Of a stretch of 64,000 bases of DNA, positions 1 through 64,000 are shown one piece after another. A program made the position numbers and the translations under genes. Within the stretch, counting starts at the first letter, position 1. Every line of letters begins with the position of its first letter. The DNA is from Cyclobacteriaceae bacterium (GTDB taxonomy: Bacteria; Bacteroidota; Bacteroidia; Cytophagales; Cyclobacteriaceae): NCBI GenBank assembly GCA_016787755.1, contig JAEUUA010000023.1, forward strand, positions 1 through 64,000, in the 5' to 3' direction. Below the pieces are notes generated by a model. That model was given only the letters and a program-made list of their open reading frames with translations. It ran no database searches and was not told the origin of the DNA.

Positions 1-1
1 T

Positions 2-202
<201 letters not shown>

Positions 203-210
203 GGAGGGAG

Positions 211-242
211 GAGGGTCGGGGGTTCGAACCCCTCAGCTCCCA
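211..242 (+). pseudogene. tRNA 3' remnant (T-arm plus acceptor 3' strand)
   Basis: A T-arm is clear: stem 218-222 (GGGGG), loop TTCGAAC 223-229, stem 230-234 (CCCTC, one G:U), then a seven-base acceptor strand AGCTCCC 235-241 and discriminator A at 242. No D-arm, anticodon arm or 5' acceptor strand precedes it, because the upstream sequence is nuclease coding sequence. It is therefore not a functional tRNA. It is either a duplicated integration-site remnant or the 3' half of a split gene. The amino-acid identity cannot be read without the anticodon. Confidence 0.8.
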
Positions 243-245
243 CAG

Positions 246-274
246 AAAGCCTCGAAGAAATTCGGGGCTTTTTT
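246..274 (+). terminator. Rho-independent terminator after GIY-YIG/tRNA remnant
   Basis: Ten-base stem AAGCCTCGAA (247-256) pairs with TTCGGGGCTT (261-270) with one T:G pair around a GAAA tetraloop, followed by a run of T to 274. This is a textbook intrinsic terminator and would end transcription from the tRNA/nuclease unit. Confidence 0.9.
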
Positions 275-379
275 ATGACTTCCTCTCGAGAGTTAATCAT
301 CTCAAGATATTCAATAATAATCCTCCCATTCTTTGGTTTAATACTTGTAGTGTATTTTTGTGCTACCATTTTTTAAACT

Positions 380-2857
380 TTGAAGACCTTCCGAAAATTA
401 CTTCTCTACATCAGTATTGTCCTGGCTGTAATCATAAGCGGGTTGGCAATCTCTGTCTTCCTGTTTAAGGATCGAATTATCAAGCAGTTTGTAAATGAAG
501 CCAATAAGCGACTTAACACACCGGTCAAGATTGGAAAGATTGACATTTCCATGCTCTCTGATTTCCCAAACCTGGCCATTGTTTTCACGGATGTATACAT
601 TGAAGACAGTCATCCGGGCACCTATCCGTTGCTTACTGCCGATCGAATCGCTTTCAATTTAAATCCCATTGAAGTGTGGCGAGGCAATTATTCTATCCGT
701 GGGCTTTCTGTTACCGGAAGTGAAACGAATTTGAAAATCAATGCTGCAGGCAAAACCAATTTCAACATTATCAAGGAAGGAAGTGGTGGAAGTGGTGGTG
801 CTGTACGATTTGATTTAAAAAATGTAGCACTCACAAAAACTATTGTGAGCTATCTCGATCAACAGGCAAACCAACATCATGTGTTTAATAGTAATAAGCT
901 GAGTGCATCCATTAGCGTAACCGGTGATCTTTACCAGATTGAAGCTGATGGAAATGTGTTGGTGGAACAAATTGGTATAGGGAGTTCACTTTTTCTTGCC
1001 AATAAAAATTTTATGGTGCATGCTTTCATAGATTATGATGACGACAAAAAAAGTGTTTTAATCAAACCTTCTACATTAAAAGTTGGTCGCTCTCAATTTG
1101 CTGTGGATGGCAATTACGTCTACAAAGAAAAAAACCTGATTGATATTAAAGCGGAGGGAAAAAACACAGACATTCAAACACTACTTTCTCTACTCCCTGA
1201 AGAGGCGAGTAAGAAGTTGAAACAATACCGAAGCGATGGGGATGTGTTCTTCAATCTTTCACTCAAAGGAGAAATCAGCGATAAAAAGAGTCCGTTCATT
1301 TCGGTAGCTTTTGGTTGCACCGATGCCACCTTGTTTCACCCCGATTATCAATCCAGGATTTCGCACGCTAACCTGAATGGTTCCTTCGCTAGTCCTTCCC
1401 TAACGGACTTATCAAAAGCTCAGCTTTTTTTGAAAGACATGGAAGGTGAATTGAATGGAAAATTGTTTAGGGCAAATCTTTCCGTGCGAACTTTTGACGA
1501 TCCTTATATCGTTTTTGATTTTAAAGGTGATTTGGATGCTGCTTCTGTTTTCAGTTTCTACCCGATTGATGACCTGACTGAATTAGAGGGGCTGCTTACT
1601 GCTGATATTTCTTTTGAAGGACAAACTTCTTTACTCAAGAAAAAAGCAACGGCACAAAAAGTAACTACCAATGGCTCCATTGCACTCGCTCACATCAAAT
1701 TCGCTTACGGCAAACAAAAAATTCGCTTTCGCGATATCAATGGGTCATTGCAATTTAATAACAATGATCTGGCGCTTAGTAATGTGACAGGTTATTTTGA
1801 AAATAGTGATTTTCAACTCAATGGATTCTTTAAAAACATCATCACATTTTTAATTTTTGAAAACCAACCCATAGGCATTGAAACTGACTTGAGATCAACT
1901 TTTTTGGATCTGGATCAATTGTTTGCTATTGGCTTTAGTGATGAACAATCTGAGAATTATCAATTCAAAATCTCACCTAACCTGCAGCTTAACTTCAATT
2001 GCGATGTTAAGAGCATGCGATACAAGCGTTTTAAACCAAAAAATATTAAAGGTGATCTCCTGGTAAAAAATCAGGTGGCTGTTTCTCGCAACATTACTAT
2101 GAATACATTGGGCGGTCTATTAACCGTTAACGGAATTGTGGACGCAAAAAATCCCAAAGTGATCGATGTAATAAGTTCCATGAAACTAAATGGGCAGCAC
2201 CTGGATAGTATTTTCTATGTATTTGATAATTTCTTTCAAGACTTTATTCAGGACAAACATTTGAAAGGTCAGGCCTATGCTACTATAGAGTTAGAGATGG
2301 CGCTTAATGAAAAATTAAATCTAATTCCGCCTACCATGATTTCCGATATTAGTGTAACTGTAAAAAATGGGGAGCTCAATAATTTTGAGCCCATGAAAAA
2401 ACTGAACAAATATCTCGATGATGAAGGGTTAGGGAAGTTGCGGTTTGCCGATTTGAAAAACGAAATTCATGTTGAAAATAAAACCATCTACATCCCCCAG
2501 ATGGAAATTAAAAGCAATGTAACCACGATTCAATTAAGCGGAACTCACACCTTCGACCAGTATATTGATTATCGGGTGGTTGTACCGCTCCGCAATAAAA
2601 ATAAAATTGACCCGGATGAAGCCTTTGGCGCTGTAGAAGATGATGGAGTAGGAAAGGCTAAGTTGTTCTTAAAAATCACTGGTACAACAGATAAGTACAT
2701 CGTCAGTTATGATAAAGATGCTGTGAAGAAGAAAATTGCCAGCGATCTAAAAAAGGAAGTTCAGGAATTGAAAGACGCCTTCAAGTTAAAAGGCATTAAA
2801 AAGAAAAAAGAATTGGAACTTACAGATGAAGAGTTTGATTGGGAAATCGATAATTAA
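380..2857 (+). CDS. AsmA-like family envelope protein
   Basis: 825 residues: one N-terminal membrane anchor (about residues 7-29) followed by a long, mostly beta periplasmic region. The N-terminal block (anchor, then KRLNTPVKIGKIDIS and TDVYIEDS) and the C-terminal pattern with YRVVVPLRNK fit the AsmA/DUF3971 superfamily seen in Bacteroidota. Relatives (AsmA, TamB, YhdP) are bridge-like proteins implicated in lipid transport and outer-membrane integrity; that role here is inference. A flexible GSGGSGG stretch sits near residue 135. The tail is highly charged (Lys/Glu). The start is TTG at 380 and overlaps a TTTG that resembles a -7 element, so it is less certain than the reading frame. The 3' end converges on mazG with a 5-bp gap. 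Confidence 0.8.
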   Translation: MKTFRKLLLYISIVLAVIISGLAISVFLFKDRIIKQFVNEANKRLNTPVKIGKIDISMLSDFPNLAIVFTDVYIEDSHPGTYPLLTADRIAFNLNPIEVWRGNYSIRGLSVTGSETNLKINAAGKTNFNIIKEGSGGSGGAVRFDLKNVALTKTIVSYLDQQANQHHVFNSNKLSASISVTGDLYQIEADGNVLVEQIGIGSSLFLANKNFMVHAFIDYDDDKKSVLIKPSTLKVGRSQFAVDGNYVYKEKNLIDIKAEGKNTDIQTLLSLLPEEASKKLKQYRSDGDVFFNLSLKGEISDKKSPFISVAFGCTDATLFHPDYQSRISHANLNGSFASPSLTDLSKAQLFLKDMEGELNGKLFRANLSVRTFDDPYIVFDFKGDLDAASVFSFYPIDDLTELEGLLTADISFEGQTSLLKKKATAQKVTTNGSIALAHIKFAYGKQKIRFRDINGSLQFNNNDLALSNVTGYFENSDFQLNGFFKNIITFLIFENQPIGIETDLRSTFLDLDQLFAIGFSDEQSENYQFKISPNLQLNFNCDVKSMRYKRFKPKNIKGDLLVKNQVAVSRNITMNTLGGLLTVNGIVDAKNPKVIDVISSMKLNGQHLDSIFYVFDNFFQDFIQDKHLKGQAYATIELEMALNEKLNLIPPTMISDISVTVKNGELNNFEPMKKLNKYLDDEGLGKLRFADLKNEIHVENKTIYIPQMEIKSNVTTIQLSGTHTFDQYIDYRVVVPLRNKNKIDPDEAFGAVEDDGVGKAKLFLKITGTTDKYIVSYDKDAVKKKIASDLKKEVQELKDAFKLKGIKKKKELELTDEEFDWEIDN

Positions 2858-2862
2858 AATTC

Positions 2863-3675
2863 TTAGAGCAATTTAGCCTTATTCCAATATTCGTCCATTT
2901 CAGCCAGTGACATGTCACCCATCACCTTACCATCTTTTGCCGATTCTTTTTCCAGGTATTGAAAGCGCTTAATGAATTTTTTGTTGGTACGCTCTAAAGC
3001 TTCTTCCGGATCAATGTTAATAAACCGTGCATAATTCACTAGGGAAAAAAGTAAGTCACCAAACTCGGCCATTGCTTTTTCATGGTTGATGGTTTTGTTT
3101 GACTCTGTATTGAATTCATTTTTAAACTCCTGCATCTCCTCTTCTACCTTCTCCCATACTTGTTCTTTTCGTTCCCAATCAAAACCAACCCCGCGTGCTT
3201 TATCCTGAATCCGAATTGCTTTCACCAAGGCCGGCAACGATTTAGGGACACCTTCAAGCACAGATTTATTCCCGGTCTTTAATTTTATTTTCTCCCAATT
3301 CTCTTTTACGGTTTTTTCATCATCGGCTATCACATCGCTGTAAACATGAGGATGTCTCACGATCAATTTATCACAAATGCTATTCAACACATCCGAAACA
3401 TCAAACACACCAGCCTCCGCAGCAATGCGCGCATAAAACACATTATGCAACATTAAATCACCCAGCTCTTTTTTTACTTCGGTGAGGTCTCCTTCTAAAA
3501 TCGCATCTGAAAGTTCATACGTCTCTTCTATCGTAAGATGTCGCAAGCTTTCCAAGGTTTGTTTTTTATCCCAAGGGCAGTTTTCGCGCAACTCATCCAT
3601 AATCGTCAACAGACGATCAAACGCCTTTAATTTGGCTTCGCGATTTAAATCAGGGGAAGAAAGTGGTTTTTTCAT
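2863..3675 (-). CDS. mazG: Nucleoside triphosphate pyrophosphohydrolase MazG
   Basis: 270 residues, the usual length for bacterial MazG. Two MazG domains are visible. The first has CPWDKKQT, then EETYELSDAI and KKELGDLMLH, the ExxE...ExxD metal-binding set. The second has EEEMQEF and EFGDLLFSLVN. MazG hydrolyses NTPs to NMP and pyrophosphate, cleaning the nucleotide pool and modulating stringent-response signals in E. coli. It starts at ATG 3675 under a -7-like element at 3683-3690 and is divergent from a small membrane protein gene. Confidence 0.93.
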   Translation of the reverse strand: MKKPLSSPDLNREAKLKAFDRLLTIMDELRENCPWDKKQTLESLRHLTIEETYELSDAILEGDLTEVKKELGDLMLHNVFYARIAAEAGVFDVSDVLNSICDKLIVRHPHVYSDVIADDEKTVKENWEKIKLKTGNKSVLEGVPKSLPALVKAIRIQDKARGVGFDWERKEQVWEKVEEEMQEFKNEFNTESNKTINHEKAMAEFGDLLFSLVNYARFINIDPEEALERTNKKFIKRFQYLEKESAKDGKVMGDMSLAEMDEYWNKAKLL

Positions 3676-3682
3676 GATTCTG

Positions 3683-3690
3683 TAAACTTA
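3683..3690 (-). promoter_or_regulatory. -7 element for mazG
   Basis: On the minus strand the sequence reads TAAGTTTA, seven of eight matches to the Bacteroidota -7 consensus TAnnTTTG. It ends only seven bases before the mazG ATG, implying a very short or absent 5' leader. Confidence 0.5.
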
Positions 3691-3709
3691 ACAATTGAAT
3701 GAGGTGTTG

Positions 3710-3717
3710 TATCTTTG
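3710..3717 (+). promoter_or_regulatory. -7 element for the small membrane protein gene
   Basis: TATCTTTG is a perfect TAnnTTTG match. Transcription would start around 3721, which affects the start choice of the gene that follows: TTG at 3718 would fall before the transcript start, ATG at 3745 after it. Confidence 0.55.
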
Positions 3718-3978
3718 TTGTTCAGGAAAAAACACAAAAATCGTATGCTGGTATTTTTTCTCGCGCTAGGTGTATTTGCTTTATTCTTCGGTTTAATGTC
3801 GGTGAGGTTGCTCTTCGTTAAAAATGGAGAGTTCAGAGGCACCTGTGCTACACAGAGTCCATTTTTAGCCAAAGAAGGAATTACCTGCGGATACTGCGGA
3901 AAGACCCTTGGCGAAGGTGACCCGTGTGGCGATCCTGAAAAAGAATCGGCAGCTATGCCGGCAATAAAGAAGGGCTAA
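3718..3978 (+). CDS. Small Cys-rich membrane protein, unknown function
   Basis: About 86 residues: a basic N-terminus (FRKKHKNR), one hydrophobic helix (about 12-32), then a short exported or cytoplasmic tail holding GTCATQ, TCGYCGKTLG and DPCGDP, four Cys residues including a CxxC. Similar short 'membrane or secreted proteins' occur in Cytophagales but I know of no assigned function. The CxxC could bind a metal or act in redox chemistry; this is inference. Start is either TTG 3718, which keeps the basic residues, or ATG 3745, which sits better downstream of the -7 element. It is followed 1 bp later by another short ORF, so the two are probably co-transcribed. Confidence 0.65.
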   Translation: MFRKKHKNRMLVFFLALGVFALFFGLMSVRLLFVKNGEFRGTCATQSPFLAKEGITCGYCGKTLGEGDPCGDPEKESAAMPAIKKG

Positions 3979-3979
3979 G

Positions 3980-4180
3980 ATGAGAAAAGCCATTTTGGTT
4001 AATATTGATGAAAAAATAATCTCTCAACGCGAGAATAATCAATTGCCTTCTCCTGAGGAAAGATTGACTTATCTAATTGAACTTATTGGTCTTTCTCAAA
4101 AATTTCAATCGTCAAGTAAAGGGCACTATCCTATGGATAATACCTTTATCCTATCCAGAAAAAAAGCTAATTATTTTTAG
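3980..4180 (+). CDS. Hypothetical protein
   Basis: 66 residues starting at ATG one base after the preceding stop, so probably the second gene of a two-gene unit. The sequence (MRKAILVNIDEKI, then LPSPEERLTYLIELIGLSQ) is soluble, has no signal or membrane segment, and I do not recognise a family with confidence. Its last 14 bp overlap, tail to tail, the end of hicB on the other strand. Confidence 0.5.
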   Translation: MRKAILVNIDEKIISQRENNQLPSPEERLTYLIELIGLSQKFQSSSKGHYPMDNTFILSRKKANYF

Positions 4181-4571
4181 ACACCAAACTTAGCTCAGAA
4201 AGTTCTCTTCCTATTTGATGTATTCCATTTAGAATTTTTTCAGTCTGAGCCATTGAAGGTTTTTTCCTTCCCTGAACATATTGGGATAACAAAGTTGGAT
4301 TCATTCCAATTCTTTCTGCAAGAAATTTAGCATTAATAACTCTATAATACTGGAAGAATTGCTGAAGATCAATTTCCAGGTTTACATTTTTATTTTCTAA
4401 CTCAACTCCATCATCTTCAAAATACAAATTCAATGCTTCAACTATGTTGTCAGATAATTCTGAAATGGTTTTCCCTGTGGTAAATACTGGATGATCAACA
4501 GCAAATGCCGAGAAGCCAGTGTCAGTCTTCTCAACAATTGCATTGATTTTCCTTTTTGTGAGTGTCTTCAC
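4167..4571 (-). CDS. hicB: HicB-type antitoxin/repressor with C-terminal HTH
   Basis: 134 residues. The N-terminal half (AIVEKTDTGFSAFAVDHPVFTTG, then ELSDNIVEALNLYFED) is a HicB antitoxin fold, a degraded RNase-H-like domain. The C-terminal half (FLAERIGMNPTLLSQYVQGRKKPS) is an XRE-type helix-turn-helix. In HicAB systems HicB blocks the HicA mRNA interferase and represses the operon. The GTG start overlaps the hicA stop codon by four bases (GTGA), a sign of translational coupling. The frame is intact even though hicA is broken, so it may persist as a free DNA-binding protein. Confidence 0.85.
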   Translation of the reverse strand: MKTLTKRKINAIVEKTDTGFSAFAVDHPVFTTGKTISELSDNIVEALNLYFEDDGVELENKNVNLEIDLQQFFQYYRVINAKFLAERIGMNPTLLSQYVQGRKKPSMAQTEKILNGIHQIGRELSELSLVSKNN

Positions 4572-4756
4572 TTCTTAATTCCTGCTTGCTTTAATAATTT
4601 TTTTTCAAGTCCCTTACCCATTCATTACTTCCGTGCATGGGAAAGATAATTACACCAGGTTTTTGTTTTGTGCCTCATCTTAACATGCGAGCCACTTTGT
4701 GATACCGAAAACCAACCATCTTGGGTCAGTATACGGTACAATTGATTTGATTTCAT
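4568..4756 (-). pseudogene. hicA: HicA-type mRNA interferase toxin, double frameshift
   Basis: Read from ATG 4756 on the minus strand, the frame gives MKSNQLYRILTQDGWFSVSQ, then SGSHVKMRHKTK, the HicA dsRBD-like start with the catalytic SGSH His. It then loses frame at a five-base homopolymer (plus-strand T run 4660-4664). The next frame continues PGVIIFPMHGSNEWVRDL, and a second shift at the eight-base T run near 4598-4606 returns to EKKLLKQAGIKK and a TGA at 4568. One inserted and one missing base leave exactly 63 codons, typical for HicA. As written, translation would stop after about 40 residues. Both lesions are in homopolymers, so sequencing error must be excluded. Confidence 0.8.
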
Positions 4757-4811
4757 CAATCATAAATATTTTTGGATTGCCATTATACGATGCGCGTCAA
4801 AGAATCAAATC

Positions 4812-4836
4812 CAAAGGTAAATAATTATTTACCTTT
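4812..4836 (-). promoter_or_regulatory. hicAB promoter with 24-bp perfect palindromic operator
   Basis: Bases 4813-4836 form a perfect palindrome, half-site AAAGGTAAATAA. On the minus strand, 4812-4819 reads TACCTTTG, a perfect -7 element for hicA (start 4756). An operator overlapping the promoter of a toxin-antitoxin operon is the expected HicB binding site. The plus strand of the same palindrome carries the near match TACCTTTT, so it could also affect glmM upstream sequence. Confidence 0.65.
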
Positions 4837-4857
4837 TTCAAAGAATGAGTTAAGGAT

Positions 4858-4865
4858 TAACTTTG
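4858..4865 (+). promoter_or_regulatory. -7 element for glmM
   Basis: TAACTTTG, a perfect TAnnTTTG match, 17 bases before the GTG start at 4883. A T-rich stretch about 18 bases upstream may serve as the -33 region. Confidence 0.55.
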
Positions 4866-4882
4866 CGATCAAATTCATTTAA

Positions 4883-6268
4883 GTGACTCTTATTAAATCT
4901 ATTTCAGGCATCCGTGGCACCATTGGAGGAACTCCCGGAGAAGCGCTTACTCCTGTTGATACTGTAAAATTTGCTGCTGCGTTCGGTACGTGGATCAAGT
5001 CCCGAAAGGGTAAAAAAGTAGTGATAGGCAGAGATGCGCGCCCTTCCGGGGAAATGGTGAGTCAGTTAGTTGCTGCTACGCTTCAAGGACTTGGGTTAGA
5101 TGTAATTGATTTGGGGCTATCTACAACGCCTACTGTTGAGATTGCGGTTACCGCAGAAAAAGCGGGCGGTGGCATCATACTAACAGCCAGTCATAATCCC
5201 GTGCAATGGAATGCGTTGAAATTATTAAATGAAAAAGGTGAATTCATTTCCGGAGCAGATGGTGCGGAAGTTTTAATAATTGCCGAAGCTGAACAATTTG
5301 ATTTTGCCCCGGTTGAAAAAATAGGTTCTTATACAGTAAATAATTCCTATATAGAAAAACACATCAAACAAATTTTGAAATACAAATTGGTTGATGTGAA
5401 AGCTATTCGAAAAGCTAAATTCAAAATAGCCGTTGATGCCGTTAATTCTACAGGCGGCATTGCTGTACCTCAACTTTTGAAAGCATTGGGAGTTAAAAAA
5501 GTTGTAGAATTATACTGCATACCCAATGGAAAATTTCCACACAACCCTGAACCTTTGCCCGAACATCTTACCGTGATCAGCAAAGCGGTAAAAAAAGAAA
5601 AATGCGATTTGGGAATTGTTGTTGACCCTGACGTGGATCGGCTTGCTCTAATTCAAGAAGATGGAAAACCTTTTGGGGAAGAATATACGCTAGTGGCTGT
5701 TGCCGATTATATCTTAAGCAAACGCAAAGGCAATACGGTTTCAAATCTTTCCAGCACCCGTGCGTTGCGTGATGTAACTGAAAAAGCAAAAGGTAAATAC
5801 AATGCTGCCGCTGTAGGGGAAGTTAACGTGGTGACCAAGATGAAGGAAACCAAGGCAGTTATTGGTGGCGAAGGCAATGGAGGCATCGTTGTTCCTGATT
5901 TTCATTATGGCCGAGATGCACTGATTGGCATAGCTTTGTTCTTGACTCATTTGGCAAAATCAAAACTCAAAGTTTCAGAATTACGCAAAAAATATCCGGC
6001 TTATTTTATCTCTAAAAATAAAATTGAGTTAACACCCAAAATCAATGCAGATGAGGTGTTAGAGAAAGTAAAAGTTCTTTATGTTTCCGAAAAGATCAAT
6101 ACCATCGATGGGGTGAAAATTGATTTTGAAACAGAAAAGGAATGGGTTCATTTGCGCAAGAGTAATACCGAACCCATCATTCGCATTTATGCTGAATCAC
6201 AAAATGAGGCAAAGGCCAATCAATTAGCGCAGCGAATCATTCAAGATATTAAAAAAATTATAGCGTAA
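4883..6268 (+). CDS. glmM: Phosphoglucosamine mutase / phosphohexomutase
   Basis: 461 residues with all four phosphohexomutase landmarks: phosphoserine loop TASHNP near residue 103, metal-binding DPDVDRLA near 250, sugar-binding GEGNGG near 330, and the C-terminal phosphate loop RKSNTEP. The family interconverts hexose 6- and 1-phosphates. The TASHNP/GEGNGG pattern and genome context suit GlmM, which makes glucosamine 1-phosphate for peptidoglycan and LPS, although phosphomannomutase activity cannot be excluded by eye. It starts at GTG 4883 and is followed 11 bp later by a cysteine desulfurase gene, so probably an operon. Confidence 0.87.
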   Translation: MTLIKSISGIRGTIGGTPGEALTPVDTVKFAAAFGTWIKSRKGKKVVIGRDARPSGEMVSQLVAATLQGLGLDVIDLGLSTTPTVEIAVTAEKAGGGIILTASHNPVQWNALKLLNEKGEFISGADGAEVLIIAEAEQFDFAPVEKIGSYTVNNSYIEKHIKQILKYKLVDVKAIRKAKFKIAVDAVNSTGGIAVPQLLKALGVKKVVELYCIPNGKFPHNPEPLPEHLTVISKAVKKEKCDLGIVVDPDVDRLALIQEDGKPFGEEYTLVAVADYILSKRKGNTVSNLSSTRALRDVTEKAKGKYNAAAVGEVNVVTKMKETKAVIGGEGNGGIVVPDFHYGRDALIGIALFLTHLAKSKLKVSELRKKYPAYFISKNKIELTPKINADEVLEKVKVLYVSEKINTIDGVKIDFETEKEWVHLRKSNTEPIIRIYAESQNEAKANQLAQRIIQDIKKIIA

Positions 6269-6279
6269 TTTTACCTATC

Positions 6280-7419
6280 ATGAAGATCTACCTCGACAAT
6301 GCCGCCACAACACCTCTTGACCCCGAAGTGTTTGAAGCTATGAAGCCATTCTTGTTAGAAGATTTCGGAAACCCCTCATCCACTCATTCGCACGGACGAA
6401 AAGTACGTGCTGCTATTGAATCGTCCCGAAAAAAAATTGCTGAACTTTTGAATTGCACCCCTGGCGAAATCATTTTCACCTCCGGAGGTACCGAAGCTGA
6501 TAATGCAATCATTCGTTGTGCTGTTGAAATGTATTCGATTAAACATGCTATCTCTACACCCATCGAACACCATGCAGTAACACATACCTTGGAAACGCTG
6601 GAAAAGCAGGGAGTTATTAAAGTCCATCATGTTAATTTAGACGAAAATGGCAATGTTGACTTAGCTCATGTAGAAGCATTGCTTGTTGAATTTCCAAATG
6701 CATTAGTATCACTCATGCATGCTAATAATGAGATTGGCAACCTGCTCGATTTAGAAGCTGTAGGAAATCTATGTGATAAATATAAAGCCTACTTTCATTC
6801 AGACACTGTTCAAACGGTGGGTCACTTCCGTCACGATATGAAGAGACTAAAGGTTCATGGCATGACTGCTGCAGCTCATAAGTTTCATGGACCTAAGGGA
6901 GTTGGCTTTATGTACATTAATAAGGATAAGAAGATTCATTCTTTCGTGCATGGTGGGGCGCAGGAGCGCAACATGCGGGGCGGCACCGAAAATGTTCCGG
7001 GTATTATTGGTCTCACCAAAGCCTTGGAAATTTGTTATCGCGAAATGGAGGAGCATGAGCAATACATCAAAAAAATAAAAACACTCATGATTCAGAAATT
7101 GACAGAAGCGGTTCCAGGTATATCTTTTAACGGTGATTCAGCAAGCCTGGAAAAAAGTTTATATACTGTGCTAAATGTAAGTTTACCAGAGTCGGAAGAA
7201 AACGAAATGCTGCTTTTTAACTTAGATATGCAGGGCATTTCTGCTTCCGGGGGAAGTGCCTGCTCCAGTGGAGCCTCTACTGGATCACATGTGTTGGGGG
7301 CTATTTACCCAAATTCAAAGCGGGGCGCCATTCGATTCTCTTTTAGCAAATACAACAAACCAGAAGAAATTGAGTTTGTTGCTACTAAAGTAGCCGAGTT
7401 ATATAAAGTTACTGCATAG
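6280..7419 (+). CDS. Cysteine desulfurase (NifS/IscS type)
   Basis: 379 residues, a class V PLP enzyme. The start MKIYLDNAATTPLDP, the EHHAV motif, the PLP lysine in AAHKFHGPKG (Lys201) and the catalytic cysteine in GGSACSSGAS (Cys328) are all present. The Ser/Gly-rich loop around the Cys resembles NifS/IscS rather than SufS. It moves sulfur from L-cysteine to Fe-S cluster assembly or tRNA thiolation. No scaffold gene (iscU, nifU) is beside it; the neighbour upstream is glmM, 11 bp away. Confidence 0.92.
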   Translation: MKIYLDNAATTPLDPEVFEAMKPFLLEDFGNPSSTHSHGRKVRAAIESSRKKIAELLNCTPGEIIFTSGGTEADNAIIRCAVEMYSIKHAISTPIEHHAVTHTLETLEKQGVIKVHHVNLDENGNVDLAHVEALLVEFPNALVSLMHANNEIGNLLDLEAVGNLCDKYKAYFHSDTVQTVGHFRHDMKRLKVHGMTAAAHKFHGPKGVGFMYINKDKKIHSFVHGGAQERNMRGGTENVPGIIGLTKALEICYREMEEHEQYIKKIKTLMIQKLTEAVPGISFNGDSASLEKSLYTVLNVSLPESEENEMLLFNLDMQGISASGGSACSSGASTGSHVLGAIYPNSKRGAIRFSFSKYNKPEEIEFVATKVAELYKVTA

Positions 7420-7466
7420 AAGTAGCCGGTTTGGAATTCGGTAGTATTACTCAAACACGTAAATGA

Positions 7467-8258
7467 ATGGCCAATTCTTTTTCTGTCTCTATCATCGGTT
7501 CGGGCAATCTCGCCTGGCATTTGGCTCCAGCGCTTGACAATGCAGGATTTGCAGTTAAAGAAGTTTATAGCCACAATCCACAACATGCTGAAAAGCTTAC
7601 TGAACGTCTCTATCAAGCGGAAGTAAAAGCCACGTTAGATTTTTCAACAAGCGATTCTCTTGTATTTATACTAGCCGTTAGTGACGATGCAATTAGGCAG
7701 GTGGCACAGGAAATCATTTTACCAGAGGATGCTATTCTTATACACACATCCGGAAGCCTACCCATTACAGAATTAGACTATGCCGCAACCACTCACTTGG
7801 GTGTATTATACCCCCTTCAAACTTTTAGTAAATCCAGCAAAGTAGATTTCAAAAAAATTCCCTTGTTTATCGAAACCCACACCGAAGAAGCAGAAAGAAT
7901 TGTTATGCAAATTGCGAAAGGCATTGGCAAGGAAGTGATTAAAATAGGATCCGAAGAGCGAAAAGCTTTGCACGTTGCTGCTGTTTTTGCTTCCAACTTC
8001 ACAAACCACATGCTTACTATTTCAAAAGAAATCATGAAGCAAAACAGTCTTGATTTCGATTTGTTAAAACCGCTGATCACGGAAACCATCAATAAGAGTT
8101 TTCATTTGGGTCCAGAAAATTCACAAACGGGCCCGGCAAAACGAGGTGATTTGGATATATTAGATGCTCATTTGGATTATTTACAAGAACAGGAGTCTAT
8201 CGCAGAAATCTATAAGGTTATCAGTCAACACATTGTTGATACTCATTATCAGGGATAA
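7467..8258 (+). CDS. DUF2520 Rossmann-fold oxidoreductase-like protein
   Basis: 263 residues. It starts with VSIIGSGNLAWHLAPALDNAG, a dinucleotide-binding GxGxxxW/G loop, followed by the Rossmann domain and an all-helical C-terminal DUF2520 domain (AVFASNFTNHML, GPAKRGDLDILDAHL). The architecture resembles 6-phosphogluconate or pyrroline-5-carboxylate reductase-like NAD(P) enzymes, but no substrate is established for this family. In Bacteroidota it is a conserved single gene. ATG 7467 is chosen over the out-of-frame ATG at 7463. Confidence 0.85.
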   Translation: MANSFSVSIIGSGNLAWHLAPALDNAGFAVKEVYSHNPQHAEKLTERLYQAEVKATLDFSTSDSLVFILAVSDDAIRQVAQEIILPEDAILIHTSGSLPITELDYAATTHLGVLYPLQTFSKSSKVDFKKIPLFIETHTEEAERIVMQIAKGIGKEVIKIGSEERKALHVAAVFASNFTNHMLTISKEIMKQNSLDFDLLKPLITETINKSFHLGPENSQTGPAKRGDLDILDAHLDYLQEQESIAEIYKVISQHIVDTHYQG

Positions 8259-8330
8259 TTTTATTTTTAACTAATTTAGTTTCAAAAATTTCGTGCCCTG
8301 AAAGTATTATTAATCTATAAAGTCAATGCT

Positions 8331-9074
8331 ATGCGTTTAATCTATTTTTTCTTCTTCATGTTAATTACTGTTGGTTCATTTGCACAGGCGAAACCAAGAG
8401 AATCTCTTGACCCAACTGTTTCTGAAATCTGGGATCTTAAGCCCGTAAAGGTCACTCCTGCAAAAAATGTAGGTGATGCACCTTCCGATGCAATTATAAT
8501 TTTCGATGGCAAAAATTTAAATGAATGGACATCGCTGGATGGCACGCCCGCCAGGTGGGAAGTAAAGGAGGGTATATTCACGGTTGCCAAAGGGACCGGT
8601 GATATTAAAACCAAAAAAACATTTGGTGATATCCAATTGCACATTGAATGGCGCGCACCCACAGAAATTGTTGGTGAAGGACAAGGCCGCGGTAACAGCG
8701 GGATTTTTTTACAAGAGCGCTATGAATTACAGGTACTGGATAGTTATGAAAGTGTTACGTATTCAAACGGTCAGGCCGGATCGATTTACAAGCAATCCAT
8801 TCCGCTAGTGAATGCAACGCGCAAGCCTGGTGAGTGGCAAACATATGATGTAATTTATACCGCGCCTCGCTTCAGTGAAAATGGTCGGGTCGTTTCCCAG
8901 GCCAAAATTACGGTTATTCACAATGGAGTGCTCATTCAAAATGATACCCAAATCTGGGGGCCCACAGAATACAAGGGATTGCCTGTATATCAGTCACATG
9001 GTAAAGCTTCCCTCAAACTTCAGGATCATGGCAACCCGGTAAGTTTTAGAAATATTTGGATCAGAGAATTATAG
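8331..9074 (+). CDS. Secreted DUF1080 (3-keto-disaccharide hydrolase-like) protein
   Basis: 247 residues with a clear signal peptide (MRLIYFFFFMLITVGSFAQA). The mature part contains IIFDGKNLNEWTS, RGNSGIFLQERYELQVLDSY and a C-terminal SFRNIWIREL, all hallmarks of DUF1080, a concanavalin-like beta-sandwich. Characterised members hydrolyse 3-keto-glycosides. The protein is presumably periplasmic or surface-exposed. It is followed by a bidirectional terminator shared with a convergent gene. Confidence 0.88.
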   Translation: MRLIYFFFFMLITVGSFAQAKPRESLDPTVSEIWDLKPVKVTPAKNVGDAPSDAIIIFDGKNLNEWTSLDGTPARWEVKEGIFTVAKGTGDIKTKKTFGDIQLHIEWRAPTEIVGEGQGRGNSGIFLQERYELQVLDSYESVTYSNGQAGSIYKQSIPLVNATRKPGEWQTYDVIYTAPRFSENGRVVSQAKITVIHNGVLIQNDTQIWGPTEYKGLPVYQSHGKASLKLQDHGNPVSFRNIWIREL

Positions 9075-9095
9075 AAACCTTCGATTAGTTCCAAC

Positions 9096-9130
9096 AAAAA
9101 TGGTCAGGACTTACTCCTGACCATTTTTTT
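9096..9130. terminator. Bidirectional Rho-independent terminator
   Basis: Stem TGGTCAGGA (9101-9109) and TCCTGACCA (9115-9123) with a five-base loop, flanked by an A run on the left and a T run on the right, so it works for both the DUF1080 gene (+) and the DUF1573 gene (-). Confidence 0.9.
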
Positions 9131-9146
9131 ATGCACTCTATTAAAT

Positions 9147-9575
9147 TTATTTCCCCACTTCGGTAGGCACTACTTCACCTTTTATAGTAAGCTGTACAAA
9201 CCCTGTTTCAATATTTGCAGTTACGGTTACGGTTTTATTAAAGCCCCCGGTTGACGCTGCATTGTAGGTTGCCTTAATAAAGCCCTGACCTCCCGGCATA
9301 ATAGGACTCTTTGACCAATCAGGGGTAGTACAACCACACGATGCTTGCACATTGGTGATTACCAATGGCGTCTTACCTGTGTTGGTAAACTTAAACTCAT
9401 GAGTTACAGGTGTTCCTTGTTTGATCTTGCCAAAATCATGAACTGTACTTTCCCATGCAAATACGGCAACATCAGACTGAACTTCATTTTTGAGAGTGGT
9501 GGCTGCGGGTAGTTTTTGCGCCTTGGCTGCAACTGCAAAAACAGTAAAAACAGCGAGTAAAAGTAATTTTTTCAT
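9147..9575 (-). CDS. Secreted DUF1573 protein
   Basis: 142 residues with a signal peptide ending near AKAQ. The mature part is one Ig-like beta-sandwich with HDFGKIKQGTPVTHEFKFTNTG and the ASCGCTTPDW motif typical of DUF1573. These are abundant periplasmic or surface proteins in Bacteroidota with no established activity. A good promoter lies upstream (9597-9628), and the gene ends at a bidirectional terminator, so it is monocistronic. Confidence 0.9.
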   Translation of the reverse strand: MKKLLLLAVFTVFAVAAKAQKLPAATTLKNEVQSDVAVFAWESTVHDFGKIKQGTPVTHEFKFTNTGKTPLVITNVQASCGCTTPDWSKSPIMPGGQGFIKATYNAASTGGFNKTVTVTANIETGFVQLTIKGEVVPTEVGK

Positions 9576-9596
9576 TTTCTTGCTTGAATTTTAGGT

Positions 9597-9628
9597 TAAA
9601 CTTAATTCGTTCTTTTTTACATTACAAA
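9597..9628 (-). promoter_or_regulatory. -33/-7 promoter for the DUF1573 gene
   Basis: On the minus strand a TTTG (9625-9628) is followed after 20 bases by TAAGTTTA (9597-9604), close to the Bacteroidota TTTG / TAnnTTTG pair at normal spacing. The ATG follows after 21 bases. Confidence 0.6.
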
Positions 9629-9718
9629 CATCGACACCAAAAAGCAGACCCTCTGTTAATGAAGACCAAATAAATGTTAAGGACTTGTTAATCCAAAAGT
9701 ACGGCAATAAATACTATT

Positions 9719-9726
9719 TACCTTTA
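9719..9726 (+). promoter_or_regulatory. -7 element for the histidine kinase gene
   Basis: TACCTTTA, one mismatch from TAnnTTTG, ends four bases before the GTG start at 9731. If used, the mRNA would be leaderless or nearly so. Confidence 0.45.
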
Positions 9727-9730
9727 CAAA

Positions 9731-10993
9731 GTGAGTCGCAATACCCTTCGAATTATCATTATTCTTGCCGCTGTAAGTATTGCCGGCATTACTGCAACCC
9801 AAATCTATTGGGTGCGTAAAGCATTTGATCTAAAGGAAAATCAATTTAATCGTGATGTTATAGCGGCTCTTGCTCAAGTTTCAAGTAAAATACTGGAGAT
9901 CACCAAAACTCCATCCCCTTCCAATAATCCGGTTACCCAACTTACCTCTAACTATTTTGTTGTCCTTGTAAATGGGCCAATCGATAATAACCTGCTTGAA
10001 TTTTTGTTGTTAACTGAATTTGAAAAAAGACACATTACGGCCGACTTTGAATATGGAGTATATGATTGCATCGATAAATGCATGGTAGGCGGGAATTATA
10101 CTTCGCCCGGCAAGATTGCTACTCACGTGAATTTTACAGAACTACCAGCGTGGAAAAATGATGGGTATTATTTCGGGGTTCAGTTTCCTATGGTGGAAGC
10201 AACATTGATTAGTCAGATGGGTATTTGGGGCTTCTCCTCGGTTGTTTTACTAATCGTTATTTTCTTTTTCGTGTACACCTTATTTGTGATTTTAAAGCAA
10301 AAACGTCTATCTGAAATTCAAAAGGATTTTATTAATAACATGACACATGAGTTCAAAACACCGCTGTCAACCATTGCCATTTCGACAAGTGTTTTAAAAG
10401 ATCCTACCATCATTCATACACCTGAACGATTGCTCAATTATGCAACCATCATTGAAAATGAAAATCAGCGCTTGCAACAACAAGTAGAGCGAGTGCTACA
10501 AATGGCACGACTTGAAACCGAAGATCTCGGTCTTAAAAAAGAGAAGTATGATCTTCATCAGTTAATTAAAGAAGCGGCTTCAAATAATCTATTGACATTA
10601 AAGGCTTCAATCACCCTTCTATTGGAAGCTGAACAAACAGAAGTAAAAGTTGATAAACTTCACATGATTAATGTGATTTTTAATTTACTCGATAATGCCA
10701 TTAAGTATAATCTTAATGTGCCTGCCATTACAATCCGCACTTTTAATTCAGATGGAAATATCGGTCTCGAAATTACCGACAATGGAATTGGAATTGGTAT
10801 TGAAGAACAAAAGAAAATATTTCATCGTTTTTATCGCGTGCCCACTGGTAATTTACACGACATAAAAGGATTTGGTCTTGGATTGAGCTATGTGAAATTA
10901 ATTGTTGAGGCTCATAAAGGAAAAGTTATCGTAACCAGTATGCCAGGAAATGGAAGTTGTTTCGTAATTGAGCTGCCAATCATAAAAGAATGA
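9731..10993 (+). CDS. Two-component sensor histidine kinase
   Basis: 420 residues. Two membrane helices (about 7-27 and 165-187) flank a periplasmic sensor of roughly 135 residues with no family I can name. The HisKA domain carries NNMTHEFKTPLSTIAI with His206 as phosphoacceptor. The HATPase domain has the N box NVIFNLLDNAIKYN, DNGIGIG and GFGLGLSYV. GTG start. The last four bases overlap the start of the response-regulator gene (ATGA), so the pair is translationally coupled and almost certainly cognate. Confidence 0.92.
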   Translation: MSRNTLRIIIILAAVSIAGITATQIYWVRKAFDLKENQFNRDVIAALAQVSSKILEITKTPSPSNNPVTQLTSNYFVVLVNGPIDNNLLEFLLLTEFEKRHITADFEYGVYDCIDKCMVGGNYTSPGKIATHVNFTELPAWKNDGYYFGVQFPMVEATLISQMGIWGFSSVVLLIVIFFFVYTLFVILKQKRLSEIQKDFINNMTHEFKTPLSTIAISTSVLKDPTIIHTPERLLNYATIIENENQRLQQQVERVLQMARLETEDLGLKKEKYDLHQLIKEAASNNLLTLKASITLLLEAEQTEVKVDKLHMINVIFNLLDNAIKYNLNVPAITIRTFNSDGNIGLEITDNGIGIGIEEQKKIFHRFYRVPTGNLHDIKGFGLGLSYVKLIVEAHKGKVIVTSMPGNGSCFVIELPIIKE

Positions 10994-11673
10994 ACGCAAA
11001 AATTCTACTTGTTGAGGATGACCCCAACCTGGGCTTTGTTATTAAGGATAACTTAACGTTAAAAGGATATTCTGTTTCACTGCACACAAATGGAGATGAA
11101 GGTTACACAGCCTTCTCCACTAATCAATTTGATATTTGCATTTTGGATGTGATGATGCCCAAGAAAGATGGATTCACGTTAGCGAATCAAATCAGAAAAG
11201 AGAATCAGCAAATTCCAATTCTTTTTGTTACCGCCAAGTCAATGTTGGAAGACAAGATTGCAGGGTTTCAAAGTGGGGGTGATGATTACATCATCAAACC
11301 GTTTAGCATGGAAGAACTTGTTCTTCGTATTGAGGTATTTCTTCGGAGATCAAGTATCCAAACCAATGAAATACATTTTGAACTTGGAGCCTTCAATTTT
11401 GATTGCCGAAACTTTACACTAAATCATAGCTCAGGCGAGAAATCACTCACCCAAAAAGAAGCCGAAGTATTAAAACTTCTTTGCGAAAACAAAGACCGGG
11501 TATTGAAACGCGAAGAGATTCTTAAAAAAGTATGGGGTAATGACGACTACTTTTTGGGCCGCTCGATGGATGTATTTATCTCTAAGTTAAGAAAGTACTT
11601 AAAAGAAGATCCCAACGTTCAGATCATCAACTATCATGGAGTTGGTTTCAAGTTGGAGGTTAATAATGGATAG
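10990..11673 (+). CDS. OmpR-family response regulator
   Basis: 227 residues. The receiver domain has acidic pair VEDD, phosphoacceptor Asp53 (CILDVMMPKKDG), Thr81 (FVTAK) and Lys103 (IIKPF). The C-terminal winged helix has LTQKEAEVLKLLCENKDRVL and ends with a DVFISKLRKYLKED recognition segment. It is the DNA-binding output of the kinase just upstream. Target genes are not evident from this window. Confidence 0.93.
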   Translation: MNAKILLVEDDPNLGFVIKDNLTLKGYSVSLHTNGDEGYTAFSTNQFDICILDVMMPKKDGFTLANQIRKENQQIPILFVTAKSMLEDKIAGFQSGGDDYIIKPFSMEELVLRIEVFLRRSSIQTNEIHFELGAFNFDCRNFTLNHSSGEKSLTQKEAEVLKLLCENKDRVLKREEILKKVWGNDDYFLGRSMDVFISKLRKYLKEDPNVQIINYHGVGFKLEVNNG

Positions 11674-11694
11674 CGCTACGCCCTTCGTTAAATC

Positions 11695-12849
11695 TCAAAG
11701 TATTTTCTCAGCAATAAATTTATCGAGTTGATAAACGGAACTAGTCTCGAAAATAATTTTGCGATGTTCGTCCAACACTAAATAAAGCGGAACCATGTCC
11801 ACACCTAAAAATGACTTCAATAAATTCTCACCATCCCGATAGCTGCTCCATTCCAATTTATCTTTTTTAACTGCAGATACCCATTTGTCAGGATTTTCAT
11901 CAATGCTTACGCCAATCAATTGAATACCATTTCTTTTAAGGGTATCATTCAATTTAGGCAACTCATGCTTACTGGAATATCTGCATGGTCCACACCAAGA
12001 TGCCCAAAAGTCTATTATCGTCATCTTTTTTGAAACGGAATAAAGACTTACCATTTTACCGTTAAGAGTTTGCACGTCAAAGTTTGGAACAACTTTGTTC
12101 AACCGATTAGATGCCTGTTTACCCATCAATCTTTCTATGTTCTTTACAAGTAATACATCATGAGCTGACTCAATTTTTGGAAAATATTTTTTAATTGTTT
12201 TGCTATCGATAGATCCAAAATTTGCCCCATACAAATAATAAAATCCGGCTAAGGCTAATGAAACATTGTTAGTGGTGTCTAGAAAGTTTATTATCTTCTT
12301 TTTCGCATCTTCAACATGTTCAATCCAATAAGGAACAAACTTTTGTTTATAAATATCGGACTTATCGGGATCTGATTCAATTGAGTCATTTAATTGTTTA
12401 GCTTGCTTATATAGGGGTCTCTTAAAGTCTCTAAAGGTGTTAAGTTTATTATTTAAACCATTTTTCCTTTTGACAATTTCATAGGAATAGAAAAGAGAAT
12501 CTGCGTTTGCCTTTACCTCAATCGTTCCCTTTTCTTCCGTTGTAATAAGAAAATAATTGTCCGCAAACCCATCAATCTGGGATCTGAAATTTCCTCCCTT
12601 AGGGGGAATCATAATTTTATAAAGAAGTGCTTGGGGATTCTGATTCTTAAAAAGATATTCAAAAGAGCCGTTAATGCTAATAGGGATGCTATCAATAAGA
12701 ATGGGTGGCATGAGTTCTAAATAGTCTATTCTTAGAATATACATTTTAGATTGCCATTCATTTGAACGGACAATTGTCCCTTTGATTTTCAACTGACTAA
12801 ATGAATTTTGAAAAGTAAAAAACAAAAAGACTAGAAATAATTTTCTCAC
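11695..12849 (-). CDS. TlpA-like thiol-disulfide oxidoreductase, secreted
   Basis: About 384 residues. A signal peptide (VRKLFLVFLFFTFQNSFSQ) starts at GTG 12849; an ATG at 12897 in frame would add 16 residues before it and is less likely. The N-terminal half resembles DUF4369, a beta domain often fused to Bacteroidota thioredoxins. The C-terminal half is a TlpA/ResA-like domain with DFWASWCGPCRYSS (CxxC). Such proteins reduce or isomerise periplasmic disulfides. The gene is convergent with the response-regulator gene and separate from its neighbours. Confidence 0.85.
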   Translation of the reverse strand: MRKLFLVFLFFTFQNSFSQLKIKGTIVRSNEWQSKMYILRIDYLELMPPILIDSIPISINGSFEYLFKNQNPQALLYKIMIPPKGGNFRSQIDGFADNYFLITTEEKGTIEVKANADSLFYSYEIVKRKNGLNNKLNTFRDFKRPLYKQAKQLNDSIESDPDKSDIYKQKFVPYWIEHVEDAKKKIINFLDTTNNVSLALAGFYYLYGANFGSIDSKTIKKYFPKIESAHDVLLVKNIERLMGKQASNRLNKVVPNFDVQTLNGKMVSLYSVSKKMTIIDFWASWCGPCRYSSKHELPKLNDTLKRNGIQLIGVSIDENPDKWVSAVKKDKLEWSSYRDGENLLKSFLGVDMVPLYLVLDEHRKIIFETSSVYQLDKFIAEKIL

Positions 12850-12950
12850 AGATATTAAATTCAAGAAAAGACTATCTCGAAAAATCAGGACTACCAATGC
12901 TTACCATGAGCCACTGAATTAGTGAATATAAAAAGACTGCATAAATTGTT

Positions 12951-13916
12951 TTAAAATAATTTGTCAATCAGACTATCCACAGTCAATCCTTCAGCCTCCG
13001 CTTTAAAATTGCGTACAATGCGGTGACGCAGCACAGGACGAGCAACCGCCTGCACATCTTCAATATCGGGTGAGTATTTTCCGTTGATTAATGCATTGCA
13101 TTTAGCCCCCAACACTAAAAATTGCGATGCCCGTGGGCCTGCTCCCCATTCTAAAAAGTCGTTGGCTATTTTAGACCCCGATACCCCAGGACGAGTGGCT
13201 TGGGTTAATTTCACGGCATACTCTACCACGTTGTCGGCCACAGGTACTCTACGTACTAAATGTTGGAAGGCTATTATTTCATCAGCGGCAAGCACCTTTG
13301 AAACCTTTTTTACATCATCCGCTGTAGTGTTTTTTACGATATCAAGTTCTTGCTGGTAGCTTGGATAATCCAGAAAAATATTAAACATGAAGCGATCTAA
13401 TTGTGCTTCAGGCAATGGATAGGTTCCTTCTTGCTCAATTGGGTTTTGAGTGGCCAGCACAAAGAAAGGCTTTGGCAACTCATACGCTTTTCCTGCAATG
13501 GTGACTGCATATTCCTGCATCGACTCCAGTAAGGCTGCTTGCGTTTTGGGAGGTGTTCGGTTTATTTCATCAGCCAAAATGATGTTTCCAAAAATAGGCC
13601 CTTTCACAAATTGAAAGTTGCGCTCCTTATCCATAGTTTCTGCACCAACAATATCAGAGGGCATTAAGTCTGGTGTAAACTGAATTCGTTTAAATTGAAG
13701 ATCAAGCGAGGTTGCTATGGTATGAACTAATAATGTTTTGGCTAATCCGGGTACGCCCACAAGCAATGAATGACCCTGACAAAAAATTCCCGTAAGCACT
13801 AAACGAATTACTTCATCCTGGCCCACTACAACTTTTGCAATTTCACTCTTTAATTGTTGATACGATTGCTTGAGAGCATCGGCTGCTTCTACATCATTTG
13901 AAAAAATCTGATCCAT
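12951..13916 (-). CDS. MoxR-family AAA+ ATPase
   Basis: 321 residues. Walker A is GVPGLAKT (54-61), Walker B is ILADEINR, sensor 1 is LATQNP, and the C-terminal lid contains GAGPRASQFL, all characteristic of MoxR. MoxR ATPases act as chaperones, often with von Willebrand factor A proteins and DUF58 partners. Those partners are not adjacent here; downstream is a TlpA protein and upstream three periplasmic folding factors. It has its own -7 element (13931-13938). Confidence 0.93.
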   Translation of the reverse strand: MDQIFSNDVEAADALKQSYQQLKSEIAKVVVGQDEVIRLVLTGIFCQGHSLLVGVPGLAKTLLVHTIATSLDLQFKRIQFTPDLMPSDIVGAETMDKERNFQFVKGPIFGNIILADEINRTPPKTQAALLESMQEYAVTIAGKAYELPKPFFVLATQNPIEQEGTYPLPEAQLDRFMFNIFLDYPSYQQELDIVKNTTADDVKKVSKVLAADEIIAFQHLVRRVPVADNVVEYAVKLTQATRPGVSGSKIANDFLEWGAGPRASQFLVLGAKCNALINGKYSPDIEDVQAVARPVLRHRIVRNFKAEAEGLTVDSLIDKLF

Positions 13917-13930
13917 ACAAAAGGTTTAAC

Positions 13931-13938
13931 GAAAGATA
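13931..13938 (-). promoter_or_regulatory. -7 element for the MoxR gene
   Basis: Minus strand reads TATCTTTC, seven of eight matches to TAnnTTTG, 14 bases before the ATG at 13916. Confidence 0.45.
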
Positions 13939-13982
13939 CAGGTTTTATATCGTGTGTGTGCCCAAGAACTACACCAACGGCA

Positions 13983-15341
13983 CTACTCCAGAATTTTACA
14001 AACATTATACGCAGGATCGATATTAATAAAGACATCCTTGCGAGCCTTGGTGAACCATTTTTCGAGCGCGTTATCCTTTTTCTCGGCCAGCGCTGCAGAT
14101 TGAATGCGGTTCCAGTCGTCTTTTAAATTAGCTTCATGAGGGGGAAGTTTCTTTTTATAATACAAAATCCGAACAGCATCCTTTCCATCGTCCGTGCGGT
14201 AGGTTAATGGACTTGAAATATTTCCTACCTGCATAGTGTCAATGTTAATGTAGACCACCGGATCAATGTCACGCAACGAAATCTTCATGGAACCATCTGC
14301 ATCGGTAAAGAAGCCTCCCGTTCCTTTAGTAACATCATCGTCAGAATATTCTTTAGCGACCTGTTCAAATTTTAATTTTTCCGTTATTATTTTTCCGCGA
14401 AGGCTATCTAAAAAATTCTCTGCTCTTTTAATATCATCTGCAGAAGGTGTGGCGGAAATTAAAATATGACGTGAATTATATTCATTCCCCCTGCGATCTA
14501 TCAATTGCATAATATGAAAACCAAAAGGTGATTTAAAAGGCTGTGAAACCTCTCCGATCTTCAACTTAAATGCCTGAGCCTCGAATTGTGGAACCATGGC
14601 CCCTCGCCCTACATATCCCAACTCACCGCCATTATATTGCGCACTTGGATCTTCCGAATTTTTCATTGCCAACTCGGTAAAATTCTCACCCTTTAAAACT
14701 CGCTCGCGCAAATCAATCAATTTAGCAATTGCTTTTTGTTCTTGTTCCTCGCTCACTTTAGCAACTCGAACAATTTGTCCCACCTCAACATCTGACGAAA
14801 AGAACGGCAAACTATCCTTTGGAATTTTATTATAGAATCTTTTGATCTCTGCTGGAGTTATTGATATCCCCTTCGTGATCCGCGAAGTCATTTCTCTCGC
14901 TAATAATTGCTCACGAATTTGTTCACGCAATTCCACTTTGATTTGCTCGAGTGTTTTGCCATATGCCCGCTCTAATTGTTCAGGCGAGTTTCCGGAGTTT
15001 TGTAAAATCATCCCCATCCGCTGCTCGGTAGTGCCATCCACTTCAATATCCGTCACAATTACTGAGTCAATCTCGGCTTTGGCAACCATTAACTTATTTA
15101 GGATAAGGCGGTTAAAAAGTTCACATTTGGCTTCTTCACTGGCCGGATTTCCTTCTGCTAAATATCCCTGATAGGCCACTTCAAGCTCTGATTTCAATAC
15201 GATATAATTATCCACCTTGGCAATAATCTTATCTACCACAAAGCCTTCCTGTGCCAATACAGGAGATATAAAAAACAAAAGGCTCCCCAATAGGCTACCT
15301 CTCAAAAATCTCAAAATCCTTCCTTTTTGCTGCATTTTCAT
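13983..15341 (-). CDS. SurA-like peptidylprolyl isomerase
   Basis: About 452 residues. The signal sequence ends near SPVLAQ. A SurA N-terminal chaperone domain (DKIIAKVDNYIVLKSELE...) is followed by one good parvulin domain (VEVGQIVRVAK ... PFGFHIMQLIDR) and a second, more diverged one (YNSRHILISA). SurA escorts outer-membrane proteins through the periplasm. The frame is open to 15374, but a GGAGG sits nine bases before ATG 15341 and directly against ATG 15350, so 15341 is preferred. It overlaps the end of the next upstream gene by 47 bp. It is the last gene of a three-gene folding-factor operon. Confidence 0.88.
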   Translation of the reverse strand: MKMQQKGRILRFLRGSLLGSLLFFISPVLAQEGFVVDKIIAKVDNYIVLKSELEVAYQGYLAEGNPASEEAKCELFNRLILNKLMVAKAEIDSVIVTDIEVDGTTEQRMGMILQNSGNSPEQLERAYGKTLEQIKVELREQIREQLLAREMTSRITKGISITPAEIKRFYNKIPKDSLPFFSSDVEVGQIVRVAKVSEEQEQKAIAKLIDLRERVLKGENFTELAMKNSEDPSAQYNGGELGYVGRGAMVPQFEAQAFKLKIGEVSQPFKSPFGFHIMQLIDRRGNEYNSRHILISATPSADDIKRAENFLDSLRGKIITEKLKFEQVAKEYSDDDVTKGTGGFFTDADGSMKISLRDIDPVVYINIDTMQVGNISSPLTYRTDDGKDAVRILYYKKKLPPHEANLKDDWNRIQSAALAEKKDNALEKWFTKARKDVFINIDPAYNVCKILE

Positions 15342-16194
15342 ACACTTCATCCTCCAATTTCTTTGCAAGTTCAACTTTTCTTTTGTTTAAAATAATGTTT
15401 TTGATGTCCTGTTTCACGAATTCCAGTGGTGATACGTTATCGGAAATTTTATACGCATCAATTTTAAGAAAATACAGAAACTCGCTATCAGAGGTTTCAT
15501 AATAATTATAACTGCGCAAGAATTGAATTTTATTTGGAATCTCTGCCAAAGGTGAATTGACAACTAATTTATCAAACTCAATCCATGAAGAGTCTGCCAA
15601 ATGAAAGGCTGCTGAAAAGCTTAGACAATAGGATTTTAATTCGGCAATATCTTTTTCCTTTTTTGAGTACATCAGATCCTTGATGTGCTTGGTTCTTGGT
15701 GCCTCTTTGGGTGCTTTAATATAGGTTCCCCGGATAATGTTTTGTTTTAGAATAAAATTGTCCAGCCGGTCTTTATAATAATCCAGAATCTCCTTATCTG
15801 AAATGCTGTCGTTCAGATTCTTTTTTATATAATAAGTTTGGTACTCATACCCAATTAAGCTATACCGATAATCCAATACTTTGCGCTCAACTTCTGCCTC
15901 GTTGATGTCAATGTTTTTCATAGCCTCATTAATCACTAATTGCTTTCGGATCCAGCTGTTGATATAAGAAGTTACGCGGGCTATACTATCAGCTGGTGCA
16001 GATCCGGCAGGAATTATGCCAATTAACTCATCGTGATATAAAAAAGAATTATTAACTCGCGCTACTGCCTTTTGCTCAGAAGTGCCTTCCGCCTGATTTT
16101 TTTTCATTCTTATAAATTCACAACCGGAAACCAATACTCCTATGGTAAAGATCATGACAACAGCGTTTGAATGTAGGGTAGAATGAAATTTCAT
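15295..16194 (-). CDS. SurA-N-like periplasmic lipoprotein
   Basis: 299 residues with a lipobox (LVSGC, Cys25). The rest is helical and resembles the SurA/trigger-factor chaperone region (ARVNNSFLYHDEL, SWIRKQLVINEAMKNIDINEAEVERKVLDYR) with no recognisable parvulin core. It is probably a membrane-anchored chaperone without isomerase activity; that is inference. The gene overlaps the upstream gene by four bases and the downstream gene by 47, so translation is coupled. Confidence 0.75.
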   Translation of the reverse strand: MKFHSTLHSNAVVMIFTIGVLVSGCEFIRMKKNQAEGTSEQKAVARVNNSFLYHDELIGIIPAGSAPADSIARVTSYINSWIRKQLVINEAMKNIDINEAEVERKVLDYRYSLIGYEYQTYYIKKNLNDSISDKEILDYYKDRLDNFILKQNIIRGTYIKAPKEAPRTKHIKDLMYSKKEKDIAELKSYCLSFSAAFHLADSSWIEFDKLVVNSPLAEIPNKIQFLRSYNYYETSDSEFLYFLKIDAYKISDNVSPLEFVKQDIKNIILNKRKVELAKKLEDEVYENAAKRKDFEIFER

Positions 16195-18137
16195 TTTCTA
16201 GTTAACTCTGCTAAAACGAATTTTTTGCCTTTCTTATTGATCTTTACTGGATATTTCTTTCGCAATTCAGCTACCCAGTTCTTCTCAAGGTAATCCTGAT
16301 AATCCGAAATAACCTGCGAACGTGCTTCCTCAAAAGTTTTAAGCCCCGGTGGAATCAATCGCTTTACTTCCACAATATAAAAAAATCCATCGCCCTCTGT
16401 TTCATGTAACCCAGATGACCAACTGATCTTATCAATAATCTTGCTGTCTTTCCTTTCAAACGCCCTAAAGTTTTGAATAGATTTAAACTTGCGCAGGTCA
16501 GCATCTTTCAGCGTGTCGCCTTTGCTAATTTTGGTTTTAATTTCATCAATCAATGATCTCTCTTGAGCTGTAAAAATCCTTGCCTCTATCCGTTCACCAG
16601 CCTGATAGGTATCCTTGTTTCGCTCATAATAATTCCGCTGGCCTATAGAATCAACCGAAGCTTTATTCCAAACTTCTTTCTCCATGATTTCAAAAAGCAA
16701 AATGCCTTCATAATATTCAGTCAACAAATTTTTGAAATCCGGGTTTTCGCGCTTCAACTTTTCCTCTTCAGCTGAAAGTATCTTCTCTTCTACAAAACTT
16801 TCATACAGTTGATTCATATAGCCTGAAGGCAACAAGTTTGAAGTTTTCTGATTACGTAAAACGTAATTTAAAAAATTACGAACGGTAAAAGAACTTCCTG
16901 AAACAGAAAACATTTTTTGCCCAGCCAACTCCTGAGGTGCGCTGTATTTCCATACACCACGCAACAAACTTGAATCCGCTAACGCGAAAACATTTTGCTT
17001 AACAGACTTCTCTTCCACAAATCCGTATTCCTTTTTACGCTTTTCATTCAGCACTTGTTGTGATAGCTGCAATCGCTCATCACGACCCACTCTTCGCTTC
17101 AAGGATGCTTCCATTTCCTTGTAAGAAGGCAGTGGAATCTTTTTCTCCAATCGAATGATATGCCAACCCAATCCAGATTGAAATGGGTCAGAAATAGCGC
17201 CCGCATATTGTAATGAGAAAGCAACCGCTTCAAATTCAGGCACGGTGGGAAGCGCACCTACTCCAAAAGGTCGCAGTCGGCCACCGGCATCTTTTGTATT
17301 GGCATCTTCCGAATACTCCCTACACACTTCATCCCAGTTGCGACCACCTTTTAATTGATCATAGATACTAAAAATAGTACCCTTTACTTTTTCATCGTTA
17401 GGTGTGCCTGTCCGAAGTAGAATGTGTGAAACCTCCACTTCTCCACGTGCGGGTTTTTTATCTTTCACTTTTATCAAGTGAAACCCAAACTGGGTGCGCA
17501 CAAGGGATAGTTGACCTACAGCAGTTTCATAGGAGGCCTCTTCAAAAGGATATACCATTTGCAGCGCGGTGAAATATCCCAGATCGCCATTGTTATATTT
17601 TGCTGATGGATCCTCCGAAAACTCAGCCGCTAATTTCTCAAAACTTTCACCCGCCTCAACTCTTTTTTTAAGATCTGAAATCTTTTGATAGGCCGCTAAA
17701 GTATCAGCTGGCAAGGCATCTGGTTTTAACGTAATCAGAATGTGAGCTACCCGAACTTCTTCTGTCAGGCGCTGATAGGTATCTTTTGCAAGCTTATCCA
17801 ATGCATCGGGTTCCGTGCGGTAGGGTTTCTTTAATTCTTCGCGGTAGGTTTTAAACTCTGTATTAAACTTGGCGGTAGTGTCAAGGCCGCGCTCGCGGGC
17901 TTCCACTACTTTCAATTTAAAAATTACCAGCAAGTCAAGGTATTCGTTTACATTCTTCTCCGTAAAACCATCCGTATTTTTTTGATGGTTTTTTCGATAG
18001 GTATACAGAAACTCATCGGTATTTAAGAGGGTTTCTCCAACCGTAAAAAGAGGCAAGGGCTTAGTAGATTTTTTGGTCTGTCCTTGGACAGCGTGGAACG
18101 AAAACCAAAAAACACACAACAGAAGGTAAATTCTCAT
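16191..18137 (-). CDS. Double-parvulin periplasmic peptidylprolyl isomerase
   Basis: About 648 residues. The signal peptide MRIYLLLCVFWFSFHAVQG begins at ATG 18137; the open frame reaches 18170, but a perfect -7 element lies at 18168-18175, which makes the longer start very unlikely. Two tandem parvulin domains follow: VRVAHILITL ... FGFHLIKVKDKKP and VEVSHILLRTG ... LGWHIIRLEKK. The C-terminal 300 residues resemble the helical part of SurA/PpiD. It is first in the operon with the lipoprotein and SurA-like genes, together a periplasmic folding set for outer-membrane or secreted proteins. Confidence 0.9.
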   Translation of the reverse strand: MRIYLLLCVFWFSFHAVQGQTKKSTKPLPLFTVGETLLNTDEFLYTYRKNHQKNTDGFTEKNVNEYLDLLVIFKLKVVEARERGLDTTAKFNTEFKTYREELKKPYRTEPDALDKLAKDTYQRLTEEVRVAHILITLKPDALPADTLAAYQKISDLKKRVEAGESFEKLAAEFSEDPSAKYNNGDLGYFTALQMVYPFEEASYETAVGQLSLVRTQFGFHLIKVKDKKPARGEVEVSHILLRTGTPNDEKVKGTIFSIYDQLKGGRNWDEVCREYSEDANTKDAGGRLRPFGVGALPTVPEFEAVAFSLQYAGAISDPFQSGLGWHIIRLEKKIPLPSYKEMEASLKRRVGRDERLQLSQQVLNEKRKKEYGFVEEKSVKQNVFALADSSLLRGVWKYSAPQELAGQKMFSVSGSSFTVRNFLNYVLRNQKTSNLLPSGYMNQLYESFVEEKILSAEEEKLKRENPDFKNLLTEYYEGILLFEIMEKEVWNKASVDSIGQRNYYERNKDTYQAGERIEARIFTAQERSLIDEIKTKISKGDTLKDADLRKFKSIQNFRAFERKDSKIIDKISWSSGLHETEGDGFFYIVEVKRLIPPGLKTFEEARSQVISDYQDYLEKNWVAELRKKYPVKINKKGKKFVLAELTRK

Positions 18138-18167
18138 ATCTACACACGATTTTTTAAAACCGGATCG

Positions 18168-18175
18168 CAAAAATA
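18168..18175 (-). promoter_or_regulatory. -7 element for the folding-factor operon
   Basis: Minus strand reads TATTTTTG, a perfect TAnnTTTG match, about 30 bases before ATG 18137. It rules against the longer open frame beginning at 18170. Confidence 0.55.
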
Positions 18176-18509
18176 AGGTTTTTAAGTGGAAATTGGGAGG
18201 TTTTAAACCGACAGAGATTGGGACAACCTATCAATTAACCTATACCATTAACCCTCATCGTTTTGAATCTCACCAGGGTAATTCAAACTTATTATTTCCA
18301 AAAGGGTAGATAGGCAAGATCCATGTTATGAGCACAAGCATTTTCATGGTATCCAATGGGTATCCTGAATTACAACAAGGCCTAAAACGAATCAAAAATA
18401 GAACGCAGATTATAGTCAGCTTACCGACAGAAAAATCAAGTCTGTTTTCTTGTTTTTTCATTTACTTGATTTGTGATTTTGAGTCTTTTGGCTGCTCACA
18501 AACTTCAAT
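18176..18509. other. Gene-free stretch
   Basis: About 330 bases between the folding-factor operon and the anti-sigma gene. Two short open frames of about 60 codons overlap here on opposite strands; neither has a ribosome binding site, family resemblance or sensible composition. I see no tRNA, tandem repeat or strong hairpin apart from the one at 18510-18532. Confidence 0.5.
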
Positions 18510-18532
18510 TTGAATCTAAGAGTAAGATTCAA
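18510..18532 (-). terminator. Hairpin at the end of the partner-switching operon
   Basis: Perfect eight-base stem TTGAATCT (510-517) and AGATTCAA (525-532) with a seven-base loop. The anti-sigma gene's stop codon lies inside the stem. There is no T run after it on the minus strand, so it may be a transcript-end hairpin rather than a true intrinsic terminator. Confidence 0.4.
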
Positions 18533-18948
18533 TCCGCCTTAATCAACTTAGTCAGTCGGCATACATTCTTATTGCCACGCTTCAGGTATTCTACATCATC
18601 CATGATAGCTTTTACCAAACGGATGCCCAGACCACCCTTTCTCTTTTGATGTACTAAATTATCTAATTCAGGTTCGTTAAATTCATTGATATTAAACACA
18701 GAACCATCATCTACAATTTCAAAAATGAATTTGCCCTGATTGGGGATTTCAATGTGAAGCTCCAGCATATGATCTGGATTGCAGTGATGGGCATGAATCA
18801 TCAGGTTACTGCACATTTCGTCCAGCGCTAATACAATCGCGCTCAATTCAATTTCAGGCACGTGCTCATCCCGCAAGGAAGTTCGTATAAACTCCCGTAT
18901 GCCCTTTAAATTATTGAGGCTACACCCTATGTTATACTGATAATTCAT
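18529..18948 (-). CDS. Anti-sigma-factor-type serine kinase (RsbW/SpoIIAB-like HATPase)
   Basis: 139 residues, a stand-alone GHKL ATPase: N box LALDEMCSNLMIHAH, G1 EIVDDGSVFN, and G2 KRKGGLGIRLVKAIMDDVEY. There is no HisKA domain, so it belongs to the RsbW/SpoIIAB group that phosphorylates a STAS antagonist and sequesters a partner. It overlaps the STAS gene upstream by 17 bp, giving tight coupling. The protein it inhibits is unknown: no sigma factor gene lies nearby, and sigma-B-type factors are not typical of Bacteroidota. Confidence 0.88.
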   Translation of the reverse strand: MNYQYNIGCSLNNLKGIREFIRTSLRDEHVPEIELSAIVLALDEMCSNLMIHAHHCNPDHMLELHIEIPNQGKFIFEIVDDGSVFNINEFNEPELDNLVHQKRKGGLGIRLVKAIMDDVEYLKRGNKNVCRLTKLIKAD

Positions 18949-19282
18949 TCGCCAACTTCTTCGCTTCCTGTTTGTTTTCTCTGATGTTCAGCAAATCGGC
19001 CAAGCCCAAAATCTGAAAAGTGTTTGCCACTTTTTCCTTCATTCCAAATAAAACCAATGGAATATTTTTATCTTTCATTTCCTCGATATATGACATAAAA
19101 ACACCCAACCCGGCCGAAGAAATATATTCAAGGGCACTGCAGTCCACCAGAATTTTCTTAAACCCCTCTCCTACGCTTTTGGCAATCGCCAAATCCAATT
19201 CAATAGAAGAACTGGCATCTATTTCACCAATTACTGAGATTATATCTGCTCCTTCTTCCTGTAATCTTTTGATTTGAACCAT
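18932..19282 (-). CDS. STAS-domain anti-sigma-factor antagonist
   Basis: 116 residues, a single STAS domain of the RsbV/SpoIIAA type. VIGEIDASSSIEL begins the fold, and ILVDCSALEYISSAGLGV holds the expected phosphorylatable serine (Ser56 by alignment with SpoIIAA Ser58). Unphosphorylated, it would bind the kinase encoded just downstream and free that kinase's partner. The adjacent SpoIIE-type phosphatase would dephosphorylate it. Confidence 0.9.
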   Translation of the reverse strand: MVQIKRLQEEGADIISVIGEIDASSSIELDLAIAKSVGEGFKKILVDCSALEYISSAGLGVFMSYIEEMKDKNIPLVLFGMKEKVANTFQILGLADLLNIRENKQEAKKLANELSV

Positions 19283-19321
19283 GTTATCAGTTAGTTAAAC
19301 GGTTTATTTTTTTTAATGTTC

Positions 19322-21400
19322 TCATTTAAATTTTATAGTCATAGACGTGTAATCATCATTGATATCCGATGATCCCGAGAATTCATACAATCGCTGTGTG
19401 ATATTATTTTCGATTTCGTGGGAACTTTTATCAGTAACCTCTTTTAGCGCCTCCATCAAACCACTGTAATCAAACTCTTCGCCTTTTTGATTTTTAGCTT
19501 CCGTAATTCCATCGGTATACAACACCATAATATCTCCTGGCTCATAATGCAGTTGATTTGTTTCAATCAGTTTACAATAGTCGAGTCCACGCACCATACC
19601 CAACGCAGCACCTCTGTCTTTCAAATATTGGGTAGTTCCTGTGCTTGCTTTATGATATAATACAGGGCAGTGACCTGCGCGCGAATAGCGAATCGTTTTT
19701 GTATTTGTATCGATTACAAAATACGTAGCCGAAATAAATGATCCACGTTCCAAACAAAAAGCAAGTGCCCGGTTAGCACGATCCATAAACTCTTTCGGAT
19801 CTAATTCCTGTTGCGCCAGGCTGTGAAAGATTCCTTTCATTTGCGACATGTGAAAAGCCGCAGTGGTACCCTTGCCCGAAACATCGGCAATGATAAGCGC
19901 TACCTGATGATCGTTGATGCGCAATGTATCGTAATAATCACCGCCAACTTCATCAGCCGATTCTGCAAAGGCGGCAATTTCAAAATCCGGATCAGTTTCC
20001 AGTGATGTTGGCAACAAACTTTTCTGAACTGTCTTGGCAATTTTAAGTTCCTCTTTATAGCGTTCTGTTTGAAACGCTTCTTCCATCAATCTGAAGTTTT
20101 CAATGGAAATGCCCGCCTGATTCGCAAATGCAGAAACAATGCGCGTCATCTCTTTATTAAACCCTTCGGGCAATTCTTTTAGTAAAGCCAAAGTACCAAT
20201 GGAATTACCTTTTACCGTTATGGGAAACGCAAGCAGCGAGCGAAAACGAGAACCTTTTAACGAACCAAGATGCTTAGAAAGATTTTTAGTACGATCGCTG
20301 CTTTGATCTAACGCGCCTTTTATGTTATTATCTCTTAAATGATTCCGAATTTCCAGAGATTCGCGTTCAGTAATTTTATAGGTGAATAATTTGCTTTCAT
20401 CAGTCGCACTTTGAATTTCCAACCAGGCAGCATCCGCAAATACGGTACTTACTGAACTTTCAAGTAAGATGTTATAAACACTTTCTTCATTTTGCTCGGT
20501 TTGTATAGATTGACTAATGCGTTGAAAGTTTACAACTTCTTCAAGTTTTTGTTCGAAAACCGATGATGTGGGGAGGTTGAATAATATAACCAGAAAGGAA
20601 AATATACTATACACCAATACAAATGACAACAAGCACAGGTTAAAAATGTGTCCATTGAAATCAAGGAAAGAGGAAGATGATGCACTTATGGTTTCGGAAA
20701 GTTTATTAACCGTGTAAATGAAATACCCAAGATAAAAGAATGACAAAAGCAACAATAAAAGACATGTCCACTTCTGCTTAAAGTTAAGATACGCAACCCA
20801 CCTCATGTTGGCAGACAACATAATCACCAACAATCCGATAAAAACCAAAATCAATATGGTTGCAGAATCGGGCAATACAATTTGAAAACTATCATAAATC
20901 AGCACGGCAAAAAGACATACTTCAAAAACCAACCAGGTGCGTATAAGCCATTTCGATTTTTGATAGAGAATTAACCGTTTCCATGAAGTGTAAGCTGCCA
21001 ACAAAAAACTGATGAACAACGCAAGATTGATCTGATATATAAAATCAGCAAGTAAAATATTAGTGGCAAGGGTTGTGGTTCCCAGCAAGGAATGTCCTAA
21101 CCTGAAAACCAAAGAAACCACCGTGGTAATAAGCCCAGTGGCAAATACTTTCCAAAGCAGGTCAGTAAAGTTTAGGCTTTCATCACGCTCGACACGGTGC
21201 TTATAATAATAAAAAAGACATAAGATGAAGACATCCAGCATTACTCTGGGTAGCCAAATAGGCACACCAGGTGGCAACCCTTTCATATCGCCAAACAATA
21301 CCGTGAGATCTGAAAATACCAGTACCAGCCAGGCTATGACAGCCCCCAATAAGGCAAGACGAATAATTACTTTAGTTTTTGGCACAGCAGGTATTATCAC
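19322..21400 (-). CDS. Membrane GAF-SpoIIE serine phosphatase (RsbU-like)
   Basis: 692 residues, GTG start. About eight predicted membrane helices span residues 11-275, then a GAF domain (about 295-440), then a PP2C/SpoIIE phosphatase domain (about 470-692) with EVGGDYYD and ADVSGKGTTAAFHMSQ supplying the metal-binding Asp residues. It should dephosphorylate the STAS protein encoded 39 bp downstream in answer to a membrane or ligand signal. Together the three genes form an RsbU-V-W circuit on one transcript. Confidence 0.9.
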   Translation of the reverse strand: MIIPAVPKTKVIIRLALLGAVIAWLVLVFSDLTVLFGDMKGLPPGVPIWLPRVMLDVFILCLFYYYKHRVERDESLNFTDLLWKVFATGLITTVVSLVFRLGHSLLGTTTLATNILLADFIYQINLALFISFLLAAYTSWKRLILYQKSKWLIRTWLVFEVCLFAVLIYDSFQIVLPDSATILILVFIGLLVIMLSANMRWVAYLNFKQKWTCLLLLLLSFFYLGYFIYTVNKLSETISASSSSFLDFNGHIFNLCLLSFVLVYSIFSFLVILFNLPTSSVFEQKLEEVVNFQRISQSIQTEQNEESVYNILLESSVSTVFADAAWLEIQSATDESKLFTYKITERESLEIRNHLRDNNIKGALDQSSDRTKNLSKHLGSLKGSRFRSLLAFPITVKGNSIGTLALLKELPEGFNKEMTRIVSAFANQAGISIENFRLMEEAFQTERYKEELKIAKTVQKSLLPTSLETDPDFEIAAFAESADEVGGDYYDTLRINDHQVALIIADVSGKGTTAAFHMSQMKGIFHSLAQQELDPKEFMDRANRALAFCLERGSFISATYFVIDTNTKTIRYSRAGHCPVLYHKASTGTTQYLKDRGAALGMVRGLDYCKLIETNQLHYEPGDIMVLYTDGITEAKNQKGEEFDYSGLMEALKEVTDKSSHEIENNITQRLYEFSGSSDINDDYTSMTIKFK

Positions 21401-21478
21401 TAAAATTGATGCTACAATAATAGGAAATCATGTACTGGGTTGAAACCCTAAGCGATAGTTGACGCTTGAACAGCTAAG

Positions 21479-22951
21479 CTATTTCCTGCTATAATTAGGT
21501 GCCTCGCGTGTAATAGTTACATCATGCGGATGGCTTTCATGAACTCCGGCAGCAGTAATCTTTACGAACTTGGCATTTTTAAGTTTGTCAAGATTCTTGG
21601 CACCGCAATAACCCATACCTGCCTTAAGACCACCCACCAATTGATAAAGCACTTCCGCTACTGAGCCTTTAAACGGAACCCGGCCTGAAATTCCTTCAGG
21701 TACCAGCTTTTTTATGTCGTCTTCAGCATCCTGAAAATAGCGATCCTTTGAGCCGTCATCCATGGCTTCCAAAGAACCCATTCCCCGATACGATTTGAAT
21801 TTTCTACCTTCGTAGATGATCATTTCTCCGGGTGCTTCCTCGGTGCCAGCAAGCAACGAACCAATCATCACACTATCAGCTCCGGCCGCCAATGCTTTTG
21901 CTACATCGCCCGAAAAACGAATACCTCCATCAGCAATTACTTTCACACCTGATCCTTTCAATGCTTTCGCAGATTCGTAAACAGCCGAAAGCTGTGGCAA
22001 TCCGATACCGGCCACAATACGGGTTGTGCAAATACTTCCCGGGCCTACGCCCACCTTAACTGTATCCGCTCCTGCTTTCGCTAACGCTTTGGCAGCATCT
22101 CCTGTGGCAATGTTACCCACAATCAATTCCAGATCTGGATACTTTTTTCGTACGGCTTTCGCAGATTCCATTACACCTTTCGAGTGACCATGAGCGGTAT
22201 CAATGCTAATCACATCAACCCCTGAAGTTCGCAGCGCATTAATTCGATCTATGATATCCGGTGTAACGCCAACAGCCGCGCCTACGCGAAGTCTTCCATA
22301 CTCATCATGGCAAGCATTAGGTTTGTTTTTCTTCTTAAGAATGTCCTTATAGGTTACCAAGCCGGTGAGTTTTCCTTTCTTGCTTACAATCGGGAGTTTC
22401 TCAATTTTATATTGTTGCAAAAGAACTTCGGCTTTAGCTAAAGTAATTCCTTCCGGAGCAGTAATCAGATTTTCCTTCGTCATAATCTGCTCAATGGGCC
22501 TGTCCATATCTTTTTGAAAACGCAAATCACGGTTGGTAATAATACCCAGCAGCTTGTTGTTTCCGTCAATTACAGGAATGCCGCCAATCTTATGTTCCCG
22601 CATAATTTTTTCAGCATCGCGCACAGTTGAATTAATGGGAAGGGTCACCGGATCCTGAATCATACCGCTTTGCGAACGCTTCACTTTGCGCACCTGTTCG
22701 GCTTGCTGCAGGATGGTCATATTTTTATGGATGAAGCCAAGACCACCTTCCAGAGCAATGCCAATGGCTAATTCCGCCTCCGTAACGGTGTCCATTGCTG
22801 CTGAAACAAAGGGAATATTAAGCTTAATGTTCTTAGTTAAGTAGCTAACCGTGCTGGTATCGCGTGGCAGTACCTCGCTATAAGCGGGAACAAGAAGCAC
22901 GTCATCGTAGGTGAGTGCTTCAAAAAGAAATTTAGAAGGATCGTGTGCCAT
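21479..22951 (-). CDS. guaB: IMP dehydrogenase
   Basis: 490 residues, the full family length. Two CBS domains (about 95-205) are inserted in the TIM barrel. The catalytic loop [12 protein letters not shown] places the nucleophile at Cys308, and [15 protein letters not shown] and the [12 protein letters not shown] flap region follow. It converts IMP to XMP, the committed step of GTP synthesis. A perfect -7 element lies at 22985-22992. The downstream intergenic region to the phosphatase gene has no strong terminator. Confidence 0.97.
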
Positions 22952-22984
22952 GGCAAATAAGATTAGGATTCATTATTTGCCGGG

Positions 22985-22992
22985 CAAAGTTA
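22985..22992 (-). promoter_or_regulatory. -7 element for guaB
   Basis: Minus strand TAACTTTG, a perfect TAnnTTTG match, with a TTGG about 18 bases upstream as a candidate -33 element. Confidence 0.6.
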
Positions 22993-23045
22993 TTCTAATT
23001 GGATGATTAACCAACGCAGAAATTCCGATTTAAAGCAAAGGCTGC

Positions 23046-23053
23046 TACCTTTG
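23046..23053 (+). promoter_or_regulatory. -7 element for rlpA
   Basis: TACCTTTG, a perfect TAnnTTTG match, ends four bases before the ATG at 23058. Expected transcription start coincides with the start codon, so a leaderless mRNA is likely. Confidence 0.55.
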
Positions 23054-23057
23054 TTTC

Positions 23058-23741
23058 ATGAAAAAGACAGGATTATTCATTTTACTGATCTGCGTTTGCA
23101 GCTTAGCCCTAGGCCAAACTCAAACCGGCAAAGCCTCTTTTTACGCGGATAAATTTGAAGGAAGCCCAACAGCCAGTGGTGAAAAATACAAGCACTCAAA
23201 ACTTACAGCGGCACACAAATCATTACCCTTTGGCACAAAAGTTAAAGTTACTAACCTGGCAAATAATGAAAGTGTGGAAGTGGTCATTAACGATCGGGGT
23301 CCATATGTTGACAATCGTATTATTGATCTTTCAAAATCCGCAGCCGAAAAATTAGGGTTTGTAAATCAAGGGCTGGCCGAAGTAAAAGTAGAAGTAATTG
23401 ATGCCGGAGATGGTAAAAGCAAAAGCAAGACGGCATCCATCGAACATGTAGCGGTAGATGAAAAAGAATTTTACAACTTTGAAATTGAACGATTACTTCC
23501 GAAAGGGTTTGGTGTGCAGATCGGTACGTATCAGGAATTAGTTAACCTCATGCGCTTATCTGACAACCTAAAAAATTCATATAAGAAAAAAGTTACTGTT
23601 CAGGTGAAAGTAATCAATGGTGTTAAATACTATAGCCTTATGCTAGGCCCGGTATCATCGCGCCCTAAAGCCGAAAATCTATTAGCCGAATTAAAAAAGA
23701 AATTTCCCGATTCCTTTATTGTTGACTATAGTAAACTGTGA
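23058..23741 (+). CDS. rlpA: RlpA-like septal-ring protein with SPOR domain
   Basis: 227 residues. Signal peptide ends near ALGQ. A double-psi beta-barrel follows (GKASFYADKFEGSPTASGE, LPFGTKVKVTNL, VVINDRGPYVDNRIIDLSKSAA) with the family's Asp and His residues. A C-terminal SPOR domain (GVQIGTYQELVNLM ... KYYSLMLGPVSSR) would bind denuded glycan at the septum. RlpA in Pseudomonas is a lytic transglycosylase. There is no lipobox, so it is probably a soluble periplasmic form. Confidence 0.9.
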   Translation: MKKTGLFILLICVCSLALGQTQTGKASFYADKFEGSPTASGEKYKHSKLTAAHKSLPFGTKVKVTNLANNESVEVVINDRGPYVDNRIIDLSKSAAEKLGFVNQGLAEVKVEVIDAGDGKSKSKTASIEHVAVDEKEFYNFEIERLLPKGFGVQIGTYQELVNLMRLSDNLKNSYKKKVTVQVKVINGVKYYSLMLGPVSSRPKAENLLAELKKKFPDSFIVDYSKL

Positions 23742-23810
23742 TCAATAGGTACCCTGATAATGACCAAGCCCAATTCGTACCGTGTCAATCATAATTTGTA
23801 CTTAATATAA

Positions 23811-24596
23811 ATGGAACTTCTCGGTTATTTTGCCTCGGTATTAGTTGGGTTAGTGTTAGGAATGCTAGGGGGTGGTGGTTCGATTCTTTCGATTCCCATT
23901 CTAGTTTATCTGTTTCACCTTGAACCCGTACTGGCGTCAGCCTATTCTCTTTTTATTGTGGGCATCACAAGTTTTGTAGGGGCAGTCCCAAAATATCGCG
24001 AGCACCTTGTTAACCTAAAGACAGGATTCATTTTTGGCATTCCATCTATCCTTTCAATTTTTTCAACACGCAAATGGATTGTGCCTTCTATACCAGAAAT
24101 TCTTTTTCAAACAGAATCATTTGTTCTGACCAAGCGGATTTTTCTGTTAGGCTTATTTGCCATTCTTATGGTGTTCGCTTCTTTTTCGATGATTCGAAAC
24201 CGAAATGAAAATGAAAACAGTAATACAAAGTTTCGCACGTTTCTGGTTTTGGTTGAAGGCACATTAATTGGTCTTTTAACAGGGCTTGTCGGGGCTGGAG
24301 GCGGATTCCTGATCATCCCTGCCTTAGTTTTCCTTACGGGTTTAAATTTTAAAACGGCAGTTGGTACGTCTCTCTTTATTATCGCAATAAACTCTCTGAT
24401 GGGTTTTTTAGGTGACGTCCTCACACAAAAAATTGACTGGTTCTTTTTGCTTTCCATAACTGCCCTTGCAGTAGTCGGAATCCTGATAGGCAATACCCTT
24501 TCGCGAAAAATTGCAGCTAGAAGCCTGCGTAAAGCCTTTGGATGGCTTACCCTGGTAATGGGAATTTTTATCCTATTCAAGGAGGTTTTATCTTAA
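23811..24596 (+). CDS. TauE/SafE-family permease
   Basis: 261 residues with about eight membrane helices in two halves, each with a Gly-rich start: LGMLGGGGSILSIPIL and TGLVGAGGGFLIIPAL. This duplicated motif defines the TauE/SafE (DUF81) family, transporters of sulfite, sulfoacetate or other small anions. The substrate cannot be read from the sequence. A long open frame on the opposite strand inside it is a shadow. No neighbouring sulfur gene supports a specific role. Confidence 0.88.
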   Translation: MELLGYFASVLVGLVLGMLGGGGSILSIPILVYLFHLEPVLASAYSLFIVGITSFVGAVPKYREHLVNLKTGFIFGIPSILSIFSTRKWIVPSIPEILFQTESFVLTKRIFLLGLFAILMVFASFSMIRNRNENENSNTKFRTFLVLVEGTLIGLLTGLVGAGGGFLIIPALVFLTGLNFKTAVGTSLFIIAINSLMGFLGDVLTQKIDWFFLLSITALAVVGILIGNTLSRKIAARSLRKAFGWLTLVMGIFILFKEVLS

Positions 24597-24696
24597 ACAA
24601 ATCAAAAAACTCTAAAAATAGGCTATTGACTCTAAAAAATAATATAGCCTGAACCTGAAACAATATATCTACTTTTCTGTTTGATAGTAATACTAT

Positions 24697-24704
24697 TATA
24701 TTTG
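24697..24704 (+). promoter_or_regulatory. -7 element for the TetR/exporter operon
   Basis: TATATTTG, a perfect TAnnTTTG match, 21 bases before ATG 24726. The open frame extends upstream to TTG 24681, but that start would precede the promoter, so ATG 24726 is used. Confidence 0.6.
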
Positions 24705-24725
24705 CAAGCATTAATACCCTATTTT

Positions 24726-25412
24726 ATGCCAACCCTTACTTTCAGGTTAAATACTCATCTCTTTGTCCGCGATCCCCAACACACCCTACTCGGCCAAAAC
24801 ATTATCCGTTCTAGCGTAGAATTAATAGACCAATTGGGGTTTGAACAGTTTACATTTAAGAAATTAGCCGAAGAGATCAATTCCACTGAAGCCTCCGTTT
24901 ACAGATATTTCGAAAACAAGCATCGCCTGCTTCATTACTTAATAGGCTGGTATTGGAGTTGGTTAGAATATCGCATTGATTTATTCACGATTAACCTTAC
25001 CAGTCCGCGCGAAAAATTAAAAGCCTGCATTAAAGTAATTGCAGAAGAAAAAAAACTTGACGACAACTTCGATTTTATCAACGAAGAGGCTTTGCATCGA
25101 ATTGTTGTTGCCGAACTTGATAAAACCTATTTGACCAAACAAGTAGATAATGACAATAAGGAAGGACTATTTAGTGGATTTAAATCACTATGCAAAAAAA
25201 TTTCGGAATGGGTGATCGGTGTTAACCCAACGTTTCAATTTCCCAATGCATTAGTTAATACCATTTTGCTCACCGCAAAACAACAAATATTTTTTGCCAA
25301 TCATCTACCCTCCCTTACCAGTATTGGTAATGAGGCTAACCGCCATGCACGACTAGAGGAATTCCTGGAAACTCTTTTATTTAAGACCATAGACATTAAC
25401 GAACATGCTTAA
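24726..25412 (+). CDS. TetR/AcrR-family transcriptional regulator
   Basis: 228 residues. The N-terminal helix-turn-helix reads IIRSSVELIDQLGFEQFTFKKLAEEI..TEASVYRYFENKHRLLHYL, classic TetR. The C-terminal ligand domain is not assignable. It overlaps the ABC transporter gene by eight bases and is first in a four-gene exporter operon, so it probably regulates its own operon in answer to the exported compound or a related signal. Confidence 0.9.
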   Translation: MPTLTFRLNTHLFVRDPQHTLLGQNIIRSSVELIDQLGFEQFTFKKLAEEINSTEASVYRYFENKHRLLHYLIGWYWSWLEYRIDLFTINLTSPREKLKACIKVIAEEKKLDDNFDFINEEALHRIVVAELDKTYLTKQVDNDNKEGLFSGFKSLCKKISEWVIGVNPTFQFPNALVNTILLTAKQQIFFANHLPSLTSIGNEANRHARLEEFLETLLFKTIDINEHA

Positions 25413-27570
25413 CAACGATCAAATCGTTCGCTGCCTTCACGAAGTTGCTTTTGCTATTAAGCACGAATATTCTACTGATGACCTGCACCATGTAGAAGCA
25501 AATCAACGAACGTATTCGGACGTTGATTTTCCGGAATTTAAGCGCGACTTGATAGAAGCCGGTAATAAAATGCGGATTCTATTCATGGAATATCATCTTG
25601 ATGATGATGCATTCCTGGAATTTTTACAATCTCAAAAATTGCCGGTATTGGCATTTACACAGGATGGAACTTTAAAGCCTGTTCTGCTTTCGTATGCAAA
25701 GAAAAATATTTCGATAACAAGTATTGATGAAACCACTGATTTCAAATCAGTAGCTTCATCCTTGTCAGAGTTGACTCTGTTAAAAAATAAAAACAACGAA
25801 ATAGAGTTCTTTGCCATATTCGCTTATGAAAGTCCTATAAGCATGGATGCTGGGGAAGGCGAAGAATTAAATCCTGTTAAACGACTCTTAAAGTTACTTC
25901 GCACCGAGAAGAAAGAGATTCTTTACATCTCCTTTTATGCTCTTCTTATTGGATTAATCAGTTTAGTAATTCCTTTAGGTATACAAACCACGGTTGAATT
26001 AATTTCAGGAGGGGTATTTTTCAGTTCGGTCTATTTACTCATAGGCCTGGTTATATTAGGAGTGCTGTTGAGTGGTGGTTTGCAAGTGATTCAAATCACC
26101 TTGGTGGAATTTTTACAACGAAGAATTTTTACAAAGGCCTCCCTTGAGTTCGCTTTTCGCATTCCGCGTATTCGTGCCGAATCCATTCAACAAAATTATG
26201 CTCCGGAATTAATTAACCGTTTCTTCGATGTAATCACCATTCAAAAAGGATTACCTAAATTATTGATCGATCTTTCCTCGGCTGGTATTCAAATTTTATT
26301 CGGGTTACTGCTTATTTCCTTGTATCACCCATTCTTTATTTTCTTTGGCGTGATTCTGGTCACGACCCTAGTCATGATTTTTTATATAACCGGTCCAAGA
26401 GGATTAAGTTCATCCATTGCTGAATCCAAATACAAATATAAAGTTGCACATTGGCTGGAAGAGTTGGGAAGAGCGTTGCATTCTTTCAAGCTTGCCGGCA
26501 GCACTGACCTACCCATTCGTAAAACTGATTATAACTTAAATAACTACTTAAAAAATCGTAAAGTTCACTTTCGCGTCTTAGTAACCCAGTTCTCATTCAT
26601 CATTTTATTTAAAGCCCTCATAACTGGGGGCTTACTCATCATGGGAACTTTGCTTGTGGTTGACAGGCAAATCACCCTGGGGCAGTTTGTTGCCTCCGAA
26701 ATTGTGATCATTCTTATCTTAAACGCAGTGGAAAAAATAATCATGTATATGGATGTGGTCTATGATTTACTCACGGCCGTTGATAAAGTAGCCCATGTTA
26801 CTGATCTGCCAATTGAAAAGGTAGGCGGTCTGGATTTTCCATCATCGAGTAAGAAAGGTTTTGAAGTTAGAACCAAAAATCTAACCTATACCTATACTGC
26901 TTCAGGGTATAAAGCTCTAAGCGGGATTGATCTCGAAATAAAGGCCGGTGAAATGGTGTGTATTACCGGGCCTGGCAACTCTGGCAAAACCACCCTCATG
27001 AATATTTTAACCGGTTTATATACAAATTTTGAAGGCGTTGTTACAATCAATAATTATTCCTTACGGGATTTGGATTTAACCCACATGCGTGATCAGGTGG
27101 CAAAAAATATTTCGCAAGAGGATTTATTTGATGGCACGTTGTTGGAAAACATTACGCTTGGCAAAACCACCACAACAGCACACGATGCCCTGGAGGCCTT
27201 AAACGAGGTAGGGTTGCGCGATACAGTATTTTCCTGGCCCAAAGGACTGGAAACGCTGATACTTAGTGGTGGAAAAGGCCTTACAAAAACTATGATTCAT
27301 AAAATTATTTTGGCTCGGTGCCTTGCTAAAAAACCAAAATTACTAGTGCTAAATGATTTCTTTAACCCCTTGGGTAAAATGGACAAAATGGAACTGTTGG
27401 CTGCTATTGCAAAAATACAAGCACACTGCACCATTATTATTGTTTCAAAAGATCCTTCTATCATGAGTGCCTGTGATCGTGTGATTGTGATGGACGATGG
27501 AGTCATTCGCACACAGGGAACTATGCAAGAGTTAGTATCAAAAGAATTAATAAAAGATTTAATCAATTAA
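25405..27570 (+). CDS. ABC exporter (HlyB-like architecture) with degenerate ATPase domain
   Basis: 721 residues: an N-terminal domain of about 155 residues without a catalytic Cys, possibly a dead C39-like domain as in HlyB; a six-helix membrane domain (about 170-455); and a nucleotide-binding domain (about 485-721). Walker A is intact (GPGNSGKT, 522-529), and Gln571 fits the Q loop. Aligned without gaps to ordinary exporters, the signature LSGGQ is replaced by LTKTM (626-630), the Walker B Asp is Asn650, the catalytic Glu is Asp651 and the H-loop His is Lys682. It probably binds ATP but hydrolyses it poorly or not at all alone. It lies between TetR and HlyD genes. Confidence 0.88.
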   Translation: MLNNDQIVRCLHEVAFAIKHEYSTDDLHHVEANQRTYSDVDFPEFKRDLIEAGNKMRILFMEYHLDDDAFLEFLQSQKLPVLAFTQDGTLKPVLLSYAKKNISITSIDETTDFKSVASSLSELTLLKNKNNEIEFFAIFAYESPISMDAGEGEELNPVKRLLKLLRTEKKEILYISFYALLIGLISLVIPLGIQTTVELISGGVFFSSVYLLIGLVILGVLLSGGLQVIQITLVEFLQRRIFTKASLEFAFRIPRIRAESIQQNYAPELINRFFDVITIQKGLPKLLIDLSSAGIQILFGLLLISLYHPFFIFFGVILVTTLVMIFYITGPRGLSSSIAESKYKYKVAHWLEELGRALHSFKLAGSTDLPIRKTDYNLNNYLKNRKVHFRVLVTQFSFIILFKALITGGLLIMGTLLVVDRQITLGQFVASEIVIILILNAVEKIIMYMDVVYDLLTAVDKVAHVTDLPIEKVGGLDFPSSSKKGFEVRTKNLTYTYTASGYKALSGIDLEIKAGEMVCITGPGNSGKTTLMNILTGLYTNFEGVVTINNYSLRDLDLTHMRDQVAKNISQEDLFDGTLLENITLGKTTTTAHDALEALNEVGLRDTVFSWPKGLETLILSGGKGLTKTMIHKIILARCLAKKPKLLVLNDFFNPLGKMDKMELLAAIAKIQAHCTIIIVSKDPSIMSACDRVIVMDDGVIRTQGTMQELVSKELIKDLIN

Positions 27571-27573
27571 ATC

Positions 27574-28863
27574 ATGTTAAAAAATTCTTCCCATTCTGTA
27601 GAAAAAATGATGTCGCAAGACCGGCTCTACTCACTCCGCTCTTTAAACACCCCAATGGCTGGTAAAATACTGGCGGGTTGGCTCATGGGTATTGGCATTA
27701 TATTTCTAATCGTTTTGTTTTTACCATGGCAACAAAACATCCGTGGCAACGGGAAAGTTACTGCACTATCTCCCGGTAATAGACCGCAAACTGTTGAAAC
27801 AATTATTGCCGGGCGAATTCAAAATTGGAAAATCAATGAGGGGCAGTTTGTAAAAAAAGGAGACACAATTGCTGTCATTAGTGAGGTAAAAGAAAAATAT
27901 TTCGACCCCATGTTTTTAGTTCGCTTGCGCGAAGTGATTAGCTCAAAGCAAAATAGTTTAAAGTCAAAGGATCTGAAAGCTCAGGCGTTGAGGCGTCAGA
28001 TATCAGCGCTTGAAGATGGTATGCGCACTAAAGTAAATCAGGCTAAAGCAAAGTTAGAGGCAGAACGCATTCGTTTTGCCAACGCAAAAAATCAGTTTGA
28101 ACGGAACAAAAGGCTTTTTGAAGCGGGCAACATTCCACTCACTAAGTATCAGGATTTCGATTACAAATATCAGGGTGCCGAAGCTGATTTTGTGAATGCC
28201 GAAATAGAAATAGAGCGTGTTCAGGCAGAGTATTTAGACAAAATTAACAAAGCCGAATCGGACCTTAACAACACGCTCTCCGATCAATTTGAAACAGTAG
28301 CTGATTTAGCCAAACTAGGGAATGAACTTGTAAATATGGAAATCCGCAGTCAACAGTATTTTATTCTGGCCCCTCAAAGTGGCTATGTGGTAAAGGCAAC
28401 GCAGGCTGGTATTGGTGAAACCATAAAAGAAGGTGAGCCAATTTGCACCATCATGCCAGCATCGGATGATGTGGCCGTGGAGATGCACATAAAGGCTATG
28501 GATGTTCCACTAATAAGTATTGGAAGAAAGGTACGGATTGAGTTTGATGGATTTCCAGCCTTACAATTTAGCGGTTGGCCAAGTGTTTCAGTGGGTTCGT
28601 TTGGCGGAATTGTAAAGGTAATTGACTATGTAAATTCTAAACCTGGTGAATTTAGGGTATTGGTTATACCCGATCGCAACGATCAGCCCTGGCCCAAGCA
28701 GATACGCAACGGTTCTGGTACTCATGGTTGGGTGATGTTAGATGACGTTCCTGTGTGGTATGAAATCTGGCGACAGCTAAACGGGTTCCCTCCAAGCTTG
28801 TATGAAGAGCCAATGGATAGTAAAGGCGATGGAAAAAATAACAAGACCGAAGCTAAACTCTAG
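27574..28863 (+). CDS. HlyD-family periplasmic adaptor protein
   Basis: 429 residues. A short cytoplasmic N-terminus, one membrane helix (about 31-52), a biotinyl-lipoyl-like half (IIAGRIQNWKINEGQFVKKGDTIAVI), a long coiled coil (about 110-235) and the returning half-motif (ILAPQSGYVVKATQAGIGETIKEGEPI) define a membrane-fusion protein. It would bridge the ABC transporter encoded 3 bp upstream to the TolC-like channel encoded 5 bp downstream. Confidence 0.92.
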   Translation: MLKNSSHSVEKMMSQDRLYSLRSLNTPMAGKILAGWLMGIGIIFLIVLFLPWQQNIRGNGKVTALSPGNRPQTVETIIAGRIQNWKINEGQFVKKGDTIAVISEVKEKYFDPMFLVRLREVISSKQNSLKSKDLKAQALRRQISALEDGMRTKVNQAKAKLEAERIRFANAKNQFERNKRLFEAGNIPLTKYQDFDYKYQGAEADFVNAEIEIERVQAEYLDKINKAESDLNNTLSDQFETVADLAKLGNELVNMEIRSQQYFILAPQSGYVVKATQAGIGETIKEGEPICTIMPASDDVAVEMHIKAMDVPLISIGRKVRIEFDGFPALQFSGWPSVSVGSFGGIVKVIDYVNSKPGEFRVLVIPDRNDQPWPKQIRNGSGTHGWVMLDDVPVWYEIWRQLNGFPPSLYEEPMDSKGDGKNNKTEAKL

Positions 28864-28868
28864 GCAAA

Positions 28869-30338
28869 ATGAGAATCCTAAAAAAAATAGCCAGTGCACT
28901 TGTACTTATTTTTCAATCCCAACTCTGCGTTTCGCAGGGAGCTTTAGATACACTTTTTGTATTGCCCGATAGTGTAACTGCCTTTAGCATAGAAAATCTA
29001 TATGCCTCTATGTTAGAATATCATCCTGTTGTAAAGCAAACCAGGTTGCTTAGTGAAATGGCCAAACAAGAGGTGCGTTTGGCACGAGGTGCATTTGATC
29101 CTAAACTGGAAAGTCGGCTAAACCTAAAAGAATTTGACAACAAAGAATATTATAACAAGTGGATAGCATCGTTTACTGTTCCGATTTGGTTCCCAATTGA
29201 TCCTAAAATCGGAATTGAAAGAAATTCGGGGGTGTATTTGGATGATGAAAATTCCTTTCCTGCAGGGGATAACAACAAACAATTATTTACAGGCATATCG
29301 CTGCCTTTAGGCCGGGGCTTGTTTACTGACGAACGAAGAGCAGCGGTACAACAAGCTAATCTGTTTACCCAGCTGGCCCAGGCAGAACAAATAAAATTAA
29401 TCAATAAAATTTTGCTGGAAGCCGCCAAAGATTATTGGCAATGGTATTACGCATATTACAACTATCGACTAATGAATCTGAATACAGCAATTGCCCAGGA
29501 AATTTTTAACCGGGTTAAATTGAATGCTGAATTTGGTGAAGCCTCGGCAATGGATACGATACAGGCTAAAATAACCTACCAACAGCGATTGGTTGAACAG
29601 CAAGAAGCCTACTTAGAGTTTGTAAATACGGGATTAAAAATTTCTACTTATCTGTGGGATGAATCCTTAAATCCCTTGCAACTATCCGGTAATGTTGCAC
29701 CGGTATTAGTCCAGACTGACGGTGAACTGCTTGCCCTTACAACGCTTGAGGAACTTACTCAACAAGCAAGGGAAAATCATCCTGAGTTAACAAAACTGAG
29801 TGTTAAACTAAATCAATTGGAAGTAGATCGAAAACTTGCGACCGAATATTTAAAACCTAAGCTTGATTTGAGTTATAACTTTCTTAACCAACCTATTCAG
29901 CCTTCCGGTGAATTTCAATCCTTTACCTTTTTAAATGATTATAAATTCGGGCTTGATTTTGCTATGCCAATTTTGATCAGAAAGGAACGATCGAAGTTAG
30001 CTCAAACAAAAATTAAAATCCGGGAAACAGAATATGCTAGAACACAATCAGAACGGGAAATAATAAATCAGGTAAATATGATTCATAATCAATTGGTGAA
30101 TACCAACGGCATCTTGATTCAACAAAACAGTGTAGCTCTGAACTACCAGCGATTACTAAATGCCGAACTCATCAATCTTGAAAATGGAGAGAGCGATTTG
30201 TTTAAAATTAATGTGCAACAGGAAAAACTTATTCAGTCACAATCCAAGCTATTAAAACTGAAAGCTGAGTATGAAAAAATGAAGGCAACTATTTATTGGG
30301 CTGCCGGAGTCCGCAATTTGAATTTCACTATAAACTAA
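28869..30338 (+). CDS. TolC-family outer-membrane channel
   Basis: 489 residues with a signal peptide ending near CVSQG. Two OEP repeats are visible, each with long helices (MLEYHPVVKQTRLL..., ELTQQARENHPELTKLSVKLNQLE) and strand segments such as SRLNLKEFDNKEYYNK. It completes a tripartite envelope-spanning exporter with the ABC and HlyD genes. It ends 4 bp into the convergent amine-oxidase gene, with no terminator between them. Confidence 0.9.
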   Translation: MRILKKIASALVLIFQSQLCVSQGALDTLFVLPDSVTAFSIENLYASMLEYHPVVKQTRLLSEMAKQEVRLARGAFDPKLESRLNLKEFDNKEYYNKWIASFTVPIWFPIDPKIGIERNSGVYLDDENSFPAGDNNKQLFTGISLPLGRGLFTDERRAAVQQANLFTQLAQAEQIKLINKILLEAAKDYWQWYYAYYNYRLMNLNTAIAQEIFNRVKLNAEFGEASAMDTIQAKITYQQRLVEQQEAYLEFVNTGLKISTYLWDESLNPLQLSGNVAPVLVQTDGELLALTTLEELTQQARENHPELTKLSVKLNQLEVDRKLATEYLKPKLDLSYNFLNQPIQPSGEFQSFTFLNDYKFGLDFAMPILIRKERSKLAQTKIKIRETEYARTQSEREIINQVNMIHNQLVNTNGILIQQNSVALNYQRLLNAELINLENGESDLFKINVQQEKLIQSQSKLLKLKAEYEKMKATIYWAAGVRNLNFTIN

Positions 30339-31774
30339 CCCGAAATAATTGAAGTAACTAATTCCTCCACTACACGCTCAGCAGAATTTAATGCGCCATT
30401 AATGGTACCAGCATCGCCTTTCACATCGGTGGCTTCACCCGCAAAAAATATTTTGTCGTTAATAGGTGCGGCCAGATCAACACGATCATTAACCGTTGCG
30501 CCAGGTTTTAAATACGAAAATCCACCTTTAAAAAATTCATCTTTGCCCCAGTCCGCTAAAAACCAAACTCGCGGCCCCTCCGAGCCATCACTATTAATCA
30601 CCTTTCTAATATATAAAGAAGCCTTGCCATCATAGATTGCATCCAACTCAGCAAGAATGGAATCAATCATGTTTTCGCCTTGTACAGAAAGTTGTTGTGC
30701 TTTTGGTCCGTTCACTGTTATAGAAAGAGTTCTGTAAAATTCACTCCTCCCCACACCAATATTTAGGTAAGAAGGCCCTTGACTACCACCCCAAATAAAA
30801 CCCGATCCATCGCCCCAAAAATTTCTTTTGAAATCAACGACAACCCGAATGGAATGATCGAAGCCGATTTTATTGATTGATGAAGTCTTGGCTGCTGGTA
30901 ATCCGGGACTAAATGTAATACCTCCCGTTTTTAAAACACCCAGCGAAGTTGTAACAATTACCTTATCTGCTTCAATCTGTGTTCCTTCTTTATCCGTAAT
31001 AATAATTTTTGTTCCTCCGTAATTGATAGATTTTACAACACTATTAAGGCGAACCTTCGGAACAATCGTGCTAAACCGCGAAACAAGAATATCCTGAAGG
31101 GGATTGGTCTTTATAATAAAAGCCTTGTTATCGTGTTCAAGCAATCCAAGCGCTTCTGAAACTCCTTTCGCTCCAACTGTGTCACTGGAAGATCCATAAT
31201 AATTTCCTGCCAGTGAATTAAGTAACGCATCAGCCCGTGTGCTTACACCTGCAGCCTGCTTCATCGAAACATCACCGCCAGCATAGGTAGGCAATCCTGC
31301 TAGAAAATTTTTCACCGCATTAAAATCAGCATCACCACTCCAATCCATTGCCGGTTTAGCCATGCTATCTAAAATAAATTGCTCGGTCGATTCGGTCGCA
31401 AGATCTATTCTGGTAAGGCTATAATTCTTAATCATGTCACCGAAAATAGAGTCAGTTCCATACACTAGCTCAGCGCCCAACTCCACAGGAAAGTCTGCTG
31501 CTGTTTGAACTAAAATTTCTTTTTGATTGCGCAATGACCGAACTCTGCCACCTATTTGATTGCCTGCCTCCAGCACAATTACCTTTACTCCTTTTGAATT
31601 GAGAATATCAGCTGCAAATAATCCAGCTGCGCCTGCGCCAATTATCACAACTGTCCCGTCATATTTTATTTCTGGGCCTGGATCATCTCCTTTACACGAG
31701 GTTAATAACCCTGGCATCCATAAGCCAGCGGAAAGACCTACTCCTAAATTTTTTAATGCTTTTCTACGTTTCAC
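30335..31774 (-). CDS. Secreted flavin-dependent amine oxidase
   Basis: 479 residues, GTG start. The N-terminus combines an RR motif (KRRKALKNLGVG) and a lipobox (LLTSC, Cys27), so it may leave by Tat and be lipidated. The FAD-binding loop VVIIGAGAAGLFAAD is at about 43-55, followed by EAGNQIGGRVRS (the GG doublet of amine oxidases), and FFAGEATD near the C-terminus closes the FAD site. It belongs to the monoamine oxidase/polyamine oxidase family; the substrate is unknown. Confidence 0.88.
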   Translation of the reverse strand: MKRRKALKNLGVGLSAGLWMPGLLTSCKGDDPGPEIKYDGTVVIIGAGAAGLFAADILNSKGVKVIVLEAGNQIGGRVRSLRNQKEILVQTAADFPVELGAELVYGTDSIFGDMIKNYSLTRIDLATESTEQFILDSMAKPAMDWSGDADFNAVKNFLAGLPTYAGGDVSMKQAAGVSTRADALLNSLAGNYYGSSSDTVGAKGVSEALGLLEHDNKAFIIKTNPLQDILVSRFSTIVPKVRLNSVVKSINYGGTKIIITDKEGTQIEADKVIVTTSLGVLKTGGITFSPGLPAAKTSSINKIGFDHSIRVVVDFKRNFWGDGSGFIWGGSQGPSYLNIGVGRSEFYRTLSITVNGPKAQQLSVQGENMIDSILAELDAIYDGKASLYIRKVINSDGSEGPRVWFLADWGKDEFFKGGFSYLKPGATVNDRVDLAAPINDKIFFAGEATDVKGDAGTINGALNSAERVVEELVTSIISG

Positions 31775-31791
31775 CTAAGAAAGATTTAAGC

Positions 31792-31799
31792 GAAAGATA
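31792..31799 (-). promoter_or_regulatory. -7 element for the amine oxidase gene
   Basis: Minus strand TATCTTTC, seven of eight matches to TAnnTTTG, 17 bases before the GTG start. Confidence 0.4.
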
Positions 31800-31886
31800 A
31801 TTATACCAAGCCGATTGGCGAAACCAAGCCTGAGTTTTACCCTTCTATTAACATATAAATAGTTAATTTGGCAAAAAAGTAAGTCC

Positions 31887-32435
31887 ATGTTCGTTTCTAA
31901 AGAGGCATTACCGATCATAAAGAGAGTGTGTGTTATTGGTCCTGAGTGCACCGGTAAGTCGGAACTGTCTCAGTTTTTAGCGTCACATTACAACACTTGT
32001 TGGGTGCCCGAATATGCGCGTGCCTACCTCGACAAATTAGGCCGCCCTTATCAGGATCATGACCTTATTAAGATTTCGCACGGGCAATTACGCCTTGAAG
32101 ATGAGTGGTTAAGTGACGCTACTGAATTCATGATCTGCGATACCAACCTGATAACTATAAAAATCTGGAGTGAATACAAGTATGGTACATGCAGCGAGGA
32201 AATCCTGAATCTTATAAAGAAGCGGACTTATGATTTATATCTACTCTGTTATATTGATATTCCATGGGTAGCTGATCCGCAGCGAGAACATCCGGATAAG
32301 CGGGAACATTTCTGGCAACTTTATAAAAATGAAGTGATCCAATCAGGAGTACCGTATGTTGAAATAGATGGCGACTGGACAACAAGACAGCAAAAAGCGA
32401 TTGAGGCGATTGATGAGAATTTTTTTAACACATAG
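31887..32435 (+). CDS. NadR-like P-loop nucleoside kinase
   Basis: 182 residues. Walker A is GPECTGKS (18-25), followed by WVPEYARAYLDKLGR and the lid-like DPQREHPDKREHF stretch. This matches the ribosylnicotinamide kinase domain of NadR (AAA_28 type), here without the N-terminal adenylyltransferase domain. The likely role is phosphorylating nicotinamide riboside for NAD salvage; the substrate is inferred from family resemblance. No pnuC transporter lies next to it. Its last codons coincide with the left arm of an intergenic dyad repeat. Confidence 0.82.
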   Translation: MFVSKEALPIIKRVCVIGPECTGKSELSQFLASHYNTCWVPEYARAYLDKLGRPYQDHDLIKISHGQLRLEDEWLSDATEFMICDTNLITIKIWSEYKYGTCSEEILNLIKKRTYDLYLLCYIDIPWVADPQREHPDKREHFWQLYKNEVIQSGVPYVEIDGDWTTRQQKAIEAIDENFFNT

Positions 32436-32600
32436 CCACATAGAAATTTGTCTTGAGCCATAAGCTAAAATCATAAATAAATCATCCATCTCATTGTATT
32501 TCTAAAGTTTGAAGACAAAACTCCGCTTCTAAGACAGGTGTATGAATGAAAAAGTCTTATGCTTCCTATGTGATCTACGTGCCTGTGTGGTTAAATAGAA
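32427..32600. repeat. Intergenic dyad repeat (CACATAG words)
   Basis: The left arm starts TTTAACACATAGCCACATAG, and the reverse complement of the right arm (about 32551-32597) reads TTTAACCACACAGGCACGTA and goes on with CACATAGG. The arms are imperfect inverted repeats about 100 bp apart, flanking AT-rich sequence. The left arm overlaps the last codons and stop of the NadR-like gene. It looks like a short non-coding mobile or REP-like element; no transposase is present. Confidence 0.5.
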
Positions 32601-32603
32601 ATT

Positions 32604-33836
32604 ATGATTAGACCCGATCCCTATGCAGCCATGCGCATTCGCGATTTCAGGTTGTTTATCATCTCGCGACTATTTATCACGCTTGCCATTCAAATACAAG
32701 GTGTTATTGTGGGTTGGCAGATTTATGAACTTACCAAAGATCCTTTGTCGCTTGGCTTAATCGGTTTAGCCGAAGCAATCCCCGCTATTACTGTTTCACT
32801 TTACGCGGGCCATCTCGCTGATACCATCGAACGGAAGAAAATTATTTTAGTGTGCGTTCTTATTCTTGCTTTCTGTTCAATATCCTTGCTCTACTTTACC
32901 ACTTCGTTAGGCAACTTCTTATTGCAAAACACAGCGTTCCCTATTTTTGTGGTAATCTTTGTGAGTGGTATTGCACGCGGGTTTCTCTCGCCTGCAAATT
33001 TCTCATTCATGCCTCAACTCATCAATCGATCTCTCTTTCAAAATGCAATTACCTGGAACAGCACCACCTGGGAAACTGCAGCGGTAGGAGGACCCATGAT
33101 TGGCGGACTGGTGTATGGCTTCTTTGGCATTACAGCAGCCTACACCGTAGATGCTGTATTGGTTATCGCTGCGTTAGCTTGTTATTTCTACATCCCTACG
33201 CGGCCGCTACCTCCCATCTCAGAAGAGCAAGGCATGATTGAAAAAATCAGATCAGGTATTAAGTTCGTGTTTAAGAATCAAATTATTCTAAGTGCCATTA
33301 CGCTAGACATGTTTGCCGTGTTGTTTGGAGGTGCCGTAGCGCTCTTACCTATCTTTGCCGATGAAATTCTTCATACCAATCAAATCGGTCTTGGGTTTCT
33401 GCGTTCGGCCCCGGCTATCGGAGCGTTGGCGATGGCTGTTTATATTACGCACCATCCCATCAAAAAAAATATTGGTAAAGTGTTGTTGTGGTGCATTGCC
33501 GGGTTTGGTTTCTGCATGATAGGATTTAGTTTGTCCACCAGTTTCTGGCTTTCACTGAGTTTATTAATAGTAAGCGGAATGTTTGATTGTATTAGCGTGA
33601 TTGTGCGGGGCACATTAATTCATACACTCACCCCCGAAAACATGAAAGGCCGGGTCTCAGCCGTCAATAGCATTTTTGTTGGCTCCTCCAATGAAATAGG
33701 AATGCTGGAATCAGGCGTGGCTGCGAAGTTGATGGGCGTAGTACCATCTGTAATTTTTGGTGGCTGTATGACTATTGCCGTTGTTGCTACCACTGCCTGG
33801 AAGGCAACTAAGTTGAGGTTGTTGGATCGGGTTTAA
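32604..33836 (+). CDS. Major facilitator superfamily transporter
   Basis: 410 residues with about 12 membrane helices. LYAGHLADTIERKK fits the MFS motif A loop between helices 2 and 3, and the central basic loop starts with PTRPLPPISEEQG. The sequence resembles the MFS_3/enterobactin-exporter-like group. The substrate cannot be told from sequence. It stands alone between the dyad repeat and a convergent DUF4386 gene. Confidence 0.9.
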   Translation: MIRPDPYAAMRIRDFRLFIISRLFITLAIQIQGVIVGWQIYELTKDPLSLGLIGLAEAIPAITVSLYAGHLADTIERKKIILVCVLILAFCSISLLYFTTSLGNFLLQNTAFPIFVVIFVSGIARGFLSPANFSFMPQLINRSLFQNAITWNSTTWETAAVGGPMIGGLVYGFFGITAAYTVDAVLVIAALACYFYIPTRPLPPISEEQGMIEKIRSGIKFVFKNQIILSAITLDMFAVLFGGAVALLPIFADEILHTNQIGLGFLRSAPAIGALAMAVYITHHPIKKNIGKVLLWCIAGFGFCMIGFSLSTSFWLSLSLLIVSGMFDCISVIVRGTLIHTLTPENMKGRVSAVNSIFVGSSNEIGMLESGVAAKLMGVVPSVIFGGCMTIAVVATTAWKATKLRLLDRV

Positions 33837-33936
33837 CCGCTCTATCTAAAATTAGATAATAAAAAGAGTAGAACAGGCCAGACTCCAAAATATAGCATAG
33901 CGGCTTTAAAAACAAGGTGTGCATAAAAACGGAATG

Positions 33937-34671
33937 TTAATTTAAGTTTTCCATCACTCTCCTGTCCCAAAGCGGAACGTTCACACCTTTTATTAACAAC
34001 CAAAGGCAAAACGAGAGTTCAGCAACAAAACAAGGCACCATGATATACGGGAATAAGGTAGAAGCAAAATTTGGAGCGATTAGCAACGAAAAACTATTTA
34101 CAAGGTAAAACACACCCGCTACTTGCATCAGTACTCCAATTGCCTTGGGCCAGAAACCGGATTTAATAATTAAACGTCCTTCAATCAAACATACAAATCC
34201 AAAAAATATAAGTCCAATACCAAAGCCATAGTCATGCAACCTGATGGAAAGATAGGATAAGGTCTGAAGTTGTTTGGGGTCAAATGCGGTTAAGTATTCC
34301 GCATCTCCTAAAAAAAATAATGCTAACACAAGATTTAACTTGTTGGCAACTAACACGGCTGTTTGAATAAGATTAAAGAGCAAATTAAGTAAAGCAAGAT
34401 TCTTATTGACAGGTTTTAACAATACATAAAAAATAAACATTAATGGTAGATCGCACACCTGCATAATTAAATCGACCGAAATGCCAATACGCCAAAGTAA
34501 TTGCGATCCTAAGATATTATTGGCAGTTGCTGCTGCGTCACCTGATACAATGAGACTGTTTCTCACAAACATTTCTCCAAACAAACCCGCGACTATTATG
34601 ATGAGATACAAGACTCCGCCAGTACGAGCGTATGTATTTGGCGAAAATTGAGAGGTTCTTAGGTTAGTCAT
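33937..34671 (-). CDS. DUF4386 integral membrane protein
   Basis: 244 residues with about six or seven membrane helices. The start (ARTGGVLYLIIIVAGLFGEMFVR) and LLWRIGISVDLIMQVCDLPLMF match DUF4386, a membrane family of unknown function common in Bacteroidota and Firmicutes. There is no catalytic motif to report. The gene is monocistronic, with 224 bp of AT-rich sequence upstream. Confidence 0.85.
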   Translation of the reverse strand: MTNLRTSQFSPNTYARTGGVLYLIIIVAGLFGEMFVRNSLIVSGDAAATANNILGSQLLWRIGISVDLIMQVCDLPLMFIFYVLLKPVNKNLALLNLLFNLIQTAVLVANKLNLVLALFFLGDAEYLTAFDPKQLQTLSYLSIRLHDYGFGIGLIFFGFVCLIEGRLIIKSGFWPKAIGVLMQVAGVFYLVNSFSLLIAPNFASTLFPYIMVPCFVAELSFCLWLLIKGVNVPLWDRRVMENLN

Positions 34672-34895
34672 TCTCGTGTGAATTTATATCCATGACGAAT
34701 TTGAGATGTACTTGTTACACGTAAAGTTCGCTAGAATTGTAATTATCATTAATAAATAGCGGAGTTGGTGATGTAGATTGTTTAATAACCTTTAGTGGCC
34801 ATATAAACCTTATACTGTTGCGATTATTGGGATAAATGAAACTAAGTTGAAGGTGCCGAATAAACTGAGAAAAGTTTTCTAAGCAGTAACCAAAT

Positions 34896-35477
34896 CTAAA
34901 TACGATATCCTACTGAGAAAAATACCTTCAACTTAATTTTTGGTAAAAAATTAATGGGATCTATGGCCTCCGCATTTTTAAGAAGTTCAAAGTGCAAATG
35001 ATTTTTGGTGGATAAACCCGTATGACCTACCTGTCCAATTACCTGTCCCTTCTTTACTTTGTCTCCTTCTTTTACATCCATCCGCTTCAGGTGTGAATAG
35101 GAAGTTGAGTACAGACCATCATGTTGAACTACAATAATGTTTCCCCAAGCATCAGCCATCTTTGCTTTTATCACCAGGCCCTCTTCAGAAGCAACTACAG
35201 GTATGCCTTCTTCCGCAGCCAAATCAATTCCTGTATGCAATCTCATAACATTCAAAACAGGATGTAGCCTTTCGCCATACCCACTCTCTAACAGGAAATT
35301 ATTTTTATCAATAGGCATCCCTAATGCTATTGGCTCTTGAACGAAGTCCTGCTCACCATGTTCAATTACTTGGAAATCTTTTCGTGACGAAAAAGCCATA
35401 AGAAGGCAAATGATAATGGGCAAAACAAGTAGGTACGCTGTCGATCGATAGACGGAGGTTTTTGTTTTAGTTAACAT
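34896..35477 (-). CDS. M23-family metallopeptidase, membrane-anchored
   Basis: About 193 residues from ATG 35477; the open frame continues upstream to 35531 without support. One membrane anchor or signal (about 14-31) is followed by an M23/LytM domain: RLHTGIDLAA supplies the first His and Asp zinc ligands, SYSHLKRMD lies mid-domain, and NHLHFELLKN supplies the HxH motif. The Zn ligands are complete, so it is probably an active peptidoglycan endopeptidase in the periplasm. The C-terminal residues after the HxH motif are short. Confidence 0.88.
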   Translation of the reverse strand: MLTKTKTSVYRSTAYLLVLPIIICLLMAFSSRKDFQVIEHGEQDFVQEPIALGMPIDKNNFLLESGYGERLHPVLNVMRLHTGIDLAAEEGIPVVASEEGLVIKAKMADAWGNIIVVQHDGLYSTSYSHLKRMDVKEGDKVKKGQVIGQVGHTGLSTKNHLHFELLKNAEAIDPINFLPKIKLKVFFSVGYRI

Positions 35478-35707
35478 ATTGATTCGGTTTAAAGGAATAA
35501 AATAACGTATAACTATTTGTATGTCATACAATTATTAAAATTACCTCGGTGACCCATAAAACGATGAAGCCTAATAATTATGCGGCAACCCGGATAAATC
35601 CTCAAACTAGCCGCTCAACCAAACCCTTAGCCACACTTTGATAAGGGCTATGAATTCAGAATTAAAAATTCTACATTCAAACTCATTGTCTATAACCCCA
35701 AGTATCA

Positions 35708-36997
35708 ATGACAACCCGTAGATCCTTCTTCAAAAAAACCGCCAGTGCCGCTGGTGCGCTTTCCTTGGCTCCTCTCGTAAGTCAGGCCATTTCGGAAGAT
35801 ATTTCAGATGCCTTGCTCTCATTGAATAAACTTTCTCCACTGGCAGCCGCAACCGATGAAGAATTGTGGGCGCGCTTGGCACAGGCCTATACGGTGAGTC
35901 CGAATATTCTTAATCTAAACAATGGGGGTGTAAGCCCACAGCCTAAAGTAGTGCAGGATGCCGTGGATCGGTATTATCATTTAAGCAACGAAGGTCCCTC
36001 CTATTACATGTGGCAAATTCTGGATAAAGGTCGTGAGCCGTTGCGTAAAAAATTAGCCGACCTGGCCGGTGTAAGTCATGAAGAGCTTGCTATTAATCGC
36101 AACACGACCGAGGCTCTGGGCACGTTTACCTGGGGCATCGATATGAAGCGGGGCGATGAAATTGTAATGGCCAAGCAGGATTATCCGAACATGATCCACG
36201 CGTGGAAACAACGGGAACTGCGGGAAGGAGTAAAAATAAATTGGATCAATCTCTCACTGCCGATTGAGAATGATGAAACCGTTATTAAGGCTTATGTAGA
36301 TGCTACTACTTCCAAAACAAAAATCTGGCATATCACCCATTTACTTACGTGGACGGGTCAGATTCTACCGGCTGCAAAATTATGTGCCGAAGCGCGTAAG
36401 CGCGGTATCATCAGTATTGTCGATGCTGCTCATTCGTTTGCCCATGTTGATTATAAAATTTCCGATCTGGGGTGTGATTATTTTGGAACTAGTTTGCATA
36501 AATGGCTGTGCGCTCCGTTTGGCACGGGATTGATGTACATCAACAAGCCTCTTATTGAAAAAACATGGCCCATCTTTCCAAATGATAAACCGTTAAGTCC
36601 GGATATCCGAAAGTTCGAATCATTAGGCACACGATCTTTTGCTCCTGAGCAAGCCATTGGTCAGGCCATTGATTTTCATAATGCCATTGGTGGCAAACGA
36701 AAACAAGAGCGATTGCATTATTTAAAAAAATATTGGTGCGATGCCCTCACAAAAAACCCACGGATCAAACTTCATATTTCACTTAAGCCGGAATATTCAT
36801 GCGGCCTTGGCACATTTAGTATGGATGGAATGGATGTAGCCGACATCGCTACAAAATTAATTTCCGACCATGGTATTCACACGGTTTCCATTAAGTGGGA
36901 AAATGTAAACGCTGTGCGTATCGGTCCGAATGTGTATACCACTACCAAAGACCTGGATCGGTTTATTGATGCCATGGGTAAAATTGCTGCTTCGTAA
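35708..36997 (+). CDS. Tat-exported class V aminotransferase-fold PLP enzyme
   Basis: 429 residues. The N-terminus TTRRSFFKKTASAAGAL is a Tat signal (RRxFFK). The rest is a class V PLP fold: LNNGGVSPQP at the N-terminus, INRNTTEAL, VDAAHSFAHVD, and the PLP lysine in TSLHKWLCAP (Lys265). It resembles isopenicillin N epimerase and EgtE-like carbon-sulfur lyases. The reaction is unknown. An exported PLP enzyme is uncommon, since the Tat pathway would carry the folded holoenzyme. The penicillin-acylase-like gene follows 116 bp later. Confidence 0.87.
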   Translation: MTTRRSFFKKTASAAGALSLAPLVSQAISEDISDALLSLNKLSPLAAATDEELWARLAQAYTVSPNILNLNNGGVSPQPKVVQDAVDRYYHLSNEGPSYYMWQILDKGREPLRKKLADLAGVSHEELAINRNTTEALGTFTWGIDMKRGDEIVMAKQDYPNMIHAWKQRELREGVKINWINLSLPIENDETVIKAYVDATTSKTKIWHITHLLTWTGQILPAAKLCAEARKRGIISIVDAAHSFAHVDYKISDLGCDYFGTSLHKWLCAPFGTGLMYINKPLIEKTWPIFPNDKPLSPDIRKFESLGTRSFAPEQAIGQAIDFHNAIGGKRKQERLHYLKKYWCDALTKNPRIKLHISLKPEYSCGLGTFSMDGMDVADIATKLISDHGIHTVSIKWENVNAVRIGPNVYTTTKDLDRFIDAMGKIAAS

Positions 36998-36998
36998 A

Positions 36999-37045
36999 GT
37001 TAGCCTTAAGTCGTCAAGACCACTTTGAATGGTCAGACGACTAAC
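36999..37045. repeat. Long hairpin between PLP-enzyme and acylase genes
   Basis: Nested arms: GTCGTC (37010-37015) with GACGAC (37036-37041), GACCA (37018-37022) with TGGTC (37030-37034), and outer GTTAG (36999-37003) with CTAAC (37041-37045), the last sharing one base with the inner arm. There is no T run directly after it. It may be a REP-like palindrome or a transcript-end structure for the upstream gene. Confidence 0.5.
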
Positions 37046-37113
37046 ATTCCACTCATCAATTTCTTATTTTAATTAAAAGGATGATGATGTAGTTTAGGGA
37101 TCAACCCTGAGCT

Positions 37114-39507
37114 ATGAAAAATCTAATCCCATTTGCGTTCGCACTGCTAATAGGCTGCACACCATCATCCGAATTAAAAAATGAACTTACGGTTGTTGGT
37201 TTAGAAAAGGCCGTTGAAATTATTCGCGATGAATATGGTGTCAATCACATCTATGCGCAAAATGAACACGATCTTTTTTTTGCACAAGGCTACAGTGCCG
37301 CAAAAGACAGACTCTTTCAATTTGAATTGTGGCGCAGACAAGCCAGTGGAACCGTGTCTGAAATTTTAGGCGAACGTGAATTAAAAAGAGATGTTGGGGT
37401 TCGGTTGTTTAAATATCGGGGCGACTTAGAAAAAGAATTCAATCATTATCATCCACATGGCGTTGCTATCATCACTGCGTTTACCGAAGGCATCAATGCG
37501 TATGTTGCCGAAACAGAAAAAGATCCTTCTTTATTAACCCTGGAGTTTCAATTGCTTGGAATAAAGGCCGGCCGCTGGACTCCGGAGTTGGTGGTCTCTC
37601 GTCATCAGGGTTTATTAGGAAATTTGCCAAGTGAGCTTACCACCGGACGAGCTGTTGCCTTATTAGGTGCTGACCAAGTAAAAAAGATAAGAGTGTTTGA
37701 GCCTGGTGAACCTACTATCGCACTCGATTCTGTAATTGATCCTGAAGGTTTATTGGAAGATATTGTTGGGCCTTATGAAGCATTCCGCGAACCGCTTTCA
37801 TTTCAGCCGGAAGACTTAGCGGCTTATTCAAATCCTGATGAAGCAGATTATGAAAGATTGAAATTACAAGATCAATTGGCGTATCAAGAAATCACTTCTC
37901 AAGAGCACCGATCGATTGGTAGCAACAACTGGATTGTAAGCGGATCAAAATCAGAAAGTGGTTTTCCGATGTTAGCAAATGATCCGCATCGCTCGCTGGC
38001 CATTCCATCGTTGCGCTACATGGTCCATCTAAATGCACCGGGGTGGAACGTAGTGGGTGGTGGTGAGCCTACCATTCCTGGTGTTTCCATCGGCCACAAT
38101 GAATTTGGAGCATGGGGTCTCACCGTATTTGGAGTGGATGGAGAAGATATTATGGTCTATGATTTAAATCCAAAGAATCTAAATCAATACAAATATAAGG
38201 AAGGCTGGGAGGAAATGACTTCTATTAAAGATACAATTCATGTAAAAGGAGCAGATGATGTTTTTGTGGAACATAAATATACTCGCCATGGACCAGTAAC
38301 TTTTGTAGATACGAAAAGAAATAAGGCATATGCCGTACGTTGCGGATGGATGGAGCCGGGAGGCGCACCCTACATGGCGAGTTTGCGGATGAATGGTGCT
38401 AAAACATGGGAAGAATTTAGCGAGGCGTGTTCCTTTAGTCACCTGCCCGGAGAAAATATGATTTGGGCCGATAAGGCAGGGAACATTGGTTGGCAGGCCG
38501 TGGGTATTTCTCCGATCAGAAAAAATTGGGATGGGCTGGTGCCTGTACCGGGGGATGGTCGCTATGAATGGGATGGATTTCTTCCCATCAAGGAATTACC
38601 AAACACCTTTAATCCTGAAAAAGGATTTTGGGTCACGGCTAACGAGAGTTTAGTTCCTAAAAAATATCCCTACAGAAATGCAGTGGGGTGGGAATGGGCA
38701 GATAGCAGTCGTTCAAATCGAATCAATGAAGTACTTGCCAGTCGTGAAAAACATTCGCAGGAAGACATGAGAAAGTTGCAGGTCGATTATACTTCGTTAC
38801 CAGCGCGGCAACTTATACCCTATTTAAATTCTATAAAGTCAACCAATGCGGAAGTTGAAAAAATGAAGCAACTATTATTAACTTGGGATTTTGTGATGGA
38901 CAAGAATTCAATATCCGCCACGATCTATTCAGCCTGGGAGCGAAAAATTCTTGAACGTGCTCATTCACTTTTTGTTCCTGAAAAAGCTCGAGGTCTTATA
39001 AAATCTATTTCGTTGAAACGGGCATTACAATGGATAAAAGCTGATGAGCCCGAATTAAAAGGACGCAATCAATTTTTATTGAGTTGCTTGAAAGCTGGTA
39101 TAGAACATCTTCATGAAAAATTAGGCGATGATGAAACCAAGTGGCAATATGGACAGCCCGCCTATCATCACGTACTTATAAAACATCCACTTAGCAATGC
39201 AGCAAATGATTCTATCCGATCCATTTTAGAATGTGGTCCGGTAGCGCGTGGGGGCTCAGGCTCAACACCCGGAGTAACCGGTAATGGTGATAATCAAAGT
39301 CATGGTGCCACGTTTAGAATGATTGCCGATGCTTCGGATTGGGACAAAACATTGTTTACCAATTCACCCGGACAGAGTGGCGATCCTGAAAGTAGTTTCT
39401 ACAAAAATCTTTTTGAATTATGGGCAAGTGATCAACATTTTCCCGTTTACTTCAGCAAAGAAAAAGTAAATCAATCCGCTAAAGAGAAAATTATCCTAAC
39501 CCCTTAA
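37114..39507 (+). CDS. Penicillin-acylase-family Ntn-hydrolase, lipoprotein
   Basis: 797 residues. A short lipoprotein signal (FALLIGCTPSS, Cys15) is followed by an alpha-chain region (EIIRDEYGVNHIYAQNEHDLFFAQGYSAA..) and the autoproteolytic site in IGSNNWIVSG, with Ser270 as the expected N-terminal nucleophile of the beta chain. ANDPHRSL and VSIGHNEFGAWGLTV are also conserved. The family deacylates penicillins, acyl-homoserine lactones or other amides; the substrate here is unknown. It ends 4 bp into the convergent VTT gene. Confidence 0.9.
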   Translation: MKNLIPFAFALLIGCTPSSELKNELTVVGLEKAVEIIRDEYGVNHIYAQNEHDLFFAQGYSAAKDRLFQFELWRRQASGTVSEILGERELKRDVGVRLFKYRGDLEKEFNHYHPHGVAIITAFTEGINAYVAETEKDPSLLTLEFQLLGIKAGRWTPELVVSRHQGLLGNLPSELTTGRAVALLGADQVKKIRVFEPGEPTIALDSVIDPEGLLEDIVGPYEAFREPLSFQPEDLAAYSNPDEADYERLKLQDQLAYQEITSQEHRSIGSNNWIVSGSKSESGFPMLANDPHRSLAIPSLRYMVHLNAPGWNVVGGGEPTIPGVSIGHNEFGAWGLTVFGVDGEDIMVYDLNPKNLNQYKYKEGWEEMTSIKDTIHVKGADDVFVEHKYTRHGPVTFVDTKRNKAYAVRCGWMEPGGAPYMASLRMNGAKTWEEFSEACSFSHLPGENMIWADKAGNIGWQAVGISPIRKNWDGLVPVPGDGRYEWDGFLPIKELPNTFNPEKGFWVTANESLVPKKYPYRNAVGWEWADSSRSNRINEVLASREKHSQEDMRKLQVDYTSLPARQLIPYLNSIKSTNAEVEKMKQLLLTWDFVMDKNSISATIYSAWERKILERAHSLFVPEKARGLIKSISLKRALQWIKADEPELKGRNQFLLSCLKAGIEHLHEKLGDDETKWQYGQPAYHHVLIKHPLSNAANDSIRSILECGPVARGGSGSTPGVTGNGDNQSHGATFRMIADASDWDKTLFTNSPGQSGDPESSFYKNLFELWASDQHFPVYFSKEKVNQSAKEKIILTP

Positions 39508-40094
39508 CTAAACCAATTCGAGCCATTCCACAACATCCAACCATAAACAGCAAAGCGCAACACGCGCGATATGCAGATCAATAAAAAATATTTTAATCGC
39601 ATGTTTACCGAACCCGCAAGCATACACGTTGCTGAGAATGGTAATGGTGTTACTGCGCCTACAAAAACTAAATAGCCTCCAAATTTCTTTAAGTTCTTCT
39701 CATATTGTTTAAGATACTTTTCACGAATTCGTTTTTGATAGAAAGGGGTCTTCGAGAAATTCTTCCCAATGAAATAGCCTAATACGCCAGCACCATATGA
39801 TATGGCAGTAAGTATTGAGAGATTGATGACAAATCCTGAAACATCTATTTTATCAAGAATCCAGATCATCATAAAAAGCTCGGGAGGTATTATACCAAAA
39901 ACAATTTCAGAGAGGGTGTAGATGCTATATAGAATTCCCGGATTCGCCCGAATTTCTTCAATATGGGTCTGAAAATTATCCTGAATGTATTCCTCCAGAT
40001 AATAGAAGGCAACAATGATGACAAAAAAGAATATAAGTCCTCTTATGAGATTACGAAATAAAAACCCAGAACGTGTTTCTTCTTGCTCCTCCAT
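39504..40094 (-). CDS. VTT-domain (DedA/SNARE-associated) membrane protein
   Basis: 196 residues with about five membrane segments. IIPPELFMMIWILD and the GGYLVFVGAVTPLPFSATCMLAGSV stretch resemble the VTT (SNARE-associated Golgi) domain, linked to lipid scrambling or flipping in DedA and VMP1/TMEM41B relatives. The re-entrant motif with the Pro (PLPFS) is visible. The gene follows the GNAT gene by 3 bp and is likely co-transcribed with it. Confidence 0.75.
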   Translation of the reverse strand: MEEQEETRSGFLFRNLIRGLIFFFVIIVAFYYLEEYIQDNFQTHIEEIRANPGILYSIYTLSEIVFGIIPPELFMMIWILDKIDVSGFVINLSILTAISYGAGVLGYFIGKNFSKTPFYQKRIREKYLKQYEKNLKKFGGYLVFVGAVTPLPFSATCMLAGSVNMRLKYFLLICISRVLRFAVYGWMLWNGSNWFS

Positions 40095-40097
40095 AAC

Positions 40098-41267
40098 TCA
40101 ATTTATAATAGGCATTCGTTTGAAGGGCTTACTTTCATCAAATAATTTTCGGTAGGTGGCGTGTCGTTTAACAACGCGTGCATTGATTTGCTCAACTACC
40201 CGAATCATTTTAGGATTGAAATCCCCAATCCAATTCATTTCATAATCCGTATAAGCAAAGCCATGCGCCTGAGCCATTTTACGAAAGCTATCAATGATTG
40301 CACCATCTACGCCTTTGCCTTGATGCTCTGGCACTAAACCAAACAAAATCCCAAAAGCCTTTTTATTCGTTTTGCGAAAGGTGTGCCACACAAATTTTAA
40401 TTTACCCAACCAATTCATCTTACCATGTACATGCTTAAATATTTGGTTTACCTCAGGTAGCGATAAGAAAAATGCAATTGGTTCGTCTTTATAGTATCCG
40501 AACCAAAGCAATTTCTCATCCATAATCGGCTTCATTTGCTTTACCAAGTGTTTAGCTTGTAGTGATGTTAGCTCAGGAATTTCGCCACGTTTTGCCCACG
40601 CCCGATTGTACACCTTCAATATTTTATCGGGCAAGGTATTCCACTCCGATTTTTTCACGTACGTAAACCGGTAATCAGGATTCTTTTCAACTAGCATGGC
40701 CTTCTCATATAAACGATCGTCAAGCGCCCCTTGTATAGGCCTACCGAATGTAAGTTGATAGAAATAAACCTGAAATCCATACGCTTCAAAAAATTGTTGA
40801 TAGTACGGAAAATTATACGTGCACTGATAGTTTGGTTCGCGGTCATAGCCATCAATCAATAGCCCCCACCATCGATCCCGATTTCCAAAGTTAATAGGGC
40901 CATCCATGGCTTCCATACCACGTTCTTGTAGCCAGGTTTTACATTGGTCAAATAGTAAAAATGCAGCTTCCCTGTTTTCAACGCATTCGAAAAACCCCAT
41001 GCCTCCGGTGGGCTGATCATTTCCTTTATTTACAATCTTTTGATTAATGAATGCCGCAACGCGCCCAATTGTTTCACCTGTTTCATTTTGTAACAACCAC
41101 CGCGTGCATTCGCCATGATGAAATGTTTTATTTTTTTCTTTATCAAAAACTCCTTCTACGTCTGTGTCCAAAGGCCGAATCCAACTAGGTGAATACTTAT
41201 ACAGGCGAATCGGAAGTTGAAGAAACTCTTCCTTATCTTGAGTGGTAAGTACTTCTCTGATTCTCAT
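40098..41267 (-). CDS. GNAT-superfamily N-acyltransferase
   Basis: 389 residues, soluble. The N-terminal half (FLQLPIRLYKYSPSWIRPLD) and the C-terminal GNAT core (FGILFGLVPEHQGKGVDGAIIDSF, with the acetyl-CoA loop QGKGVDGA) match a large Bacteroidota family of long GNAT-like proteins. No substrate is known to me. Related proteins lie near lipid-biosynthetic genes in some genomes, but this context does not decide it. It sits 3 bp from the VTT gene. Confidence 0.78.
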   Translation of the reverse strand: MRIREVLTTQDKEEFLQLPIRLYKYSPSWIRPLDTDVEGVFDKEKNKTFHHGECTRWLLQNETGETIGRVAAFINQKIVNKGNDQPTGGMGFFECVENREAAFLLFDQCKTWLQERGMEAMDGPINFGNRDRWWGLLIDGYDREPNYQCTYNFPYYQQFFEAYGFQVYFYQLTFGRPIQGALDDRLYEKAMLVEKNPDYRFTYVKKSEWNTLPDKILKVYNRAWAKRGEIPELTSLQAKHLVKQMKPIMDEKLLWFGYYKDEPIAFFLSLPEVNQIFKHVHGKMNWLGKLKFVWHTFRKTNKKAFGILFGLVPEHQGKGVDGAIIDSFRKMAQAHGFAYTDYEMNWIGDFNPKMIRVVEQINARVVKRHATYRKLFDESKPFKRMPIIN

Positions 41268-41282
41268 GAGGGACTGGAGACG

Positions 41283-42773
41283 TTAGATCTGATCAAACGA
41301 TTGATTTGGTAAGGATATTTCAAATTGAGTTCCTGTTTTAGGTGAACTACTAACATTCACCTGGCCATTCAATTTTTCAATAGCATTCTTTACTATGTAT
41401 AATCCAAGCCCCGACCCTTCTGATTGCTCACTTGCTCTATAAAACATTTCGAATATCTTACTCATATTTTCAGCACTTATCCCAATTCCATTATCCCAAA
41501 ATGTGATGGAGGCGCGTTCGGGAGTAATTTTAACTAGAATAGAAACTTCACATGATACGTTGGTAAGCCTTCGATATTTAATTGCATTGGAGATAAGATT
41601 TCTAAAAATTTCACCAATCCTCCACGGATCACTATAAAAACCACCGCCATGGATTTCAACATTTCGTTTAATCTTGTCGGCTCCTTGCATGTAGCTTAAA
41701 TCCTTGAATGTTTTCTCAATGATTGCATTAAAATCAATCATACCCGACTTAACTTCCAGTTTAAGATTTTTAGAATGACTGAGTACATCACTGATAAAAT
41801 GATCGAGTTGTCCCACTTTATCTCCAATAATTTTTAGGTACTCAATTGGATTGTCTTCATTCCCTGGCATTTTAGCCAGATTCACCAACCCCAGAACGGA
41901 AGAAAGAGGTGCCCGCAAATCATGCGAGACTTTGTAAACAAAATTATCCAATTCCGAATTTCTGATTTTAAGTTCTTCTTCCGTCTTTTTCTGTTCGGAT
42001 ATATCAACGTACACTCCAAAAATGCCAATGGCCTTAGCTCCCAGGTGAACGGGAACACCATATATAATTACCGGTATTAACTCATCATCCCTGCGTTGCC
42101 GTGTTGATTCAATGCGAATTATTTGTTCGGATGAAATGAGTGAGTTCAAATCATTCCCCTCCGATTCCAGGGCTTGCGGTACAATAAACTCGTTCAGGCT
42201 ATTGCCCTTTAGCTCAGTAATGGTATAACCGAAGAGCATTTCGAAGCCTCGGTTCACTTGCTCTACATTGCCTTGCCCGTCTAATAATACAATAGCCAAT
42301 GGTGAACTATTAAAAAGTTCTGAAAAGAGTGTTTCCGATTTCCGATAGCGTAAATCGGATTCGCGTTGAGCGATTTCTAATTCCTTTCGTGCGCGTATAT
42401 CACTAATTACCCCACTCCAGGCAATTCTTCCATCCACTAATTTTTGTGGTTCACATGAAGCTTCAATCCATTTAATTTCAGATTCAGAAATAAAAATTCT
42501 GCCTTCCCAATTTATAGGAGAAACTTCAGCAATTGCTTTTTCAACTAATTGTTCAAATGCTTCCCAATCCTCCCTATGAATAAATACTTTCAGAGGATAC
42601 GATCCGCTAAGGATAACTTCTCGTTTAACGCCCAGAATTTTTTCGCAGGCCGCACTGAGGTACGTAAAATCTCTTGAACCATCTGGATTAACAGTATATT
42701 CAAAAACAACAACTGGTAAGTTGTCTATAATTTGCTGCATCTTAAGAGTCTGTGATCTCCTTTCTATTTCCAT
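41283..42773 (-). CDS. Cytosolic PAS-sensor histidine kinase
   Basis: 496 residues, no membrane segment. Two PAS domains (about 12-130 and 150-265), then HisKA with DNFVYKVSHDLRAPLSSVLG (His284), then HATPase with NLISNAIKYR, DNGIGIS and GSGLGLYIVKN. PAS domains suggest a cytoplasmic ligand or redox input. There is no adjacent response regulator, so it is an orphan kinase. A perfect 14-bp palindrome lies just upstream (42810-42823). Confidence 0.9.
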   Translation of the reverse strand: MEIERRSQTLKMQQIIDNLPVVVFEYTVNPDGSRDFTYLSAACEKILGVKREVILSGSYPLKVFIHREDWEAFEQLVEKAIAEVSPINWEGRIFISESEIKWIEASCEPQKLVDGRIAWSGVISDIRARKELEIAQRESDLRYRKSETLFSELFNSSPLAIVLLDGQGNVEQVNRGFEMLFGYTITELKGNSLNEFIVPQALESEGNDLNSLISSEQIIRIESTRQRRDDELIPVIIYGVPVHLGAKAIGIFGVYVDISEQKKTEEELKIRNSELDNFVYKVSHDLRAPLSSVLGLVNLAKMPGNEDNPIEYLKIIGDKVGQLDHFISDVLSHSKNLKLEVKSGMIDFNAIIEKTFKDLSYMQGADKIKRNVEIHGGGFYSDPWRIGEIFRNLISNAIKYRRLTNVSCEVSILVKITPERASITFWDNGIGISAENMSKIFEMFYRASEQSEGSGLGLYIVKNAIEKLNGQVNVSSSPKTGTQFEISLPNQSFDQI

Positions 42774-42809
42774 CTACAGGTAAAAGCGAAATGACAAGGT
42801 AAAGACTTT

Positions 42810-42857
42810 TTATCAATTGATAACGTGTATTGTAAGAGTGAGGTAAGATTCTCTTAC
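42810..42857. promoter_or_regulatory. Palindrome and hairpin between kinase and DJ-1/PfpI genes
   Basis: TTATCAATTGATAA (42810-42823) is a perfect palindrome about 40 bp upstream of the PAS kinase. A second dyad, GTAAGAG (42832-42838) and CTCTTAC (42851-42857), lies between it and the DJ-1/PfpI stop. Either could be an operator or transcript-end hairpin; AT-rich palindromes of this length can arise by chance. Confidence 0.3.
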
Positions 42858-42867
42858 TAAAAATAAG

Positions 42868-43581
42868 TTATTGAATTCGCATGTGCTTAACCTCACTTAA
42901 ATTCCAATCTATAACCAAGCCTTTTCCAATTCCTTCAGCTGCCATTTTTCCGTACAGAAGTTGAACCAGATAGAGCGCAGGATCGTACGATTTGGCTCCT
43001 CCTGCAGAGGTGATCATGCGGGTATCATGAACAAAGCTAACATCCACATGCACCTTAAGTTGCGGAAAACGTTGCTTAAACTTTTCAATGTCGCCTGGAA
43101 AGGTAGTGCAATGATAGGTGTCTAACAGTCCGGCTTTAGCCAATACAAATGCTCCATCACAAAGAGACATAACATAGATCGCATTCTTACCCGAAGCCCT
43201 TACAAAGTTTATCAGCTCTTTATTTTCTAAATCGGAAGTCATGCTATGCTCGGCACTTGGTACAATCAAAATATCAATGGCAGGAAGAGAATCTGAAACA
43301 AACGAGTAGTCCGGTAAAATCCGTAGCCCTTCAAAGGTCTTAATGGCTTGCCGGGAAGGGCCAACCGTAAAAACTTTTACGCCAAACTTATTGTGAAAGA
43401 TGGTGTGCTGCAGCACATCCATTGGTGCTATTAACTCGGAGTTATAAACCCCTTCTACAACCAGAAAGGCTGCATTCAAAACGCGATCGGGCATTACTGG
43501 CGGACCTAACTCGGAACTCGAATTTCCCGAAACACACGATGTTGCCCATACAAACAAGAGTCCGATCAAAACTTTAGTCAT
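42868..43581 (-). CDS. DJ-1/PfpI-family protein with lipoprotein signal
   Basis: 237 residues. The N-terminus has a lipobox (WATSC, Cys16), so it is predicted to be exported and lipid-anchored. The rest is a class I glutamine amidotransferase-like fold with the nucleophile elbow VMSLCDGAFVLAKAG (Cys141), as in the N-terminal domain of FtrA-type AraC regulators, but without any DNA-binding domain. Function is unknown; possibly a periplasmic amidase-like, glyoxalase-like or ligand-binding protein. Confidence 0.85.
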   Translation of the reverse strand: MTKVLIGLLFVWATSCVSGNSSSELGPPVMPDRVLNAAFLVVEGVYNSELIAPMDVLQHTIFHNKFGVKVFTVGPSRQAIKTFEGLRILPDYSFVSDSLPAIDILIVPSAEHSMTSDLENKELINFVRASGKNAIYVMSLCDGAFVLAKAGLLDTYHCTTFPGDIEKFKQRFPQLKVHVDVSFVHDTRMITSAGGAKSYDPALYLVQLLYGKMAAEGIGKGLVIDWNLSEVKHMRIQ

Positions 43582-43654
43582 AGAGTGTAATTATTCAAAA
43601 ATCACTTTATTCTTAATGAACGCGATGCTGAAATTATCAATAAATCTGCGGCTA

Positions 43655-44272
43655 TTAAAAATCAAAAACAACAGACTTAATAAACCCTGCTTTACTTTTC
43701 CTGGTTTCAACCAACTTACCCCCAGCACGTTTTAATCCTTCTTCCCATTTAGGAAGGGAAGATGTTGTTAATCCTGTAGCTAGTGAAAAAAACCGATACA
43801 TAATCCAAAGGATTACTTTATGCCATTTCCTCTCCGAACTAAAATCAGTAGCCAGCCAGCTGGCTTTAGGTTGAAGGCTTTCTTTGACTTGATTTACAAC
43901 CGGGTAAAGCTGTTCATTATTAAACAGATCGAGGTAGAAATTAGTAATGACACAGTCATATTTACTATTCCCTATATTTCTTTCGGTGCCTTCTATAAAT
44001 CTGACGTTTCTATTTCCCCCGGCATTCAGTCGTGCCTTGGCAAGCATTTTTGGTGAAAGCTCAACATAGTCAATCTGTAGAGTGGGATTAATCTTAAAGA
44101 TAGTGGGAAGTATCCACCCGGTTCCACCCCCTAGTATAAGTAGGTTTTGTTTCTGTGCAAGATGATGTAGAAAGAACAACTGCGAAGTTCGAATGCCTTG
44201 TCCGATCACCAATTGTGCCAATGAGTCGTAGATAGGGGCCAGCCGATCGAATCCCTTAGCTAACGCAGTCAT
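43655..44272 (-). CDS. SAM-dependent methyltransferase
   Basis: 205 residues from ATG 44272; the open frame runs on to 44434 but overlaps the upstream gene deeply, while ATG 44272 gives the usual four-base ATGA overlap. Motif I is NLLILGGGTGWILP, motif II is DYVELSPKML, and a central YDCVITNFYLDLF follows. It is a small class I methyltransferase. The coupling with a UbiA-like gene suggests both act on the same prenylated or lipid-soluble substrate; that is inference. Confidence 0.82.
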   Translation of the reverse strand: MTALAKGFDRLAPIYDSLAQLVIGQGIRTSQLFFLHHLAQKQNLLILGGGTGWILPTIFKINPTLQIDYVELSPKMLAKARLNAGGNRNVRFIEGTERNIGNSKYDCVITNFYLDLFNNEQLYPVVNQVKESLQPKASWLATDFSSERKWHKVILWIMYRFFSLATGLTTSSLPKWEEGLKRAGGKLVETRKSKAGFIKSVVFDF

Positions 44273-45078
44273 AAAAACAATCCGATAGCTGGCATAAAAA
44301 ACACGGCATCGCCTACCAGGCGATATCTGGCATTGACCAGAAAAAAGGTGTGGAAAAAGAAAATGAATATGAGCACTACCGTCATTAATAGAAATAAAAA
44401 AGGAGCTTGCCATGAAGTCTGAGTGCCTATCCAAAGAGTTATTAAAAAATTAATCGTTCCCAAACCAAATAAGCATTTTCCGGTTGTTTTTTTCCCGACT
44501 TGAATGGCAAAAGAAGAATGCCCATCTTGTTTGTCAGTATCGTATTCAAACCATGAAAAGAGTAAAAGGTTAATTAATGCAACAATGAACAGTTGAGTGA
44601 TTAACAGACACTCTATATATGAAACTTCGGATGTTACAGAAAAGGAGGTAAGAAGGACCCCCGAGGTATAGATAGCCGCCACAAAGACTTCTTTCGCTTT
44701 CAACTGTTTTTGAACAAGTAAATACAATCCCGCCAAAAGGGAAATAAAAATTCCTCCTATCAAAACTGGTGTTCTCAAAAAAGGAACAATGCTGATTGCA
44801 GCGAGTGCTGCCAAAAAGGAAAGTGTCCACAACAATTTTTGATAACGTTGATGAAACTGATGCCGTTCACTAGCGGCTGGATTGCTCATCGCTCTTACAT
44901 CCAATAATCGATCGACCGTATAGATAACCCATACCACAAACCCCAACGCTAACATCCCTTGAATCTTTGGAGGAACGGAAAGTAGTTTCGAAAAATAAAG
45001 TGCACAGATGACGGCTCCTGCTGCCACATCCAAACTGAGTAGATTACACATTCTATAGAATCGAATCAGTATTTCCAT
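44269..45078 (-). CDS. UbiA-like membrane prenyltransferase-family protein
   Basis: 269 residues with about eight membrane helices. The first acidic motif appears as YTVDRLLDV (Asp56, Asp60), and a second near YDTDKQDGHSSFAIQVG, the position and spacing of the two Asp-rich motifs of UbiA prenyltransferases; the first lacks the usual Asn-Asp start. It could prenylate an aromatic ring or act on another lipid carrier. Downstream of the atp terminator and coupled to a methyltransferase gene. Confidence 0.75.
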   Translation of the reverse strand: MEILIRFYRMCNLLSLDVAAGAVICALYFSKLLSVPPKIQGMLALGFVVWVIYTVDRLLDVRAMSNPAASERHQFHQRYQKLLWTLSFLAALAAISIVPFLRTPVLIGGIFISLLAGLYLLVQKQLKAKEVFVAAIYTSGVLLTSFSVTSEVSYIECLLITQLFIVALINLLLFSWFEYDTDKQDGHSSFAIQVGKKTTGKCLFGLGTINFLITLWIGTQTSWQAPFLFLLMTVVLIFIFFFHTFFLVNARYRLVGDAVFFMPAIGLFL

Positions 45079-45082
45079 AAAT

Positions 45083-45113
45083 AAAAAACTCCCTGTTTCG
45101 CAGGGAGTTTTCT
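45083..45113 (-). terminator. Rho-independent terminator of the atp operon
   Basis: Stem AAACTCCCTG (45086-45095) with CAGGGAGTTT (45101-45110) around a five-base loop; read on the minus strand it is followed by a T-rich run. It lies between the atpG stop (45131) and the UbiA-like start (45078). Confidence 0.88.
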
Positions 45114-45130
45114 TTTAGAGTCGATATTAA

Positions 45131-46009
45131 TCAAGAAGACTTTAGCGCTTCGGCACCTGCCACAATTTCTAAAATTTCCTTTGTGATGGCTGCCTGCCGG
45201 GTGCGGTTATAAGTCAGTTTCAATTCTTTCAAAAGATCTCCCGCATTTTCTGTTGCCTTATCCATGGCTGTCATTCGGGCACCGTTCTCAGCTGCATTTG
45301 AGTCCAACACAGCTTTATATAATTGAATTTTCAACGCCTTCGGAACCAACCCAACTACAATTTCTTCCTGATTTGGCAAGTAAATATAATCGACCTCCGA
45401 AGTTTTTTTCTCCTGCACCTGCGGCAATACCGGAAGGAACTGTTCAACCCGAAGAATTTGGGTAGCTACGTTTTTGAATTCGTTATAAACGAGTTCAATC
45501 TTATCATAAGCTCCCGTTTTATATGACTCCATTAAAAATTCACCTGCTTCAGCAACGGCATCAAAAGAAAGATGTTGAAAAACCGTTGCGTACTTGTCAA
45601 CTTGTTTAAAGTTACGTTTCGCAAAATATTCCAACCCCTTTTTACCCAACGGCAAGATCGCAACATTTCCTTTAGCCAACTGCCGCGAATATTTTTCGGC
45701 AATAACGCGATTGGCTGCTTTCATTATACTACTATTGAACGCACCACACAGTCCACGATCGGAACTAATTACAACCAATAAAATTTTCTCTTCAGTGCGA
45801 GGCTGACTATACCATGCTTGCTCATTCTGACTGGCTGCTGAAAGATTTTGAAAAAGTTGAGTTAGCTTTTTAGCATACGGTCGCATTTGAGTAATGCGCT
45901 CTTGCGACCTCCTTAATTTAGCTGCCGCCACCATTTTCATGGCCTTCGTAATCTGTTGTGTTGAGATTACGGAGCTAATACGACTCTTAACTTCTTTTAA
46001 ACTTGCCAT
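45131..46009 (-). CDS. atpG: F-type ATP synthase gamma subunit
   Basis: 292 residues. Conserved termini: MASLKEVKSRISSVISTQQITKAMKMVAAAKLRRSQ at the start (helix 1 of the central stalk) and NRTRQAAITKEILEIVAGAEAL at the end (helix 2). GLCGAFNSS lies in the middle domain. The subunit is the rotating shaft that couples proton flow to catalysis. Last gene of the operon, followed by a terminator; 88 bp with a dyad repeat separate it from atpA. Confidence 0.97.
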   Translation of the reverse strand: MASLKEVKSRISSVISTQQITKAMKMVAAAKLRRSQERITQMRPYAKKLTQLFQNLSAASQNEQAWYSQPRTEEKILLVVISSDRGLCGAFNSSIMKAANRVIAEKYSRQLAKGNVAILPLGKKGLEYFAKRNFKQVDKYATVFQHLSFDAVAEAGEFLMESYKTGAYDKIELVYNEFKNVATQILRVEQFLPVLPQVQEKKTSEVDYIYLPNQEEIVVGLVPKALKIQLYKAVLDSNAAENGARMTAMDKATENAGDLLKELKLTYNRTRQAAITKEILEIVAGAEALKSS

Positions 46010-46029
46010 ATCTTAATTCTCAATTTTCA

Positions 46030-46096
46030 ATTCGTCAATTCGTCAATTTTATTTTAGCCCATTGGCTAATCGATAATTGACCTCATTGATAATTGA
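46030..46096. repeat. Word-repeat dyad between atpA and atpG (TCAATT/AATTGA)
   Basis: The left side holds the word TCAATT four times (as TCAATTTTCAATTCG, GTCAATTCG, GTCAATT); the right side holds its complement AATTGA. The core is a hairpin: GTCAATT (46042-46048) with AATTGAC (46075-46081), and inside it TTAGCC (46054-46059) with GGCTAA (46064-46069). No T run, so not a plain terminator; it sits inside an operon. Confidence 0.6.
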
Positions 46097-46097
46097 A

Positions 46098-47672
46098 TTA
46101 ATATTTAGAAGCCAACTCAGTTGCAACCTTCTTAACCAAATTCACATCGGCATCTTCAAACTTACCTGCGCGGAAGTTATCCAACACCTGCTTGTACTGC
46201 GCACGCATCAACTCAATAAATTCTTTCTCAAACTCTTTTACTTTTACTACCGGCACCCGGTCAATATATCCCTTTGTTGAGGCCAGGATCATTACAACTT
46301 GTTCTTCAACCGGCACCGGTGCATATTGAGCTTGCTTTAAAACTTCGGTGTTTCTACGTCCGCGCTCAATAGTAAGCTTTGTAACTGCATCCAAGTCCGA
46401 ACCGAATTTTGAAAACGCCTCCAATTCACGGAATTGGGCTTGATCCAACTTTAACGTACCCGCCACTTTCTTCATGGATTTGATCTGCGCATTTCCTCCT
46501 ACGCGCGATACTGAGATCCCCACGTTAATTGCAGGACGAATGCCGGAGTTGAATAAGTTCGTCTCAAGGAAAATCTGTCCATCCGTAATTGAAATTACGT
46601 TGGTCGGAATGTACGCAGAAACATCATTTGCTTGTGTTTCAATAATGGGAAGCGCTGTTAATGATCCGCCACCTTTCACAATGCTCTTCAAAGATGGAGG
46701 AAGGTCATTCATGTTGCTGGCGATGCCATCATCGTTGATGATTTTAGCAGCCCGCTCTAACAAACGTGAGTGAAGGTAAAATACATCACCCGGATATGCT
46801 TCCCGACCTGGGGGTCTTCTCAATAATAAAGACACTTCACGATACGCAACTGCTTGCTTTGAAAGGTCATCATAAATTACCAAAGCCGGTCGACCCGTGT
46901 CTCTAAAGAATTCACCAATCGCAGCACCAGTAAAAGGTGCAAAGAATTGCATTGGGGCAGGATCAGCGGCCGAGGCACAAACAATTACAGTATATTTCAA
47001 AGCCCCTGCTTTTTCAAGGGTAGCTGCCACACCGGCAACAGTTGATGCTTTCTGCCCAATGGCTACATAGATACAATATACCGGCTCGCCCTTATCGTAA
47101 AATTCTCTTTGGTTGATGATCGCATCAATTGCAACTGCCGTCTTTCCCGTTTGACGATCGCCAATGATCAACTCGCGTTGTCCACGACCAATCGGGATCA
47201 TCGCATCAATTGCCTTGATTCCAGTTTGTAATGGTTCATTTACTGGCTGACGGAAAATTACACCGGGAGCCTTACGCTCCAATGGCATTTCATACAATTG
47301 ACCTTCAACAGGGCCTTTGCCATCAATAGGTTGTGCCAGGGTATCCACTACACGACCCAGCAAACCCTCACCCACTTTTACAGCAGCAATTTCGCCCGTA
47401 CGTTTTACGGTAGCGCCTTCTTTTATTCCTTCCCCATCTCCTAACAACACGGCTCCCACATTATCTTCTTCAAGATTCAGCACCAATGCTTTTAGTCCAT
47501 TTTCAAATTCGATAAGCTCACCTGCTTGTGCCTTGGTAAGGCCATAGATACGAGCTACTCCATCACCAATGGTTAATACGGTACCAATCTCTTCCAATTG
47601 CGCGTCTGTGCGCGATTGTGATAATTGTTCTCTTAATATTGCTGAAACTTCTTCCGGTCTGATCTCTGCCAT
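46098..47672 (-). CDS. atpA: F-type ATP synthase alpha subunit
   Basis: 524 residues. Walker A is GDRQTGKT, Walker B-like [12 protein letters not shown] follows, and the alpha-chain signature [14 protein letters not shown] is near residue 370. Catalytic-site arginine lies in that last motif. It forms the non-catalytic sites of the alpha3beta3 ring. The beta subunit gene (atpD) is absent from this operon. Confidence 0.97.
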
Positions 47673-47698
47673 AAACTGTTCGTTATGAGATTGTATTA

Positions 47699-48259
47699 TT
47701 AAATTTCTTTTATAAACTGATTCTCTGAAAACTTTAACTTCAAATGCTTCAACTTGCTGCTAATAGAAGCATCTATTTGACGATCGCCAACATTCAACAC
47801 AAAGCCACCCAGTAAACTTGGATCTGTCTTTTCTGTTAGATCAATTTCTGTTTTGTTGCTCAACTGTTTCACTACGGCTTCTATCTTGGCACGCAAAGCT
47901 GAATCCATAGGTACCGTTGTTGTAATCGTTGCCTTGCCTATTCCCTTAAAAACATTGTAGGCAACATGGAATTCTTTTGCAATGGTTGGCAGCAGGGGTT
48001 CTCTGTTTTTGCGCGTGAGAATATCGATCATATCGAAGGTGAGTGAATTTACCCGTCCTTTAAATAAAGCATCTAACACATTCTTCTTCTTCTCATGGCG
48101 AATGATGGGACTGCGCAACATATTCACAAGGTTGCGATTAGCCATGCATACGCGATCAAACATTTGCATATCCGTATTAACTTCTTCTAATACCCCACGT
48201 TCCACGGCTAATCCTAGCAATGACTTAACGTACCTGGAAGCTGCCCGTGTGTCTGACAT
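47699..48259 (-). CDS. atpH: F-type ATP synthase delta subunit
   Basis: 186 residues, usual length. [18 protein letters not shown] at the N-terminus and [25 protein letters not shown] at the C-terminus are the OSCP/delta signatures. It fixes the peripheral stalk to the top of F1. The gene starts 2 bp after the atpF stop and ends 26 bp before atpA. Confidence 0.95.
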
Positions 48260-48261
48260 TC

Positions 48262-48756
48262 TTAGTTAAGCTTTAAATCTTTAATGAATGTATTGGCCAA
48301 TTCTTTCTGTGATTTGTCATCAGAAAGATTTTTCTTAATTAGTTTCTCTGCAATATCTAATGAGAACATGGCTACCTGTTCCTTCACTTCGCGAAGGGCC
48401 GCGTTCTTTTCTGTTTGAATAATTGACTTTGCATCTTCAATCAGGCGATCTGCATTCTTTTTAGCATTTGCCTGGGCGTCATCATGAATGCGGTTTGCCG
48501 CTGTGCGCGCATCCCGCAAAATTTTGTCGCGCTCATCGCGGGTTTCACGGAGTAACTTCTCATTGTCCTCCTTCAAGCTTGCCATTTCCTTTTTGGCATT
48601 CTCTGCAGAATCCAGTGCCTGTTGAATTGATTCTTCACGCTCTTTTAGTGAGGTGAGGATTGGCTTCCAGGCTAGTTTCCCTAACAATAAAACCAACAAA
48701 ATAAATACAAACAGTTGCCAGATTACGAGGCCAGGGCCAGGGGTTAACAAATCCAT
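48262..48756 (-). CDS. atpF: F-type ATP synthase b subunit
   Basis: 164 residues. One N-terminal membrane helix (IWQLFVFILLVLLLGKLAW, with the following PIL) and a long charged coiled coil, the typical b-subunit plan. Two copies form the peripheral stalk. Genes are packed: atpE lies 88 bp upstream, atpH 2 bp downstream. Confidence 0.95.
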   Translation of the reverse strand: MDLLTPGPGLVIWQLFVFILLVLLLGKLAWKPILTSLKEREESIQQALDSAENAKKEMASLKEDNEKLLRETRDERDKILRDARTAANRIHDDAQANAKKNADRLIEDAKSIIQTEKNAALREVKEQVAMFSLDIAEKLIKKNLSDDKSQKELANTFIKDLKLN

Positions 48757-48844
48757 AAATTATCTTTTTTCTCTTTTCTACCTTCTTTGTTATTTCGATA
48801 AAAAGAACCGCTCGAACCCAGCGTTCGAGCAGGTTCTTTCAATT

Positions 48845-49102
<258 letters not shown>

Positions 49103-49154
49103 TTAAGTTAAACAACCACTCTGAAAACTTCAGAATGGATTTCTTTAATATCTT

Positions 49155-50183
49155 TTAATGATCGTGACCCTCTTCTACAGCCATGCCGATATACATCGAT
49201 GAAAACATCGTGAACACGTAGGCTTGAATACCGGCCACTAACAATTCAATCAAGTTTATAAATAATACGATTATTGAAGACCCAAATCCTACGTAATAGC
49301 TTCCAAAAATAAACGTTAGGCAAATCAAGGCAAGCAAAACGATATGGCCTGCTGTGATGGCTACAAATAATCGAATCATCAAAGAAAACGGCTTGGTAAA
49401 CATGCCAATGATTTCTACCGGAAGAATTACAATCCTTAGCGGCAGTGGAACACCTGGTGTCCAGAAGATATGACCCCAGTATGTTTTTTTTCCATTGAAG
49501 TTTGTAATCAAAAATGTTAACACAGCTAACGTCATTGTTACTGCAATATTTCCCGTGAGATTCCCAGCGCCCGGAAGCAAGCCTAACAAGTTACCAAACA
49601 GGATAAAGAAGAAAAGTGTAAGCATGTAGGGCAAAAACCTTTCGTAATGATGGCCAATGTTCGGCTTTACAATTTCATCACGAACAAAAATGATGATTGG
49701 CTCAAAAAAGGATTGAACTCCTTTGGGAGCTTTGCCATAATTGTTCTTTGCTCCTTTGGCTACCGAAAGAAAAACATAGAACATAAGCGCTGCGGTAATC
49801 AGCAGCATCAGCACATTCTTTGTAATAGAGATGTCAAACACTGACTTTCCAGACTCAGCTAGTGTGATGTGATCATGTTCTAGCTTATATCCATTGTATT
49901 CAATTTCATTATGATGCTCATCATAAAAACGGTTAGACGAAAAAACATCCAAACCCTTCTCTTCTGAATAAACTATAATTGGCAATGGGACAACGAGCCA
50001 ATCGGCAATGTGCCATTGATGATCGTCCTTTACGTGATGTAAAATAACTTCGCTTGCATTGAAGGGTGCTTTCTCTTCATGCCCCTCTCCTTCTGATGCA
50101 AAAACAGGAGAAAAAGCGCTCGCTAAAACGATTAAAAAAAGGGCTAAAAGCGTTGATTTTGAATCAAAAAAGGGCTTATTCAT
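49155..50183 (-). CDS. atpB: F-type ATP synthase a subunit
   Basis: 342 residues from ATG 50183. The open frame extends to 50309, but only 50183 starts with a signal-like MNKPFF...LLALFLIVLASAFSPVFA, and a perfect -7 element lies at 50216-50223. Bacteroidota a subunits carry a long N-terminal extramembrane region, seen here (about 25-145). The C-terminal core has the essential Arg in SLMIRLFVAITAGH and the last helix ELLVAGIQAYVFTMFSSMYI. It forms the proton channel with the c ring. Confidence 0.95.
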   Translation of the reverse strand: MNKPFFDSKSTLLALFLIVLASAFSPVFASEGEGHEEKAPFNASEVILHHVKDDHQWHIADWLVVPLPIIVYSEEKGLDVFSSNRFYDEHHNEIEYNGYKLEHDHITLAESGKSVFDISITKNVLMLLITAALMFYVFLSVAKGAKNNYGKAPKGVQSFFEPIIIFVRDEIVKPNIGHHYERFLPYMLTLFFFILFGNLLGLLPGAGNLTGNIAVTMTLAVLTFLITNFNGKKTYWGHIFWTPGVPLPLRIVILPVEIIGMFTKPFSLMIRLFVAITAGHIVLLALICLTFIFGSYYVGFGSSIIVLFINLIELLVAGIQAYVFTMFSSMYIGMAVEEGHDH

Positions 50184-50215
50184 CACTACTGGAACAAAGG
50201 CTTTTAATTGGACTG

Positions 50216-50223
50216 CAAAAGTA
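50216..50223 (-). promoter_or_regulatory. -7 element for the atpBEFHAG genes
   Basis: Minus strand TACTTTTG, a perfect TAnnTTTG match, 32 bases before ATG 50183, with a T-rich block upstream. The structural genes could thus be transcribed separately from atpZ. Confidence 0.5.
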
Positions 50224-50283
50224 TCAATTATCCTTTCTGAAAAAAATTGTTTTGCCCGAATTTTGGGTATTCCTCTCCTTATT

Positions 50284-50661
50284 TTAGGGGCCTTTTTTGG
50301 AGTTGGCATCCGTCATCAAAAAGATTACCTCCAAACCTGTAAATAGCAGATAAGAAAGTATAAAGAGGCTAACATTGGCACGCACCTCGGTAGGGGTTTC
50401 CCAAATCAAAAAAAATACAAACCCAAGACCGGCAATCATTTTTAAGGAAATTGAAAGCAGATAAAACAGAACAAAAACCTGTGGTTGTTTTTGGCGAACC
50501 TTAAATAAATAGTTTGTAATAATCAGTGTAATGAAGAAAAGAAAGAAAACAATCTCTTTCCAAAATGAAGGAATAAACCACCATTCAAAAAAATTACCAG
50601 CGTAAAGAATAAACAGCAACAGGACCGTACTGATTGAAAGGCTTATTAAAAAGCGGAGCAC
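50284..50661 (-). CDS. Four-helix membrane protein in the atp locus, unknown
   Basis: 125 residues with four membrane helices (about 5-22, 35-53, 64-85, 92-115) and few charged residues. It starts 2 bp after the atpZ stop and lies upstream of atpB, the place taken by atpI in many bacteria. I do not see a sequence match to AtpI and assign no function; position suggests a role in c-ring assembly or Mg/Ca handling at the ATP synthase. Confidence 0.7.
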   Translation of the reverse strand: MLRFLISLSISTVLLLFILYAGNFFEWWFIPSFWKEIVFFLFFITLIITNYLFKVRQKQPQVFVLFYLLSISLKMIAGLGFVFFLIWETPTEVRANVSLFILSYLLFTGLEVIFLMTDANSKKGP

Positions 50662-50663
50662 GC

Positions 50664-50861
50664 TTATTCTTTGTTTAGGGTACGATACAGCTGAACCATG
50701 AGCCCACCGAAGAGAACAAAAATAAACGTGATGAGAAAGACAGGATATTTTAATTCCAGGTATTGATCTAGCTTTAACCCAAGCCAGGCTCCCGCGCCCA
50801 ACGTAACCAACATTTGCAGGCCAAGCCCACTATACTTAAGGAATGAATTGGGCGGTTTCAT
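50664..50861 (-). CDS. atpZ: AtpZ/AtpI-family small membrane protein
   Basis: 65 residues with two membrane helices: YSGLGLQMLVTLGAGAWLGLKLDQYL, then PVFLITFIFVLFGGLMVQLYR. The G-x-G-x-Q-M and G-x-x-x-G-x-x-L-D pattern is the AtpZ/ATPase_gene1 family that heads many atp operons. AtpZ with AtpI has been linked to c-ring assembly and divalent cation transport. First gene of the atp locus. Confidence 0.8.
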   Translation of the reverse strand: MKPPNSFLKYSGLGLQMLVTLGAGAWLGLKLDQYLELKYPVFLITFIFVLFGGLMVQLYRTLNKE

Positions 50862-50875
50862 GTCGGAAGCTTGGT

Positions 50876-50912
50876 GCTGGATACTTGATACTGATCTTTA
50901 GTATCAGGAATC
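50876..50912. repeat. Word-repeat dyad between bactofilin and atpZ (GATACT)
   Basis: The words GGATAC and TTGATAC follow each other, then TGATACT (50886-50892) pairs perfectly with AGTATCA (50900-50906) around a seven-base loop, with an outer GGAT/ATCC pair. It lies between two same-strand genes. No T run follows the stem. Confidence 0.55.
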
Positions 50913-50924
50913 CCACAATTAGCA

Positions 50925-51356
50925 TTAATTTGCCCTTGCACCCTCTGGGCGAAGGGCATGCATCCCATTGCTTTCGCCAATTTTAATGTCTTTAATCACT
51001 GCGCCCATTTTACAACTTCCGTTGAAAACGGCTCCCGGCTCAACAACTAATTTTCCCGTAAGGATATCGCCATGGATTTTGGCAGTTGCCTTTAATACCA
51101 ATAACTCAGAAATCTCCAATTTACCTTTTACTTCGCCCTCAATGTCTGCATTCTGCGCAATGATGTTACCTTCAATATGGCTTGAGTGACCCAAGGCAAT
51201 CTTTGATTTGGACTTAACACTTCCAATCACCTTGCCTTCAATCCGAATGTTTCCGTAGGTTTCAATGTTTCCCTCAAGCACGGTGCCCTTTCCAATCACG
51301 TTGCTGGAATTGCTAATCTCGTCTGCGACTCTCTTTTGTTCTTTTGATGTTAACAT
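50925..51356 (-). CDS. Bactofilin family cytoskeletal protein
   Basis: 143 residues. The DUF583 right-handed beta-helix is plain in its repeating pattern: IGKGTVLEGNIETYGNIRIEGKVIGSVKSKSKIALG, then HIEGNIIAQNADIEGEVKGKLEISE. Bactofilins polymerise without nucleotide and organise envelope or polar structures. The gene is 10 bp downstream of an M23 peptidase gene, a pairing also seen for bactofilins that steer peptidoglycan hydrolases. Confidence 0.9.
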   Translation of the reverse strand: MLTSKEQKRVADEISNSSNVIGKGTVLEGNIETYGNIRIEGKVIGSVKSKSKIALGHSSHIEGNIIAQNADIEGEVKGKLEISELLVLKATAKIHGDILTGKLVVEPGAVFNGSCKMGAVIKDIKIGESNGMHALRPEGARAN

Positions 51357-51366
51357 GGCGTTTAGT

Positions 51367-52233
51367 TTAAAAAGTTACAAAATCTTCCGGATTAAGGGAG
51401 TTTCCATTGTACCACATTTCAAAATGTAAATGAGGCCCATCGGTCATCTCTCCACTGTTGCCAACTATAGAGATAATATCACCGGCATTTACAAAACTAC
51501 CAACTTTTTTTAACAATCCTGCATTGTGCTTATACACGGTAACCAGATTGCCCCTATGCTGCACCGCAATTACATGTCCTGCGTCCTGCGTCCATGAGGC
51601 CATTACCACCGTGCCATCGGCTACACACTTAACGGGTTCATTCGTCTTTGCCACCACATCTATTCCATAGTGACCTTTCTTAATATCATAATGATCGGAC
51701 ACAAAACCGGTAATGGGTGTAAAGAAAAACATCTCTTGCAACTCCCGATACTTGCCGCTAGCCAACGTAACTAAGGAGAATTCACTTTTCTCAAATTCCT
51801 TTCTAAACATGGAATCGGAGGCTGCCAAATCCATTTTCCCAACAGTTGTCACAGGCCTGTTGTTTCCTCCCAAAACTTCTGCCGGGTCAGTAAATCCACT
51901 GGACGTATCCCCACTCAATACGCGTTGGAAGTTTTGAATGAATAAATCCTTTTGATTTACCTCCACGGCCAGCGAGTCAACTTTTACAGCCAACTCATAC
52001 AACTTCTTGTTGGCTTCCATTTGGGCATATTTAGGATCGAACCATTTGGCTAATAAAGTCTTTGACAAAAAGAGACTAAATGCAAAAAGCAGTAAGAACA
52101 CCGAAGCTGAAATTACCAGCACTTTGGCATAAGTAAACCCGGTGCTTGATGTCTCAGCAAGGTTCTCTTCATTTCGAATCACCACCAGGTATTTGGTTGT
52201 GAGGCGCTCGGATATGGTTTTTTTCGGTTTCAA
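51367..52233 (-). CDS. M23-family metallopeptidase, membrane-anchored
   Basis: 288 residues, TTG start. One membrane helix (about 35-57), a coiled segment (about 70-105), and a C-terminal LytM domain with KGHYGIDVVA (His and Asp ligands), VYKHNAGLL and PHLHFEMWYNG (HxH). Zn ligands are complete. It is likely a periplasmic peptidoglycan endopeptidase acting with the bactofilin encoded 10 bp downstream, in the way of LmdC-type or Helicobacter Csd1 systems; that partner role is inference. Confidence 0.9.
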   Translation of the reverse strand: MKPKKTISERLTTKYLVVIRNEENLAETSSTGFTYAKVLVISASVFLLLFAFSLFLSKTLLAKWFDPKYAQMEANKKLYELAVKVDSLAVEVNQKDLFIQNFQRVLSGDTSSGFTDPAEVLGGNNRPVTTVGKMDLAASDSMFRKEFEKSEFSLVTLASGKYRELQEMFFFTPITGFVSDHYDIKKGHYGIDVVAKTNEPVKCVADGTVVMASWTQDAGHVIAVQHRGNLVTVYKHNAGLLKKVGSFVNAGDIISIVGNSGEMTDGPHLHFEMWYNGNSLNPEDFVTF

Positions 52234-52247
52234 ATGGTTAATTTCAA

Positions 52248-52255
52248 CAAAATTA
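52248..52255 (-). promoter_or_regulatory. -7 element for the M23-bactofilin operon
   Basis: Minus strand TAATTTTG, a perfect TAnnTTTG match, 14 bases before the TTG start at 52233. Confidence 0.5.
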
Positions 52256-52322
52256 GAGATTCTGATTGATTATAATATTGAATATCTGTTTTTTACGTTT
52301 GTAGATTAAAACGGAAATTACC

Positions 52323-54899
52323 TTGTCCGCACGCATAATCATTCGTTTCGCACAGCTTTTACTGTTCATTTGCATCTTTACGGGTTGCTCTGTCCAACAG
52401 AATAATATTACGAGCAACGTGTTTCATAATGCCACTGCTCACTATAATGGTTATTATTATGCACGGGAAAAAACGTATGAGGTTGAGAAAACTATCTTGA
52501 AAAGTTTAGATGATGATCCTAACCAAATTCTAAGACTCTTCCCCCGGTTAGATACCATCTTAGCAAAATCATACACAAAAGATACCGAAGAAATAATCAA
52601 GATGGCATCGCTATCGATTCAACGCCATCCAAACAGCAAGTGGGTATATGAAAATTATGTATTGGTAGGTAAAGCACGTTTATACGCTGGCGACTATCCT
52701 AATGCTATTCAAACGTTTAAATATGTAAACACAAAAAGTCATGATGTCAATACACGGCACAAGGCACTAATCCAATTACTACGAACCTTTACCGAACAAA
52801 ATGATTTCGATCGTGCGGAAGAAACATTTCGCTTTCTTGAAAAAGAAAAATTAAGTAAAACCAATCAAAAAGAGCTTTACTTACAGAAGGCTTATTATTA
52901 TCAAATTCGTGATGATTATGATTACATGGTACGCAACCTCACCAAGGCCGATTCGCTGTTAGGTCGAAAAGATCGCAAGGGAAGGATTTATTTTTTGGTA
53001 GGTCAGGTTTATCAAAAGCTTGGTTTTGATTCGGAGGCCTACAACTATTATCGCAAGTGTATTGCTACCAATCCGGAATATGAAATCGATTTTTATGCTC
53101 GATTAAACATGGCCCAGGTTGCCAGGCTTGATGACAAAAAAGATATTCGTCAATTGCGTGCGCAATTTGAAAAAATGTTGACCGATGCAAAAAATCAAGA
53201 GTTCAAAGATAAGATCTATTATGAGTTGGGTGAGTTTGATCGAAAGCGCGGCCGGTTGCATGATGCGATTGAAAGTTATTCGCAATCTGCTCATGCAGGC
53301 ACCAACAAGCGCATTCAGGGAAGTGCTTACTTGCGGATAGGCCAATTAAGTTTCGATTCGCTAAAAAAATATAGCCAGGCAAAATTGTATTACGATAGTG
53401 CCATCGGTGCGCTGCCTAAAGATTATGAAAATTATGATTTTATAAAAAAACGACAAGAGATACTAGGTGACTTTGCCAAGTATACAGAAGCAATTACCTG
53501 GAACGACAGTTTGCTCTCACTCTCCTCTTTTGATTCGCTTACCCTGCGCAACCGACTTGATTCAGTTATGGCTAAGCGCAAATTAGCGGCAGCGCCAGGC
53601 AAGAAAAAAAAGAAACGTAGTTCAGACAGCGGTAGTGGTAACAATCAAAATAGTTCGTTCTTCAATACCGAATCAAGCGCAACAGCGGATTGGTATTTTG
53701 GAAATCCATCGGCCGTATCGTTAGGGCAATCTGAATTTCAGCGTATCTGGGGTGCTATTCCATTAGAAGATAATTGGCGAAGGTCAAACAAGTCTACGGT
53801 AATCAATGACGCCAATACGGTAGTTGCCCAGGTAGAAGGAACGGAAAAATTACCTTCCGGTGAAATCAAAAAAACAGAAGCCGTTGATGAGGTAGGGAAA
53901 CTCCTTACCCAAATTCCACGCACGGATAAACAAAAGGTTGAGGCCTTAGCTAAAATAGAAGAAGGTTATTTTAAATTGGGTGATCTCTATTACTTCCAGC
54001 TCAATGAAAAGGAAAATGCTTCTCAATCATATACCAAATTATTGGACCGATTTCCAGATTCGGAATTTGAACCTGAAGTGCTTTATAAGTTATACTTAAT
54101 CTCACGCGACAAAGATCCCACGAAAGCCGAGAAGTACGCAGAACTCTTAAAAGCAAATCATCCTCAATCAAATTTTACCCGCATTCTGATTAACCCCGAC
54201 TATCTGCGCGAAACAAGTGTAGCCGCGGAAAAACAAAAATTAATTTATAAAGAGGCGTATGCGTTTTATCAGGCAAATAACCTGCGGCCGGCACAAGATC
54301 GAATCCGGCTTGCCTTGCAGGAAGGTGAAACCGGGTTTACTCCGCAACTTGAATTACTAAAAATTCTTATTACAGGAAAGACAGAAGATGTTACCCGTTA
54401 TCAATTTGAATTGGGTGAGTTTATTAAAAAATATCCCGATGGAGAACTAAAGCCCTATGCCGAGCAATTGCTGGCTGCTTCTAAAACGCTTATTGCTAAA
54501 CTTGAGCGATCAAAAGGCATTCAGTTTATAAAGTCGATGGAAGGCGTTCACAGTTTTGTAATTGTTTATACAACTGAGGCAAAAATTACAAATCCGGTGT
54601 CAACTGCATTAGAAAGGTTTAATGCAAGCCAATGGAAGGAATTGAAATTAAACACGAGCAATATTATTCTCAACGAGGAGAAGACAATCACCATGGTGAG
54701 CGATTTGCCCAACCTAGAAACAGCCCTCAGTTATTTTGACAAATTCCTCGCTCAGATCGCCAAGGACAAGCCATTTTCAAACTATAAATTCTATAGCTTT
54801 GTAATAACAAAAGATAATTTTCAAATTTTCTACCGAACTAAGGCATTGGATGAGTACCTCACCTTCTTTGATCGAAACTATCAAAAACAAAATCAATAA
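52323..54899 (+). CDS. porW: PorW/SprE-type type IX secretion/gliding lipoprotein
   Basis: 858 residues. Lipobox FTGCSVQQ (Cys22) after the signal. Several TPR-like helix pairs follow (YPNAIQTFKYVN, DRAEETFRFLEKE, HDAIESYSQSAHAGT). The central WYFGNPSAVSLGQSEFQRIWG and PLEDNWRRSNK are diagnostic of PorW/SprE, an essential type IX secretion system component of Bacteroidota. A low-complexity KKKKKR/SDSGSG linker is near residues 425-445. The TTG start overlaps a TACCTTG box; no better in-frame start exists before the lipobox. The end overlaps the penicillin-binding protein gene by 50 bp. Confidence 0.85.
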   Translation: MSARIIIRFAQLLLFICIFTGCSVQQNNITSNVFHNATAHYNGYYYAREKTYEVEKTILKSLDDDPNQILRLFPRLDTILAKSYTKDTEEIIKMASLSIQRHPNSKWVYENYVLVGKARLYAGDYPNAIQTFKYVNTKSHDVNTRHKALIQLLRTFTEQNDFDRAEETFRFLEKEKLSKTNQKELYLQKAYYYQIRDDYDYMVRNLTKADSLLGRKDRKGRIYFLVGQVYQKLGFDSEAYNYYRKCIATNPEYEIDFYARLNMAQVARLDDKKDIRQLRAQFEKMLTDAKNQEFKDKIYYELGEFDRKRGRLHDAIESYSQSAHAGTNKRIQGSAYLRIGQLSFDSLKKYSQAKLYYDSAIGALPKDYENYDFIKKRQEILGDFAKYTEAITWNDSLLSLSSFDSLTLRNRLDSVMAKRKLAAAPGKKKKKRSSDSGSGNNQNSSFFNTESSATADWYFGNPSAVSLGQSEFQRIWGAIPLEDNWRRSNKSTVINDANTVVAQVEGTEKLPSGEIKKTEAVDEVGKLLTQIPRTDKQKVEALAKIEEGYFKLGDLYYFQLNEKENASQSYTKLLDRFPDSEFEPEVLYKLYLISRDKDPTKAEKYAELLKANHPQSNFTRILINPDYLRETSVAAEKQKLIYKEAYAFYQANNLRPAQDRIRLALQEGETGFTPQLELLKILITGKTEDVTRYQFELGEFIKKYPDGELKPYAEQLLAASKTLIAKLERSKGIQFIKSMEGVHSFVIVYTTEAKITNPVSTALERFNASQWKELKLNTSNIILNEEKTITMVSDLPNLETALSYFDKFLAQIAKDKPFSNYKFYSFVITKDNFQIFYRTKALDEYLTFFDRNYQKQNQ

Positions 54900-57189
54900 G
54901 CTCCTTGGGATTCAAAAGCCCTGGCTAGGGAAGGCGATCAAATATGTTTGGATTGCCTTCTTCTGTTTTCTCTTGGGATTTCCACTCTACATTTATACAG
55001 TAAGCATTAACTTGTTTGGGCTCTATGGCGAAATGCCGAGCTTGCGCGAAGTTGAAAATCCTGAGAATGACCTTTCCTCAGAAATTATTTCAGCCGATGG
55101 AGTTTCATTAGGACGTTACTTTCGCTACAACAGGAGTCAGGTTCATTTTGATCAGCTATCGGATGATTTGGTGAACACCCTGGTAATTTCAGAGGACCAT
55201 CGATTCTACAATCATTCCGGGTTGGACTTTCCGGCCTATGCACGTGTGCTTATCGGCATCCTTACCTTCAATCAACAAGGGGGCGGAAGTACCATCACAC
55301 AACAACTTGCAAAAAATCTTTATACACAAAATGTAGATCGCAACCTTGATGGCTTGCTTGGCAACCTGGGGAGCCTGCCTAAGCGCGTCATTCAAAAAAC
55401 AAAAGAGTGGATCATATCGGTGAATCTCGAGCAAAATTTTACCAAGCAAGAGATCATTGCCATGTACTTAAATACAGTCCCTTTTAGTAGCAATGCTTTT
55501 GGAATTAAAGTTGCCGCAGAAACCTATTTTAATAAGCAACCCGATAGCCTGAACCTGCAAGAATCTGCTGTGTTGATCGGCATGTTGCAGGCTGCCACCT
55601 ACTTTAATCCTCAGCGAAATCCTGAAAACTCACTGCGCAAACGCAACGAAGTTTTGTATAAAGTGTACAAACATGGTTACAAACTAACCACCCGCGAGCA
55701 ATACGATTCGATACGAGCCCTTCCCATAGAATTGAAATATAATTTGCAGAATCAAAATGAAGGACTTGCTACTTATTTTCGCACTGTATTAGGCAATTAT
55801 TTGCTTCAGTATTGCAATGAGAAAGGAATTGATCTCTATAACTCAGGATTAAAAATATATACCACCATTGACAGTCGCTTGCAAAAGTATGCCGAAGAAG
55901 CTGTGACCGATCACATGAAACCTCTGCAAGAACTTTTTAATAAAGAATGGAAATCAAGAAATCGTAATCCATGGGTGGATGACGATGGACGTGAAATAAA
56001 AGATTTTCTGGAGCGAAGAATCAGGCAAACCGATGCCTACAAAGTGTATACCGAGAAATACGGAGAAAAATCAGATTCACTGAAAATTATGCTTACGTTG
56101 AAAAAGCAGATGACAGTTTTTACGTGGGATGGTGAGCGCGACACACTATTCAGCAGCTACGATTCGCTAGACTATTATAAGCGCTTTCTTCAAACTGGCT
56201 TTATGGCCATGGATCCATACTCCGGTCATATCAAAGCATGGGTAGGAGGCATCAATCACAAGTATTTTAAGTTCGATCACGTAAAACAGGGTAAGCGTCA
56301 ACCAGGTTCAACCTTCAAGGCATTTGTCTATGGACTGGCCATGGAGAATGGGTATTCACCTTGTCTATTAAAGAAAGATATCTCCCCTCAATTTTATATT
56401 CCTAATCAGCCCCCTTGGTATCCCCTCAATGCCGATGGAACTCGAGGTAAAGGAACTCAAATGACAATCCGGGCGGCTATGGCTCAATCCGTTAATTCCA
56501 TTACAGGACAAATCATGCAAGAATTAAAGGCTGAAAATGTTGTGGAGTTTGCCCACCGAGTGGGTATTGAAAGTCAATTGGACGCAGTGCCCTCTCTTTG
56601 CTTAGGGACAAGCGATGTTTCATTGTTTGAAATGGTTGGCGCGTATGGAACTTTTGTAAACGGAGGCATCAGCACCCAACCTATTTTTATAACCCGCATT
56701 GAGGATAAAAATGGAAACGTGATTGAAATTTTTAATCCAAAAACAAAAGAGGCTATCAATGAGCAAACAGCCTACAAAATGATATACATGCTGCGCGGTG
56801 GTGTGGAGGAAGAAGGAGGAACTTCGCTGGGATTAAGTCGCGAACTACGAATTGACAATGAAATCGGAGGCAAGACCGGAACCACAAACAATGCTTCGGA
56901 TGGCTGGTACATTGGAGTAACTCATGATTTAGTTGGTGGAGCATGGACGGGTGGTGATGAACGTGCCATTCATTTTCCTTCCTGGTTATTTGGTCAAGGG
57001 GGTAAAACGGCCCGTCCTATTTGGGATGCCTTTTTACGAAAGGCATATAATGATCCGCTAAGTGGAATAAAGAAAGGTCAATTTAAACGTCCTTCGAGCG
57101 GACTTGATATGACACTTGATTGCGCACGTCATACTGTTCAGGATTCCATACAATTAATTGATGAACAACCTTGGGATATTAATAATTGA
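54850..57189 (+). CDS. mrcA: Class A penicillin-binding protein (PBP1A-like)
   Basis: 779 residues. One membrane helix (about 30-55). The GT51 glycosyltransferase has SEDHRFYNHSG with catalytic Glu115 and GGGSTITQQLAKNLYT. The transpeptidase has the SxxK serine in QPGSTFKAF (Ser487), SVN (SxN) and GKTGTTNN (KTG). It polymerises and cross-links peptidoglycan. ATG 54850 lies 50 bp inside porW in another frame; no later Met precedes the membrane helix, so the overlap looks real. Confidence 0.93.
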   Translation: MSTSPSLIETIKNKINKLLGIQKPWLGKAIKYVWIAFFCFLLGFPLYIYTVSINLFGLYGEMPSLREVENPENDLSSEIISADGVSLGRYFRYNRSQVHFDQLSDDLVNTLVISEDHRFYNHSGLDFPAYARVLIGILTFNQQGGGSTITQQLAKNLYTQNVDRNLDGLLGNLGSLPKRVIQKTKEWIISVNLEQNFTKQEIIAMYLNTVPFSSNAFGIKVAAETYFNKQPDSLNLQESAVLIGMLQAATYFNPQRNPENSLRKRNEVLYKVYKHGYKLTTREQYDSIRALPIELKYNLQNQNEGLATYFRTVLGNYLLQYCNEKGIDLYNSGLKIYTTIDSRLQKYAEEAVTDHMKPLQELFNKEWKSRNRNPWVDDDGREIKDFLERRIRQTDAYKVYTEKYGEKSDSLKIMLTLKKQMTVFTWDGERDTLFSSYDSLDYYKRFLQTGFMAMDPYSGHIKAWVGGINHKYFKFDHVKQGKRQPGSTFKAFVYGLAMENGYSPCLLKKDISPQFYIPNQPPWYPLNADGTRGKGTQMTIRAAMAQSVNSITGQIMQELKAENVVEFAHRVGIESQLDAVPSLCLGTSDVSLFEMVGAYGTFVNGGISTQPIFITRIEDKNGNVIEIFNPKTKEAINEQTAYKMIYMLRGGVEEEGGTSLGLSRELRIDNEIGGKTGTTNNASDGWYIGVTHDLVGGAWTGGDERAIHFPSWLFGQGGKTARPIWDAFLRKAYNDPLSGIKKGQFKRPSSGLDMTLDCARHTVQDSIQLIDEQPWDINN

Positions 57190-57218
57190 CAATTTTGGAA
57201 GTACTACTTTTAAAAGTA

Positions 57219-57274
57219 TGAAGTACGCATTCATTATCCAGATTCATCATTCATCATTTGTAATTCGTACTTCA
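57219..57274. repeat. Word-repeat dyad upstream of uvrC (GAAGTACG/CGTACTTC)
   Basis: TGAAGTACG (57219-57227) pairs perfectly with CGTACTTCA (57266-57274), and ATT/AAT extend the stem inward after one mismatch. The loop itself is made of ATTCATC words. Downstream copies of CTTCGTAATT continue to the uvrC start. It could form a large cruciform or mRNA hairpin in the uvrC leader. Confidence 0.55.
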
Positions 57275-57298
57275 ATAAGTCCTTCGTAATTTTACGAG

Positions 57299-59089
57299 GT
57301 GCAGCCTGACTTAAAAAATTCAATTTCATCACTTCCCGATTCACCCGGCATTTATCGCTACTACAGTAAGGATGGTGATTTGATTTATGTGGGCAAAGCC
57401 AAAAGCTTGAAGAAGCGGGTAAGCAGCTACTTCAACAAGCAGTCGCAATACAATCGCAAAACAGAAAAGTTAGTCTCTGAAATTAATAAGATCGAGTTCA
57501 CCCTTGCCAACACCGAGTTTGATGCGTTGCTGCTTGAAAATAATTTCATCAAACAATATCAACCTAAATACAATATCCTTCTCAAGGATGATAAAACCTT
57601 TCCCTACCTCTGTATTTTAAAAGAACGCTTTCCGCGAATTATTTATACTAGAAAATATTTGCCCAAGCAAGGGGAATACTTTGGCCCCTATACCAGCGTG
57701 GTGTCAATGAAAAGTGTGCTGGAATTGGTGCGTCAGCTCTATTCGATACGCACGTGCTCGCTTTTACTTTCGAGGGAAAATGTTGAACAGAAAAAATTTA
57801 AAGTCTGCCTGGAGTTTCATATCGGAAACTGCAAAGGTCCATGCGAAGGACTGCAAGAGGAAAGTGCATACTTAGACGAGATTGCCCAGATCCGGAACAT
57901 TTTAAAGGGCGACTTAAGTGTGGTGGAGAATGAATTCACCCGAAGAATGAAAGAGGCAGCCAAAGCTTTGGAATTTGAGAAAGCGGCTATCTATAAACGT
58001 AAACTCGATCTGCTTGAAAAATTCCAAACCAAATCATTGGTGGTGAATCGCAAGCTCAGCGAGATTGATGTAGTCACCATTACCAGCACGGAGACAGATG
58101 CATTTGTCAACTACATGCAAATACAGGAAGGCTCCATCATTTTTTCAAAGAACTTTGAAATCAAAAAGAAACTGGAAGAAGCTGATAATGAGATTTTAAG
58201 TTTGGTCGTTCAAGAGTTACGGACAACCTACCGAAGCAACAATCCGGAAGTTTACACCAATTTGACCTTGCTGGTAAAGTCAGAAGATTTTGAAAATGTA
58301 GTTCCCCAAATTGGTGATAAGAAAAAACTGATCGACCTCTCGCTCAAAAACGCACTCTATCAAAAACGAGAGAAAGAAATCGACCGGGAAGAGCAAAAAT
58401 CAAAAAAGAATAAAGTGCTGCACATCATGCAGACCGACCTGCGTTTAAATCAATATCCAAAAATTATTGAGTGTTTCGATAACTCAAATTTTCAAGGTAC
58501 TTCACCTGTAGCTTCTATGGTTCGGTTTGTGGATGGCAAGGCTGATAAAAAAGGATATCGTCATTTTAATATAAAGACGGTTGAAGGGCCCGATGATTTT
58601 GCTTCCATGAAAGAAATTGTAGGCAGGCGCTACAAGCGAATCATGGAAGAGGAAGGTGAGTACCCACAGTTAATTATTGTGGATGGTGGGAAGGGTCAAT
58701 TGAGCAGTGCGTGCGAGGCCTTGCAAGAACTTGGCCTTTACGGAAAAATTCCAATTGTTGGTATCGCAAAAAGACTAGAAGAAATTTATTACCCGGAAGA
58801 TCCACTCCCTCTGCTGATCAGCAAACGATCTCCGGCCTTGCTACTCATTCAACGCATTCGTGATGAAGCTCACCGCTTTGCCATCACGTTTCACAGACTC
58901 AAAAGAAGCAAGGTTTCTCTATCAACAGAACTTGAAAGCATTCCCGGTATCGGAAGAAAAACAACCGATAAACTTTTATCTCATTTTAAGTCGGTAAAGA
59001 AAATTAAAGAGGCGAGCGTGGAAGAACTTGTTGCATTAGTTGGAAAGAGTGCTGCGGAAAAAATACAAAAGCATAAAGTGGAAAGCTAA
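57299..59089 (+). CDS. uvrC: UvrABC excinuclease subunit C
   Basis: 596 residues, GTG start. GIY-YIG nuclease domain at the N-terminus (SPGIYRYYSKDGDLIYVGKA with GIY and YVG), UVR motif (EAAKALEFEKAAIYKRKLDLLEK), RNase-H-like nuclease core (IIECFDNSNFQGTSPVASMV, VDGGKGQLSSA), and two helix-hairpin-helix motifs at the end (ESIPGIGRKTTDKLLSHF, EELVALVGKSAAEKI). It makes the dual incisions in nucleotide excision repair. The last residues KHKVES are encoded by a tandem repeat unit that continues past the stop. Confidence 0.97.
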   Translation: MQPDLKNSISSLPDSPGIYRYYSKDGDLIYVGKAKSLKKRVSSYFNKQSQYNRKTEKLVSEINKIEFTLANTEFDALLLENNFIKQYQPKYNILLKDDKTFPYLCILKERFPRIIYTRKYLPKQGEYFGPYTSVVSMKSVLELVRQLYSIRTCSLLLSRENVEQKKFKVCLEFHIGNCKGPCEGLQEESAYLDEIAQIRNILKGDLSVVENEFTRRMKEAAKALEFEKAAIYKRKLDLLEKFQTKSLVVNRKLSEIDVVTITSTETDAFVNYMQIQEGSIIFSKNFEIKKKLEEADNEILSLVVQELRTTYRSNNPEVYTNLTLLVKSEDFENVVPQIGDKKKLIDLSLKNALYQKREKEIDREEQKSKKNKVLHIMQTDLRLNQYPKIIECFDNSNFQGTSPVASMVRFVDGKADKKGYRHFNIKTVEGPDDFASMKEIVGRRYKRIMEEEGEYPQLIIVDGGKGQLSSACEALQELGLYGKIPIVGIAKRLEEIYYPEDPLPLLISKRSPALLLIQRIRDEAHRFAITFHRLKRSKVSLSTELESIPGIGRKTTDKLLSHFKSVKKIKEASVEELVALVGKSAAEKIQKHKVES

Positions 59090-59124
59090 AAGCATAAAGT
59101 CCTTCTCTCCAACTTTATACTTTT
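59067..59124. repeat. Word-repeat dyad running from the end of uvrC (AAAGCATAAAGT)
   Basis: AAAAGCATAAAGT occurs at 59067-59079 inside uvrC and again at 59088-59100 after the stop, a 21-bp period. The second copy pairs, with one mismatch, with ACTTTATACTTTT (59112-59124). The hairpin lies between the convergent uvrC and prolyl oligopeptidase genes and could help end both transcripts. Confidence 0.6.
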
Positions 59125-59141
59125 CACTTTCAACCAAATTT

Positions 59142-61283
59142 CTACATATCCTTCTTCATCATTGGCGGCACCACGCCCATGTTATACCAGGTAAATGCGT
59201 ATTGATCGGCTGTTGATTCAATAGCTTTCGAAAGATTCGAAGCTCCGTGTCCCGATTTTGTATCGATGCGGATTAATACCGGGTTTGGTCCACTGTTCAT
59301 TTCCTGAAGTGTAGCCGCAAACTTGAATGAGTGCGCTGGCACAACGCGATCATCATGATCAGCTGTTGTAATAAGAGTTGCCGGGTAAGCCGTGTTTCGT
59401 TTCAACGCGTGCAAAGGGGAATATTTCTTGATGTACTCAAACATTTCCTTTGAGTCATCGGCTGTGCCATAATCATACGCCCAACCAGCACCGGATGTGA
59501 ACTTATGATAACGCAACATATCCATTACACCTACTGCCGGTAAGGCAACTTTTGCCAAATCTGGGCGCTGAGTCATGGTTGCTCCAACGAGCAATCCGCC
59601 ATTTGATCCGCCTGAAATGGCGAGGTATTCATGTGAGGTATATTTTTCGCTAATCAGATATTCACCCGCAGCTATAAAATCATCAAATACATTTTGTTTG
59701 TGCATTTTAGTGCCCGCTAAATGCCACCTCTCACCATACTCACCGCCACCGCGCAAATTTGGTTGAGCAAATACGCCTCCATTCTCTAGCCATAAAATAC
59801 GCGAGGGACTAAAACCTGGATTAAGACTGACGTTAAATCCGCCATAGGCATAGAGCCATGTAGGATTTTTTCCATTCAACTCAATTCCTTTCTTATGCAC
59901 AATAAACATCGGAATCTTTGTTCCGTCTTTACTCGCATAAAAAACTTGCCTGGTTTCGTAATCATCCGGGTTAAAATCAACTTTGGGTTGGTTGTATAAG
60001 GTAGATTTACCTGAAGCCATATCGAATTTGAAAATCGAGGTGGGGTACGTAAACGAAGTGAACGAATAATACAATTCCTTTTCAATATTACGCGCACCAA
60101 AACCAGCTGCTGAGCCTATGCCCGGTAATTCTATATCGCGCACCAATTTTCCTTTTAAATCATACTGCTTTACTTGAGTTTTTACATCTACTGTATAATC
60201 GGCAAACAAATAGGTACCACCGGTTGAAGCACTCAGTACATTTTCTGTTTCGGGGATTACATCTTTCCAATTCTCAACACCAGGCTTTGAAAAATCAAAT
60301 TCAACTACTTTATTATTTGGAGCGTTCAGATTTGTCTCTACCAAAATTCGACTACCTTCATTATCCAACACATTGTGATTATTATCAAAATTATTCACTA
60401 CGGTAATTAACTTTCCTTTCGGATCATGTAAGTCCTGCATATAAAGTTCATTACCTGTTGTGCTGGTCGAAGCTGTTACAATAAGAAAACGCTCATCTTC
60501 CGTTAATCCCCCACCCACATACCTGCGTGGATTTTTATCATCTCCAAAAATTAATAGATCCTGACTTCTTGGAGTACCTACTTTGTGAAAATATAATTTA
60601 TGGCTTTGGGTTTTAGCGGTTAGTTGACTCCCCTTTGGTTTCTCATAGGTGCTAAAATAAAAGCCATCATTCCCTCTCCATGCAATGCCGCTAAACTTTA
60701 TATCACGCAACGTATCCTCTAAAGGAGCTTTATCAATTGCATTTACTATAATCGCTTCTGTCCAGTCGGCTCCACCTTTTGAGATTTGATACGCTGCGCG
60801 CGATCCATCTTTCGAAAAAGAAACTCCAGCTAACCTTGTCGTTCCGTCCTTTGAAAAAGAATTTGGATCTAAGAAAACTTCGGTTGCACCTTGTTCTCCT
60901 TTTTTGCGATAGAGCACATAGTGATTTTGCAAGCCATCATTCTTATAGAAATAGATATACTCGCCTCGTTTAAACGGGGAGCCCAACTTTTCATAATTAT
61001 TTAAAGCTTCCAGTCGTTTTTTGATTTCTGCGCGGTATGGAATCTTATCCAAAAAGCCGAAGGTTACTTCGTTTTCTGCTTTTACCCAATCTGCAACTTC
61101 TTGGGTAGTGTCATTTTCCATCCAACGATATGGATCCGCTATCTCTACTCCAAAATAAGTGTCCACCGTATCCACCTTAGCGGATACCGGATAGTTTGAA
61201 ACTACTTCAGGTTTAGATGGATTTGAACAAGAGGCTAAAATGGCCACAAAAACAATTGCAATAAACAGCGACATGGGTTTCAT
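59142..61283 (-). CDS. Prolyl oligopeptidase (S9A), lipoprotein
   Basis: 713 residues. Lipoprotein signal (AILASCSNP, Cys19). The N-terminal seven-blade propeller begins with YFGVEIADPYRWMEND, typical of prolyl oligopeptidase. The C-terminal alpha/beta hydrolase has AISGGSNGGLL (Ser560), the Asp in TADHDDRVVP and the His in SGHGASN. It cleaves short peptides after proline; here in the periplasm or on the outer membrane, likely for peptide nutrition. Confidence 0.94.
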   Translation of the reverse strand: MKPMSLFIAIVFVAILASCSNPSKPEVVSNYPVSAKVDTVDTYFGVEIADPYRWMENDTTQEVADWVKAENEVTFGFLDKIPYRAEIKKRLEALNNYEKLGSPFKRGEYIYFYKNDGLQNHYVLYRKKGEQGATEVFLDPNSFSKDGTTRLAGVSFSKDGSRAAYQISKGGADWTEAIIVNAIDKAPLEDTLRDIKFSGIAWRGNDGFYFSTYEKPKGSQLTAKTQSHKLYFHKVGTPRSQDLLIFGDDKNPRRYVGGGLTEDERFLIVTASTSTTGNELYMQDLHDPKGKLITVVNNFDNNHNVLDNEGSRILVETNLNAPNNKVVEFDFSKPGVENWKDVIPETENVLSASTGGTYLFADYTVDVKTQVKQYDLKGKLVRDIELPGIGSAAGFGARNIEKELYYSFTSFTYPTSIFKFDMASGKSTLYNQPKVDFNPDDYETRQVFYASKDGTKIPMFIVHKKGIELNGKNPTWLYAYGGFNVSLNPGFSPSRILWLENGGVFAQPNLRGGGEYGERWHLAGTKMHKQNVFDDFIAAGEYLISEKYTSHEYLAISGGSNGGLLVGATMTQRPDLAKVALPAVGVMDMLRYHKFTSGAGWAYDYGTADDSKEMFEYIKKYSPLHALKRNTAYPATLITTADHDDRVVPAHSFKFAATLQEMNSGPNPVLIRIDTKSGHGASNLSKAIESTADQYAFTWYNMGVVPPMMKKDM

Positions 61284-61344
61284 AAGATAGAATGTGTATT
61301 AAAAAGTAATATTATGGAGATGCCTCTAACAAATCAAGGACACG

Positions 61345-61352
61345 TACCTTTG
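61345..61352 (+). promoter_or_regulatory. -7 element for the TspO-like gene
   Basis: TACCTTTG, a perfect TAnnTTTG match, 16 bases before ATG 61369. Confidence 0.5.
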
Positions 61353-61368
61353 AAACTGAAAAGAGCTG

Positions 61369-62130
61369 ATGATGCAAAACAAAAACTTTCTTATTCTTAA
61401 TATACTCGCCTTGCTTGGGGTACTCACCATAAACGCACTGGCAAATATTCTTCCCATCAATGGAATGAATACGGGCGAAATTTCAGCACGCTACCCCAGT
61501 TTGTTTACTCCTGCAGGATTTACATTTTCCATCTGGAGTGTGATCTATCTGCTCCTCATCGGATTTGTACTTGTTCAATTTAGCATTCAGCGCAAACCTT
61601 ATTTTACAGAATTATCATTATGGTTTCTGGCATCCTGTGTTTTTAATATGAGTTGGATTCTTGTTTGGCATTATCAACTGATTTATGCCTCGGTACTTAT
61701 CATGCTGTCACTATTGTTCTCGCTCACTAAAATATTTCTTTTGCTTCAGAAACAAGAACTAAGTACTCCGAAGGAGAAATTATTTATAATACTACCTTTT
61801 ACGTTTTATCTTTCATGGATCTGTGTTGCCACCATTGCCAACATTTCGGCTTTGTTGGTTTCACTTTCGTGGGATGGAGGACATCTTGCTCCTTCAGTCT
61901 GGACAATACTAATGATTAGTGTTGCCAGTTTAATCGGAATTTTTATTGCTGAGCGTTACCGCGAACCTGCCTTTCTTCTTGTATTGATTTGGGCATTTTT
62001 TGGAATCTATAGCAAATGGAATGGTACCGAAAACCAATCCATCAGCACCACAGCCTTAAGTGAGTTAATCCTACTGGTAATTCTATTTTTTGTATTCCAA
62101 TTTGGCTTACGGAAAAAATCAGTTAGCTGA
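61369..62130 (+). CDS. TspO/MBR-like tryptophan-rich membrane protein
   Basis: 253 residues with about seven or eight membrane helices. FTPAGFTFSIWSVIYLLL and SWILVWHYQLIYAS are the Trp-rich, Pro-rich patterns of the TspO/MBR superfamily, although it is longer than the five-helix, 160-residue TspO. Longer relatives are often annotated as tryptophan-rich sensory proteins. A ligand cannot be told. Starts at ATG 61369 or 61372. Its last 8 bp overlap the end of serS. Confidence 0.75.
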   Translation: MMQNKNFLILNILALLGVLTINALANILPINGMNTGEISARYPSLFTPAGFTFSIWSVIYLLLIGFVLVQFSIQRKPYFTELSLWFLASCVFNMSWILVWHYQLIYASVLIMLSLLFSLTKIFLLLQKQELSTPKEKLFIILPFTFYLSWICVATIANISALLVSLSWDGGHLAPSVWTILMISVASLIGIFIAERYREPAFLLVLIWAFFGIYSKWNGTENQSISTTALSELILLVILFFVFQFGLRKKSVS

Positions 62131-63397
62131 TCACGTCAAAGCCTGTATACGGCACCAATACGTTTGGAATTTTAATACCTTCTTTGGTTTGATTGTTTTC
62201 TAAAATAGATGCCACAATCCGCGGAAGCGCTAACGCACTGCCATTGAGTGTGTGCAATAACTGCATCTTACCTTCTTTGTTTTTATACCGCAACTTTAAT
62301 CGGTTTGCCTGAAAGGTTTCAAAGTTACTGACTGAACTTACTTCCAGCCAACGCTGCTGAGCCGCAGAAAATACTTCCATATCGTACGTGATGGCAGCGT
62401 TAAAGCCCATATCACCACCACACAATAAGAGTTTGCGATAGGGTAATTCAAGTTTTTCCAATAGACTCTGCACATGCAAACTCATCTCATCTAAAATACG
62501 ATAAGAATCTTCGGGCTTACTGATCTGCACAATTTCCACCTTATCAAATTGATGCAAACGGTTAAGTCCCCGCACATGCGCACCCCAACTTCCTGCCTCT
62601 CTGCGAAAGCAAGGTGTGTAGCCCGCATTTTTAACCGGCAGCTCTTCTTCTGCAAGAATTACATCTCGATACAAATTGGTGATTGGAACTTCAGCAGTTG
62701 GGATCAAATACAATCCATCTTCGTTCACAAAATACATTTGACCTTCCTTGTCGGGAAGCTGGCCGGTTCCATACCCACTTGCCTCATTTACTACAATAGG
62801 CGGTTGTATTTCTTTATAGCCTGCTTTATCCGCCTCATTTAAAAAGAAGTTAATTAAAGCACGTTGCAACCGGGCACCCTTTCCTTTATAGACAGGAAAA
62901 CCAGCTCCCGCAATCTTAACCCCCAAGTCAAAATCGATGATGTCGTATTTTTTGATCAAGTCCCAATGCGGCAAAGCCCCTTCAAAAAGTTCGGGTACTT
63001 TACCATGTTCATGCACAGTAACATTGTCTTCAGCACTTTTGCCTGCAGGAACCATAACTGCCGGTACATTCGGGATTTTATATAGAATTTCTTGCTGCTT
63101 TTTCTCCAAATCATGAAGGCTTTCATCCAACGCCTTTACTTTGTCTTTATCCTGAGCAATGGCAGCGCGCAGAATAGTTGCTTCTTCTGCCTTGCCCGAC
63201 TTCATCAACTCCCCTATTTTCTTTGAGTCGGCATTTGAACTGGCCTTCAGACTATCCAGCGTATTTTGTGTTTCTCTGCGGAGTTTGTCAATTTCAATCA
63301 CCTCTTGCACAAGCGCAACTGCGTCTTTAAAGTTTCTTTTCTTTAAACCTACTATGACAACGTCCGTCTGCTCCCGCAGTACTTGTAGTGTTAACAT
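62123..63397 (-). CDS. serS: Seryl-tRNA synthetase
   Basis: 424 residues, full length. An N-terminal long coiled-coil arm (about 30-100) grips the tRNA-Ser long arm. Class II motif 2 is PCFRREAGSWG and motif 3 is NGSALALPRIVASILENNQ; the serine-binding TAEVPITN is also present. Essential. It converges on the TspO-like gene with an 8-bp overlap. Confidence 0.97.
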   Translation of the reverse strand: MLTLQVLREQTDVVIVGLKKRNFKDAVALVQEVIEIDKLRRETQNTLDSLKASSNADSKKIGELMKSGKAEEATILRAAIAQDKDKVKALDESLHDLEKKQQEILYKIPNVPAVMVPAGKSAEDNVTVHEHGKVPELFEGALPHWDLIKKYDIIDFDLGVKIAGAGFPVYKGKGARLQRALINFFLNEADKAGYKEIQPPIVVNEASGYGTGQLPDKEGQMYFVNEDGLYLIPTAEVPITNLYRDVILAEEELPVKNAGYTPCFRREAGSWGAHVRGLNRLHQFDKVEIVQISKPEDSYRILDEMSLHVQSLLEKLELPYRKLLLCGGDMGFNAAITYDMEVFSAAQQRWLEVSSVSNFETFQANRLKLRYKNKEGKMQLLHTLNGSALALPRIVASILENNQTKEGIKIPNVLVPYTGFDVIS

Positions 63398-63469
63398 GCT
63401 TTAAACTATTAAAGGGGCGAAATTAGGCAATAATTGTTTCTTGCGATTTGATAATATTCAATTTTGAAG

Positions 63470-63477
63470 TATACTTG
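63470..63477 (+). promoter_or_regulatory. Possible -7 element upstream of rho
   Basis: TATACTTG, one mismatch from TAnnTTTG. It would leave an unusually long 5' leader of about 155 bases before rho. No other good element is visible nearer the start. Confidence 0.3.
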
Positions 63478-63635
63478 CACTGTCATCGATGCCTCCTCAG
63501 GCTCTCACGATATAAAATTCTTGTACTTTTCGATCTCTTTTCTAACTACTTGACTAATGTTTCTTGAGGCTGTCTCGCAGCTGGTATATTCTATAAAATT
63601 TCTATCTGATTATTAATCTTTTTTTAAACTCACAT

Positions 63636-64000
63636 GCATACAATTGATGACCTGAATCTCAGGCTACTTTCTGAATTAAAAGAAATTGCAGAAGCTATGG
63701 GCGTAAAGAACGCAAAGAAGCTTGCCAAGCAGGATTTGATCTACAAAATTCTTGATCAACAAGCCGTAGCTAAGGAATCAACTCCCCCCAAAGGAGTCCC
63801 AGCCGAAAATTCCGAACGAAAAATGCGCCCCCGCAGACGCGAAAATGTTGCCCCCGAAGCGACTCCTAAACCTATTGAAAAAGAACTTGAGCTTTCCAGC
63901 GATGAAATTTTGGAGAGCATCGACAACATTGAAATTGATCAAAGCGTAACACGTTTTGATGATACCGAGCCGGTGGTTCAAACTGAAACTCCACGCAAAG
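63636..64000 (+). CDS. rho: Transcription termination factor Rho, N-terminal part (3' end outside window)
   Basis: 121 codons to the window edge. The start reads MHTIDDLNLRLLSELKEIAEAMG, then KNAKKLAKQDLIYKILDQQA, the Rho N-terminal helical domain. It continues into a charged, disordered stretch (MRPRRRENVAPEATPKP...) typical of the long insert in Bacteroidota Rho. The RNA-binding and ATPase domains lie beyond the window. Divergent from serS. Confidence 0.85.

Follow-up and report, generated by a model that had tools for sequence, protein, structure and literature searches.

TolC-dependent tripartite exporters are normally classified by their engine, which is either an ABC transporter (driven by ATP) or a transporter of the RND or MFS type (driven by protons). 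The window analyzed here, that is, the whole 64,000-nucleotide stretch of a Cyclobacteriaceae contig (JAEUUA010000023.1), raises the question of what drives such an exporter when the catalytic motifs of its ABC protein are missing. A run of four genes, all on the forward strand, encodes a TetR-family regulator, an ABC-like exporter, an HlyD-family adaptor and a TolC-family outer-membrane protein (Table 1). An inner-membrane exporter, HlyD and TolC, the gene set of type I secretion, are thus present within one operon. The membrane domain of the exporter, which matches PF00664, is followed by a degenerate nucleotide-binding domain (NBD).

Table 1. Features of the exporter locus in the window (residue numbers refer to the exporter protein)
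Feature	Position	Strand	Basis or remark
TetR-family regulator gene	24681..25412	+	PF00440, E 1.1e-08; 8-base overlap with exporter start
ABC-exporter-like gene, 721 aa, catalytically degenerate NBD	25405..27570	+	intact ORF
N-terminal domain, residues 1-150	25405..25854	+	fold resembles C39 peptidase-like domain of HlyB/PCAT1
Transmembrane domain, residues 157-471	25873..26817	+	best conserved part of the protein
Intracellular loop 2/coupling helix 2, residues 354-372	26464..26520	+	conserved in NBD-bearing members, relaxed in NBD-less members
E432 codon, TM6	26698..26700	+	acidic family-wide, never in 27 canonical exporters
D454 codon, lower part of TM6	26764..26766	+	acidic throughout the family
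Degenerate nucleotide-binding domain, residues 481-714	26845..27546	+	PF00005 over 505-650
Walker A GPGNSGKT (522-529), retained	26968..26991	+	K528 is the Walker A Lys; GPGNSGKTT with the next residue
Signature position, LTKTM (626-630) in place of LSGGQ	27280..27294	+	alignment with canonical exporters
Walker B strand LLVLND (646-651)	27340..27357	+	N650, D651 in place of D, E
K682 at the H-loop His position	27448..27450	+	alignment with canonical exporters
HlyD-family periplasmic adaptor	27574..28863	+	PF13437, E 4.5e-12
TolC-family outer-membrane protein	28869..30338	+	PF02321, E 5.8e-32

Alignment with canonical exporters bore out nearly all the motif assignments of the initial annotation (LTKTM for LSGGQ, N650, D651, K682 and an intact Walker A), and the Pfam matches agree with its description of a full-length gene whose HlyD and TolC partners lie in the same tight operon. 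In the same columns, five other exporters of the window genome and two outside ones have intact or near-intact motifs. The exception is the Q-loop: Gln571, previously taken to be intact, can be matched to the canonical Gln only by introducing a one-residue deletion, and just 19 of the 75 family members compared have Gln there.

By fold and operon, the window protein is of ABC/type I secretion descent, but it fails the ATPase motifs and the curated cut-offs, with scores of 185.6, 129.4 and 143.3 bits for TIGR03375, TIGR01846 and TIGR01842, all far below the respective thresholds of 693.1, 725.55 and 510.15. Its AlphaFold2 model (mean pLDDT 89.2) matches PCAT1 and HlyB over the full length, the C39-like N-terminal domain included. 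The type I secretion and PCAT exporters (HlyB, LssB of TIGR03375, NHLM ABC, PCAT1 and ComA) share this full-length fold and the HlyD/TolC operon and are its best NCBIfam relatives, whereas loss of the catalytic motifs, a clade without the NBD and a TetR regulator set the family of the window protein apart from them; nor was a protein substrate apparent nearby. The C39-like domain is the fastest-evolving part of the protein (12-67% identity among relatives) and is absent in many of these, including relatives of about 570 aa and the NBD-less ones.

Homologs were collected from 59 related genomes, from a named genome collection that contributed 80 loci, and from genomes of the phylum (395), the order (390) and one further family (251); in the wide set, orthology was assigned by membrane-domain scores. 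The family is represented in 318 of the 390 genomes of the order, and its named hosts include Cyclobacteriaceae, Chryseolinea, Pontibacter, Algoriphagus and Salegentibacter, along with Riemerella plasmids; outside Bacteroidota, one Gemmatimonadetes MAG in the named collection carries a member. Among the 154 family NBDs that were aligned, from Bacteroidota and a few other phyla, none contains a signature of the LSGGQ type (SGG). The Walker B position is D in 22 of the 154 and the catalytic position is E in seven, with both present in only two, and the H-loop His is kept in three. Counting these four features together, 125 NBDs have none, 25 have one, four have two, and not a single NBD has three or more. 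In contrast, the Walker A Lys is kept in 150 of the 154. As judged from the alignment, the loss of motifs is therefore common to the family, far beyond chance, rather than peculiar to the window gene.

In the more distant relatives from Sphingomonads (Novosphingobium and Sphingobium), Walker A is lost as well. One such gene with a destroyed Walker A, on a Sphingobium baderi plasmid (L175:1-9111), adjoins genes for an S8 peptidase, an AAA ATPase and a His-Xaa-Ser radical SAM maturase (HxsC), a neighborhood hinting at export of a modified peptide. Two members of the family that are otherwise conserved carry interruptions, one in-frame TGA in L020 (genome G016) and an apparent frame break in L117 (Siphonobacter), which represent recent decay or sequencing errors.

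HlyD is encoded downstream of the exporter in 69 of the 73 named loci with sufficient room, and TolC in 64 of 68; a TetR regulator lies nearby in 38 of the 80 named loci. Four of the 73 loci have no detectable adjacent HlyD. The exporter is separable from the adaptor operon, as shown by four NBD-bearing members (L072 from Thermoflexibacter ruber, 5746-9048, as well as L078, L079 and L068) with no detectable HlyD or TolC gene next to them.

Both domains are under strong constraint. In unsaturated pairs of NBD-bearing members, dN/dS is 0.026-0.065 for the NBD; for the membrane domain, it is 0.007-0.055 in NBD-bearing pairs and 0.007-0.074 over the NBD-bearing and NBD-less groups together. Compared to the window protein, the membrane domain is more similar than the NBD in all 74 members, by 19.6 percentage points on average. 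In the control set of canonical exporters, with motifs intact in 30 of 30, the same difference is only +0.9 (29 orthologs from the same relative genomes), and at larger distances, the NBD becomes the better conserved part. Given the strong purifying selection and the losses common to homologs, the gene is not decaying, in line with the earlier view of the locus; codon comparisons indicate that it is under purifying selection. A pseudogene and an error of sequencing or assembly are ruled out for practical purposes, given the same losses in 154 homologs from independent assemblies, the full-length frame of the window gene and the strong purifying selection.

The near-universal retention of the Walker A Lys and the low dN/dS of the NBD imply that this domain does something, possibly in a nucleotide-dependent manner. 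One version of such a function is slow hydrolysis by an unorthodox ATPase in which, for example, D651 would serve as the Walker B Asp. The second Walker B position is D in 114 of the 154 NBDs, and many of these have E-D or N-D instead of the canonical D-E, as if the acidic pair were swapped or shifted in many NBD-bearing relatives. Nevertheless, we consider hydrolysis of this kind improbable: none of the 154 NBDs has the signature that completes the ATP sandwich, the catalytic Glu and the H-loop His are almost always jointly absent, and in one clade, the NBD is dispensable altogether. A slow, rearranged ATPase is possible at most in the NBD-bearing members. In these, the retained P-loop suggests that nucleotide is bound for regulation or structure. 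Thus, the earlier suggestion that ATP is bound but not turned over may hold for members with an NBD, but not as a general source of energy.

The clade in question was found by searching with the membrane domain alone. In 43 of the fetched loci, a membrane-domain frame of about 335-400 codons ends without an NBD, and in each of the 43, HlyD and then TolC follow directly downstream, often overlapping; TetR is nearby in 16. Similarly short frames (at most 402 aa) account for 58 of the 114 matches in one family (f22), a few of them near contig ends. The NBD-less loci come from four families of two orders and form one clade with a support of 100, nested among the NBD-bearing proteins, in a quick tree in which the branch order inside the clade is uncertain. 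The only outlier in the tree, L219 (genome G937), has a frame that runs up to the contig end (base 4020 of 4022 in the locus) and was not counted. NBD-bearing and NBD-less copies coexist within single genera, a distribution that requires horizontal transfer or differential loss of copies. Multiple independent losses of the NBD, considered for the same reason, are at odds with the single clade in the tree. One genome (G990) carries two NBD-less copies less than 25 kb apart on contig 3 (L212 at 406317-407309 and L211 at 428915-429904), each with its own HlyD and TolC.

These loci bear on whether the missing catalytic functions are supplied by another protein. In TAP, TM287/288, CFTR and Pdr5, one ATP site is degenerate at the Walker B Glu, the H-loop and the signature. 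The same elements are degenerate in the window protein, but those transporters keep one full consensus site per dimer, whereas the window family has no linked partner gene. It had been proposed that the window protein, which as a homodimer would have no consensus ATP site (a point that our alignments support), may dimerize with an active half-transporter encoded elsewhere. Heterodimers in which one site is degenerate occur commonly among exporters (PMC7756269), and the window genome encodes five other exporters with intact or near-intact motifs, none of them in the operon. However, the exporter gene stands alone with HlyD and TolC: there is no second half-transporter in the operon region, the named loci or the NBD-less loci. 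Furthermore, with both the Walker B/Glu/His set and the signature lost, the motif positions imply that pairing with a canonical partner would restore neither composite site in full. Finally, the operon persists in an entire clade that has no NBD at all. Borrowing of a free NBD in trans fares no better. No relocated family NBD was found in six NBD-less genomes, where the best match, at 182 bits, falls within canonical exporters of about 600 aa; two NBD-keeping genomes searched as a control scored 232 and 209 bits. In addition, intracellular loop 2 with coupling helix 2, which is required for contact with an NBD, is more variable in the NBD-less clade (entropy +0.31). It is the only such segment, all other parts of the membrane domain being less variable in this clade than in the more diverse NBD-bearing set. 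This relaxation is the pattern expected if the NBD-less proteins contact no NBD, in cis or in trans, and where an NBD is present, conservation of the same loop points to continued docking of this domain. Accordingly, supply of an NBD by a heterodimer partner or in trans appears quite unlikely.

The membrane domain itself appears complete. The model of the NBD-less protein L166 (mean pLDDT 88.1) matches HlyB residues 128-458 over 324 residues (Z 26.6, rmsd 2.9); in the models, the type IV exporter membrane-domain fold is kept, including in this NBD-less member. Within this domain, the TM6 position of E432, which lies seven residues into the helix, holds Glu in 200 of 201 members and Asp in the remaining one, with all 43 NBD-less proteins included, and also holds Glu in both Sphingomonad relatives. 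Of 27 canonical exporters, taken from four genomes of the group and two outside records, not one is acidic at this column. D454, farther down TM6, is acidic in 201 of 201 members. E432 is the one invariant acidic residue inside TM6, the other acidic residues being located at the cytosolic ends. Its conservation makes E432 a candidate coupling residue, although it could instead bind substrate or serve the structure.

The family-wide loss of motifs and the dispensability of the NBD in one clade, combined with the kept fold and operon, suggest that ATP hydrolysis is not needed, and we regard transport without the use of ATP hydrolysis as well supported and probable. If ATP hydrolysis is indeed not used, coupling to protons is the likely alternative by analogy to known proteins. 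LmrA and MsbA from which the NBD has been deleted transport using an ion or pH gradient (PMC2704374, PMC4979069, PMC6155054), and proton coupling by LmrA depends on E314 in TM6 (PMC2704374). A natural proton-driven example is SbmA, which has been proposed to use a glutamate ladder and to descend from an ABC transporter through loss of the NBDs and coupling helices (PMC13316013). Taken together, we assign a probability of roughly 55% to the reading that the locus encodes a TetR-regulated HlyD-TolC exporter of HlyB/PCAT-like ABC descent that works without ATP hydrolysis and is probably proton-coupled. Under this scenario, the homodimeric membrane domain would still perform alternating access, the cycle would be driven by protonation of membrane carboxylates, with E432 in TM6 as the prime candidate, and proton-coupled secondary export would pass through HlyD and TolC. 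In NBD-bearing members, the NBD would be a non-hydrolyzing nucleotide-binding or structural module that still docks on the membrane domain, perhaps gating or tuning it. The TetR repressor weakly hints at a small-molecule substrate.

Several considerations weigh against proton coupling, the basis of which is conservation and precedent. The LmrA and MsbA membrane domains resemble the NBD-less clade in lacking an NBD and, in LmrA, in an acidic TM6 residue, but they are engineered laboratory truncations, unlike the natural NBD-less proteins of the family, and the wild types require ATP to be fully active. The two glutamates may also differ in position: E432 appears to be closer to the periplasmic end of TM6 than E314 of LmrA, for which the spacing to Walker A, taken by itself, indicates a location near lower TM6, not at E432. 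A single conserved intramembrane carboxylate is also less than the ladder of six glutamates in SbmA. The main rival is a gate or scaffold without energy coupling, in which the ABC-fold membrane domain would serve HlyD-TolC as a gate, anchor or sensor at the inner membrane, with substrate flowing down its own gradient or being loaded from the periplasm. Such an arrangement would explain NBD loss with an intact operon, needs no energy source and, with downhill flux, would leave traces similar to those of proton coupling. We nonetheless consider it unlikely, because polar residues in the membrane domain are very strongly constrained and the exporter fold is fully kept, which together suggest that a transport cycle persists.

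Proton-coupled export by the family would parallel SbmA/BacA (SLiPT), proton-driven peptide importers that have a type IV ABC membrane domain without an NBD, as in the NBD-less clade, conserved membrane glutamate(s) and an expected homodimeric state (PMC13316013). There are differences as well. The window protein keeps a degenerate NBD, the absence of which is limited to the NBD-less clade; relaxation of intracellular loop 2 is likewise confined to this clade. The lineage of the family is HlyB/PCAT-like, not YddA-like, with the elbow helix kept and no extra TM0 helices. The family also has an HlyD and TolC exporter operon and surviving NBD-bearing degenerate relatives. SbmA is not among the best 50 structural matches of the L166 model, an absence that carries no weight, and the SbmA/BacA Pfam family has no match in the NBD-less proteins L166 and L171, in which only PF00664 scores above the cut-off (E up to 0.1). 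The best explanation is that the family resembles SbmA in its mode of working without belonging to the SbmA family, as an independent parallel on the export side. Searches of open-access literature text turned up no account of this family, nor of a type I secretion system without an ATPase or an exporter with a degenerate NBD in Bacteroidetes.

More broadly, and with odds that we place just short of even, the family could represent a widespread natural class of TolC-linked systems with an ABC-fold, proton-coupled secondary transporter as the engine, which arose independently of SbmA and of which the evolutionary stages are still alive: a degenerate NBD with the P-loop, loss of the P-loop (in Sphingomonads) and loss of the NBD. 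If true, an ABC-fold family without a working ATPase would break the engine-based classification of TolC exporters, and a second, independent NBD loss besides that in SbmA would imply that the ABC membrane domain readily turns into a secondary transporter. With the surviving intermediates, the disputed coupling of ABC membrane domains to ion gradients can be put to a direct test in natural proteins. In hundreds of genomes, these genes are likely annotated as ATP-driven transporters, which they probably are not.
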